Positions 1 to 64,000 of a stretch of DNA of 64,000 nt are shown in pieces. The first letter of the stretch is position 1. Every line of letters starts with the position of its first letter. Position numbers and translations under genes: made by a program. Source of the DNA: Levilactobacillus brevis ATCC 14869 = DSM 20054 (GTDB lineage Bacteria; Bacillota; Bacilli; Lactobacillales; Lactobacillaceae); contig NZ_AZCP01000001.1 of the NCBI RefSeq assembly GCF_001433855.1, forward strand, positions 561,187 through 625,186, given 5' to 3'. The notes under the pieces were generated by a model. That model saw nothing but the letters and a program-made list of their open reading frames with translations, ran no database searches and was not told the DNA's origin.

Positions 1-527
1 TCGCCGCCCACCGCTAAAATTTGTTTTAATGGTGGCAGAATAAGCTTGAGTGAGATAAAGGAAACGTCAATTGAGGCAAAGGTCGGTTGACCTTTCGTAA
101 AATCAGCTAACTGACTATACCGAAAATTAGTATGTTCCATCACAATGACCCGTGGGTCCTGCCGTAACTTCCAAACTAACTGATTACTGCCCACATCGAG
201 CGCGTAACTCAATTGCGCACCGTTCTGTAACATGACATCGGTAAACCCACCCGTTGAAGAACCGATATCCAAAACAGTTCGGTCAGTGACGTCAATTTTA
301 AAGACTTCTAAGGCCTTAGCTAACTTAAAGCCACCGCGAGACACATAGGGCAATGGGTGACCCTTTAAATGTAGTTCCGTATCAATTGGGATTAATGAGC
401 CTGGTTTATCCAACCGTTCTTCATTTTTTCCTAGAATCTCACCGGCCATAACCGCCCGTTTAGCTTCATCTAATGACGTGAATAGGCCCTGTTCTAATAA
501 GAGATCCGCAACCCGCTTTTTTTTCAT
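1..527 (-). CDS. tlyA: TlyA-family rRNA 2'-O-methyltransferase (partial, C-terminus outside window)
   Basis: The visible part covers about the first 175 residues of a roughly 270-residue protein. It begins with an S4 RNA-binding domain (start MKKKRVADLLLEQG), followed by the FtsJ-like methyltransferase core with the SAM-binding loop DIGSSTGGFTD. TlyA/YqxC proteins methylate ribosomal RNA; the older name 'haemolysin A' is not supported by the sequence. The ATG abuts the stop of ispA with no gap, so the gene is translationally coupled as the last visible member of folD-xseA-xseB-ispA-tlyA. This order is conserved in Firmicutes. The family call is firm; the exact rRNA target is inferred from homologues. 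Confidence 0.93.
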   Translation of the reverse strand, partial: MKKKRVADLLLEQGLFTSLDEAKRAVMAGEILGKNEERLDKPGSLIPIDTELHLKGHPLPYVSRGGFKLAKALEVFKIDVTDRTVLDIGSSTGGFTDVMLQNGAQLSYALDVGSNQLVWKLRQDPRVIVMEHTNFRYSQLADFTKGQPTFASIDVSFISLKLILPPLKQILAVGG

Positions 528-1430
528 TTAGTTCACCCGTTCCGTATCAAAATAACTGAAGAAAGCCGATAAATCATCCCGCTGAGTTGACGTGGGTAAG
601 CCTTGTAACGCGGCTTGACCACTGTGGATCGTATCAATTAGTGCCTGATTGGCGCCAATCAATCCCAGCTTACCAGGATACGTATTCTTAGCTTCATCCG
701 CATCCTTTTGCGTTGCCTTACCCATTTCAGCAGGTGAACTGACCACATCTAAAATGTCGTCATAGATTTGAAAAGCTAGGCCGAATGCATCCGCAAATTG
801 TAAATAGGCGGGCCACTGCGCTTCAGGTGCTTGACCTAGAATCAAGCCGGCTTGCACCGCATAGTGTAAAAGCGCACCCGTCTTTTCCTTGTGCAAAACA
901 CGCAATTGGGATAAAGGCAAATTAACGTGCTCAGATTGAATATCTTTGGCTTGTCCAGCAACCATCCCACTAGGACCAGCAGCTGTCGCTAAGGCTTGTA
1001 CCAAAGCCGCCTGCATTGTCGCCGGTAGGTCAGTAGCCGTCAACCACTGAAACGCTAGCGTCAACAAACCATCACCCGCTAAAGTCGCCATACCAGCTCC
1101 AAATTTAACGTGATTAGTTGGCTCTCCTCTGCGTAATGCATCATTGTCCATCGCAGGTAAATCATCGTGGATCAACGAATACGTATGCAACAACTCTAGT
1201 GCCATCACTGGTCGCCAATGGCGTTCTGGCACAAAGGTCACGCCCAACGACCGCATCGTTGCCACGGTTAGTAACGGTCGCAGCCGTTTGCCCCCAGCTA
1301 AAACTGAATAGGTCATTGCCGCCGCTAATTGGGCATCCTGGCTATCGGCCAAGATGGCCTGCTTTAACGGTGCATTTAATGCTGGCACCCATTGATCTTC
1401 AAATGCGGTTAACCGTGCATTAATCGGCAT
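528..1430 (-). CDS. ispA: Farnesyl/geranylgeranyl diphosphate synthase
   Basis: This short-chain trans-prenyl transferase condenses isopentenyl diphosphate with allylic diphosphates to make the C15 (or C20) precursor for undecaprenyl phosphate and quinone chains. Both aspartate-rich motifs are visible: the first as [12 protein letters not shown] (with GGKRLRP upstream) and the second as QIYDDILD. I place the start at an internal ATG (MPINARL) because AAGGAGG lies just upstream. The longer reading frame would run into xseB and lacks such a site. The start overlaps the 3' end of xseB by 11 bases, showing tight operon packing. The length of 300 residues is normal for the family. Chain-length specificity (C15 or C20) is not decided here. 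Confidence 0.95.
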
Positions 1431-1665
1431 CACCCGTGCCTCCTTGTGGCGTTTCAAAAGCCACCTCTTGATCGGAATCATTCATCATCGTCGTTAACGT
1501 CTTCTCGGCATCCTGCAAGGTTGTTTGTAACTCCTTACTCAGAGCCACGCCCTTTTGAAATTGGGTTAAGGCCTGTTCCAACGGGATATCACCTTGTTCC
1601 AACTGAGCGACAATCGTTTCTAACGTAGCTAAATTTTCTTCAAAGGTTGGTTGTTCTTCACTCAT
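1420..1665 (-). CDS. xseB: Exodeoxyribonuclease VII small subunit
   Basis: A protein of about 81 residues with the family signature [18 protein letters not shown] followed by a helix with [14 protein letters not shown]. XseB wraps the long helical arm of XseA and is needed for the single-strand exonuclease to be stable and active. The start is the internal ATG ([11 protein letters not shown]), with GGAGG upstream; a longer frame exists but adds only an unrelated Arg-rich segment. It overlaps the end of xseA by 8 bases and the start of ispA by 11, so the three are translationally coupled. Confidence 0.94.
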
Positions 1666-3013
1666 GTGTCTTTTCCTCCGATGCTGGTGTAATCGTCTTA
1701 ATCTCTGCGCTGGCCGTTCCATCGCTTAGATGGACCATTGCCGGCCCCGGCTGTAATTGCTGAACGGATCGGACCACGTGGTCATCTTGTGTCACATAAC
1801 TATAACCCCGGCCCATGATTTTTAACGGACTCAAATAATCCAAGCCATTGATCAGCTGACCCACGTGTTCTTGTTTAGCGGTCACATACCGTCGAGCCTC
1901 CGTTGCTAACCGCGTTGCCGTTTGTTGCACCACTAGTTGATTGCGTTGAACCCGAGCCAACGGTGATCGGCTAGCTAAGGCCTGCTGAGCTAACTGGAAC
2001 TGCTGTTGCCGTTGGGTAACTAGGTCTTGCATATTCCGCCCCAGCGCCTGTTGTGCCCGATCAAGCCGCTGTACGTACGTTTCATATAACCGTTGTGGTT
2101 GCCGGAAAACATAAGCCGTCATTAACTTATTGAGTCGTTCTTGCTGAAAATTAATGCGATTAGCCATGGCATTTAAAAGCCGGGTTCGCTGCTGCTGTAA
2201 CTTGAGCAACTCATCGCTAAGAACGGGCACTGCCAGCTCAGCTGCCGCCGTCGGAGTCGCCGCCCGGACATCTGCCACCAAATCTGCAATGGTCGTATCT
2301 GTCTCATGACCCACCGACGAAATGACCGGGAGTTGGCTCGCTGCAATCGCTCGGGCCACCCGTTCTTCATTAAATGGCCACAAATCTTCAATTGAGCCAC
2401 CACCACGACCAATAATCAACGTGTCAAATGACTGAGCCGCATTCGCCCGTTGAATCTGCCGAACAATATCATCGGCCGCCGCATCTCCCTGCACAACCGC
2501 CGGATACAAGACAATCTGTACGATGGGAAACCGTCGCCGGGTCGTGGTGATAATATCACGAATGACTGCCCCACTAGGACTGGTCACCACCGCAATTCGT
2601 TTAGGAAAACGGGGTAATGGCCGTTTAGGTGCGGTGAACAAGCCTTCTGCGGCTAATTTGCGCTTTAACTGTTCATAGGCTTGATACAACTGACCAACAC
2701 CATCTGGCTCCATTCGTTCCACATAGATTTGGTAACTACCACTGGGTTCATACAGTGAAATTCGCCCCGTAACTAAGACTTTCATGCCCGTTTCCGGCGT
2801 GAATTTTAATTTTTCAAATGCTGATTTAAACATAATCGCACTAATTTTAGCGTGGTCATCCTTCAAACTAAAATACTGATGCGCATGTGGTCGTAACCGA
2901 AAATTTGAAATTTCACCGGTTAGATAAACTTTACCCAAATACGGGTCCACATCAAATTTGCGCTTTAAATATTGGGTCAGTGCTGTGACCGTTAAATAAT
3001 CAGTTGTTGCCAC
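1658..3013 (-). CDS. xseA: Exodeoxyribonuclease VII large subunit
   Basis: The catalytic subunit of exonuclease VII, which degrades single-stranded DNA from both ends to oligonucleotides. The N-terminal OB fold ([27 protein letters not shown]) is followed by the catalytic XseA domain with [24 protein letters not shown] and [12 protein letters not shown], then a long glutamine-rich coiled-coil arm and a C-terminal anchor ([12 protein letters not shown]). I choose a GTG start (codon then ATTDYLTV) because GGAG sits eight bases upstream; an in-frame ATG 18 bases earlier has no ribosome binding site. It overlaps folD by 14 bases. About 451 residues, normal length. Confidence 0.94.
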
Positions 3014-3866
3014 GTTGCTCACTCCACTCACATAAGTCGACCGTTTGTTGCATCAAAGTCGCAATTGTCATTGGGCCAACGCCGCCGGGGACTGGTGTAA
3101 TCGCGGCCACTCGTGGTGCGACATTGTCAAAATCAACATCCCCAGTCAATTTGCCATTCTCATCGCGATCCATCCCGACATCAATAACGACTGCACTCGG
3201 CTTCACATCAGTCGCCTTAATCAGATGAGTCACGCCCGTTGCCACAACGAGTACGTCAGCTGTGCGTGTTAAATCACTCAAGTGTTGGGTATGCACGTGA
3301 GCCACGCTAACCGTCATATCAGCATTCAGGAGCATCGCAGCCATTGGCCGACCCACAATTAAACTACGCCCCACCACAACTGCTCGTTTTCCGCGCAAGT
3401 GCATGGGCAAAGTCGCTAACATGGTCATAATTCCACGAGGCGTGCACGATACGGGATACTTTCCGGGTAAGTTAGCAAATAGCCGGCCAACATTTAAGGG
3501 ATGAAACCCATCGACATCCTTTTGGGGATCAATCGCCGCTACAATTGCTTGTTCATCCAGTCCTGCCGGTAATGGCGACTGAACCAGAATACCGTGAATC
3601 GTGGGATCAGCGTTATACGCCATAACGATTTGTGTCAATTCCGCCTGGGTTGTCGTGGCTGGTAGCTCCCGAACAACTGACTTGATCCCTAATTTCAAAG
3701 CTTTCTTATGCTTATTACGAACATAGATGGCACTGGCAGGATCATCCCCCACCACAATAACGGCCAATCCTGGTACGATGTCACGTTTCTTAAGTGCCGA
3801 AACTCGTGTAGCTGTTTGCGCATTTAGGTCTTTTGCTATCTGCTTTCCGTCAATGATGGTCGTCAT
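3000..3866 (-). CDS. folD: Methylenetetrahydrofolate dehydrogenase / methenyltetrahydrofolate cyclohydrolase
   Basis: The bifunctional cytosolic enzyme that interconverts 5,10-methylene-THF and 10-formyl-THF using NADP, feeding purine and formyl-methionine synthesis. Visible family motifs are the substrate-binding [14 protein letters not shown] with its catalytic lysine, GILVQSPLP, the cofactor loop [14 protein letters not shown] and the C-terminal [13 protein letters not shown]. The start is the ATG reading MTTIIDGK, preceded by GGAGGACGCGCTTT. It is the first gene of the folD-xseA-xseB-ispA-tlyA run and is separated from nusB upstream by a terminator, so it should have its own promoter in the roughly 100 bases before it. 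I could not pick a convincing -35. Confidence 0.96.
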
Positions 3867-3967
3867 AAAGCGCGTCCTCCCACTGTGTTTTAAAATTATC
3901 TTCCATTTTAGCATAGTTACTCTGAAAACGGGAATGCCGCTAATGGTTAAATCACACATTCTCCCTG

Positions 3968-4013
3968 ACAACTAAAAAAAACCGCTTGCTCATTACCAGC
4001 AAACGGTTTGATC
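3968..4013 (-). terminator. Rho-independent terminator after nusB
   Basis: Read on the minus strand, CAAACCGTTTGCT pairs with AGCAAGCGGTTT across a short loop and is followed by a run of eight T. It lies between the nusB stop and the folD 5' region, so it ends the pepP-efp-asp23-nusB transcript. Confidence 0.85.
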
Positions 4014-4015
4014 AA

Positions 4016-4444
4016 TTAAGCTTGTGTGTCGGTTTCGTCATCCAACGTGTGCGCTAACACTCCGTTGATAAAACGACGAGAACGATCGTCGCTAAAGTTC
4101 TTGGCAAGTTCCAAGGCTTCGTTAACAGCTACACGATTAGGGACATCGTCCACATGCTCAATTTCATAAAATGCCATGCGTAAAATGACTAAATCAGTCT
4201 TCGCAATTCGCTTCAACTGCCATCCGGTACTCAAGTACTGGTCGATTTGCGCATCTAGTTCACTCTGATGGGCCAAAACGCCATTCACTAAAGTTGCCAA
4301 ATAGTCTGGCACGGGAACAAGTTGGTTCGGGTCATCCGTCAAAACACGTTGGTATAACGCATCATGATCGGCTTCAGGATTGGCATTTAATGCAAACAAC
4401 ATTTGAAATGCCCGTTCCCGAATTTGATGTCGTGTAAGTGTCAC
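4016..4444 (-). CDS. nusB: Transcription antitermination / rRNA processing factor NusB
   Basis: A 142-residue all-helical NusB protein: RHQIRERAFQMLFAL at the N-terminus and the conserved C-terminal half with TDLVILRMAFYEI and PNRVAVNEALELAKNFSDDRSRRFINGVL. NusB binds boxA RNA with NusE (S10) to assemble the rRNA antitermination complex. The start is a GTG that overlaps the TAG stop of the upstream asp23-like gene (TAGTG), so translation is coupled. Downstream is a clear terminator. Confidence 0.96.
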   Translation of the reverse strand: MTLTRHQIRERAFQMLFALNANPEADHDALYQRVLTDDPNQLVPVPDYLATLVNGVLAHQSELDAQIDQYLSTGWQLKRIAKTDLVILRMAFYEIEHVDDVPNRVAVNEALELAKNFSDDRSRRFINGVLAHTLDDETDTQA

Positions 4445-4884
4445 TATTGGTCACTGTCTCCTTCATCGGTCTGGTTGAACAGGTTATCAGGGTCAACCTG
4501 TTGCGCCGTCTTTTCGGGAATGACGCCTTCCACGTGAACGTTAACTTCACGCAAATCGAGGTCCGTCATGAACAGCAATTGTTGCTTAACGCTATCCTGA
4601 ATGGCCAAGGCAACCTTAGGAACTGCAACCCCGTAGTCCAAATAAACGTACACATCAACTGCCAATTCGTCGCCGTCAAAGACCAGTTTCACGCCCTTGC
4701 CATGTTGTTCCTTGCGACCAAATAATTCCGTGACGCTATTGGCCAAAGAGCCACGCATCCGGGCAACACCCTCGGTTTGGCTAGCAGCAATCCCTACAAT
4801 AATTTCTAGGACTTGCGGTGCCACCTCAATCTTGCCCAAAGCTGGTTCTTTAGATTCTAAAATAATGTTAGTATCTTCCGCCAT
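4444..4884 (-). CDS. Asp23/Gls24 family envelope stress-response protein (YqhY-like)
   Basis: A 146-residue Asp23/DUF322 protein. The family core is visible as GKIEVAPQVLEIIVGIAASQTEGVARMRGS and the valine-rich strand VYVYLDYGVAVPKVALAIQDSVKQQL, followed by VNVHVEGVIPEK. It sits between efp and nusB, the position of yqhY in many Firmicutes. In Bacillus subtilis, loss of YqhY disturbs acetyl-CoA carboxylase activity; whether that holds here is inference. There is no transmembrane segment, so it would act at the inner face of the membrane or in the cytosol. Confidence 0.9.
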   Translation of the reverse strand: MAEDTNIILESKEPALGKIEVAPQVLEIIVGIAASQTEGVARMRGSLANSVTELFGRKEQHGKGVKLVFDGDELAVDVYVYLDYGVAVPKVALAIQDSVKQQLLFMTDLDLREVNVHVEGVIPEKTAQQVDPDNLFNQTDEGDSDQ

Positions 4885-4918
4885 TCATTGACCCTCCCTT
4901 ACTTAAACGTGTGATAAC

Positions 4919-5479
4919 CTAGGCGCGAGAAATATACGTCCCGTCAGTTGTGTTGATGGAGAGCTTGTCGCCTTCATTAACGAAGAATGGGACTTGAACG
5001 ACTAAGCCGGTGTTCATCGTTGCTGGCTTAGAACCACCAGAAGCGGTGTTCCCCTTAATACCAGGTTCAGTTGCCGTAACTTCTAGGACAACCGTGTTAG
5101 GTACTTCAATGCCGAGAACTTCTGAGCCAAATTGAACCAAATCAACATTCATATTTTCTTGTAAGTATGAAAGTTGATCCTTGATTTGTTCTTCGGGTAC
5201 TTCGATTTGTTCAAAGTTGTCGGTATCCATGAAGACCCGGTTATCACCATCTTCATATAGATATTGCATGCTACGCGTTTGAATATCCGCCCGTTCCATC
5301 TTAGCACCGGCACGGAAAGTCTTTTCTTGAACAGCACCAGTCCGTAAGTTCTTAAGCTTTGAACGAACGAAAGCGCCACCCTTACCAGGCTTGACGTGTT
5401 GGAACTCAATGATCCGCCAAATTGCGTTATCAACTTCGATGGTTAAACCGTTTTTAAAATCAGCAGTAGAAATTGCCAT
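4919..5479 (-). CDS. efp: Translation elongation factor P
   Basis: The 186-residue EF-P that rescues ribosomes stalled on polyproline. The three-domain beta-barrel layout is complete, from [17 protein letters not shown] to the C-terminal [12 protein letters not shown]. The modification loop near residue 31 reads [14 protein letters not shown], with a lysine at the tip (PGKG), consistent with the Firmicute form. It precedes asp23 and nusB, and follows the peptidase gene, in a conserved cluster. A good AGGAGG site lies upstream of the ATG. Confidence 0.97.
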
Positions 5480-5555
5480 AATGTTATAGCCTCCTAAAAT
5501 ATGTCCTCTTTATAATATCAATTCTTACCCCTAAAAAGCAAGACAGGGGTGCCAT

Positions 5556-6620
5556 TTACAGAATAATTAAATTCCGTGGCACGGTAGTTAAGACTTCGTG
5601 ACCATCTGATGTGACCAAGATATCGTCTTCAATCCGGATACCACCCCGGCCGGCCAAATAAACACCAGGTTCAATCGTAATGACTTCATTAGCCTTCATG
5701 ACATCTGGCCAACCACGACCAATATTAGGGCCTTCGTGAATATCTAGCCCAATTCCGTGACCCGTTCCGTGAATAAACGCCTCACCGTAGCCTCGTTCTG
5801 TCAAAAAGTCGCGACCAATCCGATCTAATTCATCGCCCGTTACACTGGGGGCAACGGCAGCCACAATGGCGGATTGTGCTGCTTGAACTGCTTGGTAAGC
5901 CGCTTTCAATTCTGATCCCGGATCGCCCAACGCCACCGTACGGGTAACGTCGGATGTGTAATCGTCCACGTAAAAACCACAGTCAATCGTGACCAGCTCA
6001 CCGGTAGCGAGCTGTTTATCACTTGCCTGCCCGTGAGGCCAAGCCGAACGGACACCACTGGCCACAATAGTCGGGAAACTGGTCCCAGTAGCCCCATGTT
6101 CTTGCATCCACTGTTCAAGCCATTGAGCAACTTGACGCTCCGTCATCCCCGGCTTTAGTACCGTAAATAACGCCTCTAATCCAGCACTAGTTAATTGCGT
6201 AGCGCGCCGAATAGCCGCTAGCTCATCCGCTTCTTTTACCTGTCGTAACTCATCAGCCACATCGGCCAGTGGGACGATATCGGTCATTAAGTGCTCATCT
6301 AACCACTCGAACTCACGAATAGTTAGCTGATCCTCAATCCCCAATACGGTTGCACCATCGGCCTCTAAGACATCATTAACGGCTTGCAAGTAGCTCCGCG
6401 TAATCACTAACGGTATTTGGGGTATCACCTGGGTCAATTCCGTTTGGTAACGTGCATCCGTGATAAAAACCGCTCGTTTAGCCGTCACCAATAAGTAGCC
6501 ATCACCAGACATCACACTAGCGCCAACCAAATATTGCTGATTACTAGGTGAAGACACCAAAAAACTATCAATGCTCAGTGGCGCAAATAGCGCCTGTAGC
6601 CGTTCAACTCGTGTCGCCAT
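5556..6620 (-). CDS. M24-family Xaa-Pro dipeptidase/aminopeptidase
   Basis: A 354-residue cytosolic metallopeptidase of the creatinase/pita-bread fold that removes residues ahead of proline. The N-terminal creatinase-like domain ends near residue 125. The catalytic domain shows all the metal ligands: the two aspartates in IDCGFYVDDYTSDVTRT, the histidine in HGTGHGIGLDIHEGP, and the glutamates in ITIEPGVYL and IRIEDD. It lies immediately upstream of efp, the position of yqhT in Bacillus subtilis, and is probably the first gene of the efp-asp23-nusB transcript. Whether the substrate is an Xaa-Pro dipeptide (PepQ) or a longer peptide (PepP) cannot be told. Confidence 0.92.
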   Translation of the reverse strand: MATRVERLQALFAPLSIDSFLVSSPSNQQYLVGASVMSGDGYLLVTAKRAVFITDARYQTELTQVIPQIPLVITRSYLQAVNDVLEADGATVLGIEDQLTIREFEWLDEHLMTDIVPLADVADELRQVKEADELAAIRRATQLTSAGLEALFTVLKPGMTERQVAQWLEQWMQEHGATGTSFPTIVASGVRSAWPHGQASDKQLATGELVTIDCGFYVDDYTSDVTRTVALGDPGSELKAAYQAVQAAQSAIVAAVAPSVTGDELDRIGRDFLTERGYGEAFIHGTGHGIGLDIHEGPNIGRGWPDVMKANEVITIEPGVYLAGRGGIRIEDDILVTSDGHEVLTTVPRNLIIL

Positions 6621-6648
6621 TGACCCAACCCCCCGATCTAATTTTCCG

Positions 6649-6678
6649 AAAAAAAGAAGAACCCAAAGCGAATTGGTC
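6649..6678 (-). terminator. Possible weak terminator after rpmA
   Basis: On the minus strand GACCAA..TTGGGTTC forms a short stem followed by CTTTTTTT. A second perfect hairpin with a GAGG/CCTC core (6701-6716) lies directly after the rpmA stop but has no U-run. The stem is short, so read-through into the peptidase gene is likely. Confidence 0.4.
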
Positions 6679-6717
6679 TCGCCTCAAGCTCTTCAGTCGT
6701 ACGAGGAAAACCTCGTG

Positions 6718-7017
6718 TTATTTAGCTGCTTCTTCGGCAACTGGGTAAACAGATACTTGACGCTTGTCACGGCCAAGACGTTCGAATTTAACGACGCCAG
6801 CAACCTTGGCAAACAACGTATCATCACCACCACGGCCAACATTGACCCCAGGGTAAATGTGCGTACCGCGTTGACGGTAAAGGATTGAACCACCAGTTAC
6901 AGTTGAACCATCAGCAGCCTTCGTCCCAAGACGACGACCAGCAGAGTCCCGACCGTTAGCAGTGGACCCACCACCTTTATGGTGAGAGAAGAATTGTAAG
7001 TTCATGTTCATCAGCAT
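6718..7017 (-). CDS. rpmA: 50S ribosomal protein L27 (with cleavable N-terminal extension)
   Basis: L27 contacts the peptidyl-transferase centre through its N-terminus. The start [10 protein letters not shown], preceded by GGAGGTGAAACTT, gives 99 residues; the longer frame is spurious. The first ten residues match the Firmicute L27 extension that the dedicated protease Prp removes after the LQFF motif, leaving [12 protein letters not shown] as the mature N-terminus. The prp gene is directly upstream, consistent with that processing. The rest of the protein ([27 protein letters not shown]) is canonical. Confidence 0.97.
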
Positions 7018-7036
7018 AAGTTTCACCTCCGCAAAT

Positions 7037-7375
7037 TTAATTGTTGGTTTCAGCGAATTCAACAAAATCCGCGTAATTGTTGGCAACATCTCGTAACCCA
7101 TCCGCAAAACTCTGGAGGAGTGTCTGTCCCTTTAATTCGGCCGTTGCTTCCAGCTTTGGTGGGAGGTGGACTTCCAGAAAGCCACCTTCCTGATCATGAT
7201 TGTCGACTTGCACCGGAATCTGAGCGATTCGTTGTAAGCCATTAACAGTCGTGATCGCAAGCACCGAAACCGCAGCACAAACAATATCTTGGCCATATTC
7301 GCCAGAATCGGCATGACCGGTGATTTGGAATGAATCGATTCGGTTAGTTCCATGATGGAACGTCGCATGAATCAT
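7037..7375 (-). CDS. prp: Ribosomal-processing cysteine protease Prp
   Basis: A 112-residue YsxB/Prp protein. The catalytic dyad is visible as histidine 21 in [10 protein letters not shown] and cysteine 33 in [10 protein letters not shown], the same spacing as in the characterised staphylococcal enzyme. Prp cuts the N-terminal extension from ribosomal protein L27, which is encoded 19 bases downstream. It lies between rplU and rpmA, as in most Firmicutes. Confidence 0.95.
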
Positions 7376-7403
7376 CGAGATCGCCCCTTCTAATCTTTAG
7401 GCT

Positions 7404-7712
7404 TTAGGCGTTGATAGCATCAACGACAACCTTGGTATATGGTTGACGGTGACCCTTCTTCGTGTGTTGGCCCTTCTTGGCCTTGTACTTGAAAGTAACG
7501 ACCTTCTTTTCCAAGCCCTGCTTTTCAACAGTCCCAGTAACAGTCGCACCCGCAACAGTTGGTGTCCCGATCTTAGGCGTATCGCCACCGACAAAGACAA
7601 CTTGGTCAAAAGTAACCTTTTCACCAGCTTCAACATTTAACTTTTCAACGTAAACAGCTTGGCCTGCTTCGACCTTGTACTGCTTGCCGCCAGTTACAAT
7701 AATTGCGTACAT
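7404..7712 (-). CDS. rplU: 50S ribosomal protein L21
   Basis: A 102-residue L21 that starts [15 protein letters not shown] and carries the conserved lysine-rich C-terminal [19 protein letters not shown]. The start ATG has AAGGAGGTGCACATTC upstream. A longer open frame reaches 60 residues further, but that part is the structured leader RNA. First gene of rplU-prp-rpmA, driven by a strong promoter. Confidence 0.97.
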
Positions 7713-7829
7713 GAATGTGCACCTCCTTATAATTTTAGACTTAGACTCGCCGAAGACAAGTGCTCCGCAAGCGGAAAACTTAAACTCGTTCCGAGCGGTT
7801 GCAGCTGTGGAAGTCCACAAATACAACAT
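7713..7829 (-). ncRNA. Structured 5' leader of rplU (L21 leader type)
   Basis: About 115 bases between the predicted transcription start and the rplU start codon fold on the minus strand into at least two hairpins: GTGGACTTCCAC, and CCGCTTGCGG. The region up to the AAGGAGG is too long and too structured for a plain leader. Firmicutes carry an autoregulatory L21 leader at this place (a known RNA family), so I infer feedback by L21. I could not run a covariance model; the call rests on position and hairpins. Confidence 0.65.
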
Positions 7830-7833
7830 GAAA

Positions 7834-7862
7834 ATTATACTTGATAGGCAGCAAACCGTCAA
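7834..7862 (-). promoter_or_regulatory. SigmaA promoter of rplU-prp-rpmA
   Basis: TTGACG and TATAAT separated by 17 bases on the minus strand, close to perfect consensus, just after the tetR stop codon. Expected start of transcription is about seven bases below the -10. Confidence 0.85.
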
Positions 7863-7875
7863 GTCTTTTTTATTG

Positions 7876-8484
7876 TCAGCGTTTTTCCGGATTAATTGGC
7901 GCAAACCAGGCCGCTACCGGGAGACTTTCCAGTGGTAGCAATTGCTGAAACGCCTGAGCCAAATAATCCGGGCGATAACGCCGATCATCTGCTAACCAGT
8001 GATCAATCACCCCAATGAATCCCGTTGCCAAAAAGCTCACTTGTACGTCTAATGGTGACGTTGGCACATTTGACTGCGGTAGCTGTTGACTAAATACTAG
8101 TAGTTCTTGTTCCAAACGTTGCTGTAACTGCGTACGAAAATGGGCGAACTGTGGTTGGAGTAACACCATCAAAATCTGATGATGGTCATCCACATATCGA
8201 AGTGCTGGGCCTAACGCAAAACCATTCACTGGATGACCGTATGGTGCCAGTAAGGTTTTGCCGGCCGCTAACCATTCATCAATAACCTGCTGCTCAGTCT
8301 GAGCTAAAAAATCAGCTTTATCCTGATAATGCAGATAAAAAGTTCCCCGTGTAATTGCTGCCGCCTGAGTGAGCTTTTGGACCGACACCTGTTTGAACGA
8401 CATTTCTTGTAATAGCGTGCTTAATGCCTGACGTAAGCGTTCGTTGGTGCGGACAACCCGTGGATCTGTTGGCTGACTGATGAT
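7876..8484 (-). CDS. TetR-family transcriptional regulator with apparent AUC start
   Basis: A TetR/AcrR repressor of about 200 residues. The DNA-binding domain shows the usual helix pattern: [32 protein letters not shown], then the recognition helix [17 protein letters not shown]. The C-terminal ligand domain ends [14 protein letters not shown]. The first ATG in frame lies inside helix 1 and would cut the fold in half. The frame continues upstream through sensible TetR sequence to two ATC codons eight bases after GGAAAGG, beyond which comes a stop. No ATG, GTG or TTG exists in that stretch. I therefore extend the gene to the first ATC, but a start-codon loss is equally possible. Its target is unknown. 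Confidence 0.8.
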
Positions 8485-8503
8485 TCTTCACGCCTTTCCT
8501 AAC

Positions 8504-8535
8504 AAAAGGCTAGTCCGAAAACTCGAACTAGCCCC
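8504..8535 (-). terminator. Rho-independent terminator after the dUTPase-like gene
   Basis: On the minus strand GGCTAGTTCGAG pairs with GGACTAGCC and is followed by TTTTGTT. It ends the three-gene operon and also overlaps the region just upstream of the tetR ribosome binding site. Confidence 0.8.
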
Positions 8536-8541
8536 CATTTG

Positions 8542-9084
8542 CTAATAATTATTTGCTTGTCGATCCAAATTAATTTGCCGTTTAGCCTCGTAAGCTGCTT
8601 GGATTTGATCCTGCGTAAAACCAAAATCAACCAGCCCCCACTTCAAAAACAAGCGCCACGCGTGACGAAAGTCTTCTTGACGATGGGCAAAATGACTATT
8701 GAATAGCATCCGCTTTAAGATCAAATACTGTTGATCTAAATCCTTGGCCGGTCGGCTCTTTTCTAACGTTACGAGGTCTTCTTCTTTCAGCATAATGAGA
8801 TGGGTCCACGTTTTCTTAGCTGAGACTAAAAAGAAGAAATCCATTGCATCCGTATATTCTGTTAGCAACGTTTCCATTGGCGTTTGTCCCGCATCGGCTT
8901 TACCACGATGGGTTTTCCAAACTTTAAACCATTCAGACGTGTTGGCAACTTCTGCCAATTCAACATCTAAGGCAACGTAGGCATTTTCAATTTGCTGCTG
9001 CCGCGACATTTCAATGTCACGGTCTCGTGTAATCTGTTCATCTAGCGCAATCGATTGCCGCACTAATTTAGCCAATTCTAGCAC
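8542..9084 (-). CDS. All-alpha dUTPase-like protein (dUTPase_2 family)
   Basis: I read this as a dimeric all-alpha NTP pyrophosphatase of the dUTPase_2 family, which hydrolyses dUTP to dUMP. The two metal-binding motifs are visible: ELAE (Glu42, Glu45 in VELAEVANTSEWFKVWK) and EYTD (Glu76, Asp79 in EYTDAMDFFFLVS), with the aromatic F-K-W pattern between them. The start is a GTG with GAAGGGAG upstream; a longer frame is an artefact overlapping the preceding gene. About 180 residues, usual for the family. It is the third gene of an operon with two unrecognised genes, 14 bases after the second. The C-terminal third (from about residue 95) is less familiar. Substrate could also be another (d)NTP. 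Confidence 0.75.
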   Translation of the reverse strand: MLELAKLVRQSIALDEQITRDRDIEMSRQQQIENAYVALDVELAEVANTSEWFKVWKTHRGKADAGQTPMETLLTEYTDAMDFFFLVSAKKTWTHLIMLKEEDLVTLEKSRPAKDLDQQYLILKRMLFNSHFAHRQEDFRHAWRLFLKWGLVDFGFTQDQIQAAYEAKRQINLDRQANNY

Positions 9085-9098
9085 GATTAGACTCCCTT

Positions 9099-10040
9099 CT
9101 AACCGAAAATCAATGGATCTGAGGTAATTTCTAACTCTGTTAAGTTTTCCAAATACCAATCTCGCATAAAGTCGAAACGTAGCAAAACATCAAACCATGA
9201 AATCTTCTGGTCATCATCGTGAACTGTCAACACCCATTCAGGCTGGCCTTCCAACTGATTGTTAAAAATATCAACCACAATGCCACGGCCTAACGCAATT
9301 TCTGCACCATTACCGTTGACGCCATTGGTTAACATATAATCATTTTGCGCAGCCATCACAAATAGGCGATCAACAACACCGGCTGGTAGGTCGGTCGACC
9401 GAACCGCATAGTTTTGACGGTTAGCCGCATCCAAAATATTGAAGTCCACGGAGTAACCATAGTCTTCTTTTAGGTAGCGCGCAAAATCAACCAAAATACC
9501 AACCGAGGCCTTAATCGTATCGGCCGGTACGGAATCATGTAAATCAATGATAAATAACTGAGTCAAAGCATGACTGTTAAACCGGAACATTTTCCGTTCC
9601 AAATTCAAATAGAACAAGGACTGTCCTGTCGCCCGTTCCCGGTAGTAAACACCGCCATTTTCTGATGTCTCTACCCGAAAGTTGAACGTTCCCCGATCGC
9701 CTAATGGGGTTAGTTGCTGAGTCAATTCTTCATGGTGATCACGCGACTGTAAAATCACATGTTTACCTTGGTCATGGAGTTCCAACATCCGCGACATAAA
9801 GAGAAGATAATAGTCAGCATGACTATATTGATGGGGGAACGTGACGAAGTCAGAATCTAACGTAAAATCAGCCAATTCTGTTGCAGCTGTGACTAACTCA
9901 TCAGGATCCGTGGTCTTGATCAGTTGATCCATTAATTCCGTAAAGCGTAGCCCCGTTTGCAAGCCATCCTTAATTGCATTGTTATAGTTTAATAAACGAC
10001 CACTGGTAGTCAACGTCGATGGATCATTCTCGTTAATCAT
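9099..10040 (-). CDS. Uncharacterised protein, second gene of dUTPase-linked operon
   Basis: I do not recognise this 313-residue protein. It looks soluble: no signal peptide and no membrane helix, acidic overall, with a globular alpha/beta pattern (SHADYYLLFMSRMLELHDQ, KHVILQSRDHHEEL, FNFRVETSENGG, QLFIIDLHDSV). The C-terminal half has repeated hydrophobic strands such as IALGRGIVVDIFNNQLEGQPEWVLTV, with tryptophans near the end (ISWFDVLLRFDFMRDWYLENL). It starts with an ATG inside the last codons of the upstream gene (8-base overlap) after GAGGTGACGATCG, so the two products are made together and may interact. No catalytic motif that I can name is present. Confidence 0.85.
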   Translation of the reverse strand: MINENDPSTLTTSGRLLNYNNAIKDGLQTGLRFTELMDQLIKTTDPDELVTAATELADFTLDSDFVTFPHQYSHADYYLLFMSRMLELHDQGKHVILQSRDHHEELTQQLTPLGDRGTFNFRVETSENGGVYYRERATGQSLFYLNLERKMFRFNSHALTQLFIIDLHDSVPADTIKASVGILVDFARYLKEDYGYSVDFNILDAANRQNYAVRSTDLPAGVVDRLFVMAAQNDYMLTNGVNGNGAEIALGRGIVVDIFNNQLEGQPEWVLTVHDDDQKISWFDVLLRFDFMRDWYLENLTELEITSDPLIFG

Positions 10041-10905
10041 CGATCGTCACCTCACTTTTGCCAATTAAGCTATTGATGTAGTCGGCATACAGGCTGGCAT
10101 TGTGTGCTTCGAAATGTTCAAAATCATCGAAAGCATCCCGAATACTTTGCTTTTCATAATTTAAAATCGTGTCTTCCTTAGACAAAACCAAAATTCGATC
10201 ATCATTTTCTTTAATCGTCTTGTGGGCATTTAAGGCCCGTTCATCTTCATCAGCCAGCTTGGTTAGTTGGTCAATAATAGCTTGGCGTTCTTCCTTGAGT
10301 TTGCCAGAATCCCAAGGCATACTACTCTTGGAACTATTTTCCTTTAACTGTTCCCGTAACTCCGCCTTTTGGTTGTCACGTTGCGTCTGGGCATTGACCA
10401 ATTGTTGTAGTTCCTCACTTTGCGCGGAGATTGACTCAATCTTGGCCGTATTCAGGCGTTGATTTTGGGCTTCCAACGCAAAAGAGTCACGTAGCTTTTG
10501 ATATTCCGTCTCATCAAACTGGAATTGCACATTTATAACATCTAAATCGCCAAATAATCGCCGGTCCCACCAGTTACCAAAGTAAATATGGAACAAGCCG
10601 GTTGTATATTCTTCGTAGTAGAAAAATGGGTAAATATGTCCCAAGTAATCAATTAAATTGTCACTCAAATAATGGCTGATTTGGGGGTGAATATTGTCGA
10701 CTAATTCAGCGAGGTGATTAACGGCTCGCGGTGACCGAGTCTTCTTGACCTCTTGGTAATACCGCCCTTCATCAAGCAATTCATAAACCTTTCGATCATC
10801 ATTGTGCTGTACTGCCGCTTGTAACGTGCTTAAATAATCTAATTTACTGGCGATCGCCTGTGTTAACACGTCGGCTGCACTAGCTTGTTGTTCTTGATTT
10901 TCCAT
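10033..10905 (-). CDS. Uncharacterised coiled-coil protein, first gene of dUTPase-linked operon
   Basis: Not recognised. About 290 residues from the ATG after AGGGATAAATTC; a second ATG five codons earlier lacks spacing to a ribosome binding site. The first half is globular and rich in aromatics (IYPFFYYEEYTTGLFHIYFGNWWDRRLFGDL). From about residue 135 to 260 it is highly charged and predicted to form coiled coils (QKLRDSFALEAQNQ, RDNQKAELREQLKEN, KLKEERQAIIDQLTKLADEDERALNAH). The layout is reminiscent of scaffold proteins, but there is no Walker box, so it is not itself an SMC or SbcC ATPase. First gene of the operon, with about 200 bases of leader. Confidence 0.85.
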   Translation of the reverse strand: MENQEQQASAADVLTQAIASKLDYLSTLQAAVQHNDDRKVYELLDEGRYYQEVKKTRSPRAVNHLAELVDNIHPQISHYLSDNLIDYLGHIYPFFYYEEYTTGLFHIYFGNWWDRRLFGDLDVINVQFQFDETEYQKLRDSFALEAQNQRLNTAKIESISAQSEELQQLVNAQTQRDNQKAELREQLKENSSKSSMPWDSGKLKEERQAIIDQLTKLADEDERALNAHKTIKENDDRILVLSKEDTILNYEKQSIRDAFDDFEHFEAHNASLYADYINSLIGKSEVTIDD

Positions 10906-10959
10906 GAATTTATCCCTCATTCTGATGTTCCCTAGCGCTTGCCGTGAACATTTGGTTAT

Positions 10960-10987
10960 ACGTTCATGTTACCAAAAATCCGTTCAG
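10960..10987. promoter_or_regulatory. Imperfect inverted repeat upstream of the three-gene operon
   Basis: TTTGGTTATACG.. and ..CATGTTACCAAA form an imperfect palindrome centred on CGTTCATG, about 60 bases before the start of the first unknown gene. It overlaps a weak -10 like TAACAT on the minus strand. An operator is possible but unproven. Otherwise the 250 bases between this operon and glnA hold only the glnA terminator and A/T-rich DNA. Confidence 0.3.
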
Positions 10988-11104
10988 AATAAAGCAGTTT
11001 GCGTGAAGTTTTGTTGGAAAATCCTTAATTTTTTATTATTGCGGGGTTCATTCGTCATTTACACGATCCGGCAAATTAACGATAAGTAATCCGCCGCTGT
11101 ATAC

Positions 11105-11143
11105 TAAAAACTGGTCATCAACTATTTAAGTGACGACCAGTCT
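11105..11143 (-). terminator. Rho-independent terminator after glnA
   Basis: On the minus strand ACTGGTCGTCA pairs with TGATGACCAGT across a ten-base loop and is followed by TTTTTAG. It ends the glnR-glnA transcript. Confidence 0.85.
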
Positions 11144-11157
11144 TGACGTGCTAATTT

Positions 11158-12498
11158 TTAATAAAGTTCTAGATATTGATCGCGTTCCCATTCGGAAACC
11201 TGAGTTCGATAAGAGTTATACTCTAAGTTTTTGGCTTCAATGAAGCTTTGGTATAAGTGATCCCCCATCGCATTACGCATCACATCATCAGCCGCCAAGT
11301 CCTTCAACGCATTGTGTAACGTATCTGGCAAATTGGTAATGTGATTTTCCTGCCGTTCTTCTGCATCCATCCGGTAGATGTTACGGTCAATCGCTTCACG
11401 TGGTTCTAACTTATTCCGTAAGCCATCCAAGCCCGCTTCAAGTACGGCGGCAATCGCCAAATATGGATTAGCAGCTGGGTCAACGCTTCGAACTTCTAGT
11501 CGGGTCGACAGTCCCCGTGAATTAGGAACTCGGATTAATGGCGACCGGTTAGAGCCAGACCAAGCAACATAGACCGGCGCTTCATAGCCAGGAACTAACC
11601 GCTTATACGAGTTCACGATTGGGTTACAGATTGCTGTAAAACTCCGCGCGTGTTTCAGCAGTCCGCCTAAGAAATGATAGGCGTCTTCAGACAATTCCAT
11701 TTCACCATTTTTATCATAAAAGGCATTGCCTTGATCATGGAATAAGGACATATTCAAATGCATACCAGATCCATTAATTCCGGCCAATGGCTTCGGCATA
11801 AAGGTCGCATACAACCCATATTTCCGTGCAATGGTCTTTACCACCAGTTTAAACGTTTGAATGTTATCTGCCGCGGTTAACGCATCGGCATATTTGAAAT
11901 CAATTTCATGTTGACCAGGAGCAACCTCATGGTGCGCTGCTTCAACGTCAAAGCCCATTTCTTCCAAGGTCAGAACAATTTCACGCCGGCAATTTTCACC
12001 TAAATCCATTGGAGCCATATCAAAGTAGCTCCCCTTATCGTTAAGTTCCGTCGTCGGTTTACCGTTTTCGTCCATCTTAAACAAGAAAAATTCAGGTTCT
12101 GGTCCAATGTTAAAGTCCGTAAAACCGGCTTTACGCATATCATCTAACACCCGGATCAAATTATTCCGCGGATCACCCGTAAATGGTTTGCCTTCAGTTG
12201 TGTAAACCTCACAGATGACACGAGCAATCTTTCCCCGTTCCGTACTCCATGGGAAGATCATCCACGTCGACAAGTCAGGATAAAGATACATATCACTTTC
12301 CTCAATCCGAACGAACCCGTCAATTGAAGACCCATCAAACATCAACTTATTATCCAATAACTTGCCTAGTTGACTAATTGGGACTTCAACGTTCTTAATC
12401 GTTCCAAATAGGTCTGTAAACATTAACCGTAAAAATTTGACGTTTTCGTCTTTTGCCATCTGTCGAATGTCATCTTTAGAATATTCCGGTTTTGCCAT
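11158..12498 (-). CDS. glnA: Glutamine synthetase, type I
   Basis: ATP-dependent amidation of glutamate to glutamine, the main ammonia-assimilation step. It has the GSI beta-grasp N-terminus and the catalytic motifs [17 protein letters not shown], the ammonia-channel [15 protein letters not shown], the glutamate flap and NRSPLIRVP. At about 446 residues it is the short GSI-alpha form of Firmicutes, which is feedback-inhibited and works with GlnR rather than being adenylylated. I use the ATG after CAGGGAGCGATTTTG; a TTG one codon earlier is also possible. It follows glnR by about 40 bases with no terminator between. Confidence 0.98.
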
Positions 12499-12539
12499 CA
12501 AAATCGCTCCCTGCGTATTTGTCTCGTCTCATCAATATC

Positions 12540-12926
12540 TTAAAGCGGCCGCTGTTGCTGTATTCCTGGTGTTGGATGGCCCAGCCCGCCTTGACGAATG
12601 AACTCGTCTTGCAAGATTCGCCGCACGTCTTCATCTGTCAATGGCTGTCGCTGAGCCGCTGCTTTTTGCTGAGCGGCTTGGTGTTGCTGGTCATAAATTG
12701 CCTTAATTCCAGCAATATTAATGCCATCAGCCAAGTAGTCCTTAATTTCCAGTAATCGGTCAACATCATTCAATGAATACATTCGCCGATTACCATCATT
12801 ACGCTCAGGAAAAACCAACGCCTGGGCTTCGTAGTAGCGAATCTGTCGCGCCGTCAAATTAGTCAGCTTCATCACCGTTCCGATCGGCAAAACTGCTAAT
12901 GATCGCCGTAATTCTTTTTCTTTCAC
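12540..12926 (-). CDS. glnR: MerR-family nitrogen regulator GlnR
   Basis: A 128-residue MerR-type repressor. The winged helix is visible as PIGTVMKLTNLTARQIRYYEAQALVFPERNDGNRRMYSLNDVDRLLEIKDYL, followed by a short dimer region and a glutamine-rich C-terminal tail. Feedback-inhibited glutamine synthetase activates GlnR by contacting this tail, and GlnR then represses glnRA. The start is a GTG (second of two) after AAGGGGG; a TTG upstream is less well placed. The matching GlnR box lies upstream of its promoter. Confidence 0.96.
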   Translation of the reverse strand: MKEKELRRSLAVLPIGTVMKLTNLTARQIRYYEAQALVFPERNDGNRRMYSLNDVDRLLEIKDYLADGINIAGIKAIYDQQHQAAQQKAAAQRQPLTDEDVRRILQDEFIRQGGLGHPTPGIQQQRPL

Positions 12927-12955
12927 CACTACCGCCCCCTTCAAACTATGCTGTT

Positions 12956-12983
12956 ATCATACCACGTTGACAGCTGACGTCAA
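12956..12983 (-). promoter_or_regulatory. SigmaA promoter of glnRA
   Basis: TTGACG and TATGAT with a 16-base spacer on the minus strand, about 30 bases above the glnR start. Confidence 0.8.
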
Positions 12984-12990
12984 GAATTCA

Positions 12991-13007
12991 TGTTAGGTTT
13001 TCTGACA
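12991..13007 (-). promoter_or_regulatory. GlnR operator (TGT-N-A-N7-T-N-ACA)
   Basis: TGTTAGGTTTTCTGACA on the plus strand fits the known GlnR/TnrA consensus TGTNAN7TNACA at every fixed position. It lies seven bases above the -35 of glnRA, the usual place, so glnRA autoregulation by GlnR is expected. Confidence 0.9.
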
Positions 13008-13032
13008 TAAGCAACGGATTGTTAGAAATTCT

Positions 13033-13956
13033 TTAGTTCTTTTCGGTTAACCACGCCGACACATCCTGTAAAATCTGAGCATCAACTTCTGGATGCTGCA
13101 CTAAATCATACCAGTTCGCAGTTGTTTGGTGTCGGAACCAAGTCAGCTGGCGTTTGGCATAATGACGTGAGTCCTGCTTAATCTGGTCAATTGCCGCTGC
13201 AAGTTTTTCCGGTTGGTCAAGAACCGGTAATAACTCCCGATAACCAATTCCGCTTGCCGCCGGCAGTGTTGCCCCACCGCGCTTAGCTAACCAACGAACT
13301 TCATCTAGCAACCCCGCTTGCACCATGTTATCAACGCGCTGATTAATCCGTTCATACAAGAGCGGTCGCGCTGTATTCAGCCCAATATAATATTCATCGT
13401 ATTGGGGACCCGCATTTTGCTGATGAGAAAATAACTGTCCCGTAACTTGAATGACTTCCAGCGCCCGGACCGTCCGCCGAATATTTGTTGGTGGAATCTT
13501 ACTAGCCGCAACGGGATCTTGAGCCGCCAATTGTTGCCACAAGATTTGTGGTCCTTGTTCGACTGCTATTTGCCGGAGGTGCTCACGAATCTGCGGGTCA
13601 CCTGGTGCGTCGGCTCCTAATTTCAAGCCATCAAATAGGGCCTGTAAATAAAAACCGGTCCCCCCAGCTACAATTGGCAAATGCCCCCGCTCATGAATCG
13701 CTTGGATTAATGGCTGAGCCGCCGCAACGAACTGAGCGACCGTAAATTGTTGATCGACATCCTGAATATCAATCAGATGATGGGGCGCTTGCGCTTGTTC
13801 CGCGGCCGTTGCTTTGGCAGTACCGATATCCAGATGCCGGTAAACCTGCATAGAATCTCCTGAGATAATCTCACCATTAAGGACTTGGGCTAATTTAATG
13901 GCCAGTGCTGTTTTACCGACTGCCGTGGGACCCACAACTGCCACAACTTTAATCAT
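13033..13956 (-). CDS. miaA: tRNA dimethylallyltransferase
   Basis: Transfers a dimethylallyl group to N6 of A37 in tRNAs reading UNN codons. The P-loop VVGPTAVGKTALAIKLA, the DSMQVYRHLDIGTAK motif, the PHHLID element and VAGGTGFYLQAL are all present. At 307 residues it is full length. The start codon overlaps the stop of the upstream glycerophosphodiesterase gene by four bases (ATGA), so the two are coupled. Confidence 0.97.
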   Translation of the reverse strand: MIKVVAVVGPTAVGKTALAIKLAQVLNGEIISGDSMQVYRHLDIGTAKATAAEQAQAPHHLIDIQDVDQQFTVAQFVAAAQPLIQAIHERGHLPIVAGGTGFYLQALFDGLKLGADAPGDPQIREHLRQIAVEQGPQILWQQLAAQDPVAASKIPPTNIRRTVRALEVIQVTGQLFSHQQNAGPQYDEYYIGLNTARPLLYERINQRVDNMVQAGLLDEVRWLAKRGGATLPAASGIGYRELLPVLDQPEKLAAAIDQIKQDSRHYAKRQLTWFRHQTTANWYDLVQHPEVDAQILQDVSAWLTEKN

Positions 13957-14708
13957 ACCCGTTCACTTCCCTGTATTTTTTCTCTTAATGCAACCGCCCG
14001 TGCCGGATAATCCGTAATGATGCCCGCAAAGTGGCGACGGAAACAATACGCCATGTCTGCCGGGCTATTTACCGTCCACGGCCGTAGTTGCATATGCGGT
14101 AACCAAAAGCGGTGCGCCTTAACCCATCGAATATCCGGATGGAGCCCCGCGACTTGTTGGTGGCGCTCCATTTGTTTCGCCTGACGGCCTGCCGTTTTAA
14201 ATAATTTCGCATACTCCGCCTGTGGGTACAGTTTTCGTAGCGTAATTAATGACTGCGCGCGAAAACTTGAAAAGACTAACCGAAACGGCACAGGTTGTTG
14301 AGTAAAGTACGTCGCTAATTGCTGTTCAATCCCTGGATACGGGATCTTATTTGTTTTCAGTTCCAAGTTAAACACGCCCGAAAAATGGTCGGCAATTAAG
14401 AGTTGAATCACTTCATCCAGCGTTGGAATCTTGGTGCCCGCGAATTCCCGTCCAAAATGACTACCAGCGTCTAACTGTTTCAATTGCGCCAACGTCAGAT
14501 CTTTAATTAATCCGCTACCGTTAGTCGTCCGATCAACCTTTTCATCATGCATGATAACCATCTGACCATCACGCGACAACTGCACGTCAGTTTCAATACC
14601 ATCGGCACCCGCATCCAATGCCGCTTGAAATGCCAACAACGTATTTTCCGGTCGTGTGCCTTTACTTCCTCGGTGTGCAATCACCTGTGTCGTTTGTCGT
14701 TTAAACAC
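13953..14708 (-). CDS. Glycerophosphodiester phosphodiesterase
   Basis: A 251-residue GDPD enzyme that splits glycerophosphodiesters into glycerol-3-phosphate and an alcohol. The catalytic TIM-barrel motifs are AHRGSKGTRPENT, DGIETDVQLSRDG and MHDEKVDRTTNGSG. No signal peptide or membrane segment is seen, so it is cytosolic. I take a GTG start (VFKRQTTQ) after AGAAAGGA; a longer frame upstream has no family sequence. Coupled to miaA. Confidence 0.9.
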   Translation of the reverse strand: MFKRQTTQVIAHRGSKGTRPENTLLAFQAALDAGADGIETDVQLSRDGQMVIMHDEKVDRTTNGSGLIKDLTLAQLKQLDAGSHFGREFAGTKIPTLDEVIQLLIADHFSGVFNLELKTNKIPYPGIEQQLATYFTQQPVPFRLVFSSFRAQSLITLRKLYPQAEYAKLFKTAGRQAKQMERHQQVAGLHPDIRWVKAHRFWLPHMQLRPWTVNSPADMAYCFRRHFAGIITDYPARAVALREKIQGSERV

Positions 14709-14853
14709 CCACGTCAGTCCTTTCTCCCAAATCCTACTAGTAAGATTACCACAGAATCCCCGCATTTCGCTGTAAATCGCTAGCAATTTCATCAAAAAAC
14801 AAGCATAATGGAAGCGGATAATCAAAATCCCACGATAGAAGGAGTCGAATGTT

Positions 14854-15030
14854 ATGAAGAACTTCACCAAAGGCGTTTTGTTTGGCGTTGTCGCTACGGC
14901 TAGTGCGGTTGCCGGCGCAGTTTTTTCTTTTAAGAAAAAAGTCGTTCAACCTATCGAAGACCAAGAAGCTCGGTTTGAAGAAAACCGCAAGTTAGCTAAC
15001 CGAAAAAGTCACGCTGCCCACCATGGGTAA
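14854..15030 (+). CDS. DUF3042 family small protein
   Basis: A 58-residue protein on the plus strand between two minus-strand genes. It starts MKNFTKGVLFGVVATASAVAGAVFSFKKKVVQP and ends with a charged tail (EARFEENRKLANRKSHAAHHG). The first third is a glycine- and alanine-rich hydrophobic stretch that could be one membrane helix, with the basic tail in the cytosol. GAAGGAGTCGAATGTT precedes the ATG. Sequence and size match DUF3042, found across lactobacilli and relatives. Function is unknown. It is followed by a terminator shared with the convergent gene. Confidence 0.88.
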   Translation: MKNFTKGVLFGVVATASAVAGAVFSFKKKVVQPIEDQEARFEENRKLANRKSHAAHHG

Positions 15031-15040
15031 TTTAGCCACC

Positions 15041-15075
15041 AAAAAAGGTCCGGAAATTTTTCCGGACCTTTTTGT
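15041..15075. terminator. Bidirectional terminator between DUF3042 gene and rhodanese gene
   Basis: AAAAAAGGTCCGGAAA pairs with TTTCCGGACCTTTTT. The A-run and T-run on either side let it end both converging transcripts. Confidence 0.9.
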
Positions 15076-15492
15076 TTAGTCTTTAGTTTTTTTGGTTTTA
15101 CCATCCCAGCGAGCATAGCCGGTTTTTAAGATCGAAATATCCGTGTAGCCTTCTTTACCTAAGAGAATCGCTGCGCGTGTGCTCAGTGACTTCCCTTGAT
15201 CATATAGGTAAACGGGTAAGTCAGCTCGCAATTGCGTGTGGTAGGCCTTAAACGTCGAATAAGGAATGTTACGGGCGCCTAAGATGTGACCCGCATCAAA
15301 ATCCTTTTTCTCACGTAAATCAACCACCTGGGCCTTACGTTGTCCTTCTTGGAATGTTGCTTCGTCAATTAGCTTGGCAACGCGATTTCGACGCATCACC
15401 GTTGTTAACGACCAGCCACCCCACACGATAAGTAAAACAATCAGTACGATCATGTAGACCGTCCATCCCGAGATTTCTGCAGCAATTACCAA
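15076..15492 (-). CDS. Membrane-anchored rhodanese-like protein without catalytic cysteine
   Basis: A 138-residue protein: one N-terminal transmembrane helix (about residues 10-32, WTVYMIVLIVLLIVWGGWSL), then a cytosolic rhodanese domain (VVDLREKKDFDAGHILGARNIPYSTF). In active sulfurtransferases the loop after the VYLY strand starts with cysteine; here it reads YDQGKSLSTR, with aspartate in that place and no cysteine anywhere. It is therefore likely not a sulfurtransferase and may bind a partner or ligand. Same layout as YqhL-like proteins next to glucokinase in Firmicutes. Confidence 0.88.
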   Translation of the reverse strand: MVIAAEISGWTVYMIVLIVLLIVWGGWSLTTVMRRNRVAKLIDEATFQEGQRKAQVVDLREKKDFDAGHILGARNIPYSTFKAYHTQLRADLPVYLYDQGKSLSTRAAILLGKEGYTDISILKTGYARWDGKTKKTKD

Positions 15493-15522
15493 ACTAAATC
15501 GTCCTTCCTAAACCTGTTTCTC

Positions 15523-16494
15523 TTAATTCGTTTTTTGGAATCGTAAAGCGAGCGATGCCGCGCCAATGACCCCTGCATCATTTCCAAGTTGAGCCAATCG
15601 CAGTTTGGTTGAATCCCGAACTGCTGGAAAGGCATTTTCTTGGAAATACCGCGTCGTTGGTTGTAATAACGTGTTCCCAGCATTAGAAACCCCACCACCA
15701 ATAATAATGTTAGCTGGATTTAAAATGTTGGCAACGTTGGCCAAAGCCAACCCTAAATAAAATGTGACCCGGTCAACCACTTGGTTTGCCAAGATGTCCC
15801 CATTATCGGCTAGATAAAAGACCATCTTTGACGTCACACTTTCCTGGTTGTCTTCCATTTCTTTCAATCGGGAAGTTCCCATAAAGTCCTTAGCCATATC
15901 GGCGGCAACGTGGACAACCCCGGTTGCGGAAGCGTATTGTTCCAAACACCCACGTTTGCCACAAGTACATAGATAGCCATTCGGTTGAACGGTTACGTGA
16001 CCCAATTCACCGGCCCCGCCGTTAATCCCGTGCAAGAGGTGGCCGCCAGCGATAACACCACCGCCGACACCCGTTCCCAGGGTTACAAAGACCACATCGC
16101 TATCCTTTTCGCCAGCACCTTTCCAGTACTCGCCTAATGACGCCACGTTAGCATCATTATCCAAAATAAACTGAAGCCCCAAGCCCGCTTGAATTTGGTC
16201 ACGAACCTGTTGCCGCTTTTTCCAGTTCAGGTTAAAGGCACCAATAACGGTCCCATTCTCAATATCTACTGAACCCGGCGTCCCCATCCCGATACCCAAG
16301 AAATCGTCTTTACTGAATTCTGAGTTCGTAATGTGTTGACTGATCGAGTCGATAATGTTTGGAACAATGTGGCTCCCCTCGTCGGCGATATCAGTTGGAA
16401 TACTCCACTTGGTCAAGATTTCTCCAGCCAGTGATAGAAAGGCCATTTTAGTGGTAGTCCCACCTAAATCGATTCCAATTAAATTCCGTGCCAT
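15523..16494 (-). CDS. glcK: Glucokinase, ROK family
   Basis: Phosphorylates free glucose with ATP. It has the ROK features: the N-terminal phosphate loop IGIDLGGTTTKMA, DNDANVASLGEY, FVTLGTGVGGGVI, the sugar- and zinc-binding GELGHVTVQPNGYLCTCGKRGCLEQYASA with its cysteine cluster, and a C-terminal NPANIIIGGGVSNAG. About 323 residues. The start is the ATG reading MARNLIGID after GGAGGGATTTAGCGTT. It follows yqgQ directly, and that pair is conserved in Firmicutes. Confidence 0.95.
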   Translation of the reverse strand: MARNLIGIDLGGTTTKMAFLSLAGEILTKWSIPTDIADEGSHIVPNIIDSISQHITNSEFSKDDFLGIGMGTPGSVDIENGTVIGAFNLNWKKRQQVRDQIQAGLGLQFILDNDANVASLGEYWKGAGEKDSDVVFVTLGTGVGGGVIAGGHLLHGINGGAGELGHVTVQPNGYLCTCGKRGCLEQYASATGVVHVAADMAKDFMGTSRLKEMEDNQESVTSKMVFYLADNGDILANQVVDRVTFYLGLALANVANILNPANIIIGGGVSNAGNTLLQPTTRYFQENAFPAVRDSTKLRLAQLGNDAGVIGAASLALRFQKTN

Positions 16495-16498
16495 AACG

Positions 16499-16729
16499 CT
16501 AAATCCCTCCAATGGATTGATGCTTGAATTTTGCTCGTTGTTCTTCTAAGCGGTGTTCATGCGTGAGCACAAGTTTGGCCGAAACAAAAACCTTATCATC
16601 GACTACCCGCGCTTGATGCAGGTGATCAAGTTCCAAAGCCATCACTTCAATGTCCCAAAGACGCTTGCCAACGTACACATAAATACCAAAGTTTTTAAGT
16701 AGCTGCTGAACATCATATAACGTTTTCAT
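16499..16729 (-). CDS. YqgQ-family protein (DUF910)
   Basis: A 76-residue DUF910 protein: LYDVQQLLKNFGIYVYVGKRLWDIEVMALELDHLHQA is the family hallmark, a small three-helix fold. The function is not known. The ATG follows GGAGGTTGTGGCACA. It lies between the rhomboid gene and glcK; yqgQ-glcK is a conserved pair. Confidence 0.9.
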   Translation of the reverse strand: MKTLYDVQQLLKNFGIYVYVGKRLWDIEVMALELDHLHQARVVDDKVFVSAKLVLTHEHRLEEQRAKFKHQSIGGI

Positions 16730-16771
16730 TGTGCCACAACCTCCATGAAATTGCACGAGACTTTTCGCCGC

Positions 16772-17452
16772 TTACTGCGCCATTCCGTGTAAATATAACC
16801 AGACCAATCCCAAAATCAAGACAACCGTTGCAACAACACGTTTGGTCGCGCTTACTCGACCAATTTGGGGAACACCAACTGTATACGCTACCAGAAATCC
16901 AGCGATTAACCCACCTAGGTGACCAGCTAAATCAATTCCTGGTGTAAACAAATCAAAGGCGATATTCATCACCACAAAGGCCAAAAAGGTCCGAGCTAAC
17001 TGGCGAATAACTGGATTTTGCCAAAAAGATTCCCCAAGCATCATAAACGCCCCAAATAGACCAAAAATAGCGGTACTGGCGCCAGCCGACAAACTATTTG
17101 AAAAACAAAAACTGGCAACATTTCCACCAATTCCAGCCACTAAAAAGATCATTAGAAACCGTGCATGACCAAAAGCCGCCTCCAACTGGGTCCCCACAAA
17201 GTATAACGTCACCATGTTTAAGAAGATGTGGGTAAACCCAATATGCAGAAACATCGGCGTAATCAGCCGCCACCACTGACCCTGCTGAATCAGCGGATTG
17301 ACCTTCGCACCAAAAGCGACCAAAACATTTAGACTAGTGCTACCACCAGCTAACGTCATCGCAATAAAGACTAACACCATAATGACAACTAATCCAGTCG
17401 TCATATAGGGTGTCTGGTTCAAATTTCGTAATCGGTATTTAAAGTTTGCCAC
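16772..17452 (-). CDS. Rhomboid-family intramembrane serine protease
   Basis: A 226-residue rhomboid (YqgP/GluP family) with about six or seven membrane helices. The catalytic serine is in GASTAIFGLFG and the catalytic histidine in AGHLGGLIAGF; the loop-1 WWRLITPMFLHIGFTHIFLNM motif is also present. It lacks the extra N-terminal cytosolic domain of Bacillus YqgP. It would cleave membrane proteins within the bilayer. It sits between the yqgN and yqgQ homologues, as in related genomes. Confidence 0.94.
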   Translation of the reverse strand: MANFKYRLRNLNQTPYMTTGLVVIMVLVFIAMTLAGGSTSLNVLVAFGAKVNPLIQQGQWWRLITPMFLHIGFTHIFLNMVTLYFVGTQLEAAFGHARFLMIFLVAGIGGNVASFCFSNSLSAGASTAIFGLFGAFMMLGESFWQNPVIRQLARTFLAFVVMNIAFDLFTPGIDLAGHLGGLIAGFLVAYTVGVPQIGRVSATKRVVATVVLILGLVWLYLHGMAQ

Positions 17453-17467
17453 CGTTAGGCTCCTTCC

Positions 17468-18016
17468 TTATGGTGTGACCTGAAAGATCTCATCTAATAA
17501 TACATCATATTCGGCCACTGGCCACGTCGGCGTTGCTACCCATTGTGCTGGCAACGCTAAAGCGACCTTAGTCCCTGTCGTTTTCACCAAATAACGGTCA
17601 TAATAACCACCGCCGAATCCCAACCGTTCACCAGACGCTGCAAAGATTAGCCCGGGAACAATTAGTAAATCGAATGTAGCTGGGGCAATAATCTCCCCAT
17701 TCGTAGGCTCCTGCAAGCCAAAAGAACTGGTGGCAAAATTTGTTTGATTATCAACAACATGGAACGCCATCTGTCGATTAGGAAGCGTCGTGGGAACGGC
17801 TATCGTTTTTCCCTCGGCTTGTGCACGGGCAATAATAGGCGCCGTTGCTAATTCAAAATCACCACTAATGGTGGTGGCCACCGTTTTGGCCCGTTGCCAA
17901 GCTGACGATGACCATAATTGTTGGTGCAGGTCACGTGTAGCTTGTTGCCGCTGATCGGCAGGCATTGCCATCAACGCCCGAATCGTTTGTTGACGTAAGT
18001 GTTTTTTAGTGATCAT
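17468..18016 (-). CDS. 5-formyltetrahydrofolate cyclo-ligase
   Basis: ATP-dependent conversion of 5-formyl-THF to 5,10-methenyl-THF. At 182 residues it has the N-terminal KKHLRQQTIRALMAM, the FDLLIVPGLIFAASGERLGFGGGYYDRYL motif and a conserved C-terminal strand. It lies between rpmG and the rhomboid gene. Homologue of Bacillus yqgN. Confidence 0.94.
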   Translation of the reverse strand: MITKKHLRQQTIRALMAMPADQRQQATRDLHQQLWSSSAWQRAKTVATTISGDFELATAPIIARAQAEGKTIAVPTTLPNRQMAFHVVDNQTNFATSSFGLQEPTNGEIIAPATFDLLIVPGLIFAASGERLGFGGGYYDRYLVKTTGTKVALALPAQWVATPTWPVAEYDVLLDEIFQVTP

Positions 18017-18050
18017 GGGCCTACCCCCTCAATCCATAGAAAAATTCAAC

Positions 18051-18081
18051 AAAAAAAGGTGCGGACTCTCGCCCGTACCTT
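18051..18081 (-). terminator. Rho-independent terminator after rpmG
   Basis: On the minus strand AAGGTACGG pairs with CCGCACCTT across a short loop and is followed by seven T. It overlaps the rpmG stop codon. Confidence 0.8.
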
Positions 18082-18229
18082 ACTTAGTTTCACGATGCAA
18101 AGTTACTTTCCGATCACGCGGGCAGTATTTCTTAAATTCAACCCGGTCCGGGTTATTACGCCGGTTCTTGCTGGATAAGTAATTGCGTTCGTGGCATTCT
18201 GTACATTCTAAAGTGATGTGTACACGCAT
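18080..18229 (-). CDS. rpmG: 50S ribosomal protein L33
   Basis: A 49-residue L33: [41 protein letters not shown]. Cysteines 9, 12 and 36 are present but the fourth zinc ligand position reads aspartate (CPRD), so zinc binding may be weak or use another residue. Other L33 copies may exist elsewhere in the genome. The ATG is preceded by GGGAGGTTACCCACT. Confidence 0.93.
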
Positions 18230-18368
18230 AGTGGGTAACCTCCCAACTTGTTCATAATTACAGGCTAGAGCCCTTAACTCGTAATATATTACCATTAATC
18301 CTGGGCAATTACCAGTCATTATCCCAAATATGTTAAGGAAAAATACTTAACACGTGTTTTTAGCCACG

Positions 18369-18406
18369 AAAAAATCACGCTCTGCCCAATGGCTTCACGT
18401 GATTTT
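18369..18406 (-). terminator. Rho-independent terminator after the PBP gene
   Basis: AAAAATCACG pairs with CGTGATTTTTT around a 17-base loop. It lies directly after the PBP stop codon on the minus strand. Confidence 0.8.
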
Positions 18407-18416
18407 TAAGCTGCTT

Positions 18417-20531
18417 TTAGTTCGCAGCACTCGTATTAACTGCTGAGCCAGATGATGTCGCCTTGGTTGGGTTAGTCAACGTTGACGTTGATTGAACCGT
18501 CTTCCAGTAAGCTGCATAAATCTGTTTGGCCAACTTCATGTTGTTATCTTCATCGTTGGTACTCAAGTTTGGCATTGCTAAAGCGACCACGACCTGAGGG
18601 TCATTAGATGGCGCGTAAGAGGCTAAGCTCAACGTAACGGTTGAATGCCCTTTATAATACGTTTCGGCCGTCCCCGTCTTAGCAGAAATTCCTGGTGAGA
18701 TGGAAGCTAATTCCGCCCCAGTCTTATACGTGTTGGTTCCGTGAACCACATCATACAGACCTTCAGTCACCAGTTTCTTCTGCGCAGCCGTCATATCAAT
18801 CCGGTTCAAGACCTTAGGGGTGACCGTTGACTTAACGGCGCCCAGCGTTCCATCGGATTTGGTCCCGCGGATTGACTGAACCACGTGTGGCGCAATCCGT
18901 GTGCCACCATTGGCAACGGTTGACATGTATTGGGCGATCTGCAATGTCGTATAAGCATCGTAGTTCCCAAAGGATAGATCCAATGCGTTCCCAATATGCG
19001 AGAAGGCACTTGATCCTTTCAGCCCAGTACTTTCGCCTGGCAAATCAATCCCGGTATTGACACCTAAGCCAAATTGGTTAAAGTAGCCCCGTTCCTTATC
19101 AAAAATGCTGGTATTCATGGTCAAGGCTGCACCAGGAACATAATTAAACTTGGCTTCCTTCATGGCTAATTGCATCATATAGGAGTTAGAAGAAACTTCC
19201 AACGCCGTGGACGCATTTAACCCAATGCTGGCACTACCAGATTTGTTAAACCACGAAGCTTTCTTCACACCACCAACATTGATAACTTTATCAGTCAACG
19301 TATTATTGCTTGGCGTGATCACACCGTCCATTAGGGCACCCGAAACCATCGCGCCCTTCACAACAGACCCCATTACAATATCACTATTGATGGTTCCTAG
19401 AGCATTCGTTGTGATCTTACCAGTCGATGGATTACGGTCAACTCCGGCCATCCCAACAATCCCACCAGTGTTAGGATTCATTACAATGGCATAGGTCCCC
19501 GTTGAGTAACCACCGGCACCGGACTCTGCTGAATGAACCAATGACTGTAGCTTCTTTTGGAAGGTCGAGTTGATAGTCAACTGGAGATTGTCGCCCTTTT
19601 GCCCACCATACTTCTTCGCTTCTTTGGTAATCGTGGAACCAGAAACCTCGACTTGCTTTTCAGCCTTGGTTCCCCGTAAGACAGATTCATACTCTTGTTC
19701 CAAGTAGGATTGTCCCACACTGTCATTTCGCGAATACCCTTGAGCCAGCAGTTCATTAACCCGATCACTCGGTAAACCAGTCTTCTCGGATGAAACCGTC
19801 CCAATAATGGACTTAATTGAAGACCCGTTCGGATAATCCCGTGACCAACTAGTCCCAACTTTAACACCCGGCATTTCTGAAAGATGTTCACCGATTTCGG
19901 CAATTTCTTTGTTGGAAACCCCGGAATCTTTAATGTAGGTCGTCGATAACGAGTATGCGCCACTCATCTTAGCAAAAATCTCTGCCGCATTCTTTTGCGT
20001 TTTAGTTAATTTGAAAGATGAGTCATTTTCCAAATAGCTTAACGCCTTGTTGTACTTTTGGGTCGTCGACATCCCGCTGGTCCCACTCAACTTGTTCTCA
20101 ACGGCTTTCAACCGTTTAGGGTCCGTTAAGTAGTAATCAATTGCCTGACGCGGCGTCAATGAGCTCGTCGAGACCGTCAAATACTTTCCTAACCGATTGG
20201 CAATTTTATACATATCCGTAGATAGCACACTAACGCCCTTCGTGTAGGAAATGGCTTGGTGTGATTTATTACCAACCAGCACCTTACCATTTGAATCATA
20301 AACCATCCCCCGTTGAACGTTGGTGGTTTCAATCGTGGTATCAGTCGAATTGACCTCTGCCTTCAATTGTGACCCATAAATTATTTGCAAATACGCCAAT
20401 TGACCAATTAACGCCGCAAACAACAGGGCAACAATAATGAAAAGAAAGTTCAACCGAAAGGGAATCAGTGACTTACTCGGGCCACTAGATCGCTGGTTTC
20501 GGTTACTAACGCGATTATAAAAATTCTTCAC
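18417..20531 (-). CDS. Class B penicillin-binding protein (elongation type, PBP2-like)
   Basis: A 704-residue transpeptidase that crosslinks peptidoglycan outside the cell. One N-terminal membrane anchor (about residues 27-50) is followed by the pedestal domain with RGMVYDSNGKVLV and the insert typical of Gram-positive elongation PBPs. The catalytic motifs are Ser389-Val-Val-Lys392, Ser447-Ser-Asn449 and Lys618-Thr-Gly620. There are no PASTA domains, so it is not the divisome PBP2x type. The C-terminus is Thr/Ser-rich. It lies upstream of rpmG, but both have their own terminators. Confidence 0.93.
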   Translation of the reverse strand: MKNFYNRVSNRNQRSSGPSKSLIPFRLNFLFIIVALLFAALIGQLAYLQIIYGSQLKAEVNSTDTTIETTNVQRGMVYDSNGKVLVGNKSHQAISYTKGVSVLSTDMYKIANRLGKYLTVSTSSLTPRQAIDYYLTDPKRLKAVENKLSGTSGMSTTQKYNKALSYLENDSSFKLTKTQKNAAEIFAKMSGAYSLSTTYIKDSGVSNKEIAEIGEHLSEMPGVKVGTSWSRDYPNGSSIKSIIGTVSSEKTGLPSDRVNELLAQGYSRNDSVGQSYLEQEYESVLRGTKAEKQVEVSGSTITKEAKKYGGQKGDNLQLTINSTFQKKLQSLVHSAESGAGGYSTGTYAIVMNPNTGGIVGMAGVDRNPSTGKITTNALGTINSDIVMGSVVKGAMVSGALMDGVITPSNNTLTDKVINVGGVKKASWFNKSGSASIGLNASTALEVSSNSYMMQLAMKEAKFNYVPGAALTMNTSIFDKERGYFNQFGLGVNTGIDLPGESTGLKGSSAFSHIGNALDLSFGNYDAYTTLQIAQYMSTVANGGTRIAPHVVQSIRGTKSDGTLGAVKSTVTPKVLNRIDMTAAQKKLVTEGLYDVVHGTNTYKTGAELASISPGISAKTGTAETYYKGHSTVTLSLASYAPSNDPQVVVALAMPNLSTNDEDNNMKLAKQIYAAYWKTVQSTSTLTNPTKATSSGSAVNTSAAN

Positions 20532-20737
20532 AACAGCTCTGCTCCTTATTATACAGCTACTATTTTACCAAACTTCGCCGTCGGTCACTATCCCGCTACC
20601 GAAATTTAATCATTCTATGCTATTCTAGAGACCTAATTCGTGAACGTCAACTGGTATTTTAACCTTTTAATGATTGCTTAAAGTCCCGTTAAATCAACAT
20701 TTACCAAATTATATATTTTAAGTACCGTCAAGCACAC

Positions 20738-20772
20738 TAAAACACGGATCAGAGATTTCCCTCTCATCCGTG
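20738..20772 (-). terminator. Rho-independent terminator after the DUF378 gene
   Basis: CACGGATGAGAG pairs with CTCTGATCCGTG on the minus strand, followed by TTTTAG. The remaining 200 bases up to the PBP start are A/T-rich, with no gene seen. Confidence 0.8.
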
Positions 20773-20797
20773 AGATACCTCGGCAACAAGCGATCAA

Positions 20798-21007
20798 CTA
20801 AGCCGTTTTCCGGTGGGTAATCAGCCCCAAAAACCGTAAACAGTATACTGCGCTGATTCCCACTAAGATATACACAATTCTTGAAATCAGTGCCGCTTGA
20901 CCGCCAAACAAGGCCGCAACTAAATCAAAATTAAATGCGCCAACCAACAACCAATTCAATCCACCAATGACTAATACAATGAGAGCTACGATGTCCAAAG
21001 TTTTCAT
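20798..21007 (-). CDS. DUF378 family membrane protein
   Basis: A 69-residue protein with two membrane helices: TLDIVALIVLVIGGLNWLLVGAFNFDLVAALFGG, then ISRIVYILVGISAVYCLRFLGL. The GGLNWLLVG signature identifies DUF378. The start is the ATG reading MKTLDIV after AAGGAGTGAACGAC. Function is unknown. An inverted repeat lies upstream. Confidence 0.9.
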   Translation of the reverse strand: MKTLDIVALIVLVIGGLNWLLVGAFNFDLVAALFGGQAALISRIVYILVGISAVYCLRFLGLITHRKTA

Positions 21008-21066
21008 GTCGTTCACTCCTTAATTAGCTTAATTTATGGTGCATCTGAATAGTAACAAAGTTCGGA

Positions 21067-21085
21067 CAGTTATCCCAATTAACTG
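21067..21085. repeat. Inverted repeat CAGTTA-N7-TAACTG upstream of DUF378 gene
   Basis: A perfect six-base palindrome with a seven-base centre, about 60 bases before the DUF378 start. The roughly 300 bases between this gene and the divergent YfhO gene hold no other clear signal; I found no strong promoter for either. Confidence 0.4.
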
Positions 21086-21310
21086 CCTATAGTAAAATCG
21101 TCATCGTCAGATTATCTCGAAATTTTTACCAGTTTTAACCGCATCTTCAGAATAAATCTGATAAGATTATAGCTGAACGGTCGTCCGCAACTGTTCCTAT
21201 CGATTCTTGCGGGGAAAAGATACACTTGGCTGATCGGTAATCCGTGCCGTCCCCCCAATGAACAATTCGATGATCTATGCTTAAAATTAAAAAAATTGAG
21301 GTGGCTTTCT

Positions 21311-23941
21311 TTGCAAGTACGAAAACGACGCTGGGCGCTTTCCCGACGTCAACTCACCCTCTGGGGGGCCTTTTTAGTACCCTTCATTTTGATGACCGGT
21401 TATTTTATCTATCGTCAAATGGCGCCATTTGGCACCAGTAGCTTGTTAACTGTCGACTTAGGGCAACAATATATCGACTTTTTTGCCTATCTACGCCGGG
21501 CAATCCTCCATGATCCTAGTAGCATTTTTTACTCTTTCTCTAATGGCATTGGCGGCGAAATGTTAGGTACTTGGTCTTACTATCTTTTAAGTCCCTTAAA
21601 TTGGTTGTTATTGCTATGCCCCGGAACCAGCTTAACCACGGGCGTCTTCCTTCTGACTGTCTTCAAATATGGCTTGGCCGGTTTGAGCTTTGCTTGGTTA
21701 CTGGAGAAAACAACCCAACAACGCGGGTTTAAAGCCATTATGTTTGCAACAGCTTACGCCTTAATGGGGTGGTCAGTTGCCAACCAGCTTAACGTTATGT
21801 GGCTGGATGCCGCCTATCTATTACCCTTGATCTTCTATGGCTTATATCAGCTCATGCACACCGGAAAATGGCGCACTTACGTCATCTGGCTAACGCTCAT
21901 GTTAGTCGTTAATTACTACATGGCTTACATGATCTGTTTGTTCATGGTTCTAGCCTTTTGTTGGTTAGCCGTTGACCGCTTCTCCACTTGGCGTCATTTC
22001 GGGAGGCAAGCTGGTAAGTTTGTCCTTGCATCAGCAATTAGTGGCTTGTTATCTGCCTTTATTTTACTGCCAACCTGGTGGTCACTGTCACAGAGTAAGG
22101 CCCAATATACCGTCACCACCTTCAAATGGCATTTTGATTTCTTTCCACCTAAGATGCTCGCCAAATTTTTCTTGGGCGCCTTTAACTTTGATCAAATGCC
22201 CGATGGCACAGCTAACTTATTTATTGGTGCCATCGCCCTATTAGGCAGCCTCTTTTACTTCAGTGATCGGCGAATCAAACTTCGTAGTCGGATTGCTTCC
22301 GGCGTTTTAACAGCCTTCTTAGCACTATCACTTTGCTTTCAACCACTAGATTTACTCTGGCATGCCGGCCAATTTCCGGTTTGGTATCCTTATCGTTTCT
22401 CCTTTATTGTTAGTTTCTGGTTAATTTGGCTCGCGGCACAAACCTTGACCGCCGATTTTCAACCAGGATGGTTAGCCATCGGCTTAGTGACCCTCATCGT
22501 TATTGCCGGTAGTGCTTACGTGGGGATTAACTTAGCCAAGTTCAAGTTCTTGACGTTAAATCAATTACTGCTAGGGTTACTGTTCGTCATCCTCGCCCTT
22601 GCCCTAATTACCCTGCCAATCAAACATCATTGGATCTATCCCCTAACCTTCTTAGTTATCGGGGTGACTGAGGTGGCAGCTAACGCATTCATCTCTTTGA
22701 ACAATATTAGTTACGTGTCTCAAAGTGAATACGGTAACTACACGAATGAACTTCAACGACTCGTTAATCGCGTACAGAAGCGCGATCATGGTTTCTATCG
22801 CATCGGTAAAACCTTCTTGCGCACCAAAGGAGATGCTTTCCAAACTGGTTACAATGGTGGTGGCGTCTTTTCATCCGTATTGCCCAAAGCAGTTCCCACT
22901 TTCTTTGGCAATATTGGTAATCCTGACGGTGACGGCTTTGTTGAGTACAGTAACGGCACACTAGTTACTGATTCCTTGCTCAACATGAAATATTATTTCC
23001 AGCAGAACCAATTAGCAGGCGCACTCAGCGGTACCAGTATCTTACCGGCTTCATCTAATAAGGCAGATCTCGCCGATTACCAAAAAATTAGCAGTGACCA
23101 CTGGGCAACAACCTACAAAAACCAGTATGCCCTTCCTATGGGCTATGCAGCCAATCAGCAAATTCTGACTCTAAAAAATAAAACCGCTGATCCAACACAG
23201 TATCAGGCTAACTGGCTAGCCGCTTTAACCGGCAATTCCCAAGACAAGCAGTTATATACCGCTGAGAATTTTGATCAAGTCACCTTCCAAAATATTAATC
23301 AGCAGACTAAAATAACGGGCGCCGTCTTGCAGAAGAAAAACTTACTAAAGCCCGGCAAGATTACCTTGACCTTCACGCCGACCACCAATGATGCCTACTA
23401 CTTCACTTTCGGATCAACTGTAAATCCAGACAACGCGACCTTTATCTTGAATGGCAAGACACTCAACCAATACAAGACTTACCGAAATACCATTTTGGTT
23501 AGTGCCGCAGACCACGCCAAGGGACACCAACAAAAGTTAACCATTCAACTTAGTAAAGGCTCCCTATGGTTGGATAACTTCACGCTGTATCGTTTAAACA
23601 CCCCCCGTTTCCAGGCTGCAATCAATCAACTGAAGACGCAGCCTTGGCATTTGACGACGCATACTAGTCGTTACTTCAAGGGCACGATTACCAGTAAACA
23701 CGCTGGGCAGGTCCTGAACACGTCTATTCCATATTCCCAGGGGTGGCATGCCACAGTCAACGGTCATGCCGTCAAGACTTATAAAACGATTGGCATGTTT
23801 ACCGCGGTCAAATTACCCAAGGGTAACAGTACCGTCACGCTCGCCTATTGGCCGCCTCTGCTTAATGTAGGACTGCTAATTAGCGGTGGAACGTTCATTA
23901 TTCTTCTCGGCGGTTGGTGGTTCTCTCGCCGCCACCAATAA
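21311..23941 (+). CDS. YfhO-family multi-pass membrane protein (putative GT-C glycosyltransferase)
   Basis: An 876-residue integral membrane protein with about twelve helices in the first 450 residues and one at the C-terminus. The long outside domain ends with the family's carbohydrate-binding-like module (YSQGWHATVNGHAVKTYKTIGMFTAVKLPKG). The N-terminal loop has the acidic LLTVDLGQQYIDFF motif expected at a GT-C active site. Bacillus YfhO is needed for glycosylating lipoteichoic acid together with CsbB and GtcA; no such partners are nearby. The start is a TTG after GAGGTGGCTTTC; an in-frame TTG five codons earlier has a poorer site. Substrate unknown. Confidence 0.88.
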   Translation: MQVRKRRWALSRRQLTLWGAFLVPFILMTGYFIYRQMAPFGTSSLLTVDLGQQYIDFFAYLRRAILHDPSSIFYSFSNGIGGEMLGTWSYYLLSPLNWLLLLCPGTSLTTGVFLLTVFKYGLAGLSFAWLLEKTTQQRGFKAIMFATAYALMGWSVANQLNVMWLDAAYLLPLIFYGLYQLMHTGKWRTYVIWLTLMLVVNYYMAYMICLFMVLAFCWLAVDRFSTWRHFGRQAGKFVLASAISGLLSAFILLPTWWSLSQSKAQYTVTTFKWHFDFFPPKMLAKFFLGAFNFDQMPDGTANLFIGAIALLGSLFYFSDRRIKLRSRIASGVLTAFLALSLCFQPLDLLWHAGQFPVWYPYRFSFIVSFWLIWLAAQTLTADFQPGWLAIGLVTLIVIAGSAYVGINLAKFKFLTLNQLLLGLLFVILALALITLPIKHHWIYPLTFLVIGVTEVAANAFISLNNISYVSQSEYGNYTNELQRLVNRVQKRDHGFYRIGKTFLRTKGDAFQTGYNGGGVFSSVLPKAVPTFFGNIGNPDGDGFVEYSNGTLVTDSLLNMKYYFQQNQLAGALSGTSILPASSNKADLADYQKISSDHWATTYKNQYALPMGYAANQQILTLKNKTADPTQYQANWLAALTGNSQDKQLYTAENFDQVTFQNINQQTKITGAVLQKKNLLKPGKITLTFTPTTNDAYYFTFGSTVNPDNATFILNGKTLNQYKTYRNTILVSAADHAKGHQQKLTIQLSKGSLWLDNFTLYRLNTPRFQAAINQLKTQPWHLTTHTSRYFKGTITSKHAGQVLNTSIPYSQGWHATVNGHAVKTYKTIGMFTAVKLPKGNSTVTLAYWPPLLNVGLLISGGTFIILLGGWWFSRRHQ

Positions 23942-23954
23942 TTTAGTCCATTAT

Positions 23955-23992
23955 AAAAACGCATGACCGCAAAAACGGGTCATGCGTTTTTT
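23955..23992. terminator. Bidirectional terminator between YfhO and HesB-like genes
   Basis: AAAAACGCATGACC pairs with GGTCATGCGTTTTTT around CGCAAAAAC. It serves both converging genes. Confidence 0.9.
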
Positions 23993-23993
23993 A

Positions 23994-24302
23994 CTAGTGA
24001 TCTAATTCCCCATTTTCCGCATACCGATAAACGGGGCCATCCGTTTGTGCATCGTAATCGACCGTCAGATCATAACCAACAAAGAACCATTGGTCACCTT
24101 CCGTAATGTAGTAGGTTACGTCGTCCTTTTTTTCTGCAACGATTGGATGGCGGGGGTGATCATCCGGGGTCATTCCCAGAGAAAACCCTTGATGGACCGG
24201 CGTTTTTCCGTAAACTTTACCGAAAAAACGAATGCCGCGGCCGGTCATTCCCATATCCTCACGAAACCACTTACTTGCTGCATCAGTCACCGTAATTTTC
24301 AT
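23994..24302 (-). CDS. HesB/IscA-like protein lacking cysteines (YneR type)
   Basis: A 102-residue protein with the HesB-like fold: MKITVTDAASKWFREDMGM, GIRFFGKVYGKTPVHQGFSLGMTPDD, and VTYYITEGDQWFFVGYDLTVDYD. Iron-sulfur carriers of the IscA family use three conserved cysteines; this protein has none, so it probably does not carry a cluster. It fits the YneR subgroup of lactobacilli, whose function is unknown. The ATG follows AGAGGAGTCCTATCAAT. Confidence 0.85.
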   Translation of the reverse strand: MKITVTDAASKWFREDMGMTGRGIRFFGKVYGKTPVHQGFSLGMTPDDHPRHPIVAEKKDDVTYYITEGDQWFFVGYDLTVDYDAQTDGPVYRYAENGELDH

Positions 24303-24350
24303 ATTGATAGGACTCCTCTTTAGCAAACTATGAATCCGGTTTCAACCTTA

Positions 24351-24380
24351 TTTATACCACTTTTCCCGGGTATCTGGCAA
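24351..24380 (-). promoter_or_regulatory. Likely promoter of the HesB-like gene
   Basis: TTGCCA and TATAAA with an 18-base spacer on the minus strand, 49 bases above the start codon. The next 190 bases up to the greA terminator show nothing else. Confidence 0.6.
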
Positions 24381-24567
24381 GCAGCTTTTCACAAACTCTT
24401 GTCGTACTTTTATTATGCCTGATTTCATTCTAGTTAGCGACCTATTTGCTCAGCTGACCGCAACACCATTGATAAGTTACCGCCAACTAACCAGCAAGAA
24501 GGCCCTTAATTCAACCAATTGTATCTAGCAAATAACGATTCTTTCGCGGTTGCATACATCAAAGGTA

Positions 24568-24606
24568 TAAAAAAAGATTCAGCCCCTTTAACTAGGGCTG
24601 AATCTC
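24568..24606 (-). terminator. Rho-independent terminator after greA
   Basis: AGATTCAGCCCTAG pairs with GGGGCTGAATCT and is followed by seven T on the minus strand. Confidence 0.9.
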
Positions 24607-24616
24607 TTAAATGCTT

Positions 24617-25090
24617 TTAGTCGACCGCAATCACTTTCACGGTCATGTCACCACCAGGTGTTGGGAAAGTCACTGTCTCACCCACACGGTGCCCTAATAA
24701 CCCCTTAGCAATTGGCGAATCGTTTGAAATCTTACCAGACATAGGATCTGCTTCAGCAGCCCCTACAATGGTATATTCTTCTGGTTCATCATCGTCTTCT
24801 TGGAATGTTACCTTTTTACCAACGGTGATTTCGTCTTTGTCCGTATCATCATTGTCAATAATCTGCGCGTATTGAAGCATTCGTTCTACCGTACTAATCC
24901 GCGTTTCTAACATACTCTGTTCATCTTTGGCTGATTCATATTCAGAGTTTTCTGATAAATCACCATATGATCGGGCAATCTTAATCCGATCGATCACCTT
25001 TGGGCGTTGCACCATTTTTAAATCTTCGAGTTCGGCTTCGAGCTTTTCCTTACCCTCTTCAGTCATTGGATACATTTTTTCTTGTGCCAC
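24617..25090 (-). CDS. greA: Transcription elongation factor GreA
   Basis: A 157-residue Gre factor that stimulates transcript cleavage by backtracked RNA polymerase. The N-terminal coiled coil ([42 protein letters not shown]) bears the tip acidic residues in the Asp-Leu-Ser-Glu-Asn-Ser-Glu-Tyr motif. The C-terminal FKBP-like domain ends [15 protein letters not shown] choose the second of two in-frame GTG codons because AAGGGG lies eight bases upstream and this gives the family length. A terminator separates it from udk. Confidence 0.97.
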
Positions 25091-25163
25091 ACTGGCCACC
25101 CCTTTTACTTATCTTTTTTATTTTTGAACGAAACGTTCCGTCCAACTTAACTTATCACTTGTA

Positions 25164-25196
25164 GAAAAGGTTAGCCACGCTGGGCTAACCTGTCTT
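25164..25196 (-). terminator. Rho-independent terminator after udk
   Basis: AGGTTAGCC pairs with GGCTAACCT around CAGCGT and is followed by TTTCT on the minus strand. greA is therefore probably transcribed partly on its own; a small GAACG/CGTTC inverted repeat lies in the gap. Confidence 0.75.
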
Positions 25197-25199
25197 ATT

Positions 25200-25874
25200 C
25201 TATATGCTTGTATCAGGATTGTCAAAAACTTCTTTATTACCGCTAGCTTCTAGAATTGCACGAATTTTTGTAACCAATAAGTCAATGGCAACTTGGTTCT
25301 CGCCACCCTCAGGAACGATTAAATCAGCGTAACGTTTGGTTGGCTCAACGAATTGGTGATAAGTTGGTTTAACTGTCGCCAAATATTGCTGAATAACTGA
25401 GTCCAGCGAGCGGCCCCGTTCATTCATATCCCGTTCGATTCGGCGAATAATCCGAATATCATCATCCGTATCAACAAATACCTTAATATCCATCAGGTCA
25501 CGTAGTCGCTCATCATCTAAGATTAAGATACCTTCCAAAATAATCACGTCACGGGGTTCCTGATGAATCGTCTTATCGCTTCGCGTTGACAACGTGTAAT
25601 CATAGACCGGCTTTTCAATTGGCTCATAGCGCAACAATTGCTTGAGCTGCTTAATCAACAGATCCGTATCAAAGGCCAATGGGTGGTCATAATTAACTGC
25701 GGCCCGTTCCGCCATTGTCATGTCTGATTGATCATTGTAGTAAGAATCCTGCTGTAAAATCATAATAGAGTGGCCAATTAATTGATTAAAAATGGCCCGA
25801 CTAACAGTCGTCTTACCACTACCAGACCCCCCAGTAACCCCAATAATGATCGGTCGTTTCTTCTCTGCCAACAC
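25200..25874 (-). CDS. udk: Uridine kinase
   Basis: Phosphorylates uridine and cytidine for pyrimidine salvage. The P-loop is [17 protein letters not shown]; the nucleoside-binding [25 protein letters not shown], and [10 protein letters not shown] motifs and the lid [15 protein letters not shown] are all present. 224 residues from a GTG (or the TTG next to it) after AAGGACGGCGACA. It lies 12 bases after mltG, so the two are co-transcribed. Confidence 0.96.
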
Positions 25875-25886
25875 TGTCGCCGTCCT

Positions 25887-27023
25887 TTACTTATTATCAC
25901 TCGCAAGTGAACTTGTCTTTTCTTGATGCTGTGCGTAAGTCTTAGAGAAGTAAACCTTCCCCGTTTTGGTGTTCGCAATGAAGTAATAGTACCCTTTGCT
26001 CCGATCCGTTGGATGCAAGACCGCTTTAATTGACGAAACACTTGGGTTGTCAAATGGACCTGGCCCGTATCCTGTATGAATATACAAATTATATGGAGAC
26101 TTCACTTTTAAATCTTTATACGTTAACGTCTTTTTCGTTGTCTTTAACGCATACTGGACAGAAATATCAGATTGAATGGCCATCCCCGCTTTAATCCGGT
26201 TCAAGAACACACCCGCAATCTTATTCCGATCTGCTTGGGTAACCCCTTCGCGTTCCACTAATGAAGCCAACGTTAAGACTTCTTGAACTGAGCGCTTCTG
26301 TTTCTTAATTGTGGCATAGTTCCCTTGCAGGTTTTCATCCGTTTTAGCAACCATTTCTGTAATCAATTGCTTCAAGGTCATCTTTTTACCAGCCTGATAC
26401 GTCGCTGGTGCCAGGTAACCTTCCAACCGATACCGAACATTTTTCGCCTTTTTAGCGGAACCTAATAGTTGCGGATAGCGAGTTGCTAACTGATTGAAGA
26501 AAGCTTTATCCTTCATTAGGCTCAAGAATTCTGCCTTGGTGAAGTCCGTTTGAACTGGAATTGCTGTCGCAATCTGATCAATCGTTTCACCCTCACGCAC
26601 CAACACGTTGCCGGATGTACTTTGGATAGGTTCTGAAGAACCTCCCTTTTGTAATTGCATGGCAATTTGTTTTAGTGTCATTGATGGCTTTAACTGATAA
26701 TACCCGGCACGAAAATTAGTGTATTTATTGGACTTCACGTAATAGTTAAACACCATTCCGCTTTTAACTACTTTTTTATCCTGTAAGATTTGCCCAATTT
26801 TATTTGATGTTGCACCCATGGGAACGTGAACTTGCACCACTTGGTTATTGCTGCTGTCCATCGGCTTTAACGACGATTGGAAGTAGTGATAACCAATAAC
26901 GCCAATCGCCACCGCCAAAATAACCAGTAGACTAGCTACCCCAATAATGATCCGACGACCAAACGAGCGCTTTTTTCCCGAATCTTGTCGTGATGGAATA
27001 GGATCCTTACCATTATCCAACAT
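25887..27023 (-). CDS. mltG: Endolytic murein transglycosylase MltG
   Basis: A 378-residue single-pass membrane protein (helix about residues 26-48: IIIGVASLLVILAVAIGVIGY) with an outside YceG domain. The catalytic glutamate is in TLASLVEREGVT, and the LNRI and NLYIHTGYGPGPFDNPSVSSIKA motifs are conserved. A LysM-like segment (HVPMGATSNKIGQIL) follows the membrane helix. It cuts nascent glycan strands and sets their length. It is first in the mltG-udk unit. Confidence 0.95.
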   Translation of the reverse strand: MLDNGKDPIPSRQDSGKKRSFGRRIIIGVASLLVILAVAIGVIGYHYFQSSLKPMDSSNNQVVQVHVPMGATSNKIGQILQDKKVVKSGMVFNYYVKSNKYTNFRAGYYQLKPSMTLKQIAMQLQKGGSSEPIQSTSGNVLVREGETIDQIATAIPVQTDFTKAEFLSLMKDKAFFNQLATRYPQLLGSAKKAKNVRYRLEGYLAPATYQAGKKMTLKQLITEMVAKTDENLQGNYATIKKQKRSVQEVLTLASLVEREGVTQADRNKIAGVFLNRIKAGMAIQSDISVQYALKTTKKTLTYKDLKVKSPYNLYIHTGYGPGPFDNPSVSSIKAVLHPTDRSKGYYYFIANTKTGKVYFSKTYAQHQEKTSSLASDNK

Positions 27024-27054
27024 ATTTCCTCCGTTCTATGCCATAATCTTCTCT

Positions 27055-27083
27055 ATTATACAGAAATTTACAGTCCGCGGGAA
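27055..27083 (-). promoter_or_regulatory. Likely promoter of mltG-udk
   Basis: A perfect TATAAT with a weak -35 (TTCCCG) 17 bases away on the minus strand, 32 bases above the start codon. Confidence 0.55.
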
Positions 27084-27133
27084 TACGTAAACGTGACTTT
27101 GATGAAATTGTAATCTTTCACTTGCATGCCTCG

Positions 27134-27170
27134 TAAAAACGCGGTTAGCCCTCAGGCCAATCGCGTTTTA
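27134..27170 (-). terminator. Rho-independent terminator after pheT
   Basis: AAAACGCGATTGGCC pairs with GGGCTAACCGCGTTTTT on the minus strand. It ends the pheS-pheT transcript. Confidence 0.85.
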
Positions 27171-27179
27171 TTACCAGAA

Positions 27180-29588
27180 TTAACGAATTTCAGCACCTAA
27201 TTCATCTTGAAGTCGCTGGGTAACCTTGTCAAAAGCTTGGTTCACCGCATCGTCCACTAACGTCGCATTCTTATCCTGATACGTTAAGGTGTAAGCCAAA
27301 GACTTTTTGCCTTTAGGAACCTTCACACCACCGTAAACATCAAACAATTTGACGGATCTCAGGTAAGCACCGCCACGTTTTTCAATCAACGCCATAATTT
27401 GTTCGTTGGTAACCTGATTGTCTACCAGCATGGCAATATCCCGTGTGATTGCTGGATAACGGGAAATGACGTCGTACTGATTTTCCTGCTTAGGCATGTC
27501 AATAATTGCCTGTAGATTCAGTTCAAAGACATACGTAGCCCCAATCTTAAACTGTTTGGCCACAGTCGGATGAATTTGCCCCATAAAGCCAATTCGATGG
27601 CCATGCACCAAAATGTCTGCCGTTCTTCCGGGATGCATATCAGGCATATCTGAATTAGCAACGTAGGTAACGTCGCCGTTAACCGCCATATCTTTCAGAT
27701 AAGCCGCAACGATACCCTTGACTTGATAGAAGTCAACTTCTTTTGCTGGCTGGTCCCAAGCTGCTGGTAGCAGTGTCCCCGTAATTGCACCCGCAATGTG
27801 TTCCTCTTCGCTAGGACGCTCTGTATCCGCTTCACGGTAAAAGACTCGGCCCTGTTCATACAACGCCACATCTTTAACTTTGCGGGCCGTGTTATAAGCA
27901 ATGTCATCTAATAAGCCCGTAATAATATTCATCCGCAATACCGCATGATCCACACTCATTGGCCAAGCCAAATGGGTGGGTTCGCTGGCCCGCATCATGA
28001 ACATATTCGCTTTATCTTCCGTTGTTAACGCGTACGAAATCGCCTGATTTAATCCCAGGCCCTCTAGCGAGTGACGAGTGGCCCGCATCAGTTTTTGTGC
28101 TGGCGTCAGGGCCCCCATGGTCATCCGTCCCGTTGGCAAAGTTGCTGGCAACTGGTCATAACCATAGATCCGGGCAATTTCTTCCAAAAGATCAGCCGGA
28201 ATATGAATATCATTGCGCCGAACCGGTACCGTCACGGTCAATGTCTCTCCGTCAATCGCCACCGTACAACCTAGACTTTCGAGAATATGACTAACTTGTT
28301 CCATAGCCAAAGTCGTACCCAAAACAGCATTGATTCGACTGAGCGTCAATGTAATCACAGCTGGTGCTGGAATGTTAGCAGCCGCAACCACGGTTCCACT
28401 TTGAACCTCACCATCGGCCAACTCGGTCATCATCTGTGCAGCTGCATCTAAGGCTTCTTGTACACCCGCTTGATTCACACCACGTTCAAAGCGTTGTGAC
28501 GCATCCGTGTGTAAATGGTGCCGTTGCGCAGCCTTACGAATGTGGTCATGCTCAAAAACAGCCGATTCAATGGCAACCGTGACCGTTCCTTCACTAATTG
28601 CGGTGTTCAGACCACCCATGACTCCAGCCAATGCGATTGGCGCGTGTTCATCAGCAATGACAATATCTTGTGGATCTAACTCATGTTCGCCTTCGTCTAG
28701 TGTTATTAAGCTTTCACCGGCTTGCGCCGTCCGCACATAAACATCTTGCCCGGCAAATTTATCATAGTCGAAAGCATGCAAAGGTTGACCATACTTCAAC
28801 ATAATGTAGTTCGTAATATCTACAACGTTATTGATTGGCCGATAGCCTGCATTCCACAGCCGGATCTGCAACCACATTGGACTAGGCGCTAATTTAACTT
28901 GCTTAACCAAACGCATTCGATATTGCGGTGCCAACTGGTCATCAACATGAACCGTCAATTGATCGGCAACTGCCTGACCAGCTTCTTTAACCGCTGGTTG
29001 TTCTAACTTAACGGGTTGATCGTAGATAGCTGCCAAGTCATGTAGCGTGCCATAAAGACTTAACATGTCCCCACGGTTAGGCGTCACATCCAAGTCAATC
29101 AAGCTGTCGTTCATGCCTAAGTAATCGTAAACGTCATCCCCAGGCGTCGCGTCAGCTGGTAAAACATAAATACCATCAGCGTAAGCCTTAGGCACAACAT
29201 CTTCGGAAAACCCAATTTCCTGTAACGCACAGATCATTCCCGCAGATGGAACTCCCCGCATCTTGGACTTTTTGATCTTAACGTTGTTGGCAATTCGTGA
29301 ACCTGGTAAGGCCACGATGACGTTCTGACCCGCGGCAACGTTCGGTGCCCCACAAACAATTTGTAAGGGATCGTCTTCACCAACATCCACTTGGCAAATG
29401 TGCAGGTGATCGGAATCGGGATGGGCTTCTAAGGACAAGACGTGTCCTACCACGATCTTCTTCAAACCATCACTAGGGGTGGTCACGCCATCGACTTCCA
29501 CGGAAGTGCGTTCGATTTTTTCCGCCAAATCAACGGGTGAAACATTTAAATCTAGGTATTCTTTAATCCAATTATATGAAATCTTCAT
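27180..29588 (-). CDS. pheT: Phenylalanyl-tRNA synthetase beta subunit
   Basis: The 802-residue beta subunit. In order it shows a tRNA-binding EMAP-like domain (residues 40-150, VGHVLSLEAHPDSDHLHICQVD), B3/B4 editing domains with ITNYIMLKYGQPLHAFD, the B5 domain, the catalytic-like core (LYEQGRVFYRE) and a C-terminal ferredoxin-like anticodon-binding domain (SRYPAITRDIAMLVD). Works as an alpha2-beta2 tetramer with PheS, encoded 9 bases upstream. Confidence 0.97.
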   Translation of the reverse strand: MKISYNWIKEYLDLNVSPVDLAEKIERTSVEVDGVTTPSDGLKKIVVGHVLSLEAHPDSDHLHICQVDVGEDDPLQIVCGAPNVAAGQNVIVALPGSRIANNVKIKKSKMRGVPSAGMICALQEIGFSEDVVPKAYADGIYVLPADATPGDDVYDYLGMNDSLIDLDVTPNRGDMLSLYGTLHDLAAIYDQPVKLEQPAVKEAGQAVADQLTVHVDDQLAPQYRMRLVKQVKLAPSPMWLQIRLWNAGYRPINNVVDITNYIMLKYGQPLHAFDYDKFAGQDVYVRTAQAGESLITLDEGEHELDPQDIVIADEHAPIALAGVMGGLNTAISEGTVTVAIESAVFEHDHIRKAAQRHHLHTDASQRFERGVNQAGVQEALDAAAQMMTELADGEVQSGTVVAAANIPAPAVITLTLSRINAVLGTTLAMEQVSHILESLGCTVAIDGETLTVTVPVRRNDIHIPADLLEEIARIYGYDQLPATLPTGRMTMGALTPAQKLMRATRHSLEGLGLNQAISYALTTEDKANMFMMRASEPTHLAWPMSVDHAVLRMNIITGLLDDIAYNTARKVKDVALYEQGRVFYREADTERPSEEEHIAGAITGTLLPAAWDQPAKEVDFYQVKGIVAAYLKDMAVNGDVTYVANSDMPDMHPGRTADILVHGHRIGFMGQIHPTVAKQFKIGATYVFELNLQAIIDMPKQENQYDVISRYPAITRDIAMLVDNQVTNEQIMALIEKRGGAYLRSVKLFDVYGGVKVPKGKKSLAYTLTYQDKNATLVDDAVNQAFDKVTQRLQDELGAEIR

Positions 29589-29597
29589 AGTTGGCGG

Positions 29598-30644
29598 TTA
29601 TCCTTTCTTCGTGAATTGGGTCAGGAAACGAACATCATTTAAATAAAAGTTACGGATATCATCAACACCGTACTTCAACATGGCAAACCGATCGGGACCA
29701 ACCCCAAAGGCAAAACCACCATATACTTCTGGATCAACGCCGGCCATCTTTAAGACATTAGGGTGCACCATACCGGCACCTAACACTTCAATCCAACCAG
29801 TGTTTTTGCAGACGTTACAACCCTTTCCACCACAATTAAAACAGGTAATATCGGCTTCCACAGAAGGCTCCGTAAATGGGAAATAGCTTGGCCGTAACCG
29901 CACGTCAAACTTATCACCAAATAATTCGTGGGCCAAAACCTGGAGCGTTCCCTTTAAATCAGCCATCGTAATGTGCTTATCAATCACTAAGCCTTCGACC
30001 TGATGGAATTGATGTGAATGGGTCGGATCATCCGTATCTCGCCGATAGACAACGCCTGGAGAGATCATCTTTAATGGTCCCTGACTAAAGTCATGCTTTT
30101 CCAACGTCCGGGCCTGCATTGGTGAGGTCTGCGTCCGCATCAAAATTTCCTTGGTAATGTAGAACGTATCTTGCATATCCCGTGCTGGATGATTTTTCGG
30201 CAAGTTCATCATTTCAAAATTATACTTGTCCTCTTCAACTTCTGGACCGCTCAGCACTTGATAACCCATTCCCAAGAAGAGGTCCTCAATTTGATCAATG
30301 ATTTGCTGAATAACGTGCGGCTCACCTTTAGCAACCGGCGTGCCTGGCAAGGTAACATCGATAGCTTCCTTAGCCAGACGGGCATTTAGTACAGCATTTT
30401 CCAATTCTTCTCGCCGTTTAGTCAATGCTGCCGTTAAGTCATCCCGAATTTCGTTGGCAAAAGCACCAACCTTAGGTCGTTCTTCAGCGTCTAAATCCCG
30501 CATACCACGCAACACCTCGGTAATTGGACCCTTTTTACCTAATAACGATACCCGCACTTGATTGACGTCTTTTAGGTCAGTTGATTTTTGAATCTCGGCT
30601 AACCCACGTTCATGCAGTTCGTTTAATTTATCTCTCAACGACAT
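29598..30644 (-). CDS. pheS: Phenylalanyl-tRNA synthetase alpha subunit
   Basis: The 348-residue catalytic subunit. It has an N-terminal coiled coil, class II motif 2 ([23 protein letters not shown]), a Phe-specific FTEPSVEAD stretch, a [22 protein letters not shown] insert with four cysteines, and motif 3 ([17 protein letters not shown]). The start is the ATG reading MSLRDKL after GGAGGATGACGTT; an apparent longer frame is the T-box leader. Expression is controlled by that leader. Confidence 0.97.
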
Positions 30645-30682
30645 AACGTCATCCTCCATTTCTAACTTACTTTTTAGACAAA

Positions 30683-30942
30683 TAAAAAAGCTCCGTCCTA
30701 AAACTAGGGACGAAGCATCGCGGTACCACCCTGATTCAGTTAAGGATTTCATCCCCAACCACACTCAGTCGTGATAACGGTCACGTACCGGAACACCTTT
30801 CCACAACAACTAAGTTGCGTCCTGGCGACAACTCAAGAACTGAATTCACCTATCGCTTTGAAGTCTGCTCACAGTCTAGGCAGACTCTTCCTGACAAACC
30901 GTTCCGGTTACTACTTTTCTATCATCGTTTTTAACTATTACT
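30683..30942 (-). ncRNA. T-box leader of pheST (specifier UUC)
   Basis: The minus-strand leader carries the T-box sequence GGTGGTACCGCG (30719-30730), able to form the antiterminator, and after it a terminator hairpin (CGTCCCTAGTTTTAGGACG then TTTTTT). In stem I the specifier loop reads GGTGAA-TTC-A, giving the Phe codon UUC at 30844-30842. It senses uncharged tRNA-Phe and lets transcription continue into pheS. The match of specifier to downstream gene strengthens the call. Confidence 0.92.
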
Positions 30943-30948
30943 TCAATT

Positions 30949-30977
30949 AGCCTAGCGGATTTGGCCGCAGAAGTCAA
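30949..30977 (-). promoter_or_regulatory. SigmaA promoter of pheST
   Basis: TTGACT and TAGGCT with a 17-base spacer on the minus strand; the -35 lies one base after the stop codon of the HxlR gene. Confidence 0.75.
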
Positions 30978-31352
30978 CTACTTCTGGTTCTCCTCAAGCG
31001 GACAAGACCACTTGTCAGACCAAGCATGAACCGCCGCCATCACGGGAGCAAATTCTTGGCCCTTCTCAGTTAACTCATATTCAATCAAGGAACTATCAGG
31101 AAAAGTTCGGCGTAAAATGACGCCGTTGTCCTCTAATTCCTTTAGTCGCTCAACCAGCACGCGATCACTGCATCGCGGCACGTTTCGCGCTAAATCCCGA
31201 AACCGTTGTGGTCCTTCATGCAAGAGGACATCGATAATCAAGCCATTCCACTTCTTTCCCAAAAAGGAAAAGGTTTGTTCAAAGCGGGGGCACAATTCAA
31301 AATCGATAGCCGTGTCTGGTGCTTCTGTCGTCTTCTTTGACATCATTTGCAT
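30978..31352 (-). CDS. HxlR-family transcriptional regulator
   Basis: A 124-residue winged-helix regulator: FELCPRFEQTFSFLGKKWNGLIIDVLLHEGPQRFRDLARNVPRCSDRVLVERLKELEDNGVI is the HxlR (MarR-like) DNA-binding fold. The conserved N-terminal cysteine is present (Cys21), which in some family members senses aldehydes or redox. I use the ATG reading MQMMSKK after GGAGGCAAGACAAAT. It is the second gene after the HD-domain protein, 34 bases below it, and probably shares its promoter. Ligand is unknown. Confidence 0.9.
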   Translation of the reverse strand: MQMMSKKTTEAPDTAIDFELCPRFEQTFSFLGKKWNGLIIDVLLHEGPQRFRDLARNVPRCSDRVLVERLKELEDNGVILRRTFPDSSLIEYELTEKGQEFAPVMAAVHAWSDKWSCPLEENQK

Positions 31353-31386
31353 ATTTGTCTTGCCTCCCATCCAGATTCCTTGGAAA

Positions 31387-31884
31387 CTAGGCGTTAGGCG
31401 TTACCTTGTCCATCAAGGCTTCCATTCGCTTACGGGCTGGTCCACAGAATTCGTAAACAGCTTCATAATCATCCACCAACGATACAATCGCGCTTTCTCG
31501 ATACTTCGGCATCGCCAGCGTCGCTCCCCACATGTGTTTAAGGATAATATCCTTTTCCATAGGGCTTAGATCCGTTAACTTTTCGGCATTGCGCAAGGCA
31601 ACCCGAGGATGAATAAACGCATGCGAGCCTAAATTAAACTTCGTCGTTCGCCAATCATAATAAAACAAATCGTGTAATAACCCACCCCGTGCAGTGGCCC
31701 GGGTATTCAAACCAAGTTTCTTCGCAACTAAATAACTATTATACGACACCGAAATGGAGTGATCCAATCGGTTAGAGTGATGATGCTGGGTGTAATTCGC
31801 CAGGCGTTGGACCGGCTCCTTTGCCAACAAGTCAGAAACTAAAGCAAGGTACTCGGGGTCATCACGCCAAGTAAGTTTGGTCAT
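31387..31884 (-). CDS. HD-domain hydrolase
   Basis: A 165-residue HD-superfamily protein. Metal-binding residues are visible in HHHSNRLDHSISVSYNSYL and in the HD pair of GGLLHDLFYYDW, with later histidines in GSHAFIHPRVALRN and ILKHMWGA. HD proteins are usually phosphohydrolases; the substrate here is not known. The ATG (MTKLTWRDD) follows AAAAGGAAGCATTCT. It is transcribed with the HxlR regulator from a promoter containing a palindrome. Confidence 0.85.
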   Translation of the reverse strand: MTKLTWRDDPEYLALVSDLLAKEPVQRLANYTQHHHSNRLDHSISVSYNSYLVAKKLGLNTRATARGGLLHDLFYYDWRTTKFNLGSHAFIHPRVALRNAEKLTDLSPMEKDIILKHMWGATLAMPKYRESAIVSLVDDYEAVYEFCGPARKRMEALMDKVTPNA

Positions 31885-31937
31885 AGAATGCTTCCTTTTC
31901 ATTAAAATTATGATTTTCAGTCTCTCAATTACCCTAT

Positions 31938-31965
31938 ATCATACTGTCTTTTAGACAAAATGCAA
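31938..31965 (-). promoter_or_regulatory. Promoter of HD-HxlR operon with embedded operator palindrome
   Basis: TTGCAT and TATGAT with a 16-base spacer on the minus strand. The spacer contains a perfect palindrome TGTCT-TTT-AGACA (31945-31957). Such a position would block RNA polymerase, so HxlR autoregulation is a reasonable inference. Confidence 0.65.
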
Positions 31966-32008
31966 CCAAAATGGCCTATTTCTCATCGGGTTTACCTTTT
32001 CTTTATGA

Positions 32009-32779
32009 TTAACCCACTAATCGAAACATCACAACACCGGCAGCCACGGCAACATTTAAGGACTCTGCCTGTCCTTTAATAGGGATATAGAGATTTTGTG
32101 TCGTTAAACGTTGCAAGTCCGGTGCCATACCATTTCCCTCGTTGCCCATAACAATCGCGCCATTCGTTAGGGCTGGCACATCACGATAGTCTTGTGCCTG
32201 TGGATCTAAATTAGTTCCGTACACTGGCAATTGTCGGGCCGTAAAAGCGCCAATCCAATCATGTAAATCGGCTTCTACCAATTGAATGTGAAACTGACTT
32301 CCCTGCATGGCCCGTAAAACCTTGGGTAAGAAACGACTGGCTGTTCCCTTCCCAAACACAACGCCGGTTAGGCCCGCAGCGTCGGCCGTCCGCACCATCG
32401 TCCCAATATTACCAGGATCTTGTACGTAGTCTAAGAACAGCCAAGCCCCCGTCGCAGTTTTAGGATCAATCGCAGTCTCATCTGGCATCGGGGCCGTCGC
32501 AAAAATGCCCTGAGGCGTACCAGTATCCCCAATTGTCTTAGCCAGACTATCCGTTAGTTCGTAAATGGGAACGTCAGTAGGCAAGCCATCTGCATGGGCA
32601 CTTAACTGCTCAGCAGTCCCCATAATTGCCGTTAAAGGTTGTTGCGCCTTAATAGCCTCTTGAACAAGATGCCAACTTTCCAATAAATAAGTCCGCGTGG
32701 CCTTACGCCCTTTTTTGCTGGCTAAGGATCGCCATTCCTTGACGCGCCTATTTTGACTAGACGTAATTTTTTCTTTCAC
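32009..32779 (-). CDS. TrmH/SpoU-family RNA 2'-O-methyltransferase
   Basis: A 256-residue SPOUT methyltransferase. N-terminal substrate-binding domain (KEKITSSQNRRVKEWRSL, RTYLLESWHLVQEA), then the knotted SAM domain with motif 1 LDYVQDPGNIGTMVRTADAAG, motif 2 IVMGNEGNGM and motif 3 IPIKGQAESLNVAVAAGVVMFRL. It probably modifies 23S rRNA; the exact position is not known. It is divergent from acyP. Confidence 0.92.
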   Translation of the reverse strand: MKEKITSSQNRRVKEWRSLASKKGRKATRTYLLESWHLVQEAIKAQQPLTAIMGTAEQLSAHADGLPTDVPIYELTDSLAKTIGDTGTPQGIFATAPMPDETAIDPKTATGAWLFLDYVQDPGNIGTMVRTADAAGLTGVVFGKGTASRFLPKVLRAMQGSQFHIQLVEADLHDWIGAFTARQLPVYGTNLDPQAQDYRDVPALTNGAIVMGNEGNGMAPDLQRLTTQNLYIPIKGQAESLNVAVAAGVVMFRLVG

Positions 32780-32842
32780 GATAGTCCCTCGCTTTAAGTT
32801 ATTTCATCTAGTTTACCATATCCGATCAATAACCGGCAGTTG

Positions 32843-32848
32843 TATAAT
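32843..32848 (+). promoter_or_regulatory. Probable -10 of acyP
   Basis: A perfect TATAAT 37 bases before the acyP start; no good -35 was found 16-18 bases upstream. Confidence 0.45.
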
Positions 32849-32885
32849 GGGATAAACGCATTTTTAATCGGGAGGGCATCGTCTT

Positions 32886-33158
32886 ATGGAAACACAAAAA
32901 ATTCTGGTCAGTGGTCAAGTACAAGGCGTTGGGTTCCGCTGGTCGGCCACACGACTAGCCAAACAGCTGACGCTAACAGGTACTGTCCGCAATCTCACTA
33001 ACGGACAAGTTGAAATCATTGCCACTGGTGAATCTGCGACCCTACAACAATTCTGCCAGCAACTCAAACATGGCTTATCCCCCTGGATTAACGTGATGAC
33101 GCTGACAACCCACTCAATCCCAACCCACCAATTTGCCGACTTCCGGATTATTATTTGA
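32886..33158 (+). CDS. Acylphosphatase
   Basis: A 90-residue enzyme that hydrolyses acyl phosphates. The phosphate-binding [16 protein letters not shown] (with the catalytic arginine) and the asparagine in [17 protein letters not shown] are both present. GGGAGGGCATCGTCTT precedes the ATG. It lies just before yidC on the plus strand, a common pairing in lactobacilli. Confidence 0.95.
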
Positions 33159-33183
33159 AAATGACCGGTAAATCAAGTAAGAT
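33155..33183 (+). promoter_or_regulatory. SigmaA promoter of yidC
   Basis: TTGAAA and TAAGAT with a 17-base spacer, overlapping the acyP stop codon. Confidence 0.7.
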
Positions 33184-33186
33184 GTT

Positions 33187-33234
33187 TGATGTTAACGGCG
33201 TTCGCGCCGCTGGGAGCAATTAGGCTCTACATCG
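33187..33234 (+). ncRNA. Possible structured leader of yidC (three-way junction)
   Basis: Just below the predicted transcription start, an outer stem (TGATGT with ACATCG) closes over two hairpins, CGGCG-TTCG-CGCCG and GGAGC-AATTAG-GCTCT. TAACG (33193-33197) could instead pair with CGTTA (33233-33237), which would break the outer stem and change access to the ribosome binding site (AAAGGGG). The fold was made by eye. It could be a small regulatory RNA element or chance. Confidence 0.4.
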
Positions 33235-33260
33235 TTATTTAAAGGGGTTCAAAACAACAT

Positions 33261-34163
33261 ATGAAAATCTCCAAAAAAGTTACGGTTACGACCGCCTTGG
33301 CGGCCATGGCCCTCTTCTTGAGTGGCTGTGTGCAAACCAAGAATGGTAAACCTTATGGCTTCGTTTACGATTATCTGGCCGTACCTGGACAACACGTGAT
33401 GGATTGGCTCGCCCACATCTTTGGCGGTAGCTATGGTTGGGCCATTATTATCTTAACCGTGATTGTACGAATGGTCTTATTGCCAATCATGGTTCGTCAA
33501 ATGCGAAGTGCTACCGTTCAGCAGGAAAAGATCTCAATGATCCGGCCACAGATGACCGCCTTACAGAAGCAACAAAAAGCTGCTAAGACACCGGAAGAAC
33601 AGCAGGCTGCCAGTCAGGCTATGATGGCTTTGTATCGTAACAATGGCATTAGCATGACCGGTGGAATTGGCTGCTTACCGCTCCTGATTCAAATGCCGAT
33701 CTTCGCCGCACTATATGCAGCTATCCGGTACTCACCAGAACTGTCCAACACCGTTTTCTTAGGAATTCCATTAGGAAAATCTAGCTGGATTCTTGCATTA
33801 TTGTCTTTCCTCTCTTATCTACTACAAGGATACTTGTCCATGTTGGGGATGCCAGAAGATCAAAAGAAACAAATGCGCATGACATTATTGCTATCACCAG
33901 TCATGATTCTCTTCTTCACAATGAGTTCTCCAGCTGGTCTTGGTCTATACTTCTTCGTTGGTGGGTTGTTTGCCTGCCTACAAACATTGATCATCAATTT
34001 CTATCGACCACGAATTCGTCGCGAGATTAAGGAAAAGATGAAAGACCAACCTGCTCCGGTTGTTGCACCTGTCGTCAAACCAACACCGACAGCTACAACC
34101 CCCAAACCCGTTAGTCAAAAAAATCGTAATCGTAACGCCGGAAAACAACAGCGTCATCGATAA
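33261..34163 (+). CDS. yidC: Membrane protein insertase YidC/OxaA (lipoprotein form)
   Basis: A 300-residue insertase. The signal sequence ends at a lipobox (LSGC, Cys23), so it is a lipoprotein facing outside, as in Gram-positive YidC. Five membrane helices follow (YGWAIIILTVIVRMVLLPIMV with the conserved hydrophilic-groove arginine; the core MTGGIGCLPLLIQMPIFAALYAAI), then a proline-rich, strongly basic cytosolic tail (KNRNRNAGKQQRHR) expected to touch ribosomes. The gene is apart from rpmH-rnpA, so another YidC may exist elsewhere. Confidence 0.96.
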   Translation: MKISKKVTVTTALAAMALFLSGCVQTKNGKPYGFVYDYLAVPGQHVMDWLAHIFGGSYGWAIIILTVIVRMVLLPIMVRQMRSATVQQEKISMIRPQMTALQKQQKAAKTPEEQQAASQAMMALYRNNGISMTGGIGCLPLLIQMPIFAALYAAIRYSPELSNTVFLGIPLGKSSWILALLSFLSYLLQGYLSMLGMPEDQKKQMRMTLLLSPVMILFFTMSSPAGLGLYFFVGGLFACLQTLIINFYRPRIRREIKEKMKDQPAPVVAPVVKPTPTATTPKPVSQKNRNRNAGKQQRHR

Positions 34164-34165
34164 TC

Positions 34166-34204
34166 AAAAAAAGATCGCCGACTTTTTGTCGACGATCTTT
34201 TTTA
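34166..34204 (+). terminator. Rho-independent terminator after yidC
   Basis: AAAAAAAGATCGCCGAC pairs with GTCGACGATCTTTTTT. Confidence 0.9.
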
Positions 34205-34218
34205 TGCTTTCTGATATG

Positions 34219-34300
34219 ATTGTTAATAACAATAAGCCATTTCAAAGGTATTAAATCTGATCCCCAGCCATTCACCAATACAACGATTGTTAGTAACAAC
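34219..34300. repeat. Pair of TTGTTA palindromic repeats between yidC and yxeA-like gene
   Basis: ATTGTTAATAACAAT (34219-34233, a perfect palindrome) recurs 67 bases on as ATTGTTAGTAACAAC (34286-34300), each followed by AAGC. They lie after both genes' coding ends, which is odd for an operator. A related TGTTGTTAACAGC lies at the promoter of the yxeA-like gene. Confidence 0.5.
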
Positions 34301-34311
34301 AAGCTTAAACA

Positions 34312-34716
34312 CTAGCTCATCAACAGATTTTGTCGAACACCACTCGGTACTTCTTGTCGCGCCGTTGCTGTCCAAGACTCAACATTTTGGCCTTTCGTCT
34401 TAATTTTCAAAAAACGTTGTGGTTTTAACCGCCATTGGGCATCGAACATTACAATACGGGTCTGTCCTCGATCATTATAGGTTGTTAATCGATAAGTGTA
34501 TTCCTTTTCACCAGCACCCCCAGTAAACTGGCGAACTGGCTTTGTCGTGGTGAGTGCATAAACCGTTTCTGGTTTAACCACTGGATTAATATTATCCAAA
34601 GCCATTACCAATTCTGAATGCTTATTCTTCGTAAATTGTGGTAACCAAAACAAACTTCCCCCAACAACGACCACGGCACCGACCAGTAACCACAAAAAGC
34701 CTTTGACTAATTTCAT
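34312..34716 (-). CDS. YxeA-family secreted or membrane-anchored protein (DUF1093-like)
   Basis: A 134-residue protein with an N-terminal membrane helix or uncleaved signal (VKGFLWLLVGAVVVVGGSLFWL). The rest is a small beta-rich domain with the YxeA pattern: YTYRLTTYNDRGQTRIVMFDAQ, RFLKIKTKGQNVESWTAT, EVPSGVRQNL. Homologues are of unknown function, often controlled by envelope-stress systems. It lies beside a two-component system but is divided from it by a terminator. The ATG follows GGGGGAGCTACT. Confidence 0.75.
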   Translation of the reverse strand: MKLVKGFLWLLVGAVVVVGGSLFWLPQFTKNKHSELVMALDNINPVVKPETVYALTTTKPVRQFTGGAGEKEYTYRLTTYNDRGQTRIVMFDAQWRLKPQRFLKIKTKGQNVESWTATARQEVPSGVRQNLLMS

Positions 34717-34734
34717 AGTAGCTCCCCCTATTTA

Positions 34735-34756
34735 GTTAGTTACTATAGCAACTAAC
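34735..34756. promoter_or_regulatory. Candidate operator in the yxeA-like leader
   Basis: GTTAGTTACTATAGCAACTAAC is a near-perfect 22-base palindrome (one mismatched pair) between the promoter and the ribosome binding site. Position fits a repressor site or a stem in the leader RNA. Confidence 0.5.
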
Positions 34757-34767
34757 CTGTTGTTAAC

Positions 34768-34796
34768 AGCATACTTGAATCGTCATTACCTGTCAA
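34768..34796 (-). promoter_or_regulatory. SigmaA promoter of the yxeA-like gene
   Basis: TTGACA and TATGCT with a 17-base spacer on the minus strand. Confidence 0.8.
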
Positions 34797-34818
34797 TCTC
34801 TTTACGCTTTTGTCGCAT

Positions 34819-34862
34819 AAAAAAACCGGTTTAAGTCAACTAAACTCAAACCGGATTTTTTA
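34819..34862 (-). terminator. Rho-independent terminator after the histidine kinase gene
   Basis: AAATCCGGTTTGAG pairs with CTTAAACCGGTTTTTTT on the minus strand. It ends the two-component operon. Confidence 0.85.
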
Positions 34863-34864
34863 TT

Positions 34865-36475
34865 TTATTCAGATTTCGTTGAATCTTCACTATCGTCCAC
34901 TAACAATTCTGATTGGATTCCTGGAATGTCATTGGCCGCTTGCGTCTGTTCTTTTTTAGCATTAAGTGCCTGTGCCGCTTCCGGTGACAAGATTGGTAAT
35001 GAAATTCGGAAAACAGACCCATGCCCCAAGGCACTCTCAATTGTGATTCGGCCATGGTAAGCTTCGATTAACCGTTTAGCAATCGCTAAGCCGAGGCCAT
35101 TGCCCCCTTTGGTACGGGAACGCGCCTTATCCACACGATAGAAACGATTAAAAACCCGCTTACGATTCTCTTGCGAAATGCCCTCACCGAAGTCCTGAAC
35201 GGCCACTTCAAGGTTTCGCAAATCACTTTCATACGTCAGATGAACTTCCTTACGTGTTTGTGAGTACTTAACCGCATTATCCATCAAAATAATAAGAATC
35301 TGTTCCAAATGGTTTCGATAAATTTGCGCTTGTAGTGGTTGGTGAACGTCATCATCCAAGATAAACACATAATCAGGGTGAATCATCTTGAAATTATCGA
35401 AGACCTGCTCAACCACTTCGCTGACATCCGTCACTTCATTGGGGTAATTAACCTCAATTTGTTCCGCTCGTTGGAGATCCAGCATCTCTTGAACCAAACT
35501 CTTCATACGCTTGGTTTCTTGTAACGAGGCCTTGATCGACTCATCCAAAACTTCTGGATCTTCTTTACCCCAACGATCCAACATCTCCATGTGTCCCTGA
35601 ATGATCGCCACTGGGGTTCGTAACTCGTGCGAGACATCTTCCACAAATTGTTGCTGCTGATCCATATAGCGCTGTGTCGTATCCAGCATGTCATTAAACA
35701 AGCTGCCTAGATCACTTAGCTCATCTTGATGATGCATCTCGGGCACTCGCTTATCTGTTTGTGGATCTTCACGTACCGCGTGAATTGTCTCACGAATTTC
35801 TTCAACTGGCCGTAGTAAAAAGGTTGCTAGACTATAACTCAGCACTGCAGCGGCTAAGCCCGCCATCAGCCCTAAGACCACCTCAACCTGTAACAATTTG
35901 ACTTGCGTGGCACGATAGTCTCGCAAATTATCGGTCACTTGAACATAGCCCAAGATGCGATTACCTTGCTTAGATCGAATTGGTGACCGTCCCACTAAAT
36001 TCTTGCGCCCGGACACCGTCTGAGTAGAAATTGACTGTTTACTAGCCCGTCGGAATGAGACATCCCCTTGCCGTGTTGCAAAGAGTGACTGTCCATCGGC
36101 ATCATAAACCGTTACGGCCTGACTATCACGGGCTAAACTAGCAATCACGGCATTGTTATAGGGCGTCGGCTGCTTGGTCGCTGACACAACTGCTTGGGGA
36201 CGCAACAGCTGGTTAACATTAGTACTTGTCAGTTGTTTTTGACTGTTCAACTTTTCTACAACAACGTTCAGTGTGTCCGATACGTGAGTTTTTTCCTGGC
36301 GCATCAGCACCGTCATAAAGCTGTTAAAAATCAAAAAAACAATCGCAGCAAAAATAACCAAAACACCAAATGCTGTTGATAGCGCCCACTCCCACTTCAA
36401 AGAAAACCGAAACCCGGCCTTCTTAGGCGCAACACTATCACCAGTTAACTCAGGGGTTTTATCGGTTTGGGTCAC
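34865..36475 (-). CDS. Sensor histidine kinase (ArlS-like)
   Basis: A 536-residue membrane kinase. Two helices (about residues 32-54 and 195-222) flank an outside sensor domain of about 140 residues. Then follow HAMP (RPVEEIRETIHAVR), HisKA with phospho-acceptor His283 in VEDVSHELRTPVA, and HATPase_c with LIILMDNAVKYSQ, VQDFGEGI and GNGLGLAIAKRLIEAYHG. The domain order and N-terminal sensor resemble Staphylococcus ArlS and Enterococcus/Lactobacillus kinases of unknown stimulus. Its start overlaps the response regulator stop by four bases. Confidence 0.93.
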   Translation of the reverse strand: MTQTDKTPELTGDSVAPKKAGFRFSLKWEWALSTAFGVLVIFAAIVFLIFNSFMTVLMRQEKTHVSDTLNVVVEKLNSQKQLTSTNVNQLLRPQAVVSATKQPTPYNNAVIASLARDSQAVTVYDADGQSLFATRQGDVSFRRASKQSISTQTVSGRKNLVGRSPIRSKQGNRILGYVQVTDNLRDYRATQVKLLQVEVVLGLMAGLAAAVLSYSLATFLLRPVEEIRETIHAVREDPQTDKRVPEMHHQDELSDLGSLFNDMLDTTQRYMDQQQQFVEDVSHELRTPVAIIQGHMEMLDRWGKEDPEVLDESIKASLQETKRMKSLVQEMLDLQRAEQIEVNYPNEVTDVSEVVEQVFDNFKMIHPDYVFILDDDVHQPLQAQIYRNHLEQILIILMDNAVKYSQTRKEVHLTYESDLRNLEVAVQDFGEGISQENRKRVFNRFYRVDKARSRTKGGNGLGLAIAKRLIEAYHGRITIESALGHGSVFRISLPILSPEAAQALNAKKEQTQAANDIPGIQSELLVDDSEDSTKSE

Positions 36476-37158
36476 GACCGCATCACGTACCCTGTTCCAC
36501 GGACCGTTTGAATGTAGCTCTTCTGGCCAGGAACATCAATTTTATTGCGAAGATACCGCACGTAGACATCAACCACGTTGGTTTCTACCTCTGATTCATA
36601 ACCCCACACCTTGGTTAACAGGACATCTCGAGCCAAAACAACATTGATATTCTCCATCAAGGCTAATAACAATTCATATTCACGTTTAGTCAGGTTAATG
36701 ACTTCATCGCCCCGACGTACGATGCGGTTTTCCTTTTCAATTGTAAGATCCTTGAACTTAACCGTCGTCTGCTTGGTACTCTTCTGCTCACCCTCCAGGT
36801 GAATTCGCCGCAATAGCGCCCGAACACGCGCTAACAGTTCTTCAATTGCAAACGGCTTAACGATATAGTCGTCTGCGCCATGATCTAATCCAGAAACCCG
36901 ATCAATCACAGAATCACGCGCCGTCATCATAATGATTGGCGTACTCTTAACCTCACGCACGCGGCGAGCAACTTCGATCCCATTCAATTCAGGCAACATT
37001 AGGTCTAGCAAAATCACATCAAAATCCTGTGACAAGGCTGCTTCCAGGCCGGTTCGACCATTAAACTGCACGTTGGTTTCGTACCCTTCATGCTTTAACT
37101 CCAATTCAACGAACCGGGCTAGGTTTTTTTCATCTTCAATAATTAAAATTCGGCTCAT
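36472..37158 (-). CDS. OmpR-family response regulator (ArlR-like)
   Basis: A 228-residue regulator with a receiver domain (phospho-acceptor Asp52 in VILLDLMLPELNG, acidic pair EDE near residue 8-10, Lys101 region in DDYIVKPFAIEEL) and a winged-helix DNA-binding domain (INLTKREYELLLALMEN, YVRYLRNKID, VRGTGYVMR). It is first in the operon, with the kinase translationally coupled. Its target genes are unknown. Confidence 0.95.
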   Translation of the reverse strand: MSRILIIEDEKNLARFVELELKHEGYETNVQFNGRTGLEAALSQDFDVILLDLMLPELNGIEVARRVREVKSTPIIMMTARDSVIDRVSGLDHGADDYIVKPFAIEELLARVRALLRRIHLEGEQKSTKQTTVKFKDLTIEKENRIVRRGDEVINLTKREYELLLALMENINVVLARDVLLTKVWGYESEVETNVVDVYVRYLRNKIDVPGQKSYIQTVRGTGYVMRS

Positions 37159-37250
37159 TACACGTTAACTCCTCTGGCTAATTCGCGGCACCCACTGTCA
37201 GCAAAAACACTAACAACGGACGTCCGATTCTCATTTCAACATTTAATTTT

Positions 37251-37278
37251 ATCATATTTTCTCATAATTGTATGCCAA
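37251..37278 (-). promoter_or_regulatory. Promoter of the two-component operon
   Basis: TTGGCA and TATGAT with a 16-base spacer on the minus strand, about 95 bases above the start. Confidence 0.65.
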
Positions 37279-37353
37279 AACTCCCTCCCCACTCACATTT
37301 AACTGAAACATTACCTATTCATCACTGTTAGTCACTGTCTTTTGAAAAATTAA

Positions 37354-37373
37354 CAACCGGTTGCATTCGAATG
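37354..37373. repeat. Two abutting perfect 10-base palindromes
   Basis: CAACCGGTTG is followed without a gap by CATTCGAATG, in the 415-base region between the divergent two-component and adh operons. Each is a perfect palindrome. No known regulator motif is recognised. The rest of the region is A/T-rich and shows no gene. Confidence 0.5.
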
Positions 37374-37494
37374 ACAATATTGCTTCTGAAAAAGTGATTA
37401 GTCATTTGCTTCACATTTATATACTTTTCAGATCAACCAATAATTGCTGTTATATAAGCTTTTTTCATTCATCTTAGGAAAAACGTAATACTTT

Positions 37495-37512
37495 TTGTGC
37501 AAAATTTCACTT
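37495..37512 (+). promoter_or_regulatory. Rex-like operator upstream of adh
   Basis: TTGTGCAAAATTTCACTT resembles the Rex consensus (TTGTGAA-N4-TTCACAA) with three mismatches. It overlaps the -35. Rex senses the NADH/NAD ratio and often controls alcohol dehydrogenases in Firmicutes; this is inference from the motif. Confidence 0.5.
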
Positions 37513-37538
37513 GAATATTACTTCCTTTGCAGTATACT
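37511..37538 (+). promoter_or_regulatory. Promoter of adh
   Basis: TTGAAT and TATACT with a 16-base spacer, 35 bases above the start codon. Confidence 0.7.
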
Positions 37539-37573
37539 GATTCTTGTAGACGAAAAGAAAAGGAGTTTTTTTC

Positions 37574-38590
37574 ATGAAAGCAGCAGTTATTCGCGATTCA
37601 GTTGACGGTTACGTTGATATTAAAGATGTTACGCTCCGCCCAATTACTCACGGTGAAGCTTTAGTTAAAATGGAATATTGTGGGTTATGTCACACCGACT
37701 TACATGTGGCTGCCGGAGACTTCGGTAAGCAACCTGGTCGGATTATCGGCCATGAAGGTGTTGGTAAAGTCATTCAAGTCGCTGACGACGTCGATAACTT
37801 GAAGATTGGCGACCGGGTTTCTGTTGCCTGGTTCTTTAAGGGTTGTGGCCATTGTGAATATTGCCTAACCGGTCGCGAAACGCTTTGCCGGAATGTTCAA
37901 AACTCTGGTTTCACAGTTGATGGTGCGATGGCTGAAGAATGTATCGTTGATGCCAACTACGCCGTTAAGGTTCCAGAAGGTTTGGACCCAATTGAAGCCA
38001 CTTCATTAACCTGTGCTGGTGTAACCATGTACAAAGCCTTGAAAGTCGGCGAAACTAAGCCTGGTCAATGGGTGGAAGTTGTTGGTGCCGGTGGCTTAGG
38101 TAACCTGGCTATTCAATACGCTCACAATGTCTTTGGTGCCCACGTCGTTGCCGTTGATGGTAACCCTGATAAGTTAGCTGCTGCTAAGGCTAACGGTGCT
38201 GAAGTATTAATCAACCGGCATGACGGTAATGTCGCCGAACAGATTCAAGAAAAGGTCGGTGGCGTGGACAACGCGCAAGTAACTGCTGTTAACAAGGATG
38301 CCTTTACACAATCCGTTAACGCCTTGAAGCCAGATGGTAAATTAGTTGCCGTTGCCCTTCCTCAAGGTGACATGGAATTAAACATTGCCAAGACCGTCTT
38401 GGATGGTATTTCCGTTCGCGGTTCACTGGTTGGAACTCGTCAAGATCTTGCCGAAACTTTCCAATTTGGTGCTGAAGGCAAGGTTCACCCGATCGTTAAG
38501 ACCCGTCGTTTGGACGAAGTTAACGATATCATTGATGAAATGAAGAATAACCAAATCGTTGGCCGAATGGTCGTTGATTTTACGAAGTAA
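37574..38590 (+). CDS. adhP: Zinc-dependent alcohol dehydrogenase (AdhP type)
   Basis: A 338-residue medium-chain dehydrogenase that interconverts alcohols and aldehydes with NAD(H). The catalytic zinc site is Cys36 (CGLCHTD) with His60-Glu61 (GHEGVG); the structural zinc loop is CGHCEYC..ETLC. The Rossmann motif reads [13 protein letters not shown], with Asp after the second strand (VVAVDGN), so NAD is preferred. AAAAGGAGTTTTTTTC precedes the ATG. It is monocistronic, with a bidirectional terminator behind and a Rex-like site in front. Its codon use is strongly biased towards GGT, GTT and GCT, suggesting high expression. Confidence 0.93.
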
Positions 38591-38615
38591 TTTCGACTTA
38601 AATTAATATTTGAAT

Positions 38616-38661
38616 TAAAAAAGCAATTCTGAAAAAGTCATTTTCAGAATTGCTTTTTTAG
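38616..38661. terminator. Bidirectional terminator after adhP
   Basis: AAAAAAGCAATTCTGAAAA pairs with TTTTCAGAATTGCTTTTTT; it separates adhP from the convergent matrixin gene. Confidence 0.9.
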
Positions 38662-38713
38662 TTGTTGGTCCTTAAAAGATAATGACGTGTCGTGGCCTTC
38701 TTTACGCGGCATC

Positions 38714-39367
38714 CTAATACAAATACTTCAGTGCCTTTAAATCACCAGCAGACAGCTGGGTTAGCCCCTGATCAATTGGATACATCACTGATTGCCGACT
38801 CGAACTGTGATCGAGTCCTAACGCATGGCCCAATTCGTGGATCGCCACAGATTCCTTAATGCTTTGACCGTACTTCACGTTTAGTCCGGCACGTGCATGA
38901 TTAGCCGTGTAACCTTGAAATCCCGTTAGTTGTTGAATCTCCGGACCACCCTTACCTAATTCTAAATAATTAACTTGTTTAGCCGTCATCGTTTTCTGAT
39001 AAACAAAAATCGTAATTTCATTTTGTTCGGCAGTGGCCTGACCTGCCACTAAGTCAACAATACCGGTCTCATTATAAACAGCGATGGCCCGTTCAAATAC
39101 TTGTTGAACTTTTACTGGAACATCCGCCGAAAAATGATAATAGTACGTTTTCTTTAACGTTTGCGGACGAACAATCGACTCGACTGGCGTGGCACCAGCC
39201 GCCTCTTGTCGGCCGACCAGCGGCAACTGAACCCCGATGTTTTTAGCCGCTTGGGCAACGGTCAATTGCGATTGCTTTAGAATCTTTGGAGGCTCAGTTT
39301 GTACTTGGGGTAAGAAAAAGCAGGCCCCTAGCGCCAGCAAGAACAGAAAACCCAAAAATTTGCGCAT
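38714..39367 (-). CDS. Secreted matrixin-type zinc metalloprotease
   Basis: A 217-residue protease with an N-terminal signal sequence (FLGFLFLLALGACFFLPQVQ), so it is exported. The zinc site is HELGHALGLDH (His177, His181, His187), with catalytic Glu178 and the Met-turn methionine in SVMYP (Met195), which together define the metzincin fold of the M10 (matrixin) family. No cell-wall anchor or extra binding domain is seen. The substrate is not known. It stands alone; 220 bases upstream hold a terminator of the next gene and nothing else clear. Confidence 0.9.
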   Translation of the reverse strand: MRKFLGFLFLLALGACFFLPQVQTEPPKILKQSQLTVAQAAKNIGVQLPLVGRQEAAGATPVESIVRPQTLKKTYYYHFSADVPVKVQQVFERAIAVYNETGIVDLVAGQATAEQNEITIFVYQKTMTAKQVNYLELGKGGPEIQQLTGFQGYTANHARAGLNVKYGQSIKESVAIHELGHALGLDHSSSRQSVMYPIDQGLTQLSAGDLKALKYLY

Positions 39368-39550
39368 TATTTTTGCTCCTATTTTGAATGATTAGGGTTA
39401 GTTTACTGGTCCCATTCATTAGAAGCCACTAAAACGCCTGAAATTCTTGAAATGCTACGTTTTTTTAATAACTAACTGCTCAAACAGCGCTAGCCTTCTT
39501 TCACTTTCGATAATTGTCAGTCATGTCATGATAGGATTTACCACGCCAAT

Positions 39551-39585
39551 AAAAAACGGTCGCGACTAAGTTAGTCCGACCGTCT
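39551..39585 (-). terminator. Rho-independent terminator after the ArsR gene
   Basis: ACGGTCGGACTAA pairs with TTAGTCGCGACCGT and is followed by TTTTT on the minus strand. Confidence 0.85.
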
Positions 39586-39587
39586 GT

Positions 39588-39902
39588 TTAATCGTGATGC
39601 GGTTCTCCTTTGATCTCATGAGAGACATGTCCCAGCATTGCATCAACCATCTCAAGAATGTGGGGATCATCCAAACAATAATAGACATGCTTACCGCGCT
39701 TGTGACGTGTCACCAATTGATATCGATAGAGAATCGCCAACTGGTGAGACACAATTGGCTGTGACAACTGAACGTGATCAACAATACTCGACACGTCAGC
39801 CTCGTGATTCTCCAAGAAATAAAGAATCTTGATTCGGTTCATGTTACTCAATACTTTATAAATCTTAACGGCTTCCGCTAAGATTGCATCATTAACGGGC
39901 AT
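39588..39902 (-). CDS. ArsR/SmtB-family zinc-sensing repressor (CzrA-like)
   Basis: A 104-residue winged-helix repressor (KIYKVLSNMNRIKILYFLENHEADVSSI, QLSQPIVSHQLAILYRYQLVTRHKRGKHVYY). The last helix has Asp79-x-His81 and His92-x2-His95, exactly the spacing of the alpha-5 zinc site of Staphylococcus CzrA, and the tail adds three more acidic or His residues. It would leave DNA when zinc or cobalt binds. No metal-efflux gene is adjacent; it lies 14 bases after a HAD phosphatase gene in the same transcript. Confidence 0.9.
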   Translation of the reverse strand: MPVNDAILAEAVKIYKVLSNMNRIKILYFLENHEADVSSIVDHVQLSQPIVSHQLAILYRYQLVTRHKRGKHVYYCLDDPHILEMVDAMLGHVSHEIKGEPHHD

Positions 39903-39916
39903 TGTGGTGCTCCTCT

Positions 39917-40732
39917 CTAGTCTGCAACTAACAAGGCAGCAATTGTACGGAGTACCCCATCACGATCGTTGTCCCAAACGGTAACGTGCCTAGCCTGCGC
40001 CTGAATATCGACGGGTGCATTCTTCATGGCGTAGCTTTGCCCTGCATAGTTCAATAGCGGCACGTCATTGGCACCATCACCAAATGCAACAATTTCAGTA
40101 GCCGGAATCTGCCAATGCTGAGCCAACCACTGAACGGCTGGTAACTTACCGACGTGTAAACTGACGACATCAACGACACCATAACCACTGTCATGGGCCC
40201 TTAATTGACCCGCGAACCGCTGGTTTAAGTGCTGAACTAGCGCGGCGGCCTGTTCAGGCGCTGTGGAGACACTAATTTTTTTAATACGATCGGTGACGGT
40301 TTCGAGGGACATCACCTGTTGCAGATGGTCGTAGAACTTTTCCGCGGCTGCAATTAGTGGTGCTGGTGCCCCAACCCTTGTATAAGAACCTTGTGCGCCG
40401 ACTAAAATCAAATAGGCATTCTGCAAAAACTCATCTTGTGCCGTGGCCGACAAGAACATCCGGATTTGCTGGGAGGTCAGACTCCCATCAAAGACTAGCT
40501 CATCACCCAGATAAATTGAAGCCCCGTTTTCAGCAATCACTGCCAGATCTGTGGACCAGATTTCTCTAAAGACCTCTTTCAAATGGGCGTATTGGTTACC
40601 AGAAGCCAACACGAGTCTTATCCCTCGCTGCTTTAATTGCGACAGCGTTTCTTTGAGCAAAGGTTGATTAAATCCCTGATCTTGATGCAACAACGTCCCG
40701 TTCAAATCAGTCGCGATTAATTTCATTGCCAC
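39917..40732 (-). CDS. HAD-superfamily Cof-type phosphatase
   Basis: A 271-residue type IIB HAD protein: motif I DLNGTLLHQD, motif II LVLASGNQ, and motif III/IV FGDGANDVPLL. The second Asp of the usual DxDGT is Asn here (DLNGT); that residue normally acts as the general acid, so activity may be altered. Similar DxNGT variants occur in other Firmicutes. The GTG start follows GAAGGAGTGAAATT. It is co-transcribed with the ArsR gene. Substrate is unknown. Confidence 0.88.
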   Translation of the reverse strand: MAMKLIATDLNGTLLHQDQGFNQPLLKETLSQLKQRGIRLVLASGNQYAHLKEVFREIWSTDLAVIAENGASIYLGDELVFDGSLTSQQIRMFLSATAQDEFLQNAYLILVGAQGSYTRVGAPAPLIAAAEKFYDHLQQVMSLETVTDRIKKISVSTAPEQAAALVQHLNQRFAGQLRAHDSGYGVVDVVSLHVGKLPAVQWLAQHWQIPATEIVAFGDGANDVPLLNYAGQSYAMKNAPVDIQAQARHVTVWDNDRDGVLRTIAALLVAD

Positions 40733-40790
40733 AATTTCACTCCTTCGTTAATCCTTGTCGTTTCATTATACGCGATTTTATTGGAAACAC

Positions 40791-40832
40791 AAAAAAGCCC
40801 CTAGAAGCCGCGGACTTCATAGGAGCTTTTTA
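40791..40832 (-). terminator. Rho-independent terminator after rpmF
   Basis: AGCTCCTATGAAG pairs with CTTCTAGGGGCT around CCGCGG-like bases and is followed by TTTTTT on the minus strand. Confidence 0.85.
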
Positions 40833-40837
40833 TCGAT

Positions 40838-41026
40838 TTAGTTGTTTGCGTTCTTAACCGCAACGACCTGACGGCCATCGTAGAAACCACAACTTGGGCA
40901 AACTACGTGAGACTTCCGTAATTCACCACAGTTTGGACATGGTGCTAAGTTCAGGGTAGCCAACTTAATGTGACCCCGACGCATACGCTTTTTCGTCTTA
41001 GACGTTTTCCGTGCTGGTACAGCCAA
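40838..41026 (-). CDS. rpmF: 50S ribosomal protein L32
   Basis: A 62-residue L32: AVPARKTSKTKKRMRRGHIKL at the start and a zinc ribbon APCPNCGELRKSHVVCPSCGFYDGR. The start is a TTG after AAAGGAGGTGTTTTCT; the frame's earlier ATG has no site. It follows yceD, a pairing conserved across bacteria. Confidence 0.95.
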   Translation of the reverse strand: MAVPARKTSKTKKRMRRGHIKLATLNLAPCPNCGELRKSHVVCPSCGFYDGRQVVAVKNANN

Positions 41027-41092
41027 AGAAAACACCTCCTTTAAATAAATTATATCCACTAGTGAAAAAATTTTTAAGGCTCACAAAGGCGA

Positions 41093-41647
41093 TTATTGAT
41101 CATCCTGATCAGGGAAGAAATCTTTTAACTTTGCAAGACGTGGATCAACTGGTTGATTTTCTTTCTCAACGGCTTCTAAGTCAGCTTCTGCAACAACTTG
41201 CCAGTCTTGACCGGCAGGCATCGCTTCACCTTGCTTTTCAGCGTCAGAAAGAATGTGCATCGGAATTTGTAGAATAATGTTATCCCCAACAGCTTTGTCT
41301 AAAACAACTTGGTCATCGGAAACGACCATCACAACGTCAGTTTTTTCAAACCGTTGCGTTGCGGCTGGGTCAGACACATAAAACTCCGTCATACTGAAGT
41401 TGACGGGTAAATCTACCGGTGCTAAAGATCGGCTAGATGGTACCGTCAAATCCGCAATTACCTGTGCTGTTACGACGACGTCGCCACCGTCAATGACGGA
41501 CACTGTGCCCGTCACGTGAACGGGACTTAAGTCTAAGACCTCGTCGCCATAACGCGCCATTAAATCCGCCTTCAAATCGAGTGTTTCATCGAACAAAAGC
41601 GGCTCACTGCGATGGTTCTTCCGCAGCTCGGTCAACGACCATTTCAT
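41093..41647 (-). CDS. yceD: YceD/DUF177 family protein
   Basis: A 184-residue DUF177 protein with the core VSVIDGGDVVVTAQVIADLTVPSSRSLAPVDLPVNFSMTEFYV and the C-terminal NQPVDPRLAKLKDFF. YceD is linked to 23S rRNA accumulation and is nearly always found just before rpmF, as here. A very strong promoter lies upstream. Confidence 0.92.
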   Translation of the reverse strand: MKWSLTELRKNHRSEPLLFDETLDLKADLMARYGDEVLDLSPVHVTGTVSVIDGGDVVVTAQVIADLTVPSSRSLAPVDLPVNFSMTEFYVSDPAATQRFEKTDVVMVVSDDQVVLDKAVGDNIILQIPMHILSDAEKQGEAMPAGQDWQVVAEADLEAVEKENQPVDPRLAKLKDFFPDQDDQ

Positions 41648-41674
41648 CGTAATCCCTCCAATGCAACGTGATAA

Positions 41675-41703
41675 ATTATACCTGTCAAAAAATGTGATGT
41701 CAA
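41675..41703 (-). promoter_or_regulatory. Consensus sigmaA promoter of yceD-rpmF
   Basis: TTGACA, 17 bases, TATAAT on the minus strand: a perfect match. A CAAGG/CCTTG inverted repeat (41701-41716) overlaps the -35. Confidence 0.9.
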
Positions 41704-41720
41704 GGTAATTTCCTTGATAG

Positions 41721-42869
41721 TCACTCAGAATCCGGTTTTTTTATGGGAATCCGGCCATAATCTTGTGGAATTCCCGTCACCAAGGTTCGGAGTGCCCCCA
41801 ACCGATCGTCAAGGGCCCCAACGCCCTTCTGCCAATCCCGATTTGCCCGACTAACGAGCGGTAAGGCGACGTGTTTCTTAATCTGGTGTAAGTAGGCCTG
41901 CCCTTGCTTGGAATAGCCGAGAACCCGCAAATATTGCGGCTGTGGCCGCATCTCCTCGGGCAGCGCCTGTAACAGTAGATAAGCCGCTTGCCGTTGGAGT
42001 CGCGTATACGTATACCGTTTGGTTTTTACGATACGCATAAAATCTGCAAACGTTGTTGCTTCTAAAGCTGCTCGCTTCAAGCGATATTCAACGCCCTCCG
42101 TTATTTGATAACGTTGTCGCATATCCGTAACGGGGGCACTAATCAACTGATATCGGAGTAATGGCCAAAAATCGGCCCAGCTTATTAATGATTCTTGCTG
42201 CAATAATGCCAACGTCTTGGCCGGCACAACTGGCTGAACCGTCGCCCAATCACCAGCCAAGGAGGCCGCACGAATTGCGGTTGCACTGGCGTAGTTTGTA
42301 CCTTGCATGACTGCAGTGTCATTATGTTGGCTCCCCCGTCGTGCTAATGGCACTAACTGTAAGGGTTGTCCTTGCTGCTGATTAGCCACGGCGTAGAAGA
42401 AGCCGAGGATATCATTTGCCGCACTCAACGTAATCCCCGTTTGCTCCCGCAAATAACCTTGAAATAGTGAGGCATACGTCTGATCAAATCGTTTAAAGAT
42501 CACTGGATCACTCGGCAAATGGGCCATCAGGCAATCATAATCCATGTCCGGATGTTCGGTGCCAAAGACGAGCCACTGACACTTCAAAGTAGCTAAAACC
42601 GCTATAGCTCCTTGGGCAAATAGGTGGGCCGGCTGTAGCGCCGCAGCACCCGACAGTTCAACAACGAGGTCAACGCCACCGGCAAGTGCCGCTTCAGTCC
42701 GCTGCCACTTGTCCATAATCGCTGGCTCTCCGCGTTGAACCCAATTACCACTCATTGCGGCCACAATCACGTCAGCACCCGTTTTTTGTCGTGCTTGTGC
42801 AATCTGATAGGCATGACCATTGTGAAAGGGATTGTATTCTGCCACAATCCCGGCTGCTCTAAGTGTCAT
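41721..42869 (-). CDS. tmcAL: tRNA(Met) cytidine acetate ligase TmcAL
   Basis: A 382-residue enzyme that makes N4-acetylcytidine at the wobble position of elongator tRNA-Met from acetate and ATP. The HxGH-type nucleotidyltransferase motif is AGIVAEYNPFHNGHAYQI; MSGNWVQRGEPAI and the second half (GTNYASATAIRAA) match YlbM/TmcAL. It lies at the end of the yqeG-to-methyltransferase cluster, one base after the methyltransferase gene. Confidence 0.94.
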   Translation of the reverse strand: MTLRAAGIVAEYNPFHNGHAYQIAQARQKTGADVIVAAMSGNWVQRGEPAIMDKWQRTEAALAGGVDLVVELSGAAALQPAHLFAQGAIAVLATLKCQWLVFGTEHPDMDYDCLMAHLPSDPVIFKRFDQTYASLFQGYLREQTGITLSAANDILGFFYAVANQQQGQPLQLVPLARRGSQHNDTAVMQGTNYASATAIRAASLAGDWATVQPVVPAKTLALLQQESLISWADFWPLLRYQLISAPVTDMRQRYQITEGVEYRLKRAALEATTFADFMRIVKTKRYTYTRLQRQAAYLLLQALPEEMRPQPQYLRVLGYSKQGQAYLHQIKKHVALPLVSRANRDWQKGVGALDDRLGALRTLVTGIPQDYGRIPIKKPDSE

Positions 42870-42870
42870 A

Positions 42871-43614
42871 TTAAGCCTCCCGTGTTACCTCAAAGAACCA
42901 CCGGGTCGTTTCGCTAGTAACTTCATTCGCACCGAAGTCGGCGCTTACCCGTTTCAACGTTAAGCCAGCCTGCTTGAGGGCTGTCTGGTAGTCAGCTAAC
43001 GGGTAAGTCCGTTCATGATGCAGTTCTGTCACCTTTCGATATTCACCCGTCTTAGGGTTTTGCGTAAAGAATGTCAAATCGTGTTCAGCCGCATGGGTCT
43101 CGTCTTCAATTCCATAACTCGTCCAAACAAAGGCTCGGGTGTCATCGACATAGTTATACATGTACCCTGGATAGACGTCATCTGTTTGGTGGGGTGTGAT
43201 CACATCAAACAGAAACTGTCCTCCAACTGCCAAATGGTCGTGTACTTGTGCAAAGGCTTGCGTCACCGCAGTTAAGTCTGGTAAATAACAGAATGAATCG
43301 GCAAAGCACGTCACCGTCTGATACTCACCCAGCACACTGAGGTCCATCATATCACCAGCCACTAATGGCAAAGCAACATCCGCTTCTTCAGCATGCTTAG
43401 CTGCCAATACCAACATATCTTCACTGAGGTCCAAGCCGCTAACTTGATACCCATGTTCGGCAAGTAGTACGCCCAACCGCCCACTACCACAGGCCAAATC
43501 TAATAATTCGCCACTAGTGGGATCAACACGGTCGGTCACAAAATCCAGCCACTGATCATACATGGCTGGATCAAAGAGTTCATCGTAAAGTTCAGCAAAT
43601 GATTGATAAATCAT
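42871..43614 (-). CDS. SAM-dependent class I methyltransferase (YqeM-like)
   Basis: A 247-residue methyltransferase. The SAM-binding motif I is LLDLACGSGRLGVLLAEHGYQVSGLDLS and motif IV FADSFCYLPD. It is the YqeM position in the yqeH cluster, four bases overlapping rsfS. The substrate is not known. Confidence 0.9.
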   Translation of the reverse strand: MIYQSFAELYDELFDPAMYDQWLDFVTDRVDPTSGELLDLACGSGRLGVLLAEHGYQVSGLDLSEDMLVLAAKHAEEADVALPLVAGDMMDLSVLGEYQTVTCFADSFCYLPDLTAVTQAFAQVHDHLAVGGQFLFDVITPHQTDDVYPGYMYNYVDDTRAFVWTSYGIEDETHAAEHDLTFFTQNPKTGEYRKVTELHHERTYPLADYQTALKQAGLTLKRVSADFGANEVTSETTRWFFEVTREA

Positions 43615-43967
43615 GCTTCAACCCACTGACCTAAATCAACCGTTGGGGCATCAGACCACAATTTTTCCAAATTGTAATGGCTCCGTTGTTCTTTTTGGAA
43701 CACGTGAACCACAACGTCGCCTAGATCAATTAAAATCCAGTTGGCTTCATTCTTACCTTCAACATCGCGAATCTTAACGCCGTTAGCGGCCATCTGATCC
43801 GTAATTTCATCGGCAATCGCTTGAATTTGACGGCTAGAATTAGCCTCCATGATTAAGAAGTAGTCGGCCATTAAACTCACCTTGGTCATATCTAAGGCAG
43901 TTAAGTCCTCTGCTCGCTTGTTTTCAGCTGCCTTTACGGCAATTTCTAAAATCTCTTTGCTTTCCAT
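43611..43967 (-). CDS. rsfS: Ribosome silencing factor RsfS
   Basis: A 118-residue RsfS: EILEIAVKAAENKRAEDLTALDM, DYFLIMEANSSRQIQAIADEI and WILIDLGDVVVHVFQKEQRSHYNLEKLW. It binds L14 on the large subunit and prevents subunit joining when nutrients run short. The start ATG follows GAGGAGAAAATGC; a longer frame is not homologous. Confidence 0.96.
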   Translation of the reverse strand: MESKEILEIAVKAAENKRAEDLTALDMTKVSLMADYFLIMEANSSRQIQAIADEITDQMAANGVKIRDVEGKNEANWILIDLGDVVVHVFQKEQRSHYNLEKLWSDAPTVDLGQWVEA

Positions 43968-43992
43968 GCATTTTCTCCTCTCGCACTTACAA

Positions 43993-44586
43993 CTAACGGG
44001 AAATCCACGCGTTATAAGTGTCAATTGACTTCGGATAAACCGGCTTGCCATTAGTCACCAAATACTGCAACGTCTGTTTTGCTTGAAACGCCACACCTTT
44101 AGCTAAATCAGCCGTTGTGACTTTCCGAGCTTCGTCAACGCCAGGAAAGTCACGTTTCGGTTCAATATAGTCTGCCATATAGATAACTTGTTCTAATGGC
44201 GACATGTAAACCGCACCGGTTGTATGATGGCGCACCGCATTCAAAATATCCTCGTCAAAAATTTGTAGTTCATGTTTAATTAATTCAGCACCAACAACGC
44301 CATGCCAAATGGCATTTCCATAGTCCAACAGCATGGGATCTAAATGATAACGTTGAATGGCGGCAATAAAATCTTCATCTGGCCGTTGTTTGGCATAATC
44401 ATGGACTAAACCGGCAATACTGGCTTTTTCCACATCCACTTGATTAGCTGTAGCCAATTGAATAGCCGTTTGTTCGACCCGCAAAACATGCCGAAATCGA
44501 TGTGGCTTCAACGCTTGCTCCAGCTTGGCCACTAGTTGCTCGCGGGTACCCGGAAAAATATGTTCTTGATAATTCAGTTCAGTCAC
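43993..44586 (-). CDS. yqeK: HD-domain bis(5'-nucleosyl)tetraphosphatase (YqeK)
   Basis: A 197-residue HD protein: HRFRHVLRVEQTAIQLA, GLVHDYAKQRP, GNAIWHGVVGAELI and AVRHHTTGAVYMSPLEQVIYMADYIEPKRD. YqeK enzymes split diadenosine tetraphosphate to two ADP. It overlaps nadD by eight bases, a conserved neighbour pair. Confidence 0.94.
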   Translation of the reverse strand: MTELNYQEHIFPGTREQLVAKLEQALKPHRFRHVLRVEQTAIQLATANQVDVEKASIAGLVHDYAKQRPDEDFIAAIQRYHLDPMLLDYGNAIWHGVVGAELIKHELQIFDEDILNAVRHHTTGAVYMSPLEQVIYMADYIEPKRDFPGVDEARKVTTADLAKGVAFQAKQTLQYLVTNGKPVYPKSIDTYNAWISR

Positions 44587-45211
44587 GATATAACAGATGC
44601 TCCTTTATATAAAGATCAACCATGGTTGGAACCAGATAACGAATGGACTGCCCACGGCGAACTTGATCGCGAATCATCGTGGAACTAATTCCAATCTGTG
44701 GGACGTCCACCCACAAAACAGGATACGGCGACGCGTGGGTAAATCCTTGACGGCAAACCCCAACGAATTGAACCAGCTTTACCAGTTCATCAATTCGGTA
44801 CCATTTTGGTAAATAGGCAACCATGTCCCCACCAATAATGAAATAATATTGATTTTCGGGGTGGGCTTGTGTCAATTGCAACATCGTATCGTAACTATAG
44901 CTCCGACCACCACGTTCAACCTCCGTTAACTCCAAGTCAAAACGTGGATTGTCTTTAATCGCTGCTTTAACCATGGCTACCCGGTCTGCGGCAGGAATGG
45001 TCAATTTTCGATCGACATGTGGGGGTTCCGCATCTGGCATAAATAAGACACGGTCCAACCCTAGCTGGGTGGCAACTTGATCTGCAATCACGAGGTGACC
45101 CAGATGTGGTGGATTAAAGGTGCCACCAAGAATACCAATCCGCCGTTTTTTGGCCGTCGCGGCCATCTCCGTTGCGACTTGCGTACTCGTTCGTTCCAGA
45201 ATTTTTACCAC
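44579..45211 (-). CDS. nadD: Nicotinate-nucleotide adenylyltransferase
   Basis: Makes deamido-NAD from nicotinate mononucleotide and ATP. The motifs GILGGTFNPPHLGHLVIAD and ISSTMIRDQVRRGQSIRYLV are complete. The first 25 residues form an extra tail before the fold. A GTG start after GGGAGGTCTAAGTC is used. About 210 residues. Confidence 0.95.
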   Translation of the reverse strand: MVKILERTSTQVATEMAATAKKRRIGILGGTFNPPHLGHLVIADQVATQLGLDRVLFMPDAEPPHVDRKLTIPAADRVAMVKAAIKDNPRFDLELTEVERGGRSYSYDTMLQLTQAHPENQYYFIIGGDMVAYLPKWYRIDELVKLVQFVGVCRQGFTHASPYPVLWVDVPQIGISSTMIRDQVRRGQSIRYLVPTMVDLYIKEHLLYRD

Positions 45212-45224
45212 GACTTAGACCTCC

Positions 45225-45548
45225 CTACATGTTTTCCACAATTGGTGAAATCTTTTGATTATCTTCGTCGGTTGCGACCCGGTACAAAACCAGCACACGA
45301 CCAATCGTTTGAACCACTTGAATATCCGTATTATCTTCAATGAACGCCTTAGTCTCAGCAACTGTGACGTCAGCACTTTGTTGTAAATTAATTTTAATCA
45401 GTTCGCGCTTTTCTAGCGCGCCGGTTAATTGGTCCAACCAAACCGTGGTTAAACCATTCTTACCGACTGAAAATAATGGACGCATCACGTGCGCATGAGC
45501 GCGTAAATAGCGCTTTTGTTTCCCTCGTAACAAATTGTTATCCTCCAA
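45225..45548 (-). CDS. yhbY: CRM-domain RNA-binding protein (YhbY)
   Basis: A 107-residue CRM-domain protein: LRGKQKRYLRAHAHVMRPLFSVGKNGLT and the conserved GQ-like VVQTIGRVLVLYR. It associates with pre-50S particles. It sits between yqeH and nadD, as in Bacillus. Confidence 0.94.
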   Translation of the reverse strand: MEDNNLLRGKQKRYLRAHAHVMRPLFSVGKNGLTTVWLDQLTGALEKRELIKINLQQSADVTVAETKAFIEDNTDIQVVQTIGRVLVLYRVATDEDNQKISPIVENM

Positions 45549-45549
45549 T

Positions 45550-46692
45550 TTAAATCATTGCGTGACGAATTAAAACACCAACACCAGCAGGTGCCCAACC
45601 GGTCACATTAATCCCAGCAGGAACCGTAATCCAACCCAAGCCTTCAAAGACCAAATCGCTCTTCGCGGTCGTCTTGAATTCATGAGCAACTAATGGTGGA
45701 AAATCATCTTTGTCCACTGCTTGTGGTGGCGTCAATAACTGTCCCAACTGACGCGCATAAAAATCATCAGCGTTTTCTAACTTCGTCCGATGAATGTACA
45801 GATTGTTTTCAAAGTATGCCGTAACCCCTGACTTAGGACCCTTATTAAAATCAAATCGGGCAACCCCGCCTAAAAACAACGTCTGCTGGTCATTTAGCTG
45901 GTAATTTTTCGGCTTAACCTGCTTTTGTGGCGTCACGATCTTTAAGTCTTTCCCAGTTAAGAAATGGGCCATCTGCTGATTTTGAATGATCCCTGGTGTA
46001 TCCACCAAAACATGGTCATCGTCTAACGGCAATTCAATTTTATCTAGCGTGGTTCCAGGGAATTTAGAAGTGGTGATCAAATCTTTTACCCCAGTATTTT
46101 GCCGAATAATTTGATTAATCAGCGTGGATTTACCGACGTTCGTCACACCAACCACGTAGACATCTCGGTCTCCGCGATACTTATCAATCAATTGTAATAA
46201 GCCATCGACAGACTGGTTGGTCTTAGCACTTAATAATGTCACATCAATTGGCCGCAACCCAGCTTCATTTGCCCGTTGACGTAACCAGTCACGTAGCTTA
46301 CTACGCTTCAGTGAGCGTGGTAGCAAATCTTCTTTGTTACCCACCAGTAAAATCGGATTGTCACCCACAAATCGGTGCAAACCGGGAATCACACTACCGT
46401 TAAAATCAAAGATATCAACGACATAAACAATCAAGGCGTTAGCATCTTGAATTTGGGTTAACAAATTCAAAAAATCGTCATCCGTTAAACCAACGGGCAC
46501 AATTTCATTGTAGTGCCGCAATCGGAAACAGCGTTGACAATAGACCTCTTGCTTTTCAATTCCCTTATCCAACGCCGACTGTGGCGTATACCCTGGTGCT
46601 GTTGGATCAGTCGTCTGAATGGTGGCGCCACAGCCAATACAATGAAGTGGTTCACCATCAATCAAAACAGGTTCAATGTGCTTTTCGTTCAT
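45550..46692 (-). CDS. yqeH: Ribosome biogenesis GTPase YqeH
   Basis: A circularly permuted GTPase of about 380 residues. A treble-clef zinc finger (CIGC near residue 20, CQRC near 52) comes first, then the G4 motif VGNKEDLLP, then G1 GVTNVGKSTLIN and G3 VDTPGI. It is needed for 30S assembly in Bacillus. The ATG follows AGGAGGATCTTG; the TTG one codon upstream is less likely. It overlaps yqeG by 20 bases. Confidence 0.96.
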   Translation of the reverse strand: MNEKHIEPVLIDGEPLHCIGCGATIQTTDPTAPGYTPQSALDKGIEKQEVYCQRCFRLRHYNEIVPVGLTDDDFLNLLTQIQDANALIVYVVDIFDFNGSVIPGLHRFVGDNPILLVGNKEDLLPRSLKRSKLRDWLRQRANEAGLRPIDVTLLSAKTNQSVDGLLQLIDKYRGDRDVYVVGVTNVGKSTLINQIIRQNTGVKDLITTSKFPGTTLDKIELPLDDDHVLVDTPGIIQNQQMAHFLTGKDLKIVTPQKQVKPKNYQLNDQQTLFLGGVARFDFNKGPKSGVTAYFENNLYIHRTKLENADDFYARQLGQLLTPPQAVDKDDFPPLVAHEFKTTAKSDLVFEGLGWITVPAGINVTGWAPAGVGVLIRHAMI

Positions 46693-47215
46693 CAAGATCC
46701 TCCTGCCAAGTTAATTCTGGATAGTTGTGACGCAACCGCCACATGACTACCTTTTCCATTAAACGATTACCCTTGGTCACCCACGCATCCGACTTTAAAA
46801 TCGGCTTGACTAAGACACTGCGTACGCCACTGTGGTGAGCCGCCCAAACATCCGTCAAAAGCTGATCACCAACCATGACGACTTCATCACGGTTCAAATG
46901 CCAACGCCGTAACGCCCGCAAAATCCCCCATGATAATGGCTTTAGTGCCCGGTGAATATAATCCAAGTTAAAAGGTGCCACCGCACGATCAACCCGCTTA
47001 CGGTTGTTATTTGACACGACAATTACTCGAATCCCTGCCAACTCCAATAAGGTTAGCCAATGCCGTAGCTCCGGTGTCCCATCAGGATTGTTCCACGCAA
47101 TTAACGTATTATCGAGATCCGTTAAAATCACTTTGATGCCGTTGGCACGCAGTTGTGCCGGTGTCAAATCATAAATATTTTTAACCATCCACGTTGGTTT
47201 GAATTGAGAAACCAT
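46673..47215 (-). CDS. yqeG: HAD-family phosphatase YqeG
   Basis: A 180-residue HAD IIIA phosphatase: motif I ILTDLDNTLIAW, motif II VIVVSNNNRKRV, motif III PLSWGILRAL, and motif IV VMVGDQLLTDVWAA. It is first in the yqeG-yqeH-yhbY-nadD-yqeK-rsfS cluster. I use the ATG reading MVSQFKP; several upstream ATGs lie in a basic stretch that includes the promoter. Confidence 0.9.
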   Translation of the reverse strand: MVSQFKPTWMVKNIYDLTPAQLRANGIKVILTDLDNTLIAWNNPDGTPELRHWLTLLELAGIRVIVVSNNNRKRVDRAVAPFNLDYIHRALKPLSWGILRALRRWHLNRDEVVMVGDQLLTDVWAAHHSGVRSVLVKPILKSDAWVTKGNRLMEKVVMWRLRHNYPELTWQEDLDERKAH

Positions 47216-47269
47216 GCGGGTGACAGCCCCCCTTCGTTTTTTTGCCATCCTTGGCATGTCTAGCATACT

Positions 47270-47289
47270 ATTATACGCAATTCTGCGTA
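47270..47289. promoter_or_regulatory. yqeG promoter -10 overlapped by inverted repeat
   Basis: TATAAT on the minus strand (47275-47270) overlaps a perfect inverted repeat TACGCA-ATTC-TGCGTA (47274-47289). The -35 is weak. A repressor site at the head of the ribosome-assembly cluster would be unusual. Confidence 0.45.
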
Positions 47290-47412
47290 ATTTTACCACT
47301 CGGAAGACCGATAAAGATTGGCCTTTACCTAAATATTTTCTCCACAATTGATCTGCCATTCAAAACATGTGCTTCTGAACTAAAATCGATTAATCTTTAG
47401 TGATGGAAATAA

Positions 47413-47460
47413 CAAAAAAACAATACCCATCGGAAATTTGTTCTCACGGGCATTGTCTTT
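47413..47460 (-). terminator. Rho-independent terminator after the surface-protein gene
   Basis: ACAATGCCCGTG pairs with CGATGGGTATTGT and is followed by TTTTTTT on the minus strand. Confidence 0.85.
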
Positions 47461-47465
47461 AGTTA

Positions 47466-49082
47466 TTATTTTACGGTCATAACCAACTTTTTATTGGCGG
47501 TCACATAGGTACCATTGCTCAAAACGAATCGGGTTGTTAAATTGTGTGACACAATCTTTTTCACTTTCAACTGTTGACCATAACGGTAGTGAGCACGTTT
47601 GCCAGTCAGATTTTTCTTCTGATACGCGTTAACGCCTTTCGCATTGATTACTTTAATCTTTACGTGACGTTTCGCATAATACACCCGTACCGTGTAGTCT
47701 GTGTTGGTGGTCACGTACCCCGTCTTACCGGCAGTTTTACTGTGATGATTGACATCTTTTACGCGATAACGTTTAACACCATTGACTGACTTGGCATAGC
47801 CCGTCACCACAAACATCGGTCGGTTCGTACGCTTTTGCTTGGCATACCAGACCAAGCGCTGCTTAGTGGAAAAAGTTGGCGTCTGATACAAGCCAATTTT
47901 CTTTATGGCATAAATGACACTGCCCTTCGGCGCTATTGTGGCAGCTGCACCATTTTGAACGACCTGTGGTTCGTAAACGTATGTGACTGTCTGGGCTTCA
48001 GTGGTAAATGTCCCAATCGCATTTGCTGGCGTCTTAGTGACCTGGTAGCCATCAATCTTAGCAGCCTGCGCGTGATAGGCGCCTCCTAATTTACCAGTAA
48101 GCGTTGCAGTTGGTGCCAACGCCTTTCCTTGCTGATCAACATACTTAACCGTCACTGCCTGACTAGTACTAGGATTTGGGTCAGGTGTTGGCGTCGGATT
48201 AGGAACAATTGGATCTGGCATTATCGTACTGTAGGCCATTAACCCCGATAACAGGAGTCCATCAATCTGAAGTGTACCATCAGCCTGCGGATGTAAATAC
48301 TTTGAAAGTGGTTGTTGCAATATTTGTGACATTTGAGCTGCCGAGGCATCCGGATCAATCTCAGCTAACTGTGCGTCACTATAACTCGATAAAAACATTC
48401 CCGTCTTAAACATAGAAATAAATCTTGAAGCATTAGTATCCAAGGTACTTTCTTCCGTATTAAACAGGAAATCCGATTGTTGTAACAAATTTTCCTTATT
48501 ACCATCTTCATCATCCGGCAACGCTTCAATCAACGGCCGAAAGTTCTCCTGATAATCCTTTTGAATTTCCTTAAATGTCTTGGCATTCGTTTTGTACTGC
48601 GCCAATCGGCTGACGATCCAAGACTGCTGCGTAATACTCTGAACAATTCTCTTAGCATAATCGCTGGCACTAAGCCCATTATCATCAGACGTACTGACAA
48701 CGAAATCTATCAAGCTATCCTGTCGATTAGCCCGATTCACCTTATCCATCAACTCGTTTAGTGTTTTCTGCAAGCCTGGATCTTGAAATAAATTGCCCAA
48801 TGTTGGATAATCCGAAACAAATTTTGCAACAAAGTCGGTGTCATTAATCTGATCACTTGTTAACGACTGTGGTGCCTTTGATTCCCAATAAACACGTTGT
48901 GGACCATCCTTGGTAGTCACCAGCGTATAGGGCATTTCAACCGACCCAACCTTTTCTCCCTGTTTAACGTTTGCAGTGATTGTTGCCGCTTGTACTGGCA
49001 AAACAGCGATGGTGATCACCCCGCCCGAGACTAGCATCAAACTAGCCCCCATTAAAAATAATTTATGTCTGACTGTTGTCAT
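47466..49082 (-). CDS. Secreted surface protein with MucBP and DUF5776 domains
   Basis: A 538-residue exported protein. A signal peptide (LFLMGASLMLVSGGVITIAVLPVQA) is followed by about 260 residues of acidic, mostly helical sequence that I do not recognise, a proline/threonine linker (PDPIVPNPTPTPDPNP), one MucBP repeat (VTVKYVDQQGKALAPTATLTG..GTFTTEAQTVTYVYEPQ) and a C-terminal basic DUF5776 module (residues about 390-538) rich in Lys and Tyr. There is no LPXTG; the DUF5776 part may hold it to the wall. MucBP domains are linked to mucin binding; adhesion is inference. GGGGTGACTTAA precedes the ATG. Confidence 0.88.
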   Translation of the reverse strand: MTTVRHKLFLMGASLMLVSGGVITIAVLPVQAATITANVKQGEKVGSVEMPYTLVTTKDGPQRVYWESKAPQSLTSDQINDTDFVAKFVSDYPTLGNLFQDPGLQKTLNELMDKVNRANRQDSLIDFVVSTSDDNGLSASDYAKRIVQSITQQSWIVSRLAQYKTNAKTFKEIQKDYQENFRPLIEALPDDEDGNKENLLQQSDFLFNTEESTLDTNASRFISMFKTGMFLSSYSDAQLAEIDPDASAAQMSQILQQPLSKYLHPQADGTLQIDGLLLSGLMAYSTIMPDPIVPNPTPTPDPNPSTSQAVTVKYVDQQGKALAPTATLTGKLGGAYHAQAAKIDGYQVTKTPANAIGTFTTEAQTVTYVYEPQVVQNGAAATIAPKGSVIYAIKKIGLYQTPTFSTKQRLVWYAKQKRTNRPMFVVTGYAKSVNGVKRYRVKDVNHHSKTAGKTGYVTTNTDYTVRVYYAKRHVKIKVINAKGVNAYQKKNLTGKRAHYRYGQQLKVKKIVSHNLTTRFVLSNGTYVTANKKLVMTVK

Positions 49083-49318
49083 TTAAGTCACCCCGTTTAC
49101 AATTTTAAACCATATCCGGTATTAGTATAACATATATATGCTGTCTAACGCATCCTACATTCCAGCCATTTCCCGCTAAATCAAGGATAATAATATATGC
49201 CATTTTAAAATCACTGATAAATTTAAGCTGCACACCTAAAGTCAAGTGGCGCAATCGTATGATAAATAGCAACTTAATAACGGTCATTAAAATGATAGTC
49301 TCAAAAGCCAATGTAAAC
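49083..49318. other. Intergenic region upstream of the surface-protein gene
   Basis: A/T-rich region of about 240 bases with a TATACT -10 like element at about 49124-49129 on the minus strand but no good -35. No gene with a ribosome binding site was seen. Confidence 0.4.
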
Positions 49319-49355
49319 GAAAAAAGCAAGCAATCCAATTTGGATTACTTGCTTT
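49319..49355 (-). terminator. Rho-independent terminator after rplT
   Basis: AAGCAAGTAATCC pairs with GGATTGCTTGCTT and is followed by TTTTCG on the minus strand. It ends infC-rpmI-rplT. Confidence 0.85.
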
Positions 49356-49391
49356 ATCCTGTAGAGAACAAGCTCCACAATTAATTTAAAA

Positions 49392-49751
49392 TTAAGCAGC
49401 TAAAGCCGTCTTAGCTTGTTCAGCTAAAGCAGCAAATGCAGCAGCATCGTTAACTGCTAAATCAGCTAACATCTTCCGGTTAACGTCAATGTTAGCCAAC
49501 TTCAAGCCGTGCATCAACTTGCTGTAGCTCAGACCGTTCATCCGGGCTGCGGCGTTGATCCGGGCAATCCATAACTTACGGAAGTTACGCTTAGTCGCTT
49601 TCCGGTCACGGAATGCGTATTGACGCCCCTTCATAACTTGATCCTTAGCAACCTTGAATAAACGGTGCTTAGAACCACGGTAACCCTTAGCTAACTTTAA
49701 AACCTTTTTACGACGTGCGCGTGTAACAGTACCGCCTTTAACTCGTGGCAT
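49392..49751 (-). CDS. rplT: 50S ribosomal protein L20
   Basis: A 119-residue L20: [41 protein letters not shown] is the basic N-terminal extension and [25 protein letters not shown] the globular core. It is a primary 23S rRNA binder and the known feedback regulator of this operon in Bacillus. Confidence 0.98.
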
Positions 49752-49821
49752 AATCTTTTCCTCCTAAATCAATTCAAACATTATGTCGACATTTCGTCGA
49801 CCCGAAAAATTAGTGACTAGC

Positions 49822-50016
49822 TTACTTTTGTAATAATTCGCGGTAAGTCTTAATAGTCGTTTCGTTCATCATCCGGGTACCACGAAGGTTCCGGCGTTGC
49901 TTCTTGGTCTTACCGTGGAAACGGTGAGACGTGTATGCGTTGGCACTCTTGATACCGCCCTTAGCAGTTACTTTGAAACGCTTAGCTGCAGCGCGGTTAG
50001 TCTTCATCTTTGGCAT
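49822..50016 (-). CDS. rpmI: 50S ribosomal protein L35
   Basis: A 64-residue, very basic L35 (MPKMKTNRAAAKRFKVTAKGGIK, SHRFHGKTKKQRRNLRG). It lies between infC and rplT in the conserved order. Confidence 0.97.
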   Translation of the reverse strand: MPKMKTNRAAAKRFKVTAKGGIKSANAYTSHRFHGKTKKQRRNLRGTRMMNETTIKTYRELLQK

Positions 50017-50065
50017 AATACGAAATATCCTCCTTAAATCGGTAGCTTAAGCTACCCAATCAATT

Positions 50066-50584
50066 CTACTTATTCTCAGCGATAGGCGAGAGCATCAGGA
50101 ACATGCTGCGACCGTCCATCTTTGGTCGTTGTTCAACCGTGGCAACATCAGCTGTTTCAGCTGCCATCCGATTAAGCACCTCGCGACCAATGTCTTTATG
50201 GGTAATGGCCCGTCCCTTAAACCGGATTGAAACCCGAACCTTTTCACCCTTAGCCAAGAACTTCTTAGCGTTCTTCAGCTTGGTGTTAAAGTCATTGGTA
50301 TCAATGGTTGGGCTCAAGCGCACTTCCTTAACACTGACCACTTTTTGCTTTTTCCGAGCTTCGCGTTGCTTCTTTTGCAACTCGAACCGGTACTTCCCGT
50401 AGTCCATAATCCGGGCTACGGGTGGCTTAGCTTTCGGTGCAACCAAAACTACATCGAGGTTAGCGTCTTCAGCAATCTGCAAAGCTTCTTGCTTACTCTT
50501 GATGCCCAATTGTTCACCATCACTGGCAATCAATCGAACTTCGCGTGCGCGAATCCCCTCGTTGACAATCGTGTCATTTGCTAT
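50066..50584 (-). CDS. infC: Translation initiation factor IF-3 with AUA start codon
   Basis: A 172-residue IF-3: [28 protein letters not shown] at the N-terminus, the lysine-rich linker and the C-terminal [38 protein letters not shown]. No ATG/GTG/TTG lies near the conserved start. GGAGG is placed nine bases before an ATA codon that reads (M)[11 protein letters not shown]-3 discriminates against rare starts, and E. coli infC uses AUU for autoregulation; an AUA here fits the same idea. A farther in-frame ATG lies in the leader and is not used. Confidence 0.93.
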
Positions 50585-50634
50585 GGTAATCCACCTCCAA
50601 AATAATCTCGAGAACTGCAGAAATCTCACTCACA

Positions 50635-50770
50635 AAAAATGCGGGAACCTTTGATCAGAATCAAACGGCTCCCGCAAGAAATGTCATCACGAAGACGACA
50701 TTAACGTGCATATCCAGCCCAATAACGTTAGTCATAAGGCGAGAAGCGGAAGCCTCTGCTTAATTTCTCA
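50635..50770 (-). ncRNA. Attenuator leader of infC-rpmI-rplT (L20 leader type)
   Basis: The minus-strand leader contains a strong hairpin GCGGGAGCC..GGTTCCCGC (50675-50641) followed by ATTTTTTG, an intrinsic terminator upstream of the coding region. Sequences before it can pair as an alternative. In Bacillus, L20 binds such a leader and favours termination. The identification is by position and terminator; no covariance search was run. Confidence 0.75.
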
Positions 50771-50778
50771 ACTTAACC

Positions 50779-50807
50779 ATCATACCAGCCAAGCACTGCC
50801 TTGTCAA
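50779..50807 (-). promoter_or_regulatory. SigmaA promoter of infC-rpmI-rplT
   Basis: TTGACA, 17 bases, TATGAT on the minus strand, within 30 bases of the thrS stop codon. Confidence 0.9.
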
Positions 50808-50829
50808 TGCTATTTAGCAAATACTCGTA

Positions 50830-52773
50830 TTAGTCGTTTTCGCGACTGTAGGACGCAATATCCGCTAAGATTTCCTTAACAAAGGCATCGCTACTCATTG
50901 ACGTTGTTTGGTCTTCGCCGTACTTCCGAACGGAAACACTACCGTTACTCATTTCATCTTCACCAACAACTAAGGTGTATGGAATCTTGTGAGTTTGCGC
51001 ATCGCGAATCAGATAACCCATCTTTTCGCCCCGCTTGTCAACATTAACCCGAATATCAGCAGCTTTTAACTCAGCAGCTAACTTATCAGCATAAGCGCCA
51101 TGCTTTTCTTCAGAAACTGGGATAATCGTCACTTGCTTAGGTGCTAACCAAGTTGGGAAAGCGCCCTTGTAAATTTCTGTCAGGTAAGCCGTGAAACGTT
51201 CCATCGTGGAAACCAAGCCACGGTGAATCATCACTGGACGGTGTTCTTCACCATCAGCACCGACATAATGTAAGTCAAACCGTTCTGGTAACATGAAGTC
51301 CAATTGAATGGTTGATAACGTTTCTTCGTTACCCAGTGCCGTCTTAGTTTGCACATCCAGTTTAGGACCGTAGAAGGCAGCTTCCCCTTCAGCTTCAACA
51401 TATGGTAAGCCTAGGTCATCCATAGCACCCTTCAACATAGCTTGGGCGTTGTTCCACATTTCGTCATCATCAAAGTACTTTTCCGTGTTCTTAGGATCAC
51501 GGTAGCTCAAACGGAACGTGTAGTCCTTGATGTCAAAGTCAGCGTAAACCTTAACCATCAAGTCCAAGATACTCTTAAATTCATCTTGAATTTGTTCTGG
51601 TGCTACGAACGTGTGACCATCATTTAAGGTCATTTCCCGAACCCGTTGCAATCCACTCAAAGCACCTGATTTTTCGTAACGGTGCATCATCCCTAATTCA
51701 GCAATCCGTAGAGGTAATTCACGGTAAGACCGAATGTGGTGATTATAAACTTGAATATGACTTGGGCAGTTCATTGGCCGTAATTCAAGCATTTCACCAT
51801 CACCCATGTCCATTGGTGGGAACATGTCTTCTCGGTAGTGTGCCCAGTGACCAGATTGCTTGTACAGATCCAAGTTAGCTAAGACTGGTGTGTAAACGTG
51901 TTGGTACCCATTGGAAACTTCCTTATCAATGATGTAACGTTCAATCGTCCGCCGAATCGTGGCCCCGTTTGGCATCCAGTATGGCAAACCAGCACCAACC
52001 TTGGGATCAACAAAGAACAAGTCTAATTGATTCCCGATTACTCGGTGATCACGTTCACGCGCTTCTTGGCGACGAGCAAGATCGGCATCCAAGTCAGCTT
52101 GCTTGTAGAAGGCTGTCCCATAGATCCGTTGTAGCATTGGATTTGAAGACTTACCTTGCCAGTAAGCACCGGCAACTGATAACAACTTAAACTTCTTAAC
52201 ATCACCGGTATTGGTCAATTGTGCCCCATCACTAAGGATTTGGTAGTCACCAATCTTTAAGAACGGTACACTATCGCCATCAACCGCATTAATCAACGCT
52301 GTTGTGAACTGATCGTCCTTCGCATCAGCTAAGGCATCGGCTTTGCTAACCGCGATACGTTCGATGTCTAATTTATCACTGACTAATTTTTCAACGATTA
52401 CTGCTAAGGCATCTAACTCATCAACACTGACTTGTTGGTCATCTTTATCGGTATCCACAAAGAAGCCATCTTCATCAGCACTGACTTTGCCTAAGCGAAT
52501 AGCCGGAAATTCCTTCTTTAAGGCAATCCGCAGTAAAGCAGCCGTTGTGTTCCGCAATACAGCCAGTCCATCATCACTATCTTTCGTAACAATTTCGATG
52601 CTGCCATCGCTTGCTAATGGCGTTAAGTAGTCGACCAATTGGCCATCTAACTTAGCGGCAACCGCCTTCTTGGCTAAACTAATCGAAATGGACTTTGCAA
52701 CGTCTGCTGGTGTGGTTCCGGCTGGAAAGGCCTTAACAGCACCATCAGGGAACTTAATTGAAATATCTGCCAT
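50830..52773 (-). CDS. thrS: Threonyl-tRNA synthetase
   Basis: A 647-residue class II synthetase with TGS and N2 editing domains (residues about 1-225), then the catalytic core: motif 1 region [36 protein letters not shown] with the zinc cysteine, motif 2 [16 protein letters not shown], motif 3 region [15 protein letters not shown], and a C-terminal anticodon-binding domain. The editing domain has SVAGAYWQG rather than the usual histidine-rich zinc pair, so I cannot confirm editing activity: the residues I can see (HxxxH) are not obvious. T-box controlled. Confidence 0.97.
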
Positions 52774-52810
52774 AATTCTCGATCTCCCTTATTTTTTTAG
52801 GCGAAAAACA

Positions 52811-53059
52811 CAAAAAGTCCCCAGCACCTCTAAAAGGCACTGGGGACGTCAATAACGTGGTTCCACCCGATATTTTTCACGAGACTACTCCCGTGAACTC
52901 TAGTCGTCGTTAACGGAACGAACCGGTCGGAAATTTCCTTCCAACAGCTAAGAAAGTGGTAATGCTTCCGGGCGCTAAGTGGCTTCCAAGCTAGGCCAAC
53001 TCTTCCTGTAAACGAACTCCGGTAACACCATGTCTTTCGTCATAGCTCTTTTGGTTTCA
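52811..53059 (-). ncRNA. T-box leader of thrS (specifier ACC)
   Basis: The T-box reads GGGTGGAACCACG (52869-52857), followed by a terminator hairpin (GTCCCCAGTGCC with GGTGCTGGGGAC, then TTTTT). Stem I contains GAAGCATT-ACC-AC, giving the Thr codon ACC at 52960-52958. It reads uncharged tRNA-Thr and lets transcription pass into thrS. Confidence 0.92.
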
Positions 53060-53065
53060 AAGACT

Positions 53066-53094
53066 ATTAAACACTCGTAACGCGAGCTTGTCAA
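53066..53094 (-). promoter_or_regulatory. SigmaA promoter of thrS
   Basis: TTGACA, 17 bases, TTTAAT on the minus strand, just after the dnaI stop codon. Confidence 0.85.
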
Positions 53095-53107
53095 GCATGA
53101 CCCTAAA

Positions 53108-54034
53108 TTATTGTGGTCGACGATTGACCCCAACCATCGTAACTTCCCGGGCTAAAAACCGAATTCGTTGCATCAATCGTTGTGCTTTCAACGGCTCATC
53201 GTCGCCCCGAGTCGAGATTCGCAAATGTTCCTTTTCCAGTTGGGCCATTGAAAAGTTCGAACTGAAAAATGTGGGAAGTTCCTCTTGCATACGATATTCG
53301 AGAATCACACCCAACACATCATCACGTACCCAAGCAGACATGGCATCCGCACCAATATCGTCAATCATCAGAACTTTAGCCTTTTTCAGTGCATCCAGCT
53401 TTTCTGCCACCCCATTTTGGGCAATCGCATTTTTCATTTCAACGGCAAAACTAGGAAAATGAACCAGAGTCGTTGAAAACCCATCGGCGGCTAACTGATT
53501 GGCCACAGCCGCCAGCAAGTATGTTTTTCCAACACCAAAGCTCCCTGACAAATATAGAGCTTGATGACGGCGTTTGGGACTAGCCTCATAGGCATCAATG
53601 AAATCCAGAGCAGCCATCAGGGCCTCTGCCCGATCCGAGTCCTGATCGAACGCCTTCAATGTCGCCTCACGAATGCTTTTGGGCATAGCAATTGATTTGA
53701 CCCGCTGTCGCAATCGTTGCTCAGCTTGTTTCTCCTGTGTTTCTGCAGTTGGCACATAAGCTACGTCAATCAAGTGATTGGACACAACCAATTGTGGCTC
53801 GTAACCAGTGGCAAACGTCGCACCGCCCTTAGCCAATTTTTCCCGTTCAGAAACAAACTCATAAAGCTTAGCTGCTGAACGGGTCAAAACATCATCCGCC
53901 AGTTCTGCCTGATGGGCCTCATAAAATTGTCGCACTAACGGATCATCATAGACTTTAGCCATCAGCTGGCGATAATTATCATTAAGGTGCTGCTGACTCA
54001 TCAATTGCTGCATCGTCTTACCTAAATCTTCCAT
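53108..54034 (-). CDS. dnaI: Primosomal helicase loader DnaI
   Basis: A 308-residue AAA+ ATPase that loads the replicative helicase. Walker A is SGSFGVGKTYLLAA and Walker B VLMIDDIGADAMSAW; sensor 1 is SSNFSM. The N-terminal part (residues 1-100) is the helicase-binding domain; its zinc-binding cysteines seen in Bacillus DnaI are not obvious. It follows dnaB by three bases. Confidence 0.95.
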   Translation of the reverse strand: MEDLGKTMQQLMSQQHLNDNYRQLMAKVYDDPLVRQFYEAHQAELADDVLTRSAAKLYEFVSEREKLAKGGATFATGYEPQLVVSNHLIDVAYVPTAETQEKQAEQRLRQRVKSIAMPKSIREATLKAFDQDSDRAEALMAALDFIDAYEASPKRRHQALYLSGSFGVGKTYLLAAVANQLAADGFSTTLVHFPSFAVEMKNAIAQNGVAEKLDALKKAKVLMIDDIGADAMSAWVRDDVLGVILEYRMQEELPTFFSSNFSMAQLEKEHLRISTRGDDEPLKAQRLMQRIRFLAREVTMVGVNRRPQ

Positions 54035-54037
54035 CGG

Positions 54038-55408
54038 TTAGTCCTCCTTTCCTGTTGACGGCCGATCTTGCAATTTAGCAATTCGGTCTTGTAATTGTTT
54101 TTGTTTTTCTGCTGACAGCTTCGTCCGTGAGGCCTGCTGATTGGTTGTCGATGTCTTTGCCCACTCTGGTAACGTCTCCTTGACCGTCGCTGATTGCCGG
54201 GCTCGTGACCGGCGAGGCTGCTTAGCTGCCTGCTGACGCTCCCGGATTTTTTGGATAGCCTGCTCCGGAGTCGTGATTTTAGCCTTGCTCCAGTCATTAG
54301 CAATAGTGTCTAACAGATTCTTATTCAGGGTTGGTCGATCCTCATCAACCAAGACGTGATAGACCATCAGATTTAAAACGGCTTCTGGAAATAATTGTCG
54401 ACTCACTAAATCACGAACAATTCGCTGTTCACCGTCCGTTACAAAGCCGCCACTCTTTTGTTTAATGGCCTGTAAGAAAACAGCCGGTGCCGTATTAGCT
54501 GCCACTTTAATCAAGGCCTGTTCGGCCGAATTAACCGACTGATTAGTTGGCGTCGTTGCTGTCTTCTGCGGTTGCGCTACCGTTTTCGCTGATTGCGGTC
54601 GCCCAAAGTTTTGGGCAATGATCCGTTTAAACGTTTCGGCATTGAATTGATTAGTAGCCAGATCAGTTGCTTCGCCAATATAGCGGGCCATCGTCACTTC
54701 ATCCAAACCATAGGTGGCATGCTCCGTTAATAATAACTGACGCTCACTTCGCAAGGCCCGCGTATCAATAAATGAATGCTCTAAAATTTCTCCTAGTAAT
54801 TTAAAATCAAAGTCCGCTGGTGCCGCCTGCAATGCCGGTGCCGTCGCTTGTGTTTCAGCATCTAGGCGCTGACGACCTGCTGTTATCGCTGTTGGTAGTT
54901 CCGCGAGCTCCTGACCATCCACATGAAAGACTTCTAAAAAGTTCTTCGTAATGTTTTCTTCATCAGTTGACCGTTCAGTGGTCGACGTATTGACACTGAC
55001 CAGTGATTGATAAAGATCCTCACCCACAACCCCCAACAGTTGAACGCTTAAGAGGTCGTCTTTAAAAAAGGCTGCGGGGAGTAACGGTGCGTGCAAATCA
55101 TAATTAAAACTCGTCAAATCATCTTTGGTGGACACCGTCGTGGTTAATAGTCCGGTTGCTTCTAACCGTAAACGCGCGTCATATAGGTGTGCCAAATCCA
55201 TCCCCAATATCGCCAACAATGTCGCGTGCCGGTGATACTGTCCCGTCTTGGGTAGCCAAAAAAGGGCCGAGTAGAGCCCCGCGGCACTCGGTCCGATGAT
55301 CGGCTGATACAGCTGCGTTAGCGTTTGCCAACTCTGATCGGTCAGCCGGTCGGCCAATCGAACCAAAAAACTGGTCTTTGGCTGCAATTGGTGCCAGGAA
55401 TCCTCCAT
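54038..55408 (-). CDS. dnaB: Replication initiation and membrane attachment protein DnaB
   Basis: A 456-residue Firmicute DnaB (not the helicase). N-terminal winged-helix (SWQTLTQLYQPIIGPSAAGLYSALF) and the C-terminal DnaD/DnaB-type helical domain (LNLMVYHVLVDEDRPTLNKNLLDTIANDWSKAKITTPEQAIQKI). With DnaD and DnaI it loads the helicase at oriC and restart sites. The C-terminus is glutamine- and arginine-rich. Order nrdR-dnaB-dnaI is conserved in Bacilli. Confidence 0.95.
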   Translation of the reverse strand: MEDSWHQLQPKTSFLVRLADRLTDQSWQTLTQLYQPIIGPSAAGLYSALFWLPKTGQYHRHATLLAILGMDLAHLYDARLRLEATGLLTTTVSTKDDLTSFNYDLHAPLLPAAFFKDDLLSVQLLGVVGEDLYQSLVSVNTSTTERSTDEENITKNFLEVFHVDGQELAELPTAITAGRQRLDAETQATAPALQAAPADFDFKLLGEILEHSFIDTRALRSERQLLLTEHATYGLDEVTMARYIGEATDLATNQFNAETFKRIIAQNFGRPQSAKTVAQPQKTATTPTNQSVNSAEQALIKVAANTAPAVFLQAIKQKSGGFVTDGEQRIVRDLVSRQLFPEAVLNLMVYHVLVDEDRPTLNKNLLDTIANDWSKAKITTPEQAIQKIRERQQAAKQPRRSRARQSATVKETLPEWAKTSTTNQQASRTKLSAEKQKQLQDRIAKLQDRPSTGKED

Positions 55409-55411
55409 GCC

Positions 55412-55912
55412 TTACTTCGCCTCGCTTTTCCCATTTGTTTCTTTTTTGGCTTTCAATTTATCTTTATCAAGCATATCTTTTAATTCATTGAAGAAAACAC
55501 CGGTATCCTTAAACTGCCGGTAGACACTGGCAAAACGGATATAAGCGATCTCATCAACATCGACTAATCGATTCATCACATATTCACCAATCAGTTGGCT
55601 AGAGATTTCACTAACACCTAGCGCCCTAATCTTATTCTCAACTTCATCAACAATCTGCGTCATGACATCCATCCCCACCGGTCGTTTCTCGGCAGAGCGA
55701 ATAATACCACGCAGAACTTTTTCACGATTGAATTCTTCACGCGTTCCGTTCTTCTTAATTACTAACAGCGGTGTGACTTCAACTCGCTCAAACGTCGTGA
55801 ACCGAAAGCCGCAGCTCTCACACTCACGACGACGGCGAATAACACGACCGTCGTCTGTGGGCCGACTGTCCACGACCCGCGATCCATTATGATGACAGTG
55901 TGGACACTGCAT
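55412..55912 (-). CDS. nrdR: Ribonucleotide reductase repressor NrdR
   Basis: A 166-residue regulator. An N-terminal zinc ribbon ([29 protein letters not shown]) binds NrdR boxes and an ATP-cone ([22 protein letters not shown]) senses ATP and dATP. Its start is one base into the coaE stop. No nrd genes are in the window. Confidence 0.97.
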
Positions 55913-56541
55913 TACTGGTCACCTCGTTTTAAATGGTTACTTGTTCCAAAGTTATTCATGTCAAGCCATTTTACCACTTGTTGCCGTGTTTCGGCAATTG
56001 TCCGTCCATTATCAATCACCACATCAGCCTGTGCGATCTTTTGGTCGATTGGCCATTGCCGATCAATCCGATTTTGCGCATCGCTAGCCGATAAGTTATC
56101 CCGCGCCATTAACCGGGCCTTTTGTGTCGGCGCATCTGTTGCAACAACCATAATCCGATCAACCAAGGTCGTCGCATAGCCAGCTTCAAATAGCGTTGGT
56201 GCATCAATAACCACGACTGGAACGGCTTGCTGACGGTAATTCGCGACTTGTCGGCTAATTTCAGCACGAATTAACGGTGTTGTAATCGCTTCTAAACGCT
56301 TAAGCTCGGCCGGTCGCGAAAAGACCCATTGGCCCAACTTCTTGCGATCTAGCTGACCATCCCGTAAATAATCTGCCCCAAAAGTCGTTACAACTTGTTT
56401 AAGCCCCGCGGTTCCCGGTGCAACAACTTGTCGCGCAATCTGGTCGGCGTCAATCACCGGTACCCCGGCTGCGCGTAACCACGCGCTAACCGTCGACTTC
56501 CCCGTGGCAATGCCGCCCGTTAATCCCCATACCTCAGTCAT
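55912..56541 (-). CDS. coaE: Dephospho-CoA kinase
   Basis: The last step of CoA synthesis. The P-loop is [17 protein letters not shown] and the [14 protein letters not shown] motif and [13 protein letters not shown] region are conserved. 209 residues. It overlaps mutM by eight bases. Confidence 0.96.
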
Positions 56542-57394
56542 GAATCAACGCCGCCTTTGCTTCTGGTGGTAATGGCTGGCAGTGCGGGCAGAAATGCGTG
56601 CCACGCTGGGCCACCTTAATCTTAACCAATTCTGTTCCACACCGTTCGCACGGTTCACCTTCTCGGCCATAGACATGCAACTGATTTTGAAACTGACCAG
56701 CCTCACCAAACGCTGTCGAAAATGAATGGACTGTCGTGCCATGCCCTCCAATGGCTAAAGCCATCTCATCAATAATATTTTGGCGTAGCTCCGACAATTG
56801 AGACGGCGTTAACGTATCTACTGGCGTTAATGGATTAATCTTAGATAACCACAGGACCTCGTCTGCATAGATATTCCCCAATCCAGCAATTCGCGTCTGA
56901 TCTAATAAGAAAGGCTTCACCACTTTATGTGACTTACCAAAGATTTTGACCATATACGCTAACGTTAAGGTCTCCGCCGTTGGTTCCGGTCCCAATTTGC
57001 CCAATGAGGGGGCCAGCGTTGTTTCTTCGCCCGTCGGCACTAATTGCATTCGGCCAAACTTCCGGGTATCGGTATAACGCAACTCCCGATTATCAGTTAA
57101 ATGAAAGATCACATGCGTATGCTTGGAAACGGGGCTACCTTCTGGCTGGACGTCATACTTTCCTTCCATACGCAAGTGTGACACCATCGTTAAGTCACCA
57201 CTAAATCGGAATAACAGGTATTTTCCTCGCCGATCAATCCGCTCAATTTTCCGGCTGATTAATTCCGCGGTAAAGACATCCGCATCAGGTGTGACCATTT
57301 TTGGATAACGAACCTCAACGTGAGCAATAGTGGCCCCTTGAACCAATCGCGTCAACCCGCGTCGAACCGTTTCAACTTCAGGTAATTCTGGCAT
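56534..57394 (-). CDS. mutM: Formamidopyrimidine-DNA glycosylase
   Basis: A 286-residue Fpg that removes 8-oxoguanine and nicks the strand. The N-terminal catalytic PELPEVETVRRGL, the RRGKYLLF lysine, the H2TH helices (GLGNIYADEVLW) and the zinc finger CERC..CPHC are all intact. It lies between polA and coaE, as in other lactic bacteria. Confidence 0.97.
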   Translation of the reverse strand: MPELPEVETVRRGLTRLVQGATIAHVEVRYPKMVTPDADVFTAELISRKIERIDRRGKYLLFRFSGDLTMVSHLRMEGKYDVQPEGSPVSKHTHVIFHLTDNRELRYTDTRKFGRMQLVPTGEETTLAPSLGKLGPEPTAETLTLAYMVKIFGKSHKVVKPFLLDQTRIAGLGNIYADEVLWLSKINPLTPVDTLTPSQLSELRQNIIDEMALAIGGHGTTVHSFSTAFGEAGQFQNQLHVYGREGEPCERCGTELVKIKVAQRGTHFCPHCQPLPPEAKAALIHD

Positions 57395-57416
57395 CCCTGT
57401 TCTCTCCTCCTACCAC

Positions 57417-60077
57417 TTACTTAGCATCATACCAAGTTGGTCCATAGTGACTCTCAACCTTCAACGGAATTTCTAGCTCAATGGCCGAATCCATCACACT
57501 CGGAACCAGATTTGCCAAGGTGTCAATCTCACTTGCGGGGGCTTCAAAGATCAGTTCATCATGAACCTGCAGTAGCATTGTGGCCTGCATGTCCTTTAGT
57601 GCCTGTTCCATTCGAATCATGGCAATTTTGATAATATCTGCCGCGCTCCCCTGGATTGGTGTATTCATCGCTGTCCGCTCAGCAAATGACCGCTGATTGA
57701 AGTTACGTGAGTTGATGTCTGGCAAATACCGCCGCCGATGAGCAATCGTTTCGACATATCCCAATTCATGAGCCTGTTGGACCATCCGCTCTGTGTAGGC
57801 CTTAACCCCCGGATACTCCTCAAAGTACGTATCGATAAAAGCCTTAGCCTGTTTGCGAGAAATGCCGATATTTTGTGACAAGCCAAAGTCACTGATTCCA
57901 TAAACAATCCCAAAGTTAACCGCCTTGGCCTGTCGCCGGATATTCGGGGTAACTTCTTCGTCAGGCCCCATCTTGAAAATTCGTCGCGCCGTCGCCGCAT
58001 GAATATCCTGTCCCTCACGAAAGGCTTCTTGCATTTGCTTATCATGACTCATATGAGCTAACACGCGCAGTTCAATTTGTGAGTAGTCAGATGAAAAGAT
58101 TTCCCAGTCTGGATGACTTGGTACAAAGGCTTTACGAATCGCTCGTCCTTCTTCGTTACGGACCGGAATATTTTGCAAGTTTGGATCAACCGAAGATAAT
58201 CGACCGGTTTGAGTTAACGTCTGCAAATAACGTGTATGCACTTTTTGGTCGTCCGGATGAATGACCTTTAATAAGCCTTCAACGTAGGTCGACTGAATCT
58301 TGGCAATCTTACGATACTTCAAGATATTCTCAGCAATCGGTGCTTCAGCAGCTAACTTCTCAAGCACTCCTACTGCCGTTGAGTACCCGGTCTTTGTCTT
58401 CTTGATTACGGGTAGACCCATCTTTTCAAATAAAATATGACTTAATTGCTTGGGTGAACCAATGTTAAACTCTTCGCCCGCCTCGTTATAAATAGTCTGT
58501 TCGATCTCCGCCAACTGTTCGGTGAACTTGCTGCCCATAGCCTCTAATTCACTGGCCTCAACCGTAATACCAGCTACTTCCATTCGTGCCAACACAAATG
58601 CCATTGGCAACTCAATATCACGGTAAAGATCTGTTTGCTCATTGTCAGCAAGATCTTTAAAAATCTGTGGTCGAAGTTGTTCAATGGCCCGGGCTTTACG
58701 GGCTAAATGACTAAAGAACACGTCATCATCATCTGGGATTGCCGCCTTGGCGCCTTTACCATAAACATCTTCGTCGGTTGCGACCTGATGGTACCCGTGT
58801 TCCATGGCAAGTCGACCTAAATCATTGCTGTTGTCATACGTATTTAACAAGTATGACCCCAGCAACAAATCACAATCCACACCCGTTAAAGTCACGGCTA
58901 AGCGTTGCAACGCAACAAACGTTCGTTTCGCATCAAAGACTTGTTTGGCAATGTCCGCATTTTCCAATAGGCCTTTTAAGGGGGCTTGCTGAAGGAGTGC
59001 CGTGTCGCGACTCACCCACCATTGATCGTTATGCCCAATCACAAAACCAGCTAACTCAGCTGTATGATAATTGTCATCAAGCATCTCTAGATAAAATTCA
59101 CAGCCATCGGTAAAAGATGGCAATTCAGTCACATTGTCTGCCGTCAAAACAGTATAAGTGACTTCTTCTAACCCTGGTGTTGCCGTGGGAGCCTCACCAT
59201 CAATGCTCATCTTACTTAGAAATTGATTAAAGTTCATCTTTTGATAAAACGGCACCAGTTGATCATAGTCGTCGCCCTTGTAAACCAATTCAGAAACTGT
59301 TTTTTTGACTGGTGCATCGCGCTTGATGGTCGCTAATTGTTTAGCTAGCAGCGCTTGGTCGTGATCTGCAATCAAATGCTCTTTTAATTTCTTAGCTGTG
59401 ATGTCAGCCAAATGATCGTAGATACCATCGATACTGCCGTAGGTGCTAACCAATTCAACTGCTCGCTTAGGCCCAACCCCTGTCACTCCGGGATAATTAT
59501 CGGAATTGTCGCCTTGAAGGCCCTTAATATCAATAATCTGAGCCGGCGTAACCCCCATTTTTTCTTTTACATAGGCGGGCGTGTAATGTTCAATTTCGCT
59601 AACCCCTTTTTTAGAAATTGAAACTGTCGTATGATCATCAGCCAACTGGGTCAAATCCCGGTCACCCGTCACAATAGTCGTGGTAAATCCCTGTTCCTCC
59701 GCCTGTTTAGCCAAGGTACCGATGATATCATCAGCTTCATAATTGGCTAACTCATAAGTTTGAATCCCACGTGCCGCCAAAAGCTCTTTCACGTACGGGA
59801 ATTGTTCGGAAAGTTCCGGTGCCGTCTTTGCCCGGCCACCTTTATAATTGTCATACATTTTAGTCCGAAAAGTTGTTTTACCAGCATCAAAAGCCACTAA
59901 AGCATGGGTTGGTTGTACCACCTTTAACATCGTTTCCAACATGGTATTGAACCCGTAAATAGCGTTCGTATGCAGTCCTTCGCTATTGGTAAACTTTCCC
60001 AATGCGGTATATAACGCGAAAAAGGCCTTAAAAGTCACACTGTTTCCATCAATCAATAATAAACGTTTTTCCGCCAT
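57417..60077 (-). CDS. polA: DNA polymerase I
   Basis: An 886-residue Pol I. The 5' nuclease domain (residues 1-300) shows LIDGNSVTFKAFFAL and YEADDIIGTLA with GVTGVGPKRA. The middle 3'-5' exonuclease fold is present, but the Asp/Glu catalytic motif at its start reads FYLEMLDDN and later motifs are not conserved, so proofreading is probably absent, as in Bacillus and Taq. The polymerase domain has motif A DYSQIELRVLAH, motif B RRQAKAVNFGIVYG and motif C QVHDELIFE. Gene order polA-mutM-coaE-nrdR-dnaB-dnaI forms one replication and repair transcript. Confidence 0.97.
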   Translation of the reverse strand: MAEKRLLLIDGNSVTFKAFFALYTALGKFTNSEGLHTNAIYGFNTMLETMLKVVQPTHALVAFDAGKTTFRTKMYDNYKGGRAKTAPELSEQFPYVKELLAARGIQTYELANYEADDIIGTLAKQAEEQGFTTTIVTGDRDLTQLADDHTTVSISKKGVSEIEHYTPAYVKEKMGVTPAQIIDIKGLQGDNSDNYPGVTGVGPKRAVELVSTYGSIDGIYDHLADITAKKLKEHLIADHDQALLAKQLATIKRDAPVKKTVSELVYKGDDYDQLVPFYQKMNFNQFLSKMSIDGEAPTATPGLEEVTYTVLTADNVTELPSFTDGCEFYLEMLDDNYHTAELAGFVIGHNDQWWVSRDTALLQQAPLKGLLENADIAKQVFDAKRTFVALQRLAVTLTGVDCDLLLGSYLLNTYDNSNDLGRLAMEHGYHQVATDEDVYGKGAKAAIPDDDDVFFSHLARKARAIEQLRPQIFKDLADNEQTDLYRDIELPMAFVLARMEVAGITVEASELEAMGSKFTEQLAEIEQTIYNEAGEEFNIGSPKQLSHILFEKMGLPVIKKTKTGYSTAVGVLEKLAAEAPIAENILKYRKIAKIQSTYVEGLLKVIHPDDQKVHTRYLQTLTQTGRLSSVDPNLQNIPVRNEEGRAIRKAFVPSHPDWEIFSSDYSQIELRVLAHMSHDKQMQEAFREGQDIHAATARRIFKMGPDEEVTPNIRRQAKAVNFGIVYGISDFGLSQNIGISRKQAKAFIDTYFEEYPGVKAYTERMVQQAHELGYVETIAHRRRYLPDINSRNFNQRSFAERTAMNTPIQGSAADIIKIAMIRMEQALKDMQATMLLQVHDELIFEAPASEIDTLANLVPSVMDSAIELEIPLKVESHYGPTWYDAK

Positions 60078-60294
60078 GTTTCGCTCCTTTCGAACACAGC
60101 TAGCTGTATTCGAGTATTCTGTTTCTATTTTACCAAAGAAACTGGAAAATCCGAAATAGTAAATCGCTAATTGCTCAATTATTCCGTTTTTCTACGATTG
60201 ATTAGTCTACAAGAATATCAGAACCCCTTTCGGCCTTGTTCGCTATTTATCTATAAATAAACCGATTTACCGTTATTGTAATTTATATTAAAAT

Positions 60295-60342
60295 AAAAAA
60301 CGAACTATTTTTAACTTTAAAATCAATTTATTTCGTGTTATT
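60295..60342. promoter_or_regulatory. Possible inverted PurR boxes upstream of guaD
   Basis: AAAAAACGAACTATTT and, in reverse, AACACGAAATAAATT flank a 27-base gap. PurR boxes of lactic bacteria and Bacillus contain such CGAA cores in A/T-rich DNA, often as inverted pairs. The match is partial. The rest of the 313-base region before guaD is A/T-rich and I see no purine riboswitch fold. Confidence 0.3.
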
Positions 60343-60390
60343 CTATTTTTATCCAAAGAGAAAGCGAGTTGAGTTGTCATCACTATCCAG

Positions 60391-61737
60391 ATGGTTTTTC
60401 AAGGCGCCAGCTTTTCACCTCAAGATGCCTACCACGTTCATTTCGAGTCTAATGCGCTACTAACCGTGGACCATACCGGTCTAATCGACCGCTTAATTCG
60501 TCCGAGTGACGCCGATTACACCTCTGTTCGACAAGCAGCCCAGGCGGCTGATATTTTACAAATTTTACCCGCCCATACGTATTTACTGCCCGGATTTATC
60601 GACCTACACGTGCATGCCCCACAATGGCCACAAGCAGGATTAGCGCTCGACCGTCCACTAAATGACTGGCTAAATACCTATACCTTTCCGCTTGAAGCCC
60701 GGTACGCCGATTCGCAATTTGCTCATCGTGTTTACCAACACCTCATCCCCGAGCTGTTAGCTAATGGCACCACAACTGCCCTGTACTTTGGAACCATTCA
60801 CCACGATGCCAATCTCGAACTCGCTCGTGCCTGCGCAGACTATGGTCAACGCGGTTATATTGGCCAAGTTGTGATGGACAATCCCGATCAAACCCCTGCG
60901 ACTTATCGGACCCCATCGGCGACGGATGCCATTAACGGAACCGAGAAGTTTGTCATGGCAGTTCAGGCCTTAGCCAAACAACGACATGCAGCGGTGACAC
61001 CTGTGATTACCCCCCGGTTTGTCCCTAGTTGCACCCCAGCGGCCTTAACCGGCCTGGGTCAACTCGCACAACGCTATAATCTGCCCATTCAGTCACACTG
61101 TAGTGAAAGTACTTGGGAAGATCAATACGCTCAAGACCACTTCCACCGCCGTGACGCCGAAGTTCTCGATCACTTTGGGTTACTAACCTCACGATCCGTC
61201 ATGGCTCACGGTACCCAGCTATCAACTCGTGACCTTGACTTGTTCCACCAACGACAAACTGCCGTAGCCCATTGCCCGATTTCCAATGCTTATTTTGGAA
61301 ATGCCGTCTTTCCGGTAAATCAGGCGCTACATCGTGACGTTAAAGTTGGCCTAGGCAGCGACTTGTCCGGTGGGTTCACACCTAGTCTTTATCGCAACTT
61401 ACAGCAAGCCGTTATGGCATCGCAGATGCGCCAAGATGGCGTCGATGCCTCCCAGATTGCTGACAAACGCGGTGTTAAAGACAGTCGTATTTCAGCCACA
61501 ACCGCGTTTTATTTAGCCACCAAGGGTGGTGCTACCAGTTTACACCTGAAAGCTGGTCAGTTAATTCCCAGCTATACCGCCGATTTTCAAGTTGTTCACG
61601 ACCGCTATGCTACCTTAATGCCAAATGATGCTGGCAGTATCTTTGAACGTCTGATGTATCATACAACCCCCGCTGACATCCAAGCCGTCTATGTTCGTGG
61701 TCAACGGGTTCATCATCTAAAAGGAGACCACAATTAA
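60391..61737 (+). CDS. guaD: Guanine deaminase
   Basis: A 448-residue amidohydrolase that turns guanine into xanthine and ammonia. The metal ligands are visible: DLHVHAPQWPQAG (HxH), the substrate loop FVPSCTPAAL, SHCSESTWE and GLGSDLSGG; RFAHRVYQ-type helices and LLPGFIDLHVHAP match the family. No good ribosome binding site precedes the ATG; AGAGAAAGCGAG is too far. Its stop overlaps the ATG of the permease gene (TAATG), so uptake and deamination are coupled. Confidence 0.93.
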   Translation: MVFQGASFSPQDAYHVHFESNALLTVDHTGLIDRLIRPSDADYTSVRQAAQAADILQILPAHTYLLPGFIDLHVHAPQWPQAGLALDRPLNDWLNTYTFPLEARYADSQFAHRVYQHLIPELLANGTTTALYFGTIHHDANLELARACADYGQRGYIGQVVMDNPDQTPATYRTPSATDAINGTEKFVMAVQALAKQRHAAVTPVITPRFVPSCTPAALTGLGQLAQRYNLPIQSHCSESTWEDQYAQDHFHRRDAEVLDHFGLLTSRSVMAHGTQLSTRDLDLFHQRQTAVAHCPISNAYFGNAVFPVNQALHRDVKVGLGSDLSGGFTPSLYRNLQQAVMASQMRQDGVDASQIADKRGVKDSRISATTAFYLATKGGATSLHLKAGQLIPSYTADFQVVHDRYATLMPNDAGSIFERLMYHTTPADIQAVYVRGQRVHHLKGDHN

Positions 61738-63086
61738 TGAAAACTTCTAATCGTTTACTCGTTGGACCAGACGACGCCGTTAACCCCCGGACTGCCGGAT
61801 TTTTAGGCCTGCAACATGTCCTCGCTATGGACGTTTACGTGCCACCCATCATTCTGGCTGGTTTACTAGCGATGTCAGCAGCCCAACAAATGAGCCTATT
61901 ACAGGCCACCTTTCTCGCTGCTGGGATCGGAACCATCATTCAGACCTGTTGGTTCATGAAGATGCCCATCTCCCAAGGGCCGTCATTTGTCCCGCTGGGT
62001 GCTGCTGCCGGAATTGTTCTCGCTAGCGGTGGCGTCAATCATGGTGGTATGGGCACGTTGATTGGTGCCATGTTAGTCGGATCCCTCGTACTGATTGCAC
62101 TCGGTTTAACCGGTGTCTTTCACCGAATCATCGCTAAACTGGTACCGGCGATTGTCGGTGGAACTATCATCACCTGTGTTGGTTTGTCACTAATTCCTTC
62201 CGCATTGAATAGTAATATTTTTGAAGCCAGCGGTAATATCAATCAGAATATTATCTTAGCCAGCATCACGGCCGTCACACTCCTAGTTGCCATTTCAATT
62301 AGCATTCGGTTTCCTCGCGTTCAACGTCTCTTCCGAACCGGTGCCATTATCTTATCGTTACTGACGGGGACTTTGGTCGCCACTGCCATGGGCCGGTTCG
62401 ACTGGAAAACGGTCATTCAAGCACCCTGGTTCAGTTTTCCTCAAGGAACCGCGCTTAACTTTGGTATTACCTTCTCACCTTCGGCTATTATTACATTCAT
62501 CGTCATCTATGCCGTTTTGACAACGGAAACAACCGGTACCTGGTTTGCCATGGGTGCCGTTATCAACCATCAACTAACCAAAACCCAATGGAATCGCGGC
62601 CTCATTGGCGAAGGCTTAAGCTGCTTTGTTTCCTCCATCTTGGGCGCCACGCCAGTAACCGGATATTCAACCAATGCCGGCGTGATCTCAATTACTGGCG
62701 TGGCTAGTAAACGGGTCTTCATTGCAGCCGGTATCTGGTTCATGATTCTTGGCTTTTTCAGTAAGCTATCTGCCTTTCTAGCTGCTATCCCAGCTCCGGT
62801 CATCGGCGGAGTTTTCGCCATTATCTGTGTCACCATTATGTTAAATGGACTAAATGTCATTCGTCGCCTAGATTTAGGTGAAAGCAGTCTCTACGTCATC
62901 GGGCTCCCCATCGTCCTCACTTTAGCGTTGGTTCTATTACCTGCAACGGTGACGAAAGAATCACCCCAATTGGTGCAATACTTATTGGGCTCGCCAATTG
63001 CAGTAGCGGCAATCGCCGCCATCCTGCTCAATCTATGTATGCCATCTGACCAACAGCATTCGGCAGCACTGTCGTCACTTGACTAG
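61737..63086 (+). CDS. NCS2-family purine permease (xanthine/uracil type)
   Basis: A 449-residue transporter with about 13-14 membrane helices. The NAT/NCS2 signature region reads GEGLSCFVSSILGATPVTGYSTNAGVISITGVASKR, and QGPSFVPLGA lies in helix 3. The paired gene is guanine deaminase, so the likely substrate is guanine or xanthine rather than uracil, but this is inferred from context. AAAGGAGACCACAATTA precedes the ATG. Confidence 0.9.
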   Translation: MKTSNRLLVGPDDAVNPRTAGFLGLQHVLAMDVYVPPIILAGLLAMSAAQQMSLLQATFLAAGIGTIIQTCWFMKMPISQGPSFVPLGAAAGIVLASGGVNHGGMGTLIGAMLVGSLVLIALGLTGVFHRIIAKLVPAIVGGTIITCVGLSLIPSALNSNIFEASGNINQNIILASITAVTLLVAISISIRFPRVQRLFRTGAIILSLLTGTLVATAMGRFDWKTVIQAPWFSFPQGTALNFGITFSPSAIITFIVIYAVLTTETTGTWFAMGAVINHQLTKTQWNRGLIGEGLSCFVSSILGATPVTGYSTNAGVISITGVASKRVFIAAGIWFMILGFFSKLSAFLAAIPAPVIGGVFAIICVTIMLNGLNVIRRLDLGESSLYVIGLPIVLTLALVLLPATVTKESPQLVQYLLGSPIAVAAIAAILLNLCMPSDQQHSAALSSLD

Positions 63087-63122
63087 ATGGGCAACGTGTT
63101 TTAACAATTATCAGTATTAATG

Positions 63123-63160
63123 AGGAGGTTCGGCAGCAAGTCAGTTGCCGAACCTCCTTT
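63123..63160 (+). terminator. Rho-independent terminator after the permease gene
   Basis: GGAGGTTCGGCA pairs with TGCCGAACCTCC and is followed by TTTTAAT. Confidence 0.88.
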
Positions 63161-63183
63161 TAATAACACACTCTATTTTTCAA

Positions 63184-63224
63184 AAGAAAAAGCTCTGTCG
63201 AGCCATTACGGCTTAACAGAGCTT
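63184..63224 (-). terminator. Rho-independent terminator after the BI-1 gene
   Basis: AGCTCTGTTAAGCCG pairs with CGGCTCGACAGAGCT (with mismatches) and is followed by TTTTTC on the minus strand. Confidence 0.75.
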
Positions 63225-63246
63225 AGCTTAATCTATTTTATGAGTT

Positions 63247-63951
63247 TTAACGGTTGTCGCCGCCAAAAATTCCAAAGATTTGTAAGAGTTGTAAGAACAA
63301 GTTAACGAAGTCCAAGTACAATTGCAAGGCACCATTAACGGCTAACCCTGTCGTTGACACTTGATCGCCGTACTGTAAATACATTTTCTGCATCCGTTGC
63401 GTATCCCAAGCCGTTAATACGGCAAAGATAATCACGGCAACGAAGGAGAAGATTATGGCAATTAGCGCGCTACGCAAAAACATATTCACAATCATTGCGA
63501 CAATCAAACCGATTAAAGCGGCTGTCGCTTGCGTCCCGATTTTACTTAAATCCCGCTTGGTAAAGACCCCAATTCCAGCCATGGTGATAAAGATCGCCGC
63601 ACTTGAAACAAAGGCCGCCACCATTGACGTTTGTGTATAAACCAGTGAATACAAGGAAATAACGCCACCGGTAATCACTGCATACACGAAGAGTCCAACC
63701 AAGGCCACGGTTGGTCGTTTCATCGACTGTCCGCTAATCACAAACGGTAAGATAAACCAAACAATAATTGGGATCAACAGACCGCCACCCTTTAAGGTTT
63801 GTAAAAAGGCCATCTGAGTTGACATCCAATAGGCGACTACAGCTGAGACCAACACGGCCGCACCCATCCAGCCAAACATTTTGGTCAGAAAGCTGTTGAG
63901 GCCGACCTCAGTGTTAATCGTCGTACGGGGTTGCTGATCATAGTTGTTCAT
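63247..63951 (-). CDS. BAX-inhibitor-1 family membrane protein
   Basis: A 234-residue membrane protein with seven helices. The TMBIM features are MFGWMGAAVLVSAVVAYW, SLVYTQTSMVAAFVSSAAIFITMAGIG and the C-terminal LTAWDTQRMQKMYLQY..ALQLYLDFVNLFLQLLQIFG with the aspartates of the pH-sensor pair. Bacillus YetJ is a pH-sensitive calcium leak channel of this family; function here is inferred. The ATG (MNNYDQQ) follows AAGGAGCGTTTCA. Confidence 0.93.
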   Translation of the reverse strand: MNNYDQQPRTTINTEVGLNSFLTKMFGWMGAAVLVSAVVAYWMSTQMAFLQTLKGGGLLIPIIVWFILPFVISGQSMKRPTVALVGLFVYAVITGGVISLYSLVYTQTSMVAAFVSSAAIFITMAGIGVFTKRDLSKIGTQATAALIGLIVAMIVNMFLRSALIAIIFSFVAVIIFAVLTAWDTQRMQKMYLQYGDQVSTTGLAVNGALQLYLDFVNLFLQLLQIFGIFGGDNR

Positions 63952-64000
63952 TGAAACGCTCCTTCTTTCAATCAATTCCCGACTTAGTCACCACCATTGG

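Follow-up and report, generated by a model that had tools for sequence, protein, structure and literature searches.

Introduction

The closest described systems to the locus reported here are the dimeric dUTPases of phages. In these enzymes, the His of motif IV has been proposed to select uracil, and the His-Phe pair of that motif selects uracil and deoxyribose (PMC5608427). Staphylococcal phage dUTPases that carry Ala at the His position are less specific and still active (PMC5608427). In the phage dimeric dUTPases, which bind the Stl repressor, motif VI is on the opposite face from the nucleotide sites (PMC5608427).

We analysed a stretch of 64,000 nucleotides from Levilactobacillus brevis (referred to simply as the window), which contains three genes next to glnA, named here A, B, and C. 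The product of C belongs to the dUTPase_2 family. A search of the literature for the trio, for SbcC beside glnA, and for a bacterial dUTPase pseudoenzyme returned nothing relevant. The trio was characterized by comparison with its relatives in other genomes.

Results

Organization of the locus

The positions of the three genes, of the codons discussed below, and of the terminators are given in Table 1. A, B, and C are co-directional; A and B overlap by 8 bases, and a gap of 14 bases separates B from C. The region around the terminator that follows C (8545-8490) folds with -24 kcal/mol (z -5.35), and glnA possesses its own terminator ahead of A (z -4.67). No good promoter was found between the genes of the trio, the best candidate having 9-of-12 matches, which is about the chance level. 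A sequence-only reading of the window had described a three-gene operon with this overlap and gap, one terminator and no internal promoter, and every one of these features was seen. In the same window, a ribosomal protein L21 leader (Rfam RF00559, 63 bits) was found 5' of rplU at 7733-7810 on the minus strand.

Table 1. Positions of genes, codons, and terminators of the A-B-C locus in the window.
Feature	Position	Strand	Remarks
Gene A	10905-10033	minus	ORF; ATG start, 290 aa
Gene B	10040-9099	minus	ORF; ATG start, 313 aa
Gene C	9084-8542	minus	GTG start after GAAGGGAGT, 180 aa; a dUTPase_2 protein with its catalytic residues intact
Codons of C for metal ligands E42 and E45 (ExxE)	8950..8961	minus	
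Codons of C for E76, D79 (ExxD) and D82	8839..8859	minus	free-standing dUTPase_2 proteins have His where C has D82
Codon of C for W93	8806..8808	minus	operon-specific; kept in catalytic and dead C
Codons of C for H141-x-W143....K148	8641..8664	minus	operon-specific; kept in catalytic and dead C
Intrinsic terminator 3' of C (core)	8504..8534	minus	stem-loop and T-run
Terminator-like stem-loop after glnA	11107..11144	minus	separates glnA from the trio

Distribution and gene order

A was found in 157 of 251 Lactobacillaceae genomes and B in 136. In each of the 164 Lactobacillaceae loci that had a recognizable B, the two genes were direct neighbors in the same orientation, with a gap of -64 to +12 bases. 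C came next after A-B in 144 of the 165 loci that were read directly, a set that includes 32 Levilactobacillus loci and a few near-duplicates. Conservation of the order A-B-C goes far beyond what chance would give, so that the linkage for which the sequence-only reading had proposed a check does hold across Lactobacillaceae. The closest relatives of the trio are those of Levilactobacillus and Lentilactobacillus, where the order is unchanged. Pfam detects C in only 66 of the 251 genomes, while a profile made from the operon's own C detects it in most A-B loci. The view suggested by the Pfam count, that C is missing from half of the loci, was ruled out, as the latter profile showed C to be present but diverged.

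The commonest neighborhood of the trio is glnR-glnA, but it is not a constant one. In several genera, the trio follows gmk-rpoZ, pyrD, an HMG-CoA synthase-like gene, or a gene for a surface protein or a polysaccharide flippase. Since the trio sits elsewhere in these genera, glnA is a neighbor and not a partner. No functional clue was found in the neighborhoods outside the glnA region. It may be noted that in genus g32 (L093) A is preceded by pyrD (dihydroorotate dehydrogenase), and that in a locus of a second family (L125) pyrD precedes it at the distance of one more gene, which may be chance. Deposited as a plasmid of Limosilactobacillus fermentum, a record of 760 kb (L215, CP033372.1) holds glnA, rplU, and rpmA along with the trio, and is probably a piece of chromosome.

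A-B pairs without C were found in the genera g16, g29, g12, and g33 and in a second family of Lactobacillales, probably Enterococcaceae. C is, therefore, not needed for every A-B. In the second family the pair is diverged: A was matched at E 2e-14 to 4e-8, and the gene next to it matches B at E 9e-7 to 2e-9. B of this type occurred in 21 genomes of the family; in a sample of 200 genomes of the class, one had A. Of the suggestion that the trio could be limited to lactobacilli, the part concerning C in the trio arrangement stands, whereas A-B extends to the second family.

Some of these loci differ in other ways. A-B of g12 and g33 (L109-L113, L128) is strongly diverged, with a B of 345-366 aa that can be aligned to other B only in the last ~100 residues. 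A of g29 (L090-L092, L203-L205) has only 230-235 aa and is missing the coiled-coil hairpin described below; C is absent from those loci. In one further locus (L114, genome G007), in-frame stops interrupt A, while B is intact and C is absent, possibly an early stage of locus loss.

Proteins A and B

A and B, each taken with diverse relatives, were searched against Pfam, NCBIfam, PHROGs, and PADLOC. Nothing exceeded the cut-off for either protein, and the matches obtained were at chance level or to coiled coils; both are unrecognized proteins, as had been stated from the window. When their sequence profiles were compared with the PDB, no match was obtained for A up to E 0.01 or for B up to E 1. 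Foldseek with the AF2 models, both built from shallow alignments with pLDDT about 75, gave no E below 0.001 and no convincing match for either protein.

In its AF2 model (shallow alignment, pLDDT 75.8, pTM 0.59), A is predicted to consist of a small mixed domain and a long antiparallel coiled-coil hairpin, with helices at 153-192 and 197-259; the model thus agrees with the long coiled coil proposed earlier. The small domain contains the conserved stretch PFF..FG.WW..R.FG.LD. VIA-align yielded only middling matches to coiled-coil hairpins, among them coiled-coil segments of Rad50 at Z 9-10, values that helical hairpins commonly reach, and these matches were not used to assign A.

In the L. fermentum record CP033372.1, gene A is labeled 'exonuclease SbcC'. 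A has the coiled coil alone in common with that exonuclease. Unlike the SbcC/Rad50/SMC ATPases, it is a protein of 290 aa with no ATPase head and no Pfam match over cut-off. Because a Walker A motif (GxxxxGK[ST]) occurred in 0 of 165 A proteins, the label is almost certainly a coiled-coil artefact, and SbcC was rejected as an identity for A. The coiled coil was also considered as the docking site of C. It proved not to be diagnostic: loci with a hairpin-less A (g29, and the divergent g12 and g33) have no C, but some hairpin-bearing loci (g16, second family) have none either.

B is predicted to be globular (AF2, shallow alignment, pLDDT 75.0, pTM 0.71). The arrangement of its C-terminal part resembles that of KA1/TBP-like domains, as found in Chk1, AMPK, and Med18/20, with a best VIA-align Z of 6.8 over 87 residues and an rmsd of 3.5 for a model of pLDDT about 75. 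There is, however, no sequence similarity to these domains, and the Z lies below the level that would mean more than a common arrangement. The resemblance being too weak, a KA1/TBP-like identity was not adopted.

Family and active site of C

C of the window matched Pfam dUTPase_2 (PF08761) with 71.2 bits against a cut-off of 22.9, over profile positions 2-162 of 162. It retains the metal ligands E42/E45 and E76/D79, in agreement with the ExxE and ExxD motifs read from the window earlier, as well as the K..N..R..Y tail. In place of the motif IV His-Phe pair of the classical dimeric dUTPase, it has D82-F83. For comparison, ten free-standing dUTPase_2 proteins were used, five from phages and five from other Lactobacillales. 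All ten possess the catalytic residues, the His-Phe pair and the tail. Position 82 was His in 10 of 10 of these and in 0 of 88 catalytically intact operon C, where it was Asp in 85, Asn in 2, and Ser in 1. As the Ala-bearing staphylococcal phage dUTPases are still active, the change at position 82 bears on specificity and not on activity. The catalytic forms of C, that of the window included, probably have a different (d)NTP as substrate or sense nucleotides, more than they serve as a dUTPase.

An ordinary trimeric dUTPase was present in 250 of the 251 genomes, and hence basic dUTP removal does not require the trio. The idea that C substitutes for a missing dUTPase was dropped on the same ground. 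In the window genome, the gene for the trimeric enzyme lies directly 5' of radA (L002 1270-1821; G000:C7, about 40874-41182).

Intact and lost forms of C

The full tetrad of metal ligands (E42, E45, E76, D79) was retained in 88 of 144 operon C, and 86 of these 88 also had the complete N-R-Q-Y tail. The other 56 had at most two of the four ligands, and their tail and the loop around K62 were gone. No form with three of the four ligands was seen among the 144. These lost C come from ten genera (g6, g18, g19, g20, g22, g28, g30, g32, g34, and g36). Both intact and lost C occur in g6 and g19, where they are closely related to each other apart from the catalytic region. The sequence-only reading had named the loss of ExxE and ExxD as what would refute it; by this test, the enzymatic interpretation fails for many lineages but survives for the window genome, where all ligands are kept although the uracil-selecting His is Asp.

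The states of C were placed on a tree of A and B, which is a gene tree, not a species tree, and gives no direction of change. A minimum of 8 changes of state was required, and a single clade of all lost C was rejected (p-AU 2e-5). Loss is the natural direction, since the free-standing relatives examined were all intact. Two intact copies of g6 are nested among lost ones, which could be a regain by gene transfer; the eight changes, therefore, need not mean eight losses.

Lost C are open reading frames of near-normal length at the same position in the locus, as found by an ORF-based search that could have missed broken frames. Their dN/dS was 0.04-0.28 for the pairs with unsaturated dS, the many saturated pairs being left out; these values are above those of A and B, but far below 1. 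Lost C are under purifying selection. One such protein, C of L. fermentum (AYP99203.1, from CP033372.1), is labeled 'dUTPase', although E45, E76, D79, and the tail are missing.

Operon-specific residues of C

Four residues distinguish operon C from the free-standing proteins. W93 was present in 141, H141 in 139, W143 in 139, and K148 in 137 of the 144 operon C, compared with 0, 0, 1, and 0 of the ten free-standing ones (Fisher p <= 2e-10, a statistic that ignores shared ancestry). Lost C keep these residues (W93 53/56, H141 51/56, W143 53/56, K148 55/56) along with G150 (56/56), whereas their catalytic columns scatter. Intact operon C combine the catalytic set with the operon-specific one, except for the replacement of His by Asp. 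The region around W93 and H141-x-W143....K148 corresponds to motif VI of the phage dimeric dUTPases. Most simply, this back face would hold C to A-B, catalysis being optional. Alternatively, the four residues might stabilize the fold and be inherited from a common ancestor, rather than serve in docking.

Discussion

We consider it rather likely that an A-B complex has recruited C as a subunit, with the back face of C kept for docking and its catalysis dispensable. A and B, a co-translated pair, would most likely form an obligate complex. C, an all-alpha NTP pyrophosphatase of the dUTPase_2 family, would have been recruited to it early in Lactobacillaceae and would dock through W93 and H141-x-W143....K148, away from the active site. 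At recruitment or soon after, the uracil-selecting His would have given way to Asp, presumably with a change of substrate. The active site would then have been lost in many lineages, with at least eight state changes on the tree, and C kept as a structural or regulatory subunit. A lost C could still bind nucleotide in another way.

The persistence of the lost forms weighs against C being a redundant second dUTPase or house-cleaning pyrophosphatase that decays toward deletion and shares only a transcription unit with A and B, an explanation that we regard as unlikely. A near-universal trimeric dUTPase would permit such decay, several lineages have no C, and C evolves faster than A after the loss. 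However, the 56 lost C in ten genera remain open, of near-normal length and under purifying selection, with W93, H141, W143, and K148 kept at 91-98%. Decay would also be expected to produce frameshifts and intermediate forms that retain three of the four ligands; no such intermediate was seen, though broken frames could escape an ORF-based search. The same dead forms, found in ten genera with the gene order unchanged, argue against a nucleotide-pool enzyme complex in which A-B would anchor an active pyrophosphatase of new substrate at the machinery of replication or repair, with dead C as lineage-specific exceptions. All metal ligands are present in 88 of 144 C, that of the window included, nearly always with the tail, and the change of His82 to Asp suggests an altered specificity, but neither the neighborhoods nor the protein families link A-B to DNA enzymes. 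We find this explanation somewhat more doubtful than that of decay. A nucleotide-pool role, raised earlier as one possibility, is probably wrong as the point of the trio, the motif being lost in 56 of 144 operon C, even though C of the window retains its ligands.

Nucleotide-depleting enzymes occur in defense systems, and an operon of unrecognized proteins might be taken for an anti-phage or other genome-defense module, as the sequence-only reading had suggested. This is very improbable here. The only PADLOC match for A, B, and C was a chance-level one to the ZorA coiled coil (E 0.03), and no A homologue was found in 50,697 phage records. B had a single match in the plasmid collection, on the 760-kb record that carries glnA and ribosomal protein genes. 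The locus has a mostly fixed, core chromosomal position, and catalysis has been lost recurrently. The other option offered at the time, a housekeeping complex of lactobacilli, is probably right in type. Nothing in the sequence had been thought to distinguish these interpretations; comparison of relatives does so.

Returning to C as a captured subunit, a broader proposal can be made, to which we give somewhat less credence. A-B may be an undescribed core complex that lactobacilli share with a related family. C would then exemplify the repeated evolution of pseudoenzymes, its back face staying fixed while the active site is given up time after time; where a lineage retains the site, C may make the complex respond to nucleotide. 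If C is a captured subunit, active and dead versions of one enzyme form a natural series within single genera, e.g., Limosilactobacillus, suited to studying how an enzyme becomes a binding partner. A-B itself is a conserved two-protein pair in lactic acid bacteria that can be tested directly. There is also a bearing on annotation: in many lactobacilli, what is labeled 'dUTPase' is probably no enzyme, and the adjoining 'exonuclease SbcC' is not an exonuclease.

Among known systems, the dimeric dUTPase family (phage phiDI Dut, PDB 5MYD/5MYF) has a full-length match, the metal ligands and the tail in common with C of the window. Operon C differs from it in the replacement of the uracil-selecting His by Asp, the additional W93, H141, W143, and K148, the linkage to A-B, and the many catalytically dead orthologues. 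The staphylococcal phage dimeric dUTPases, which de-repress SaPI islands via Stl (PMC5608427), share the fold family of C, use it for protein binding, and have a variable motif VI opposite the nucleotide site. In contrast, C is chromosomal and has no Stl; its partner would be A-B. In this reading, C is a dUTPase-family protein that an uncharacterized two-protein core has captured and that has repeatedly become a pseudoenzyme.
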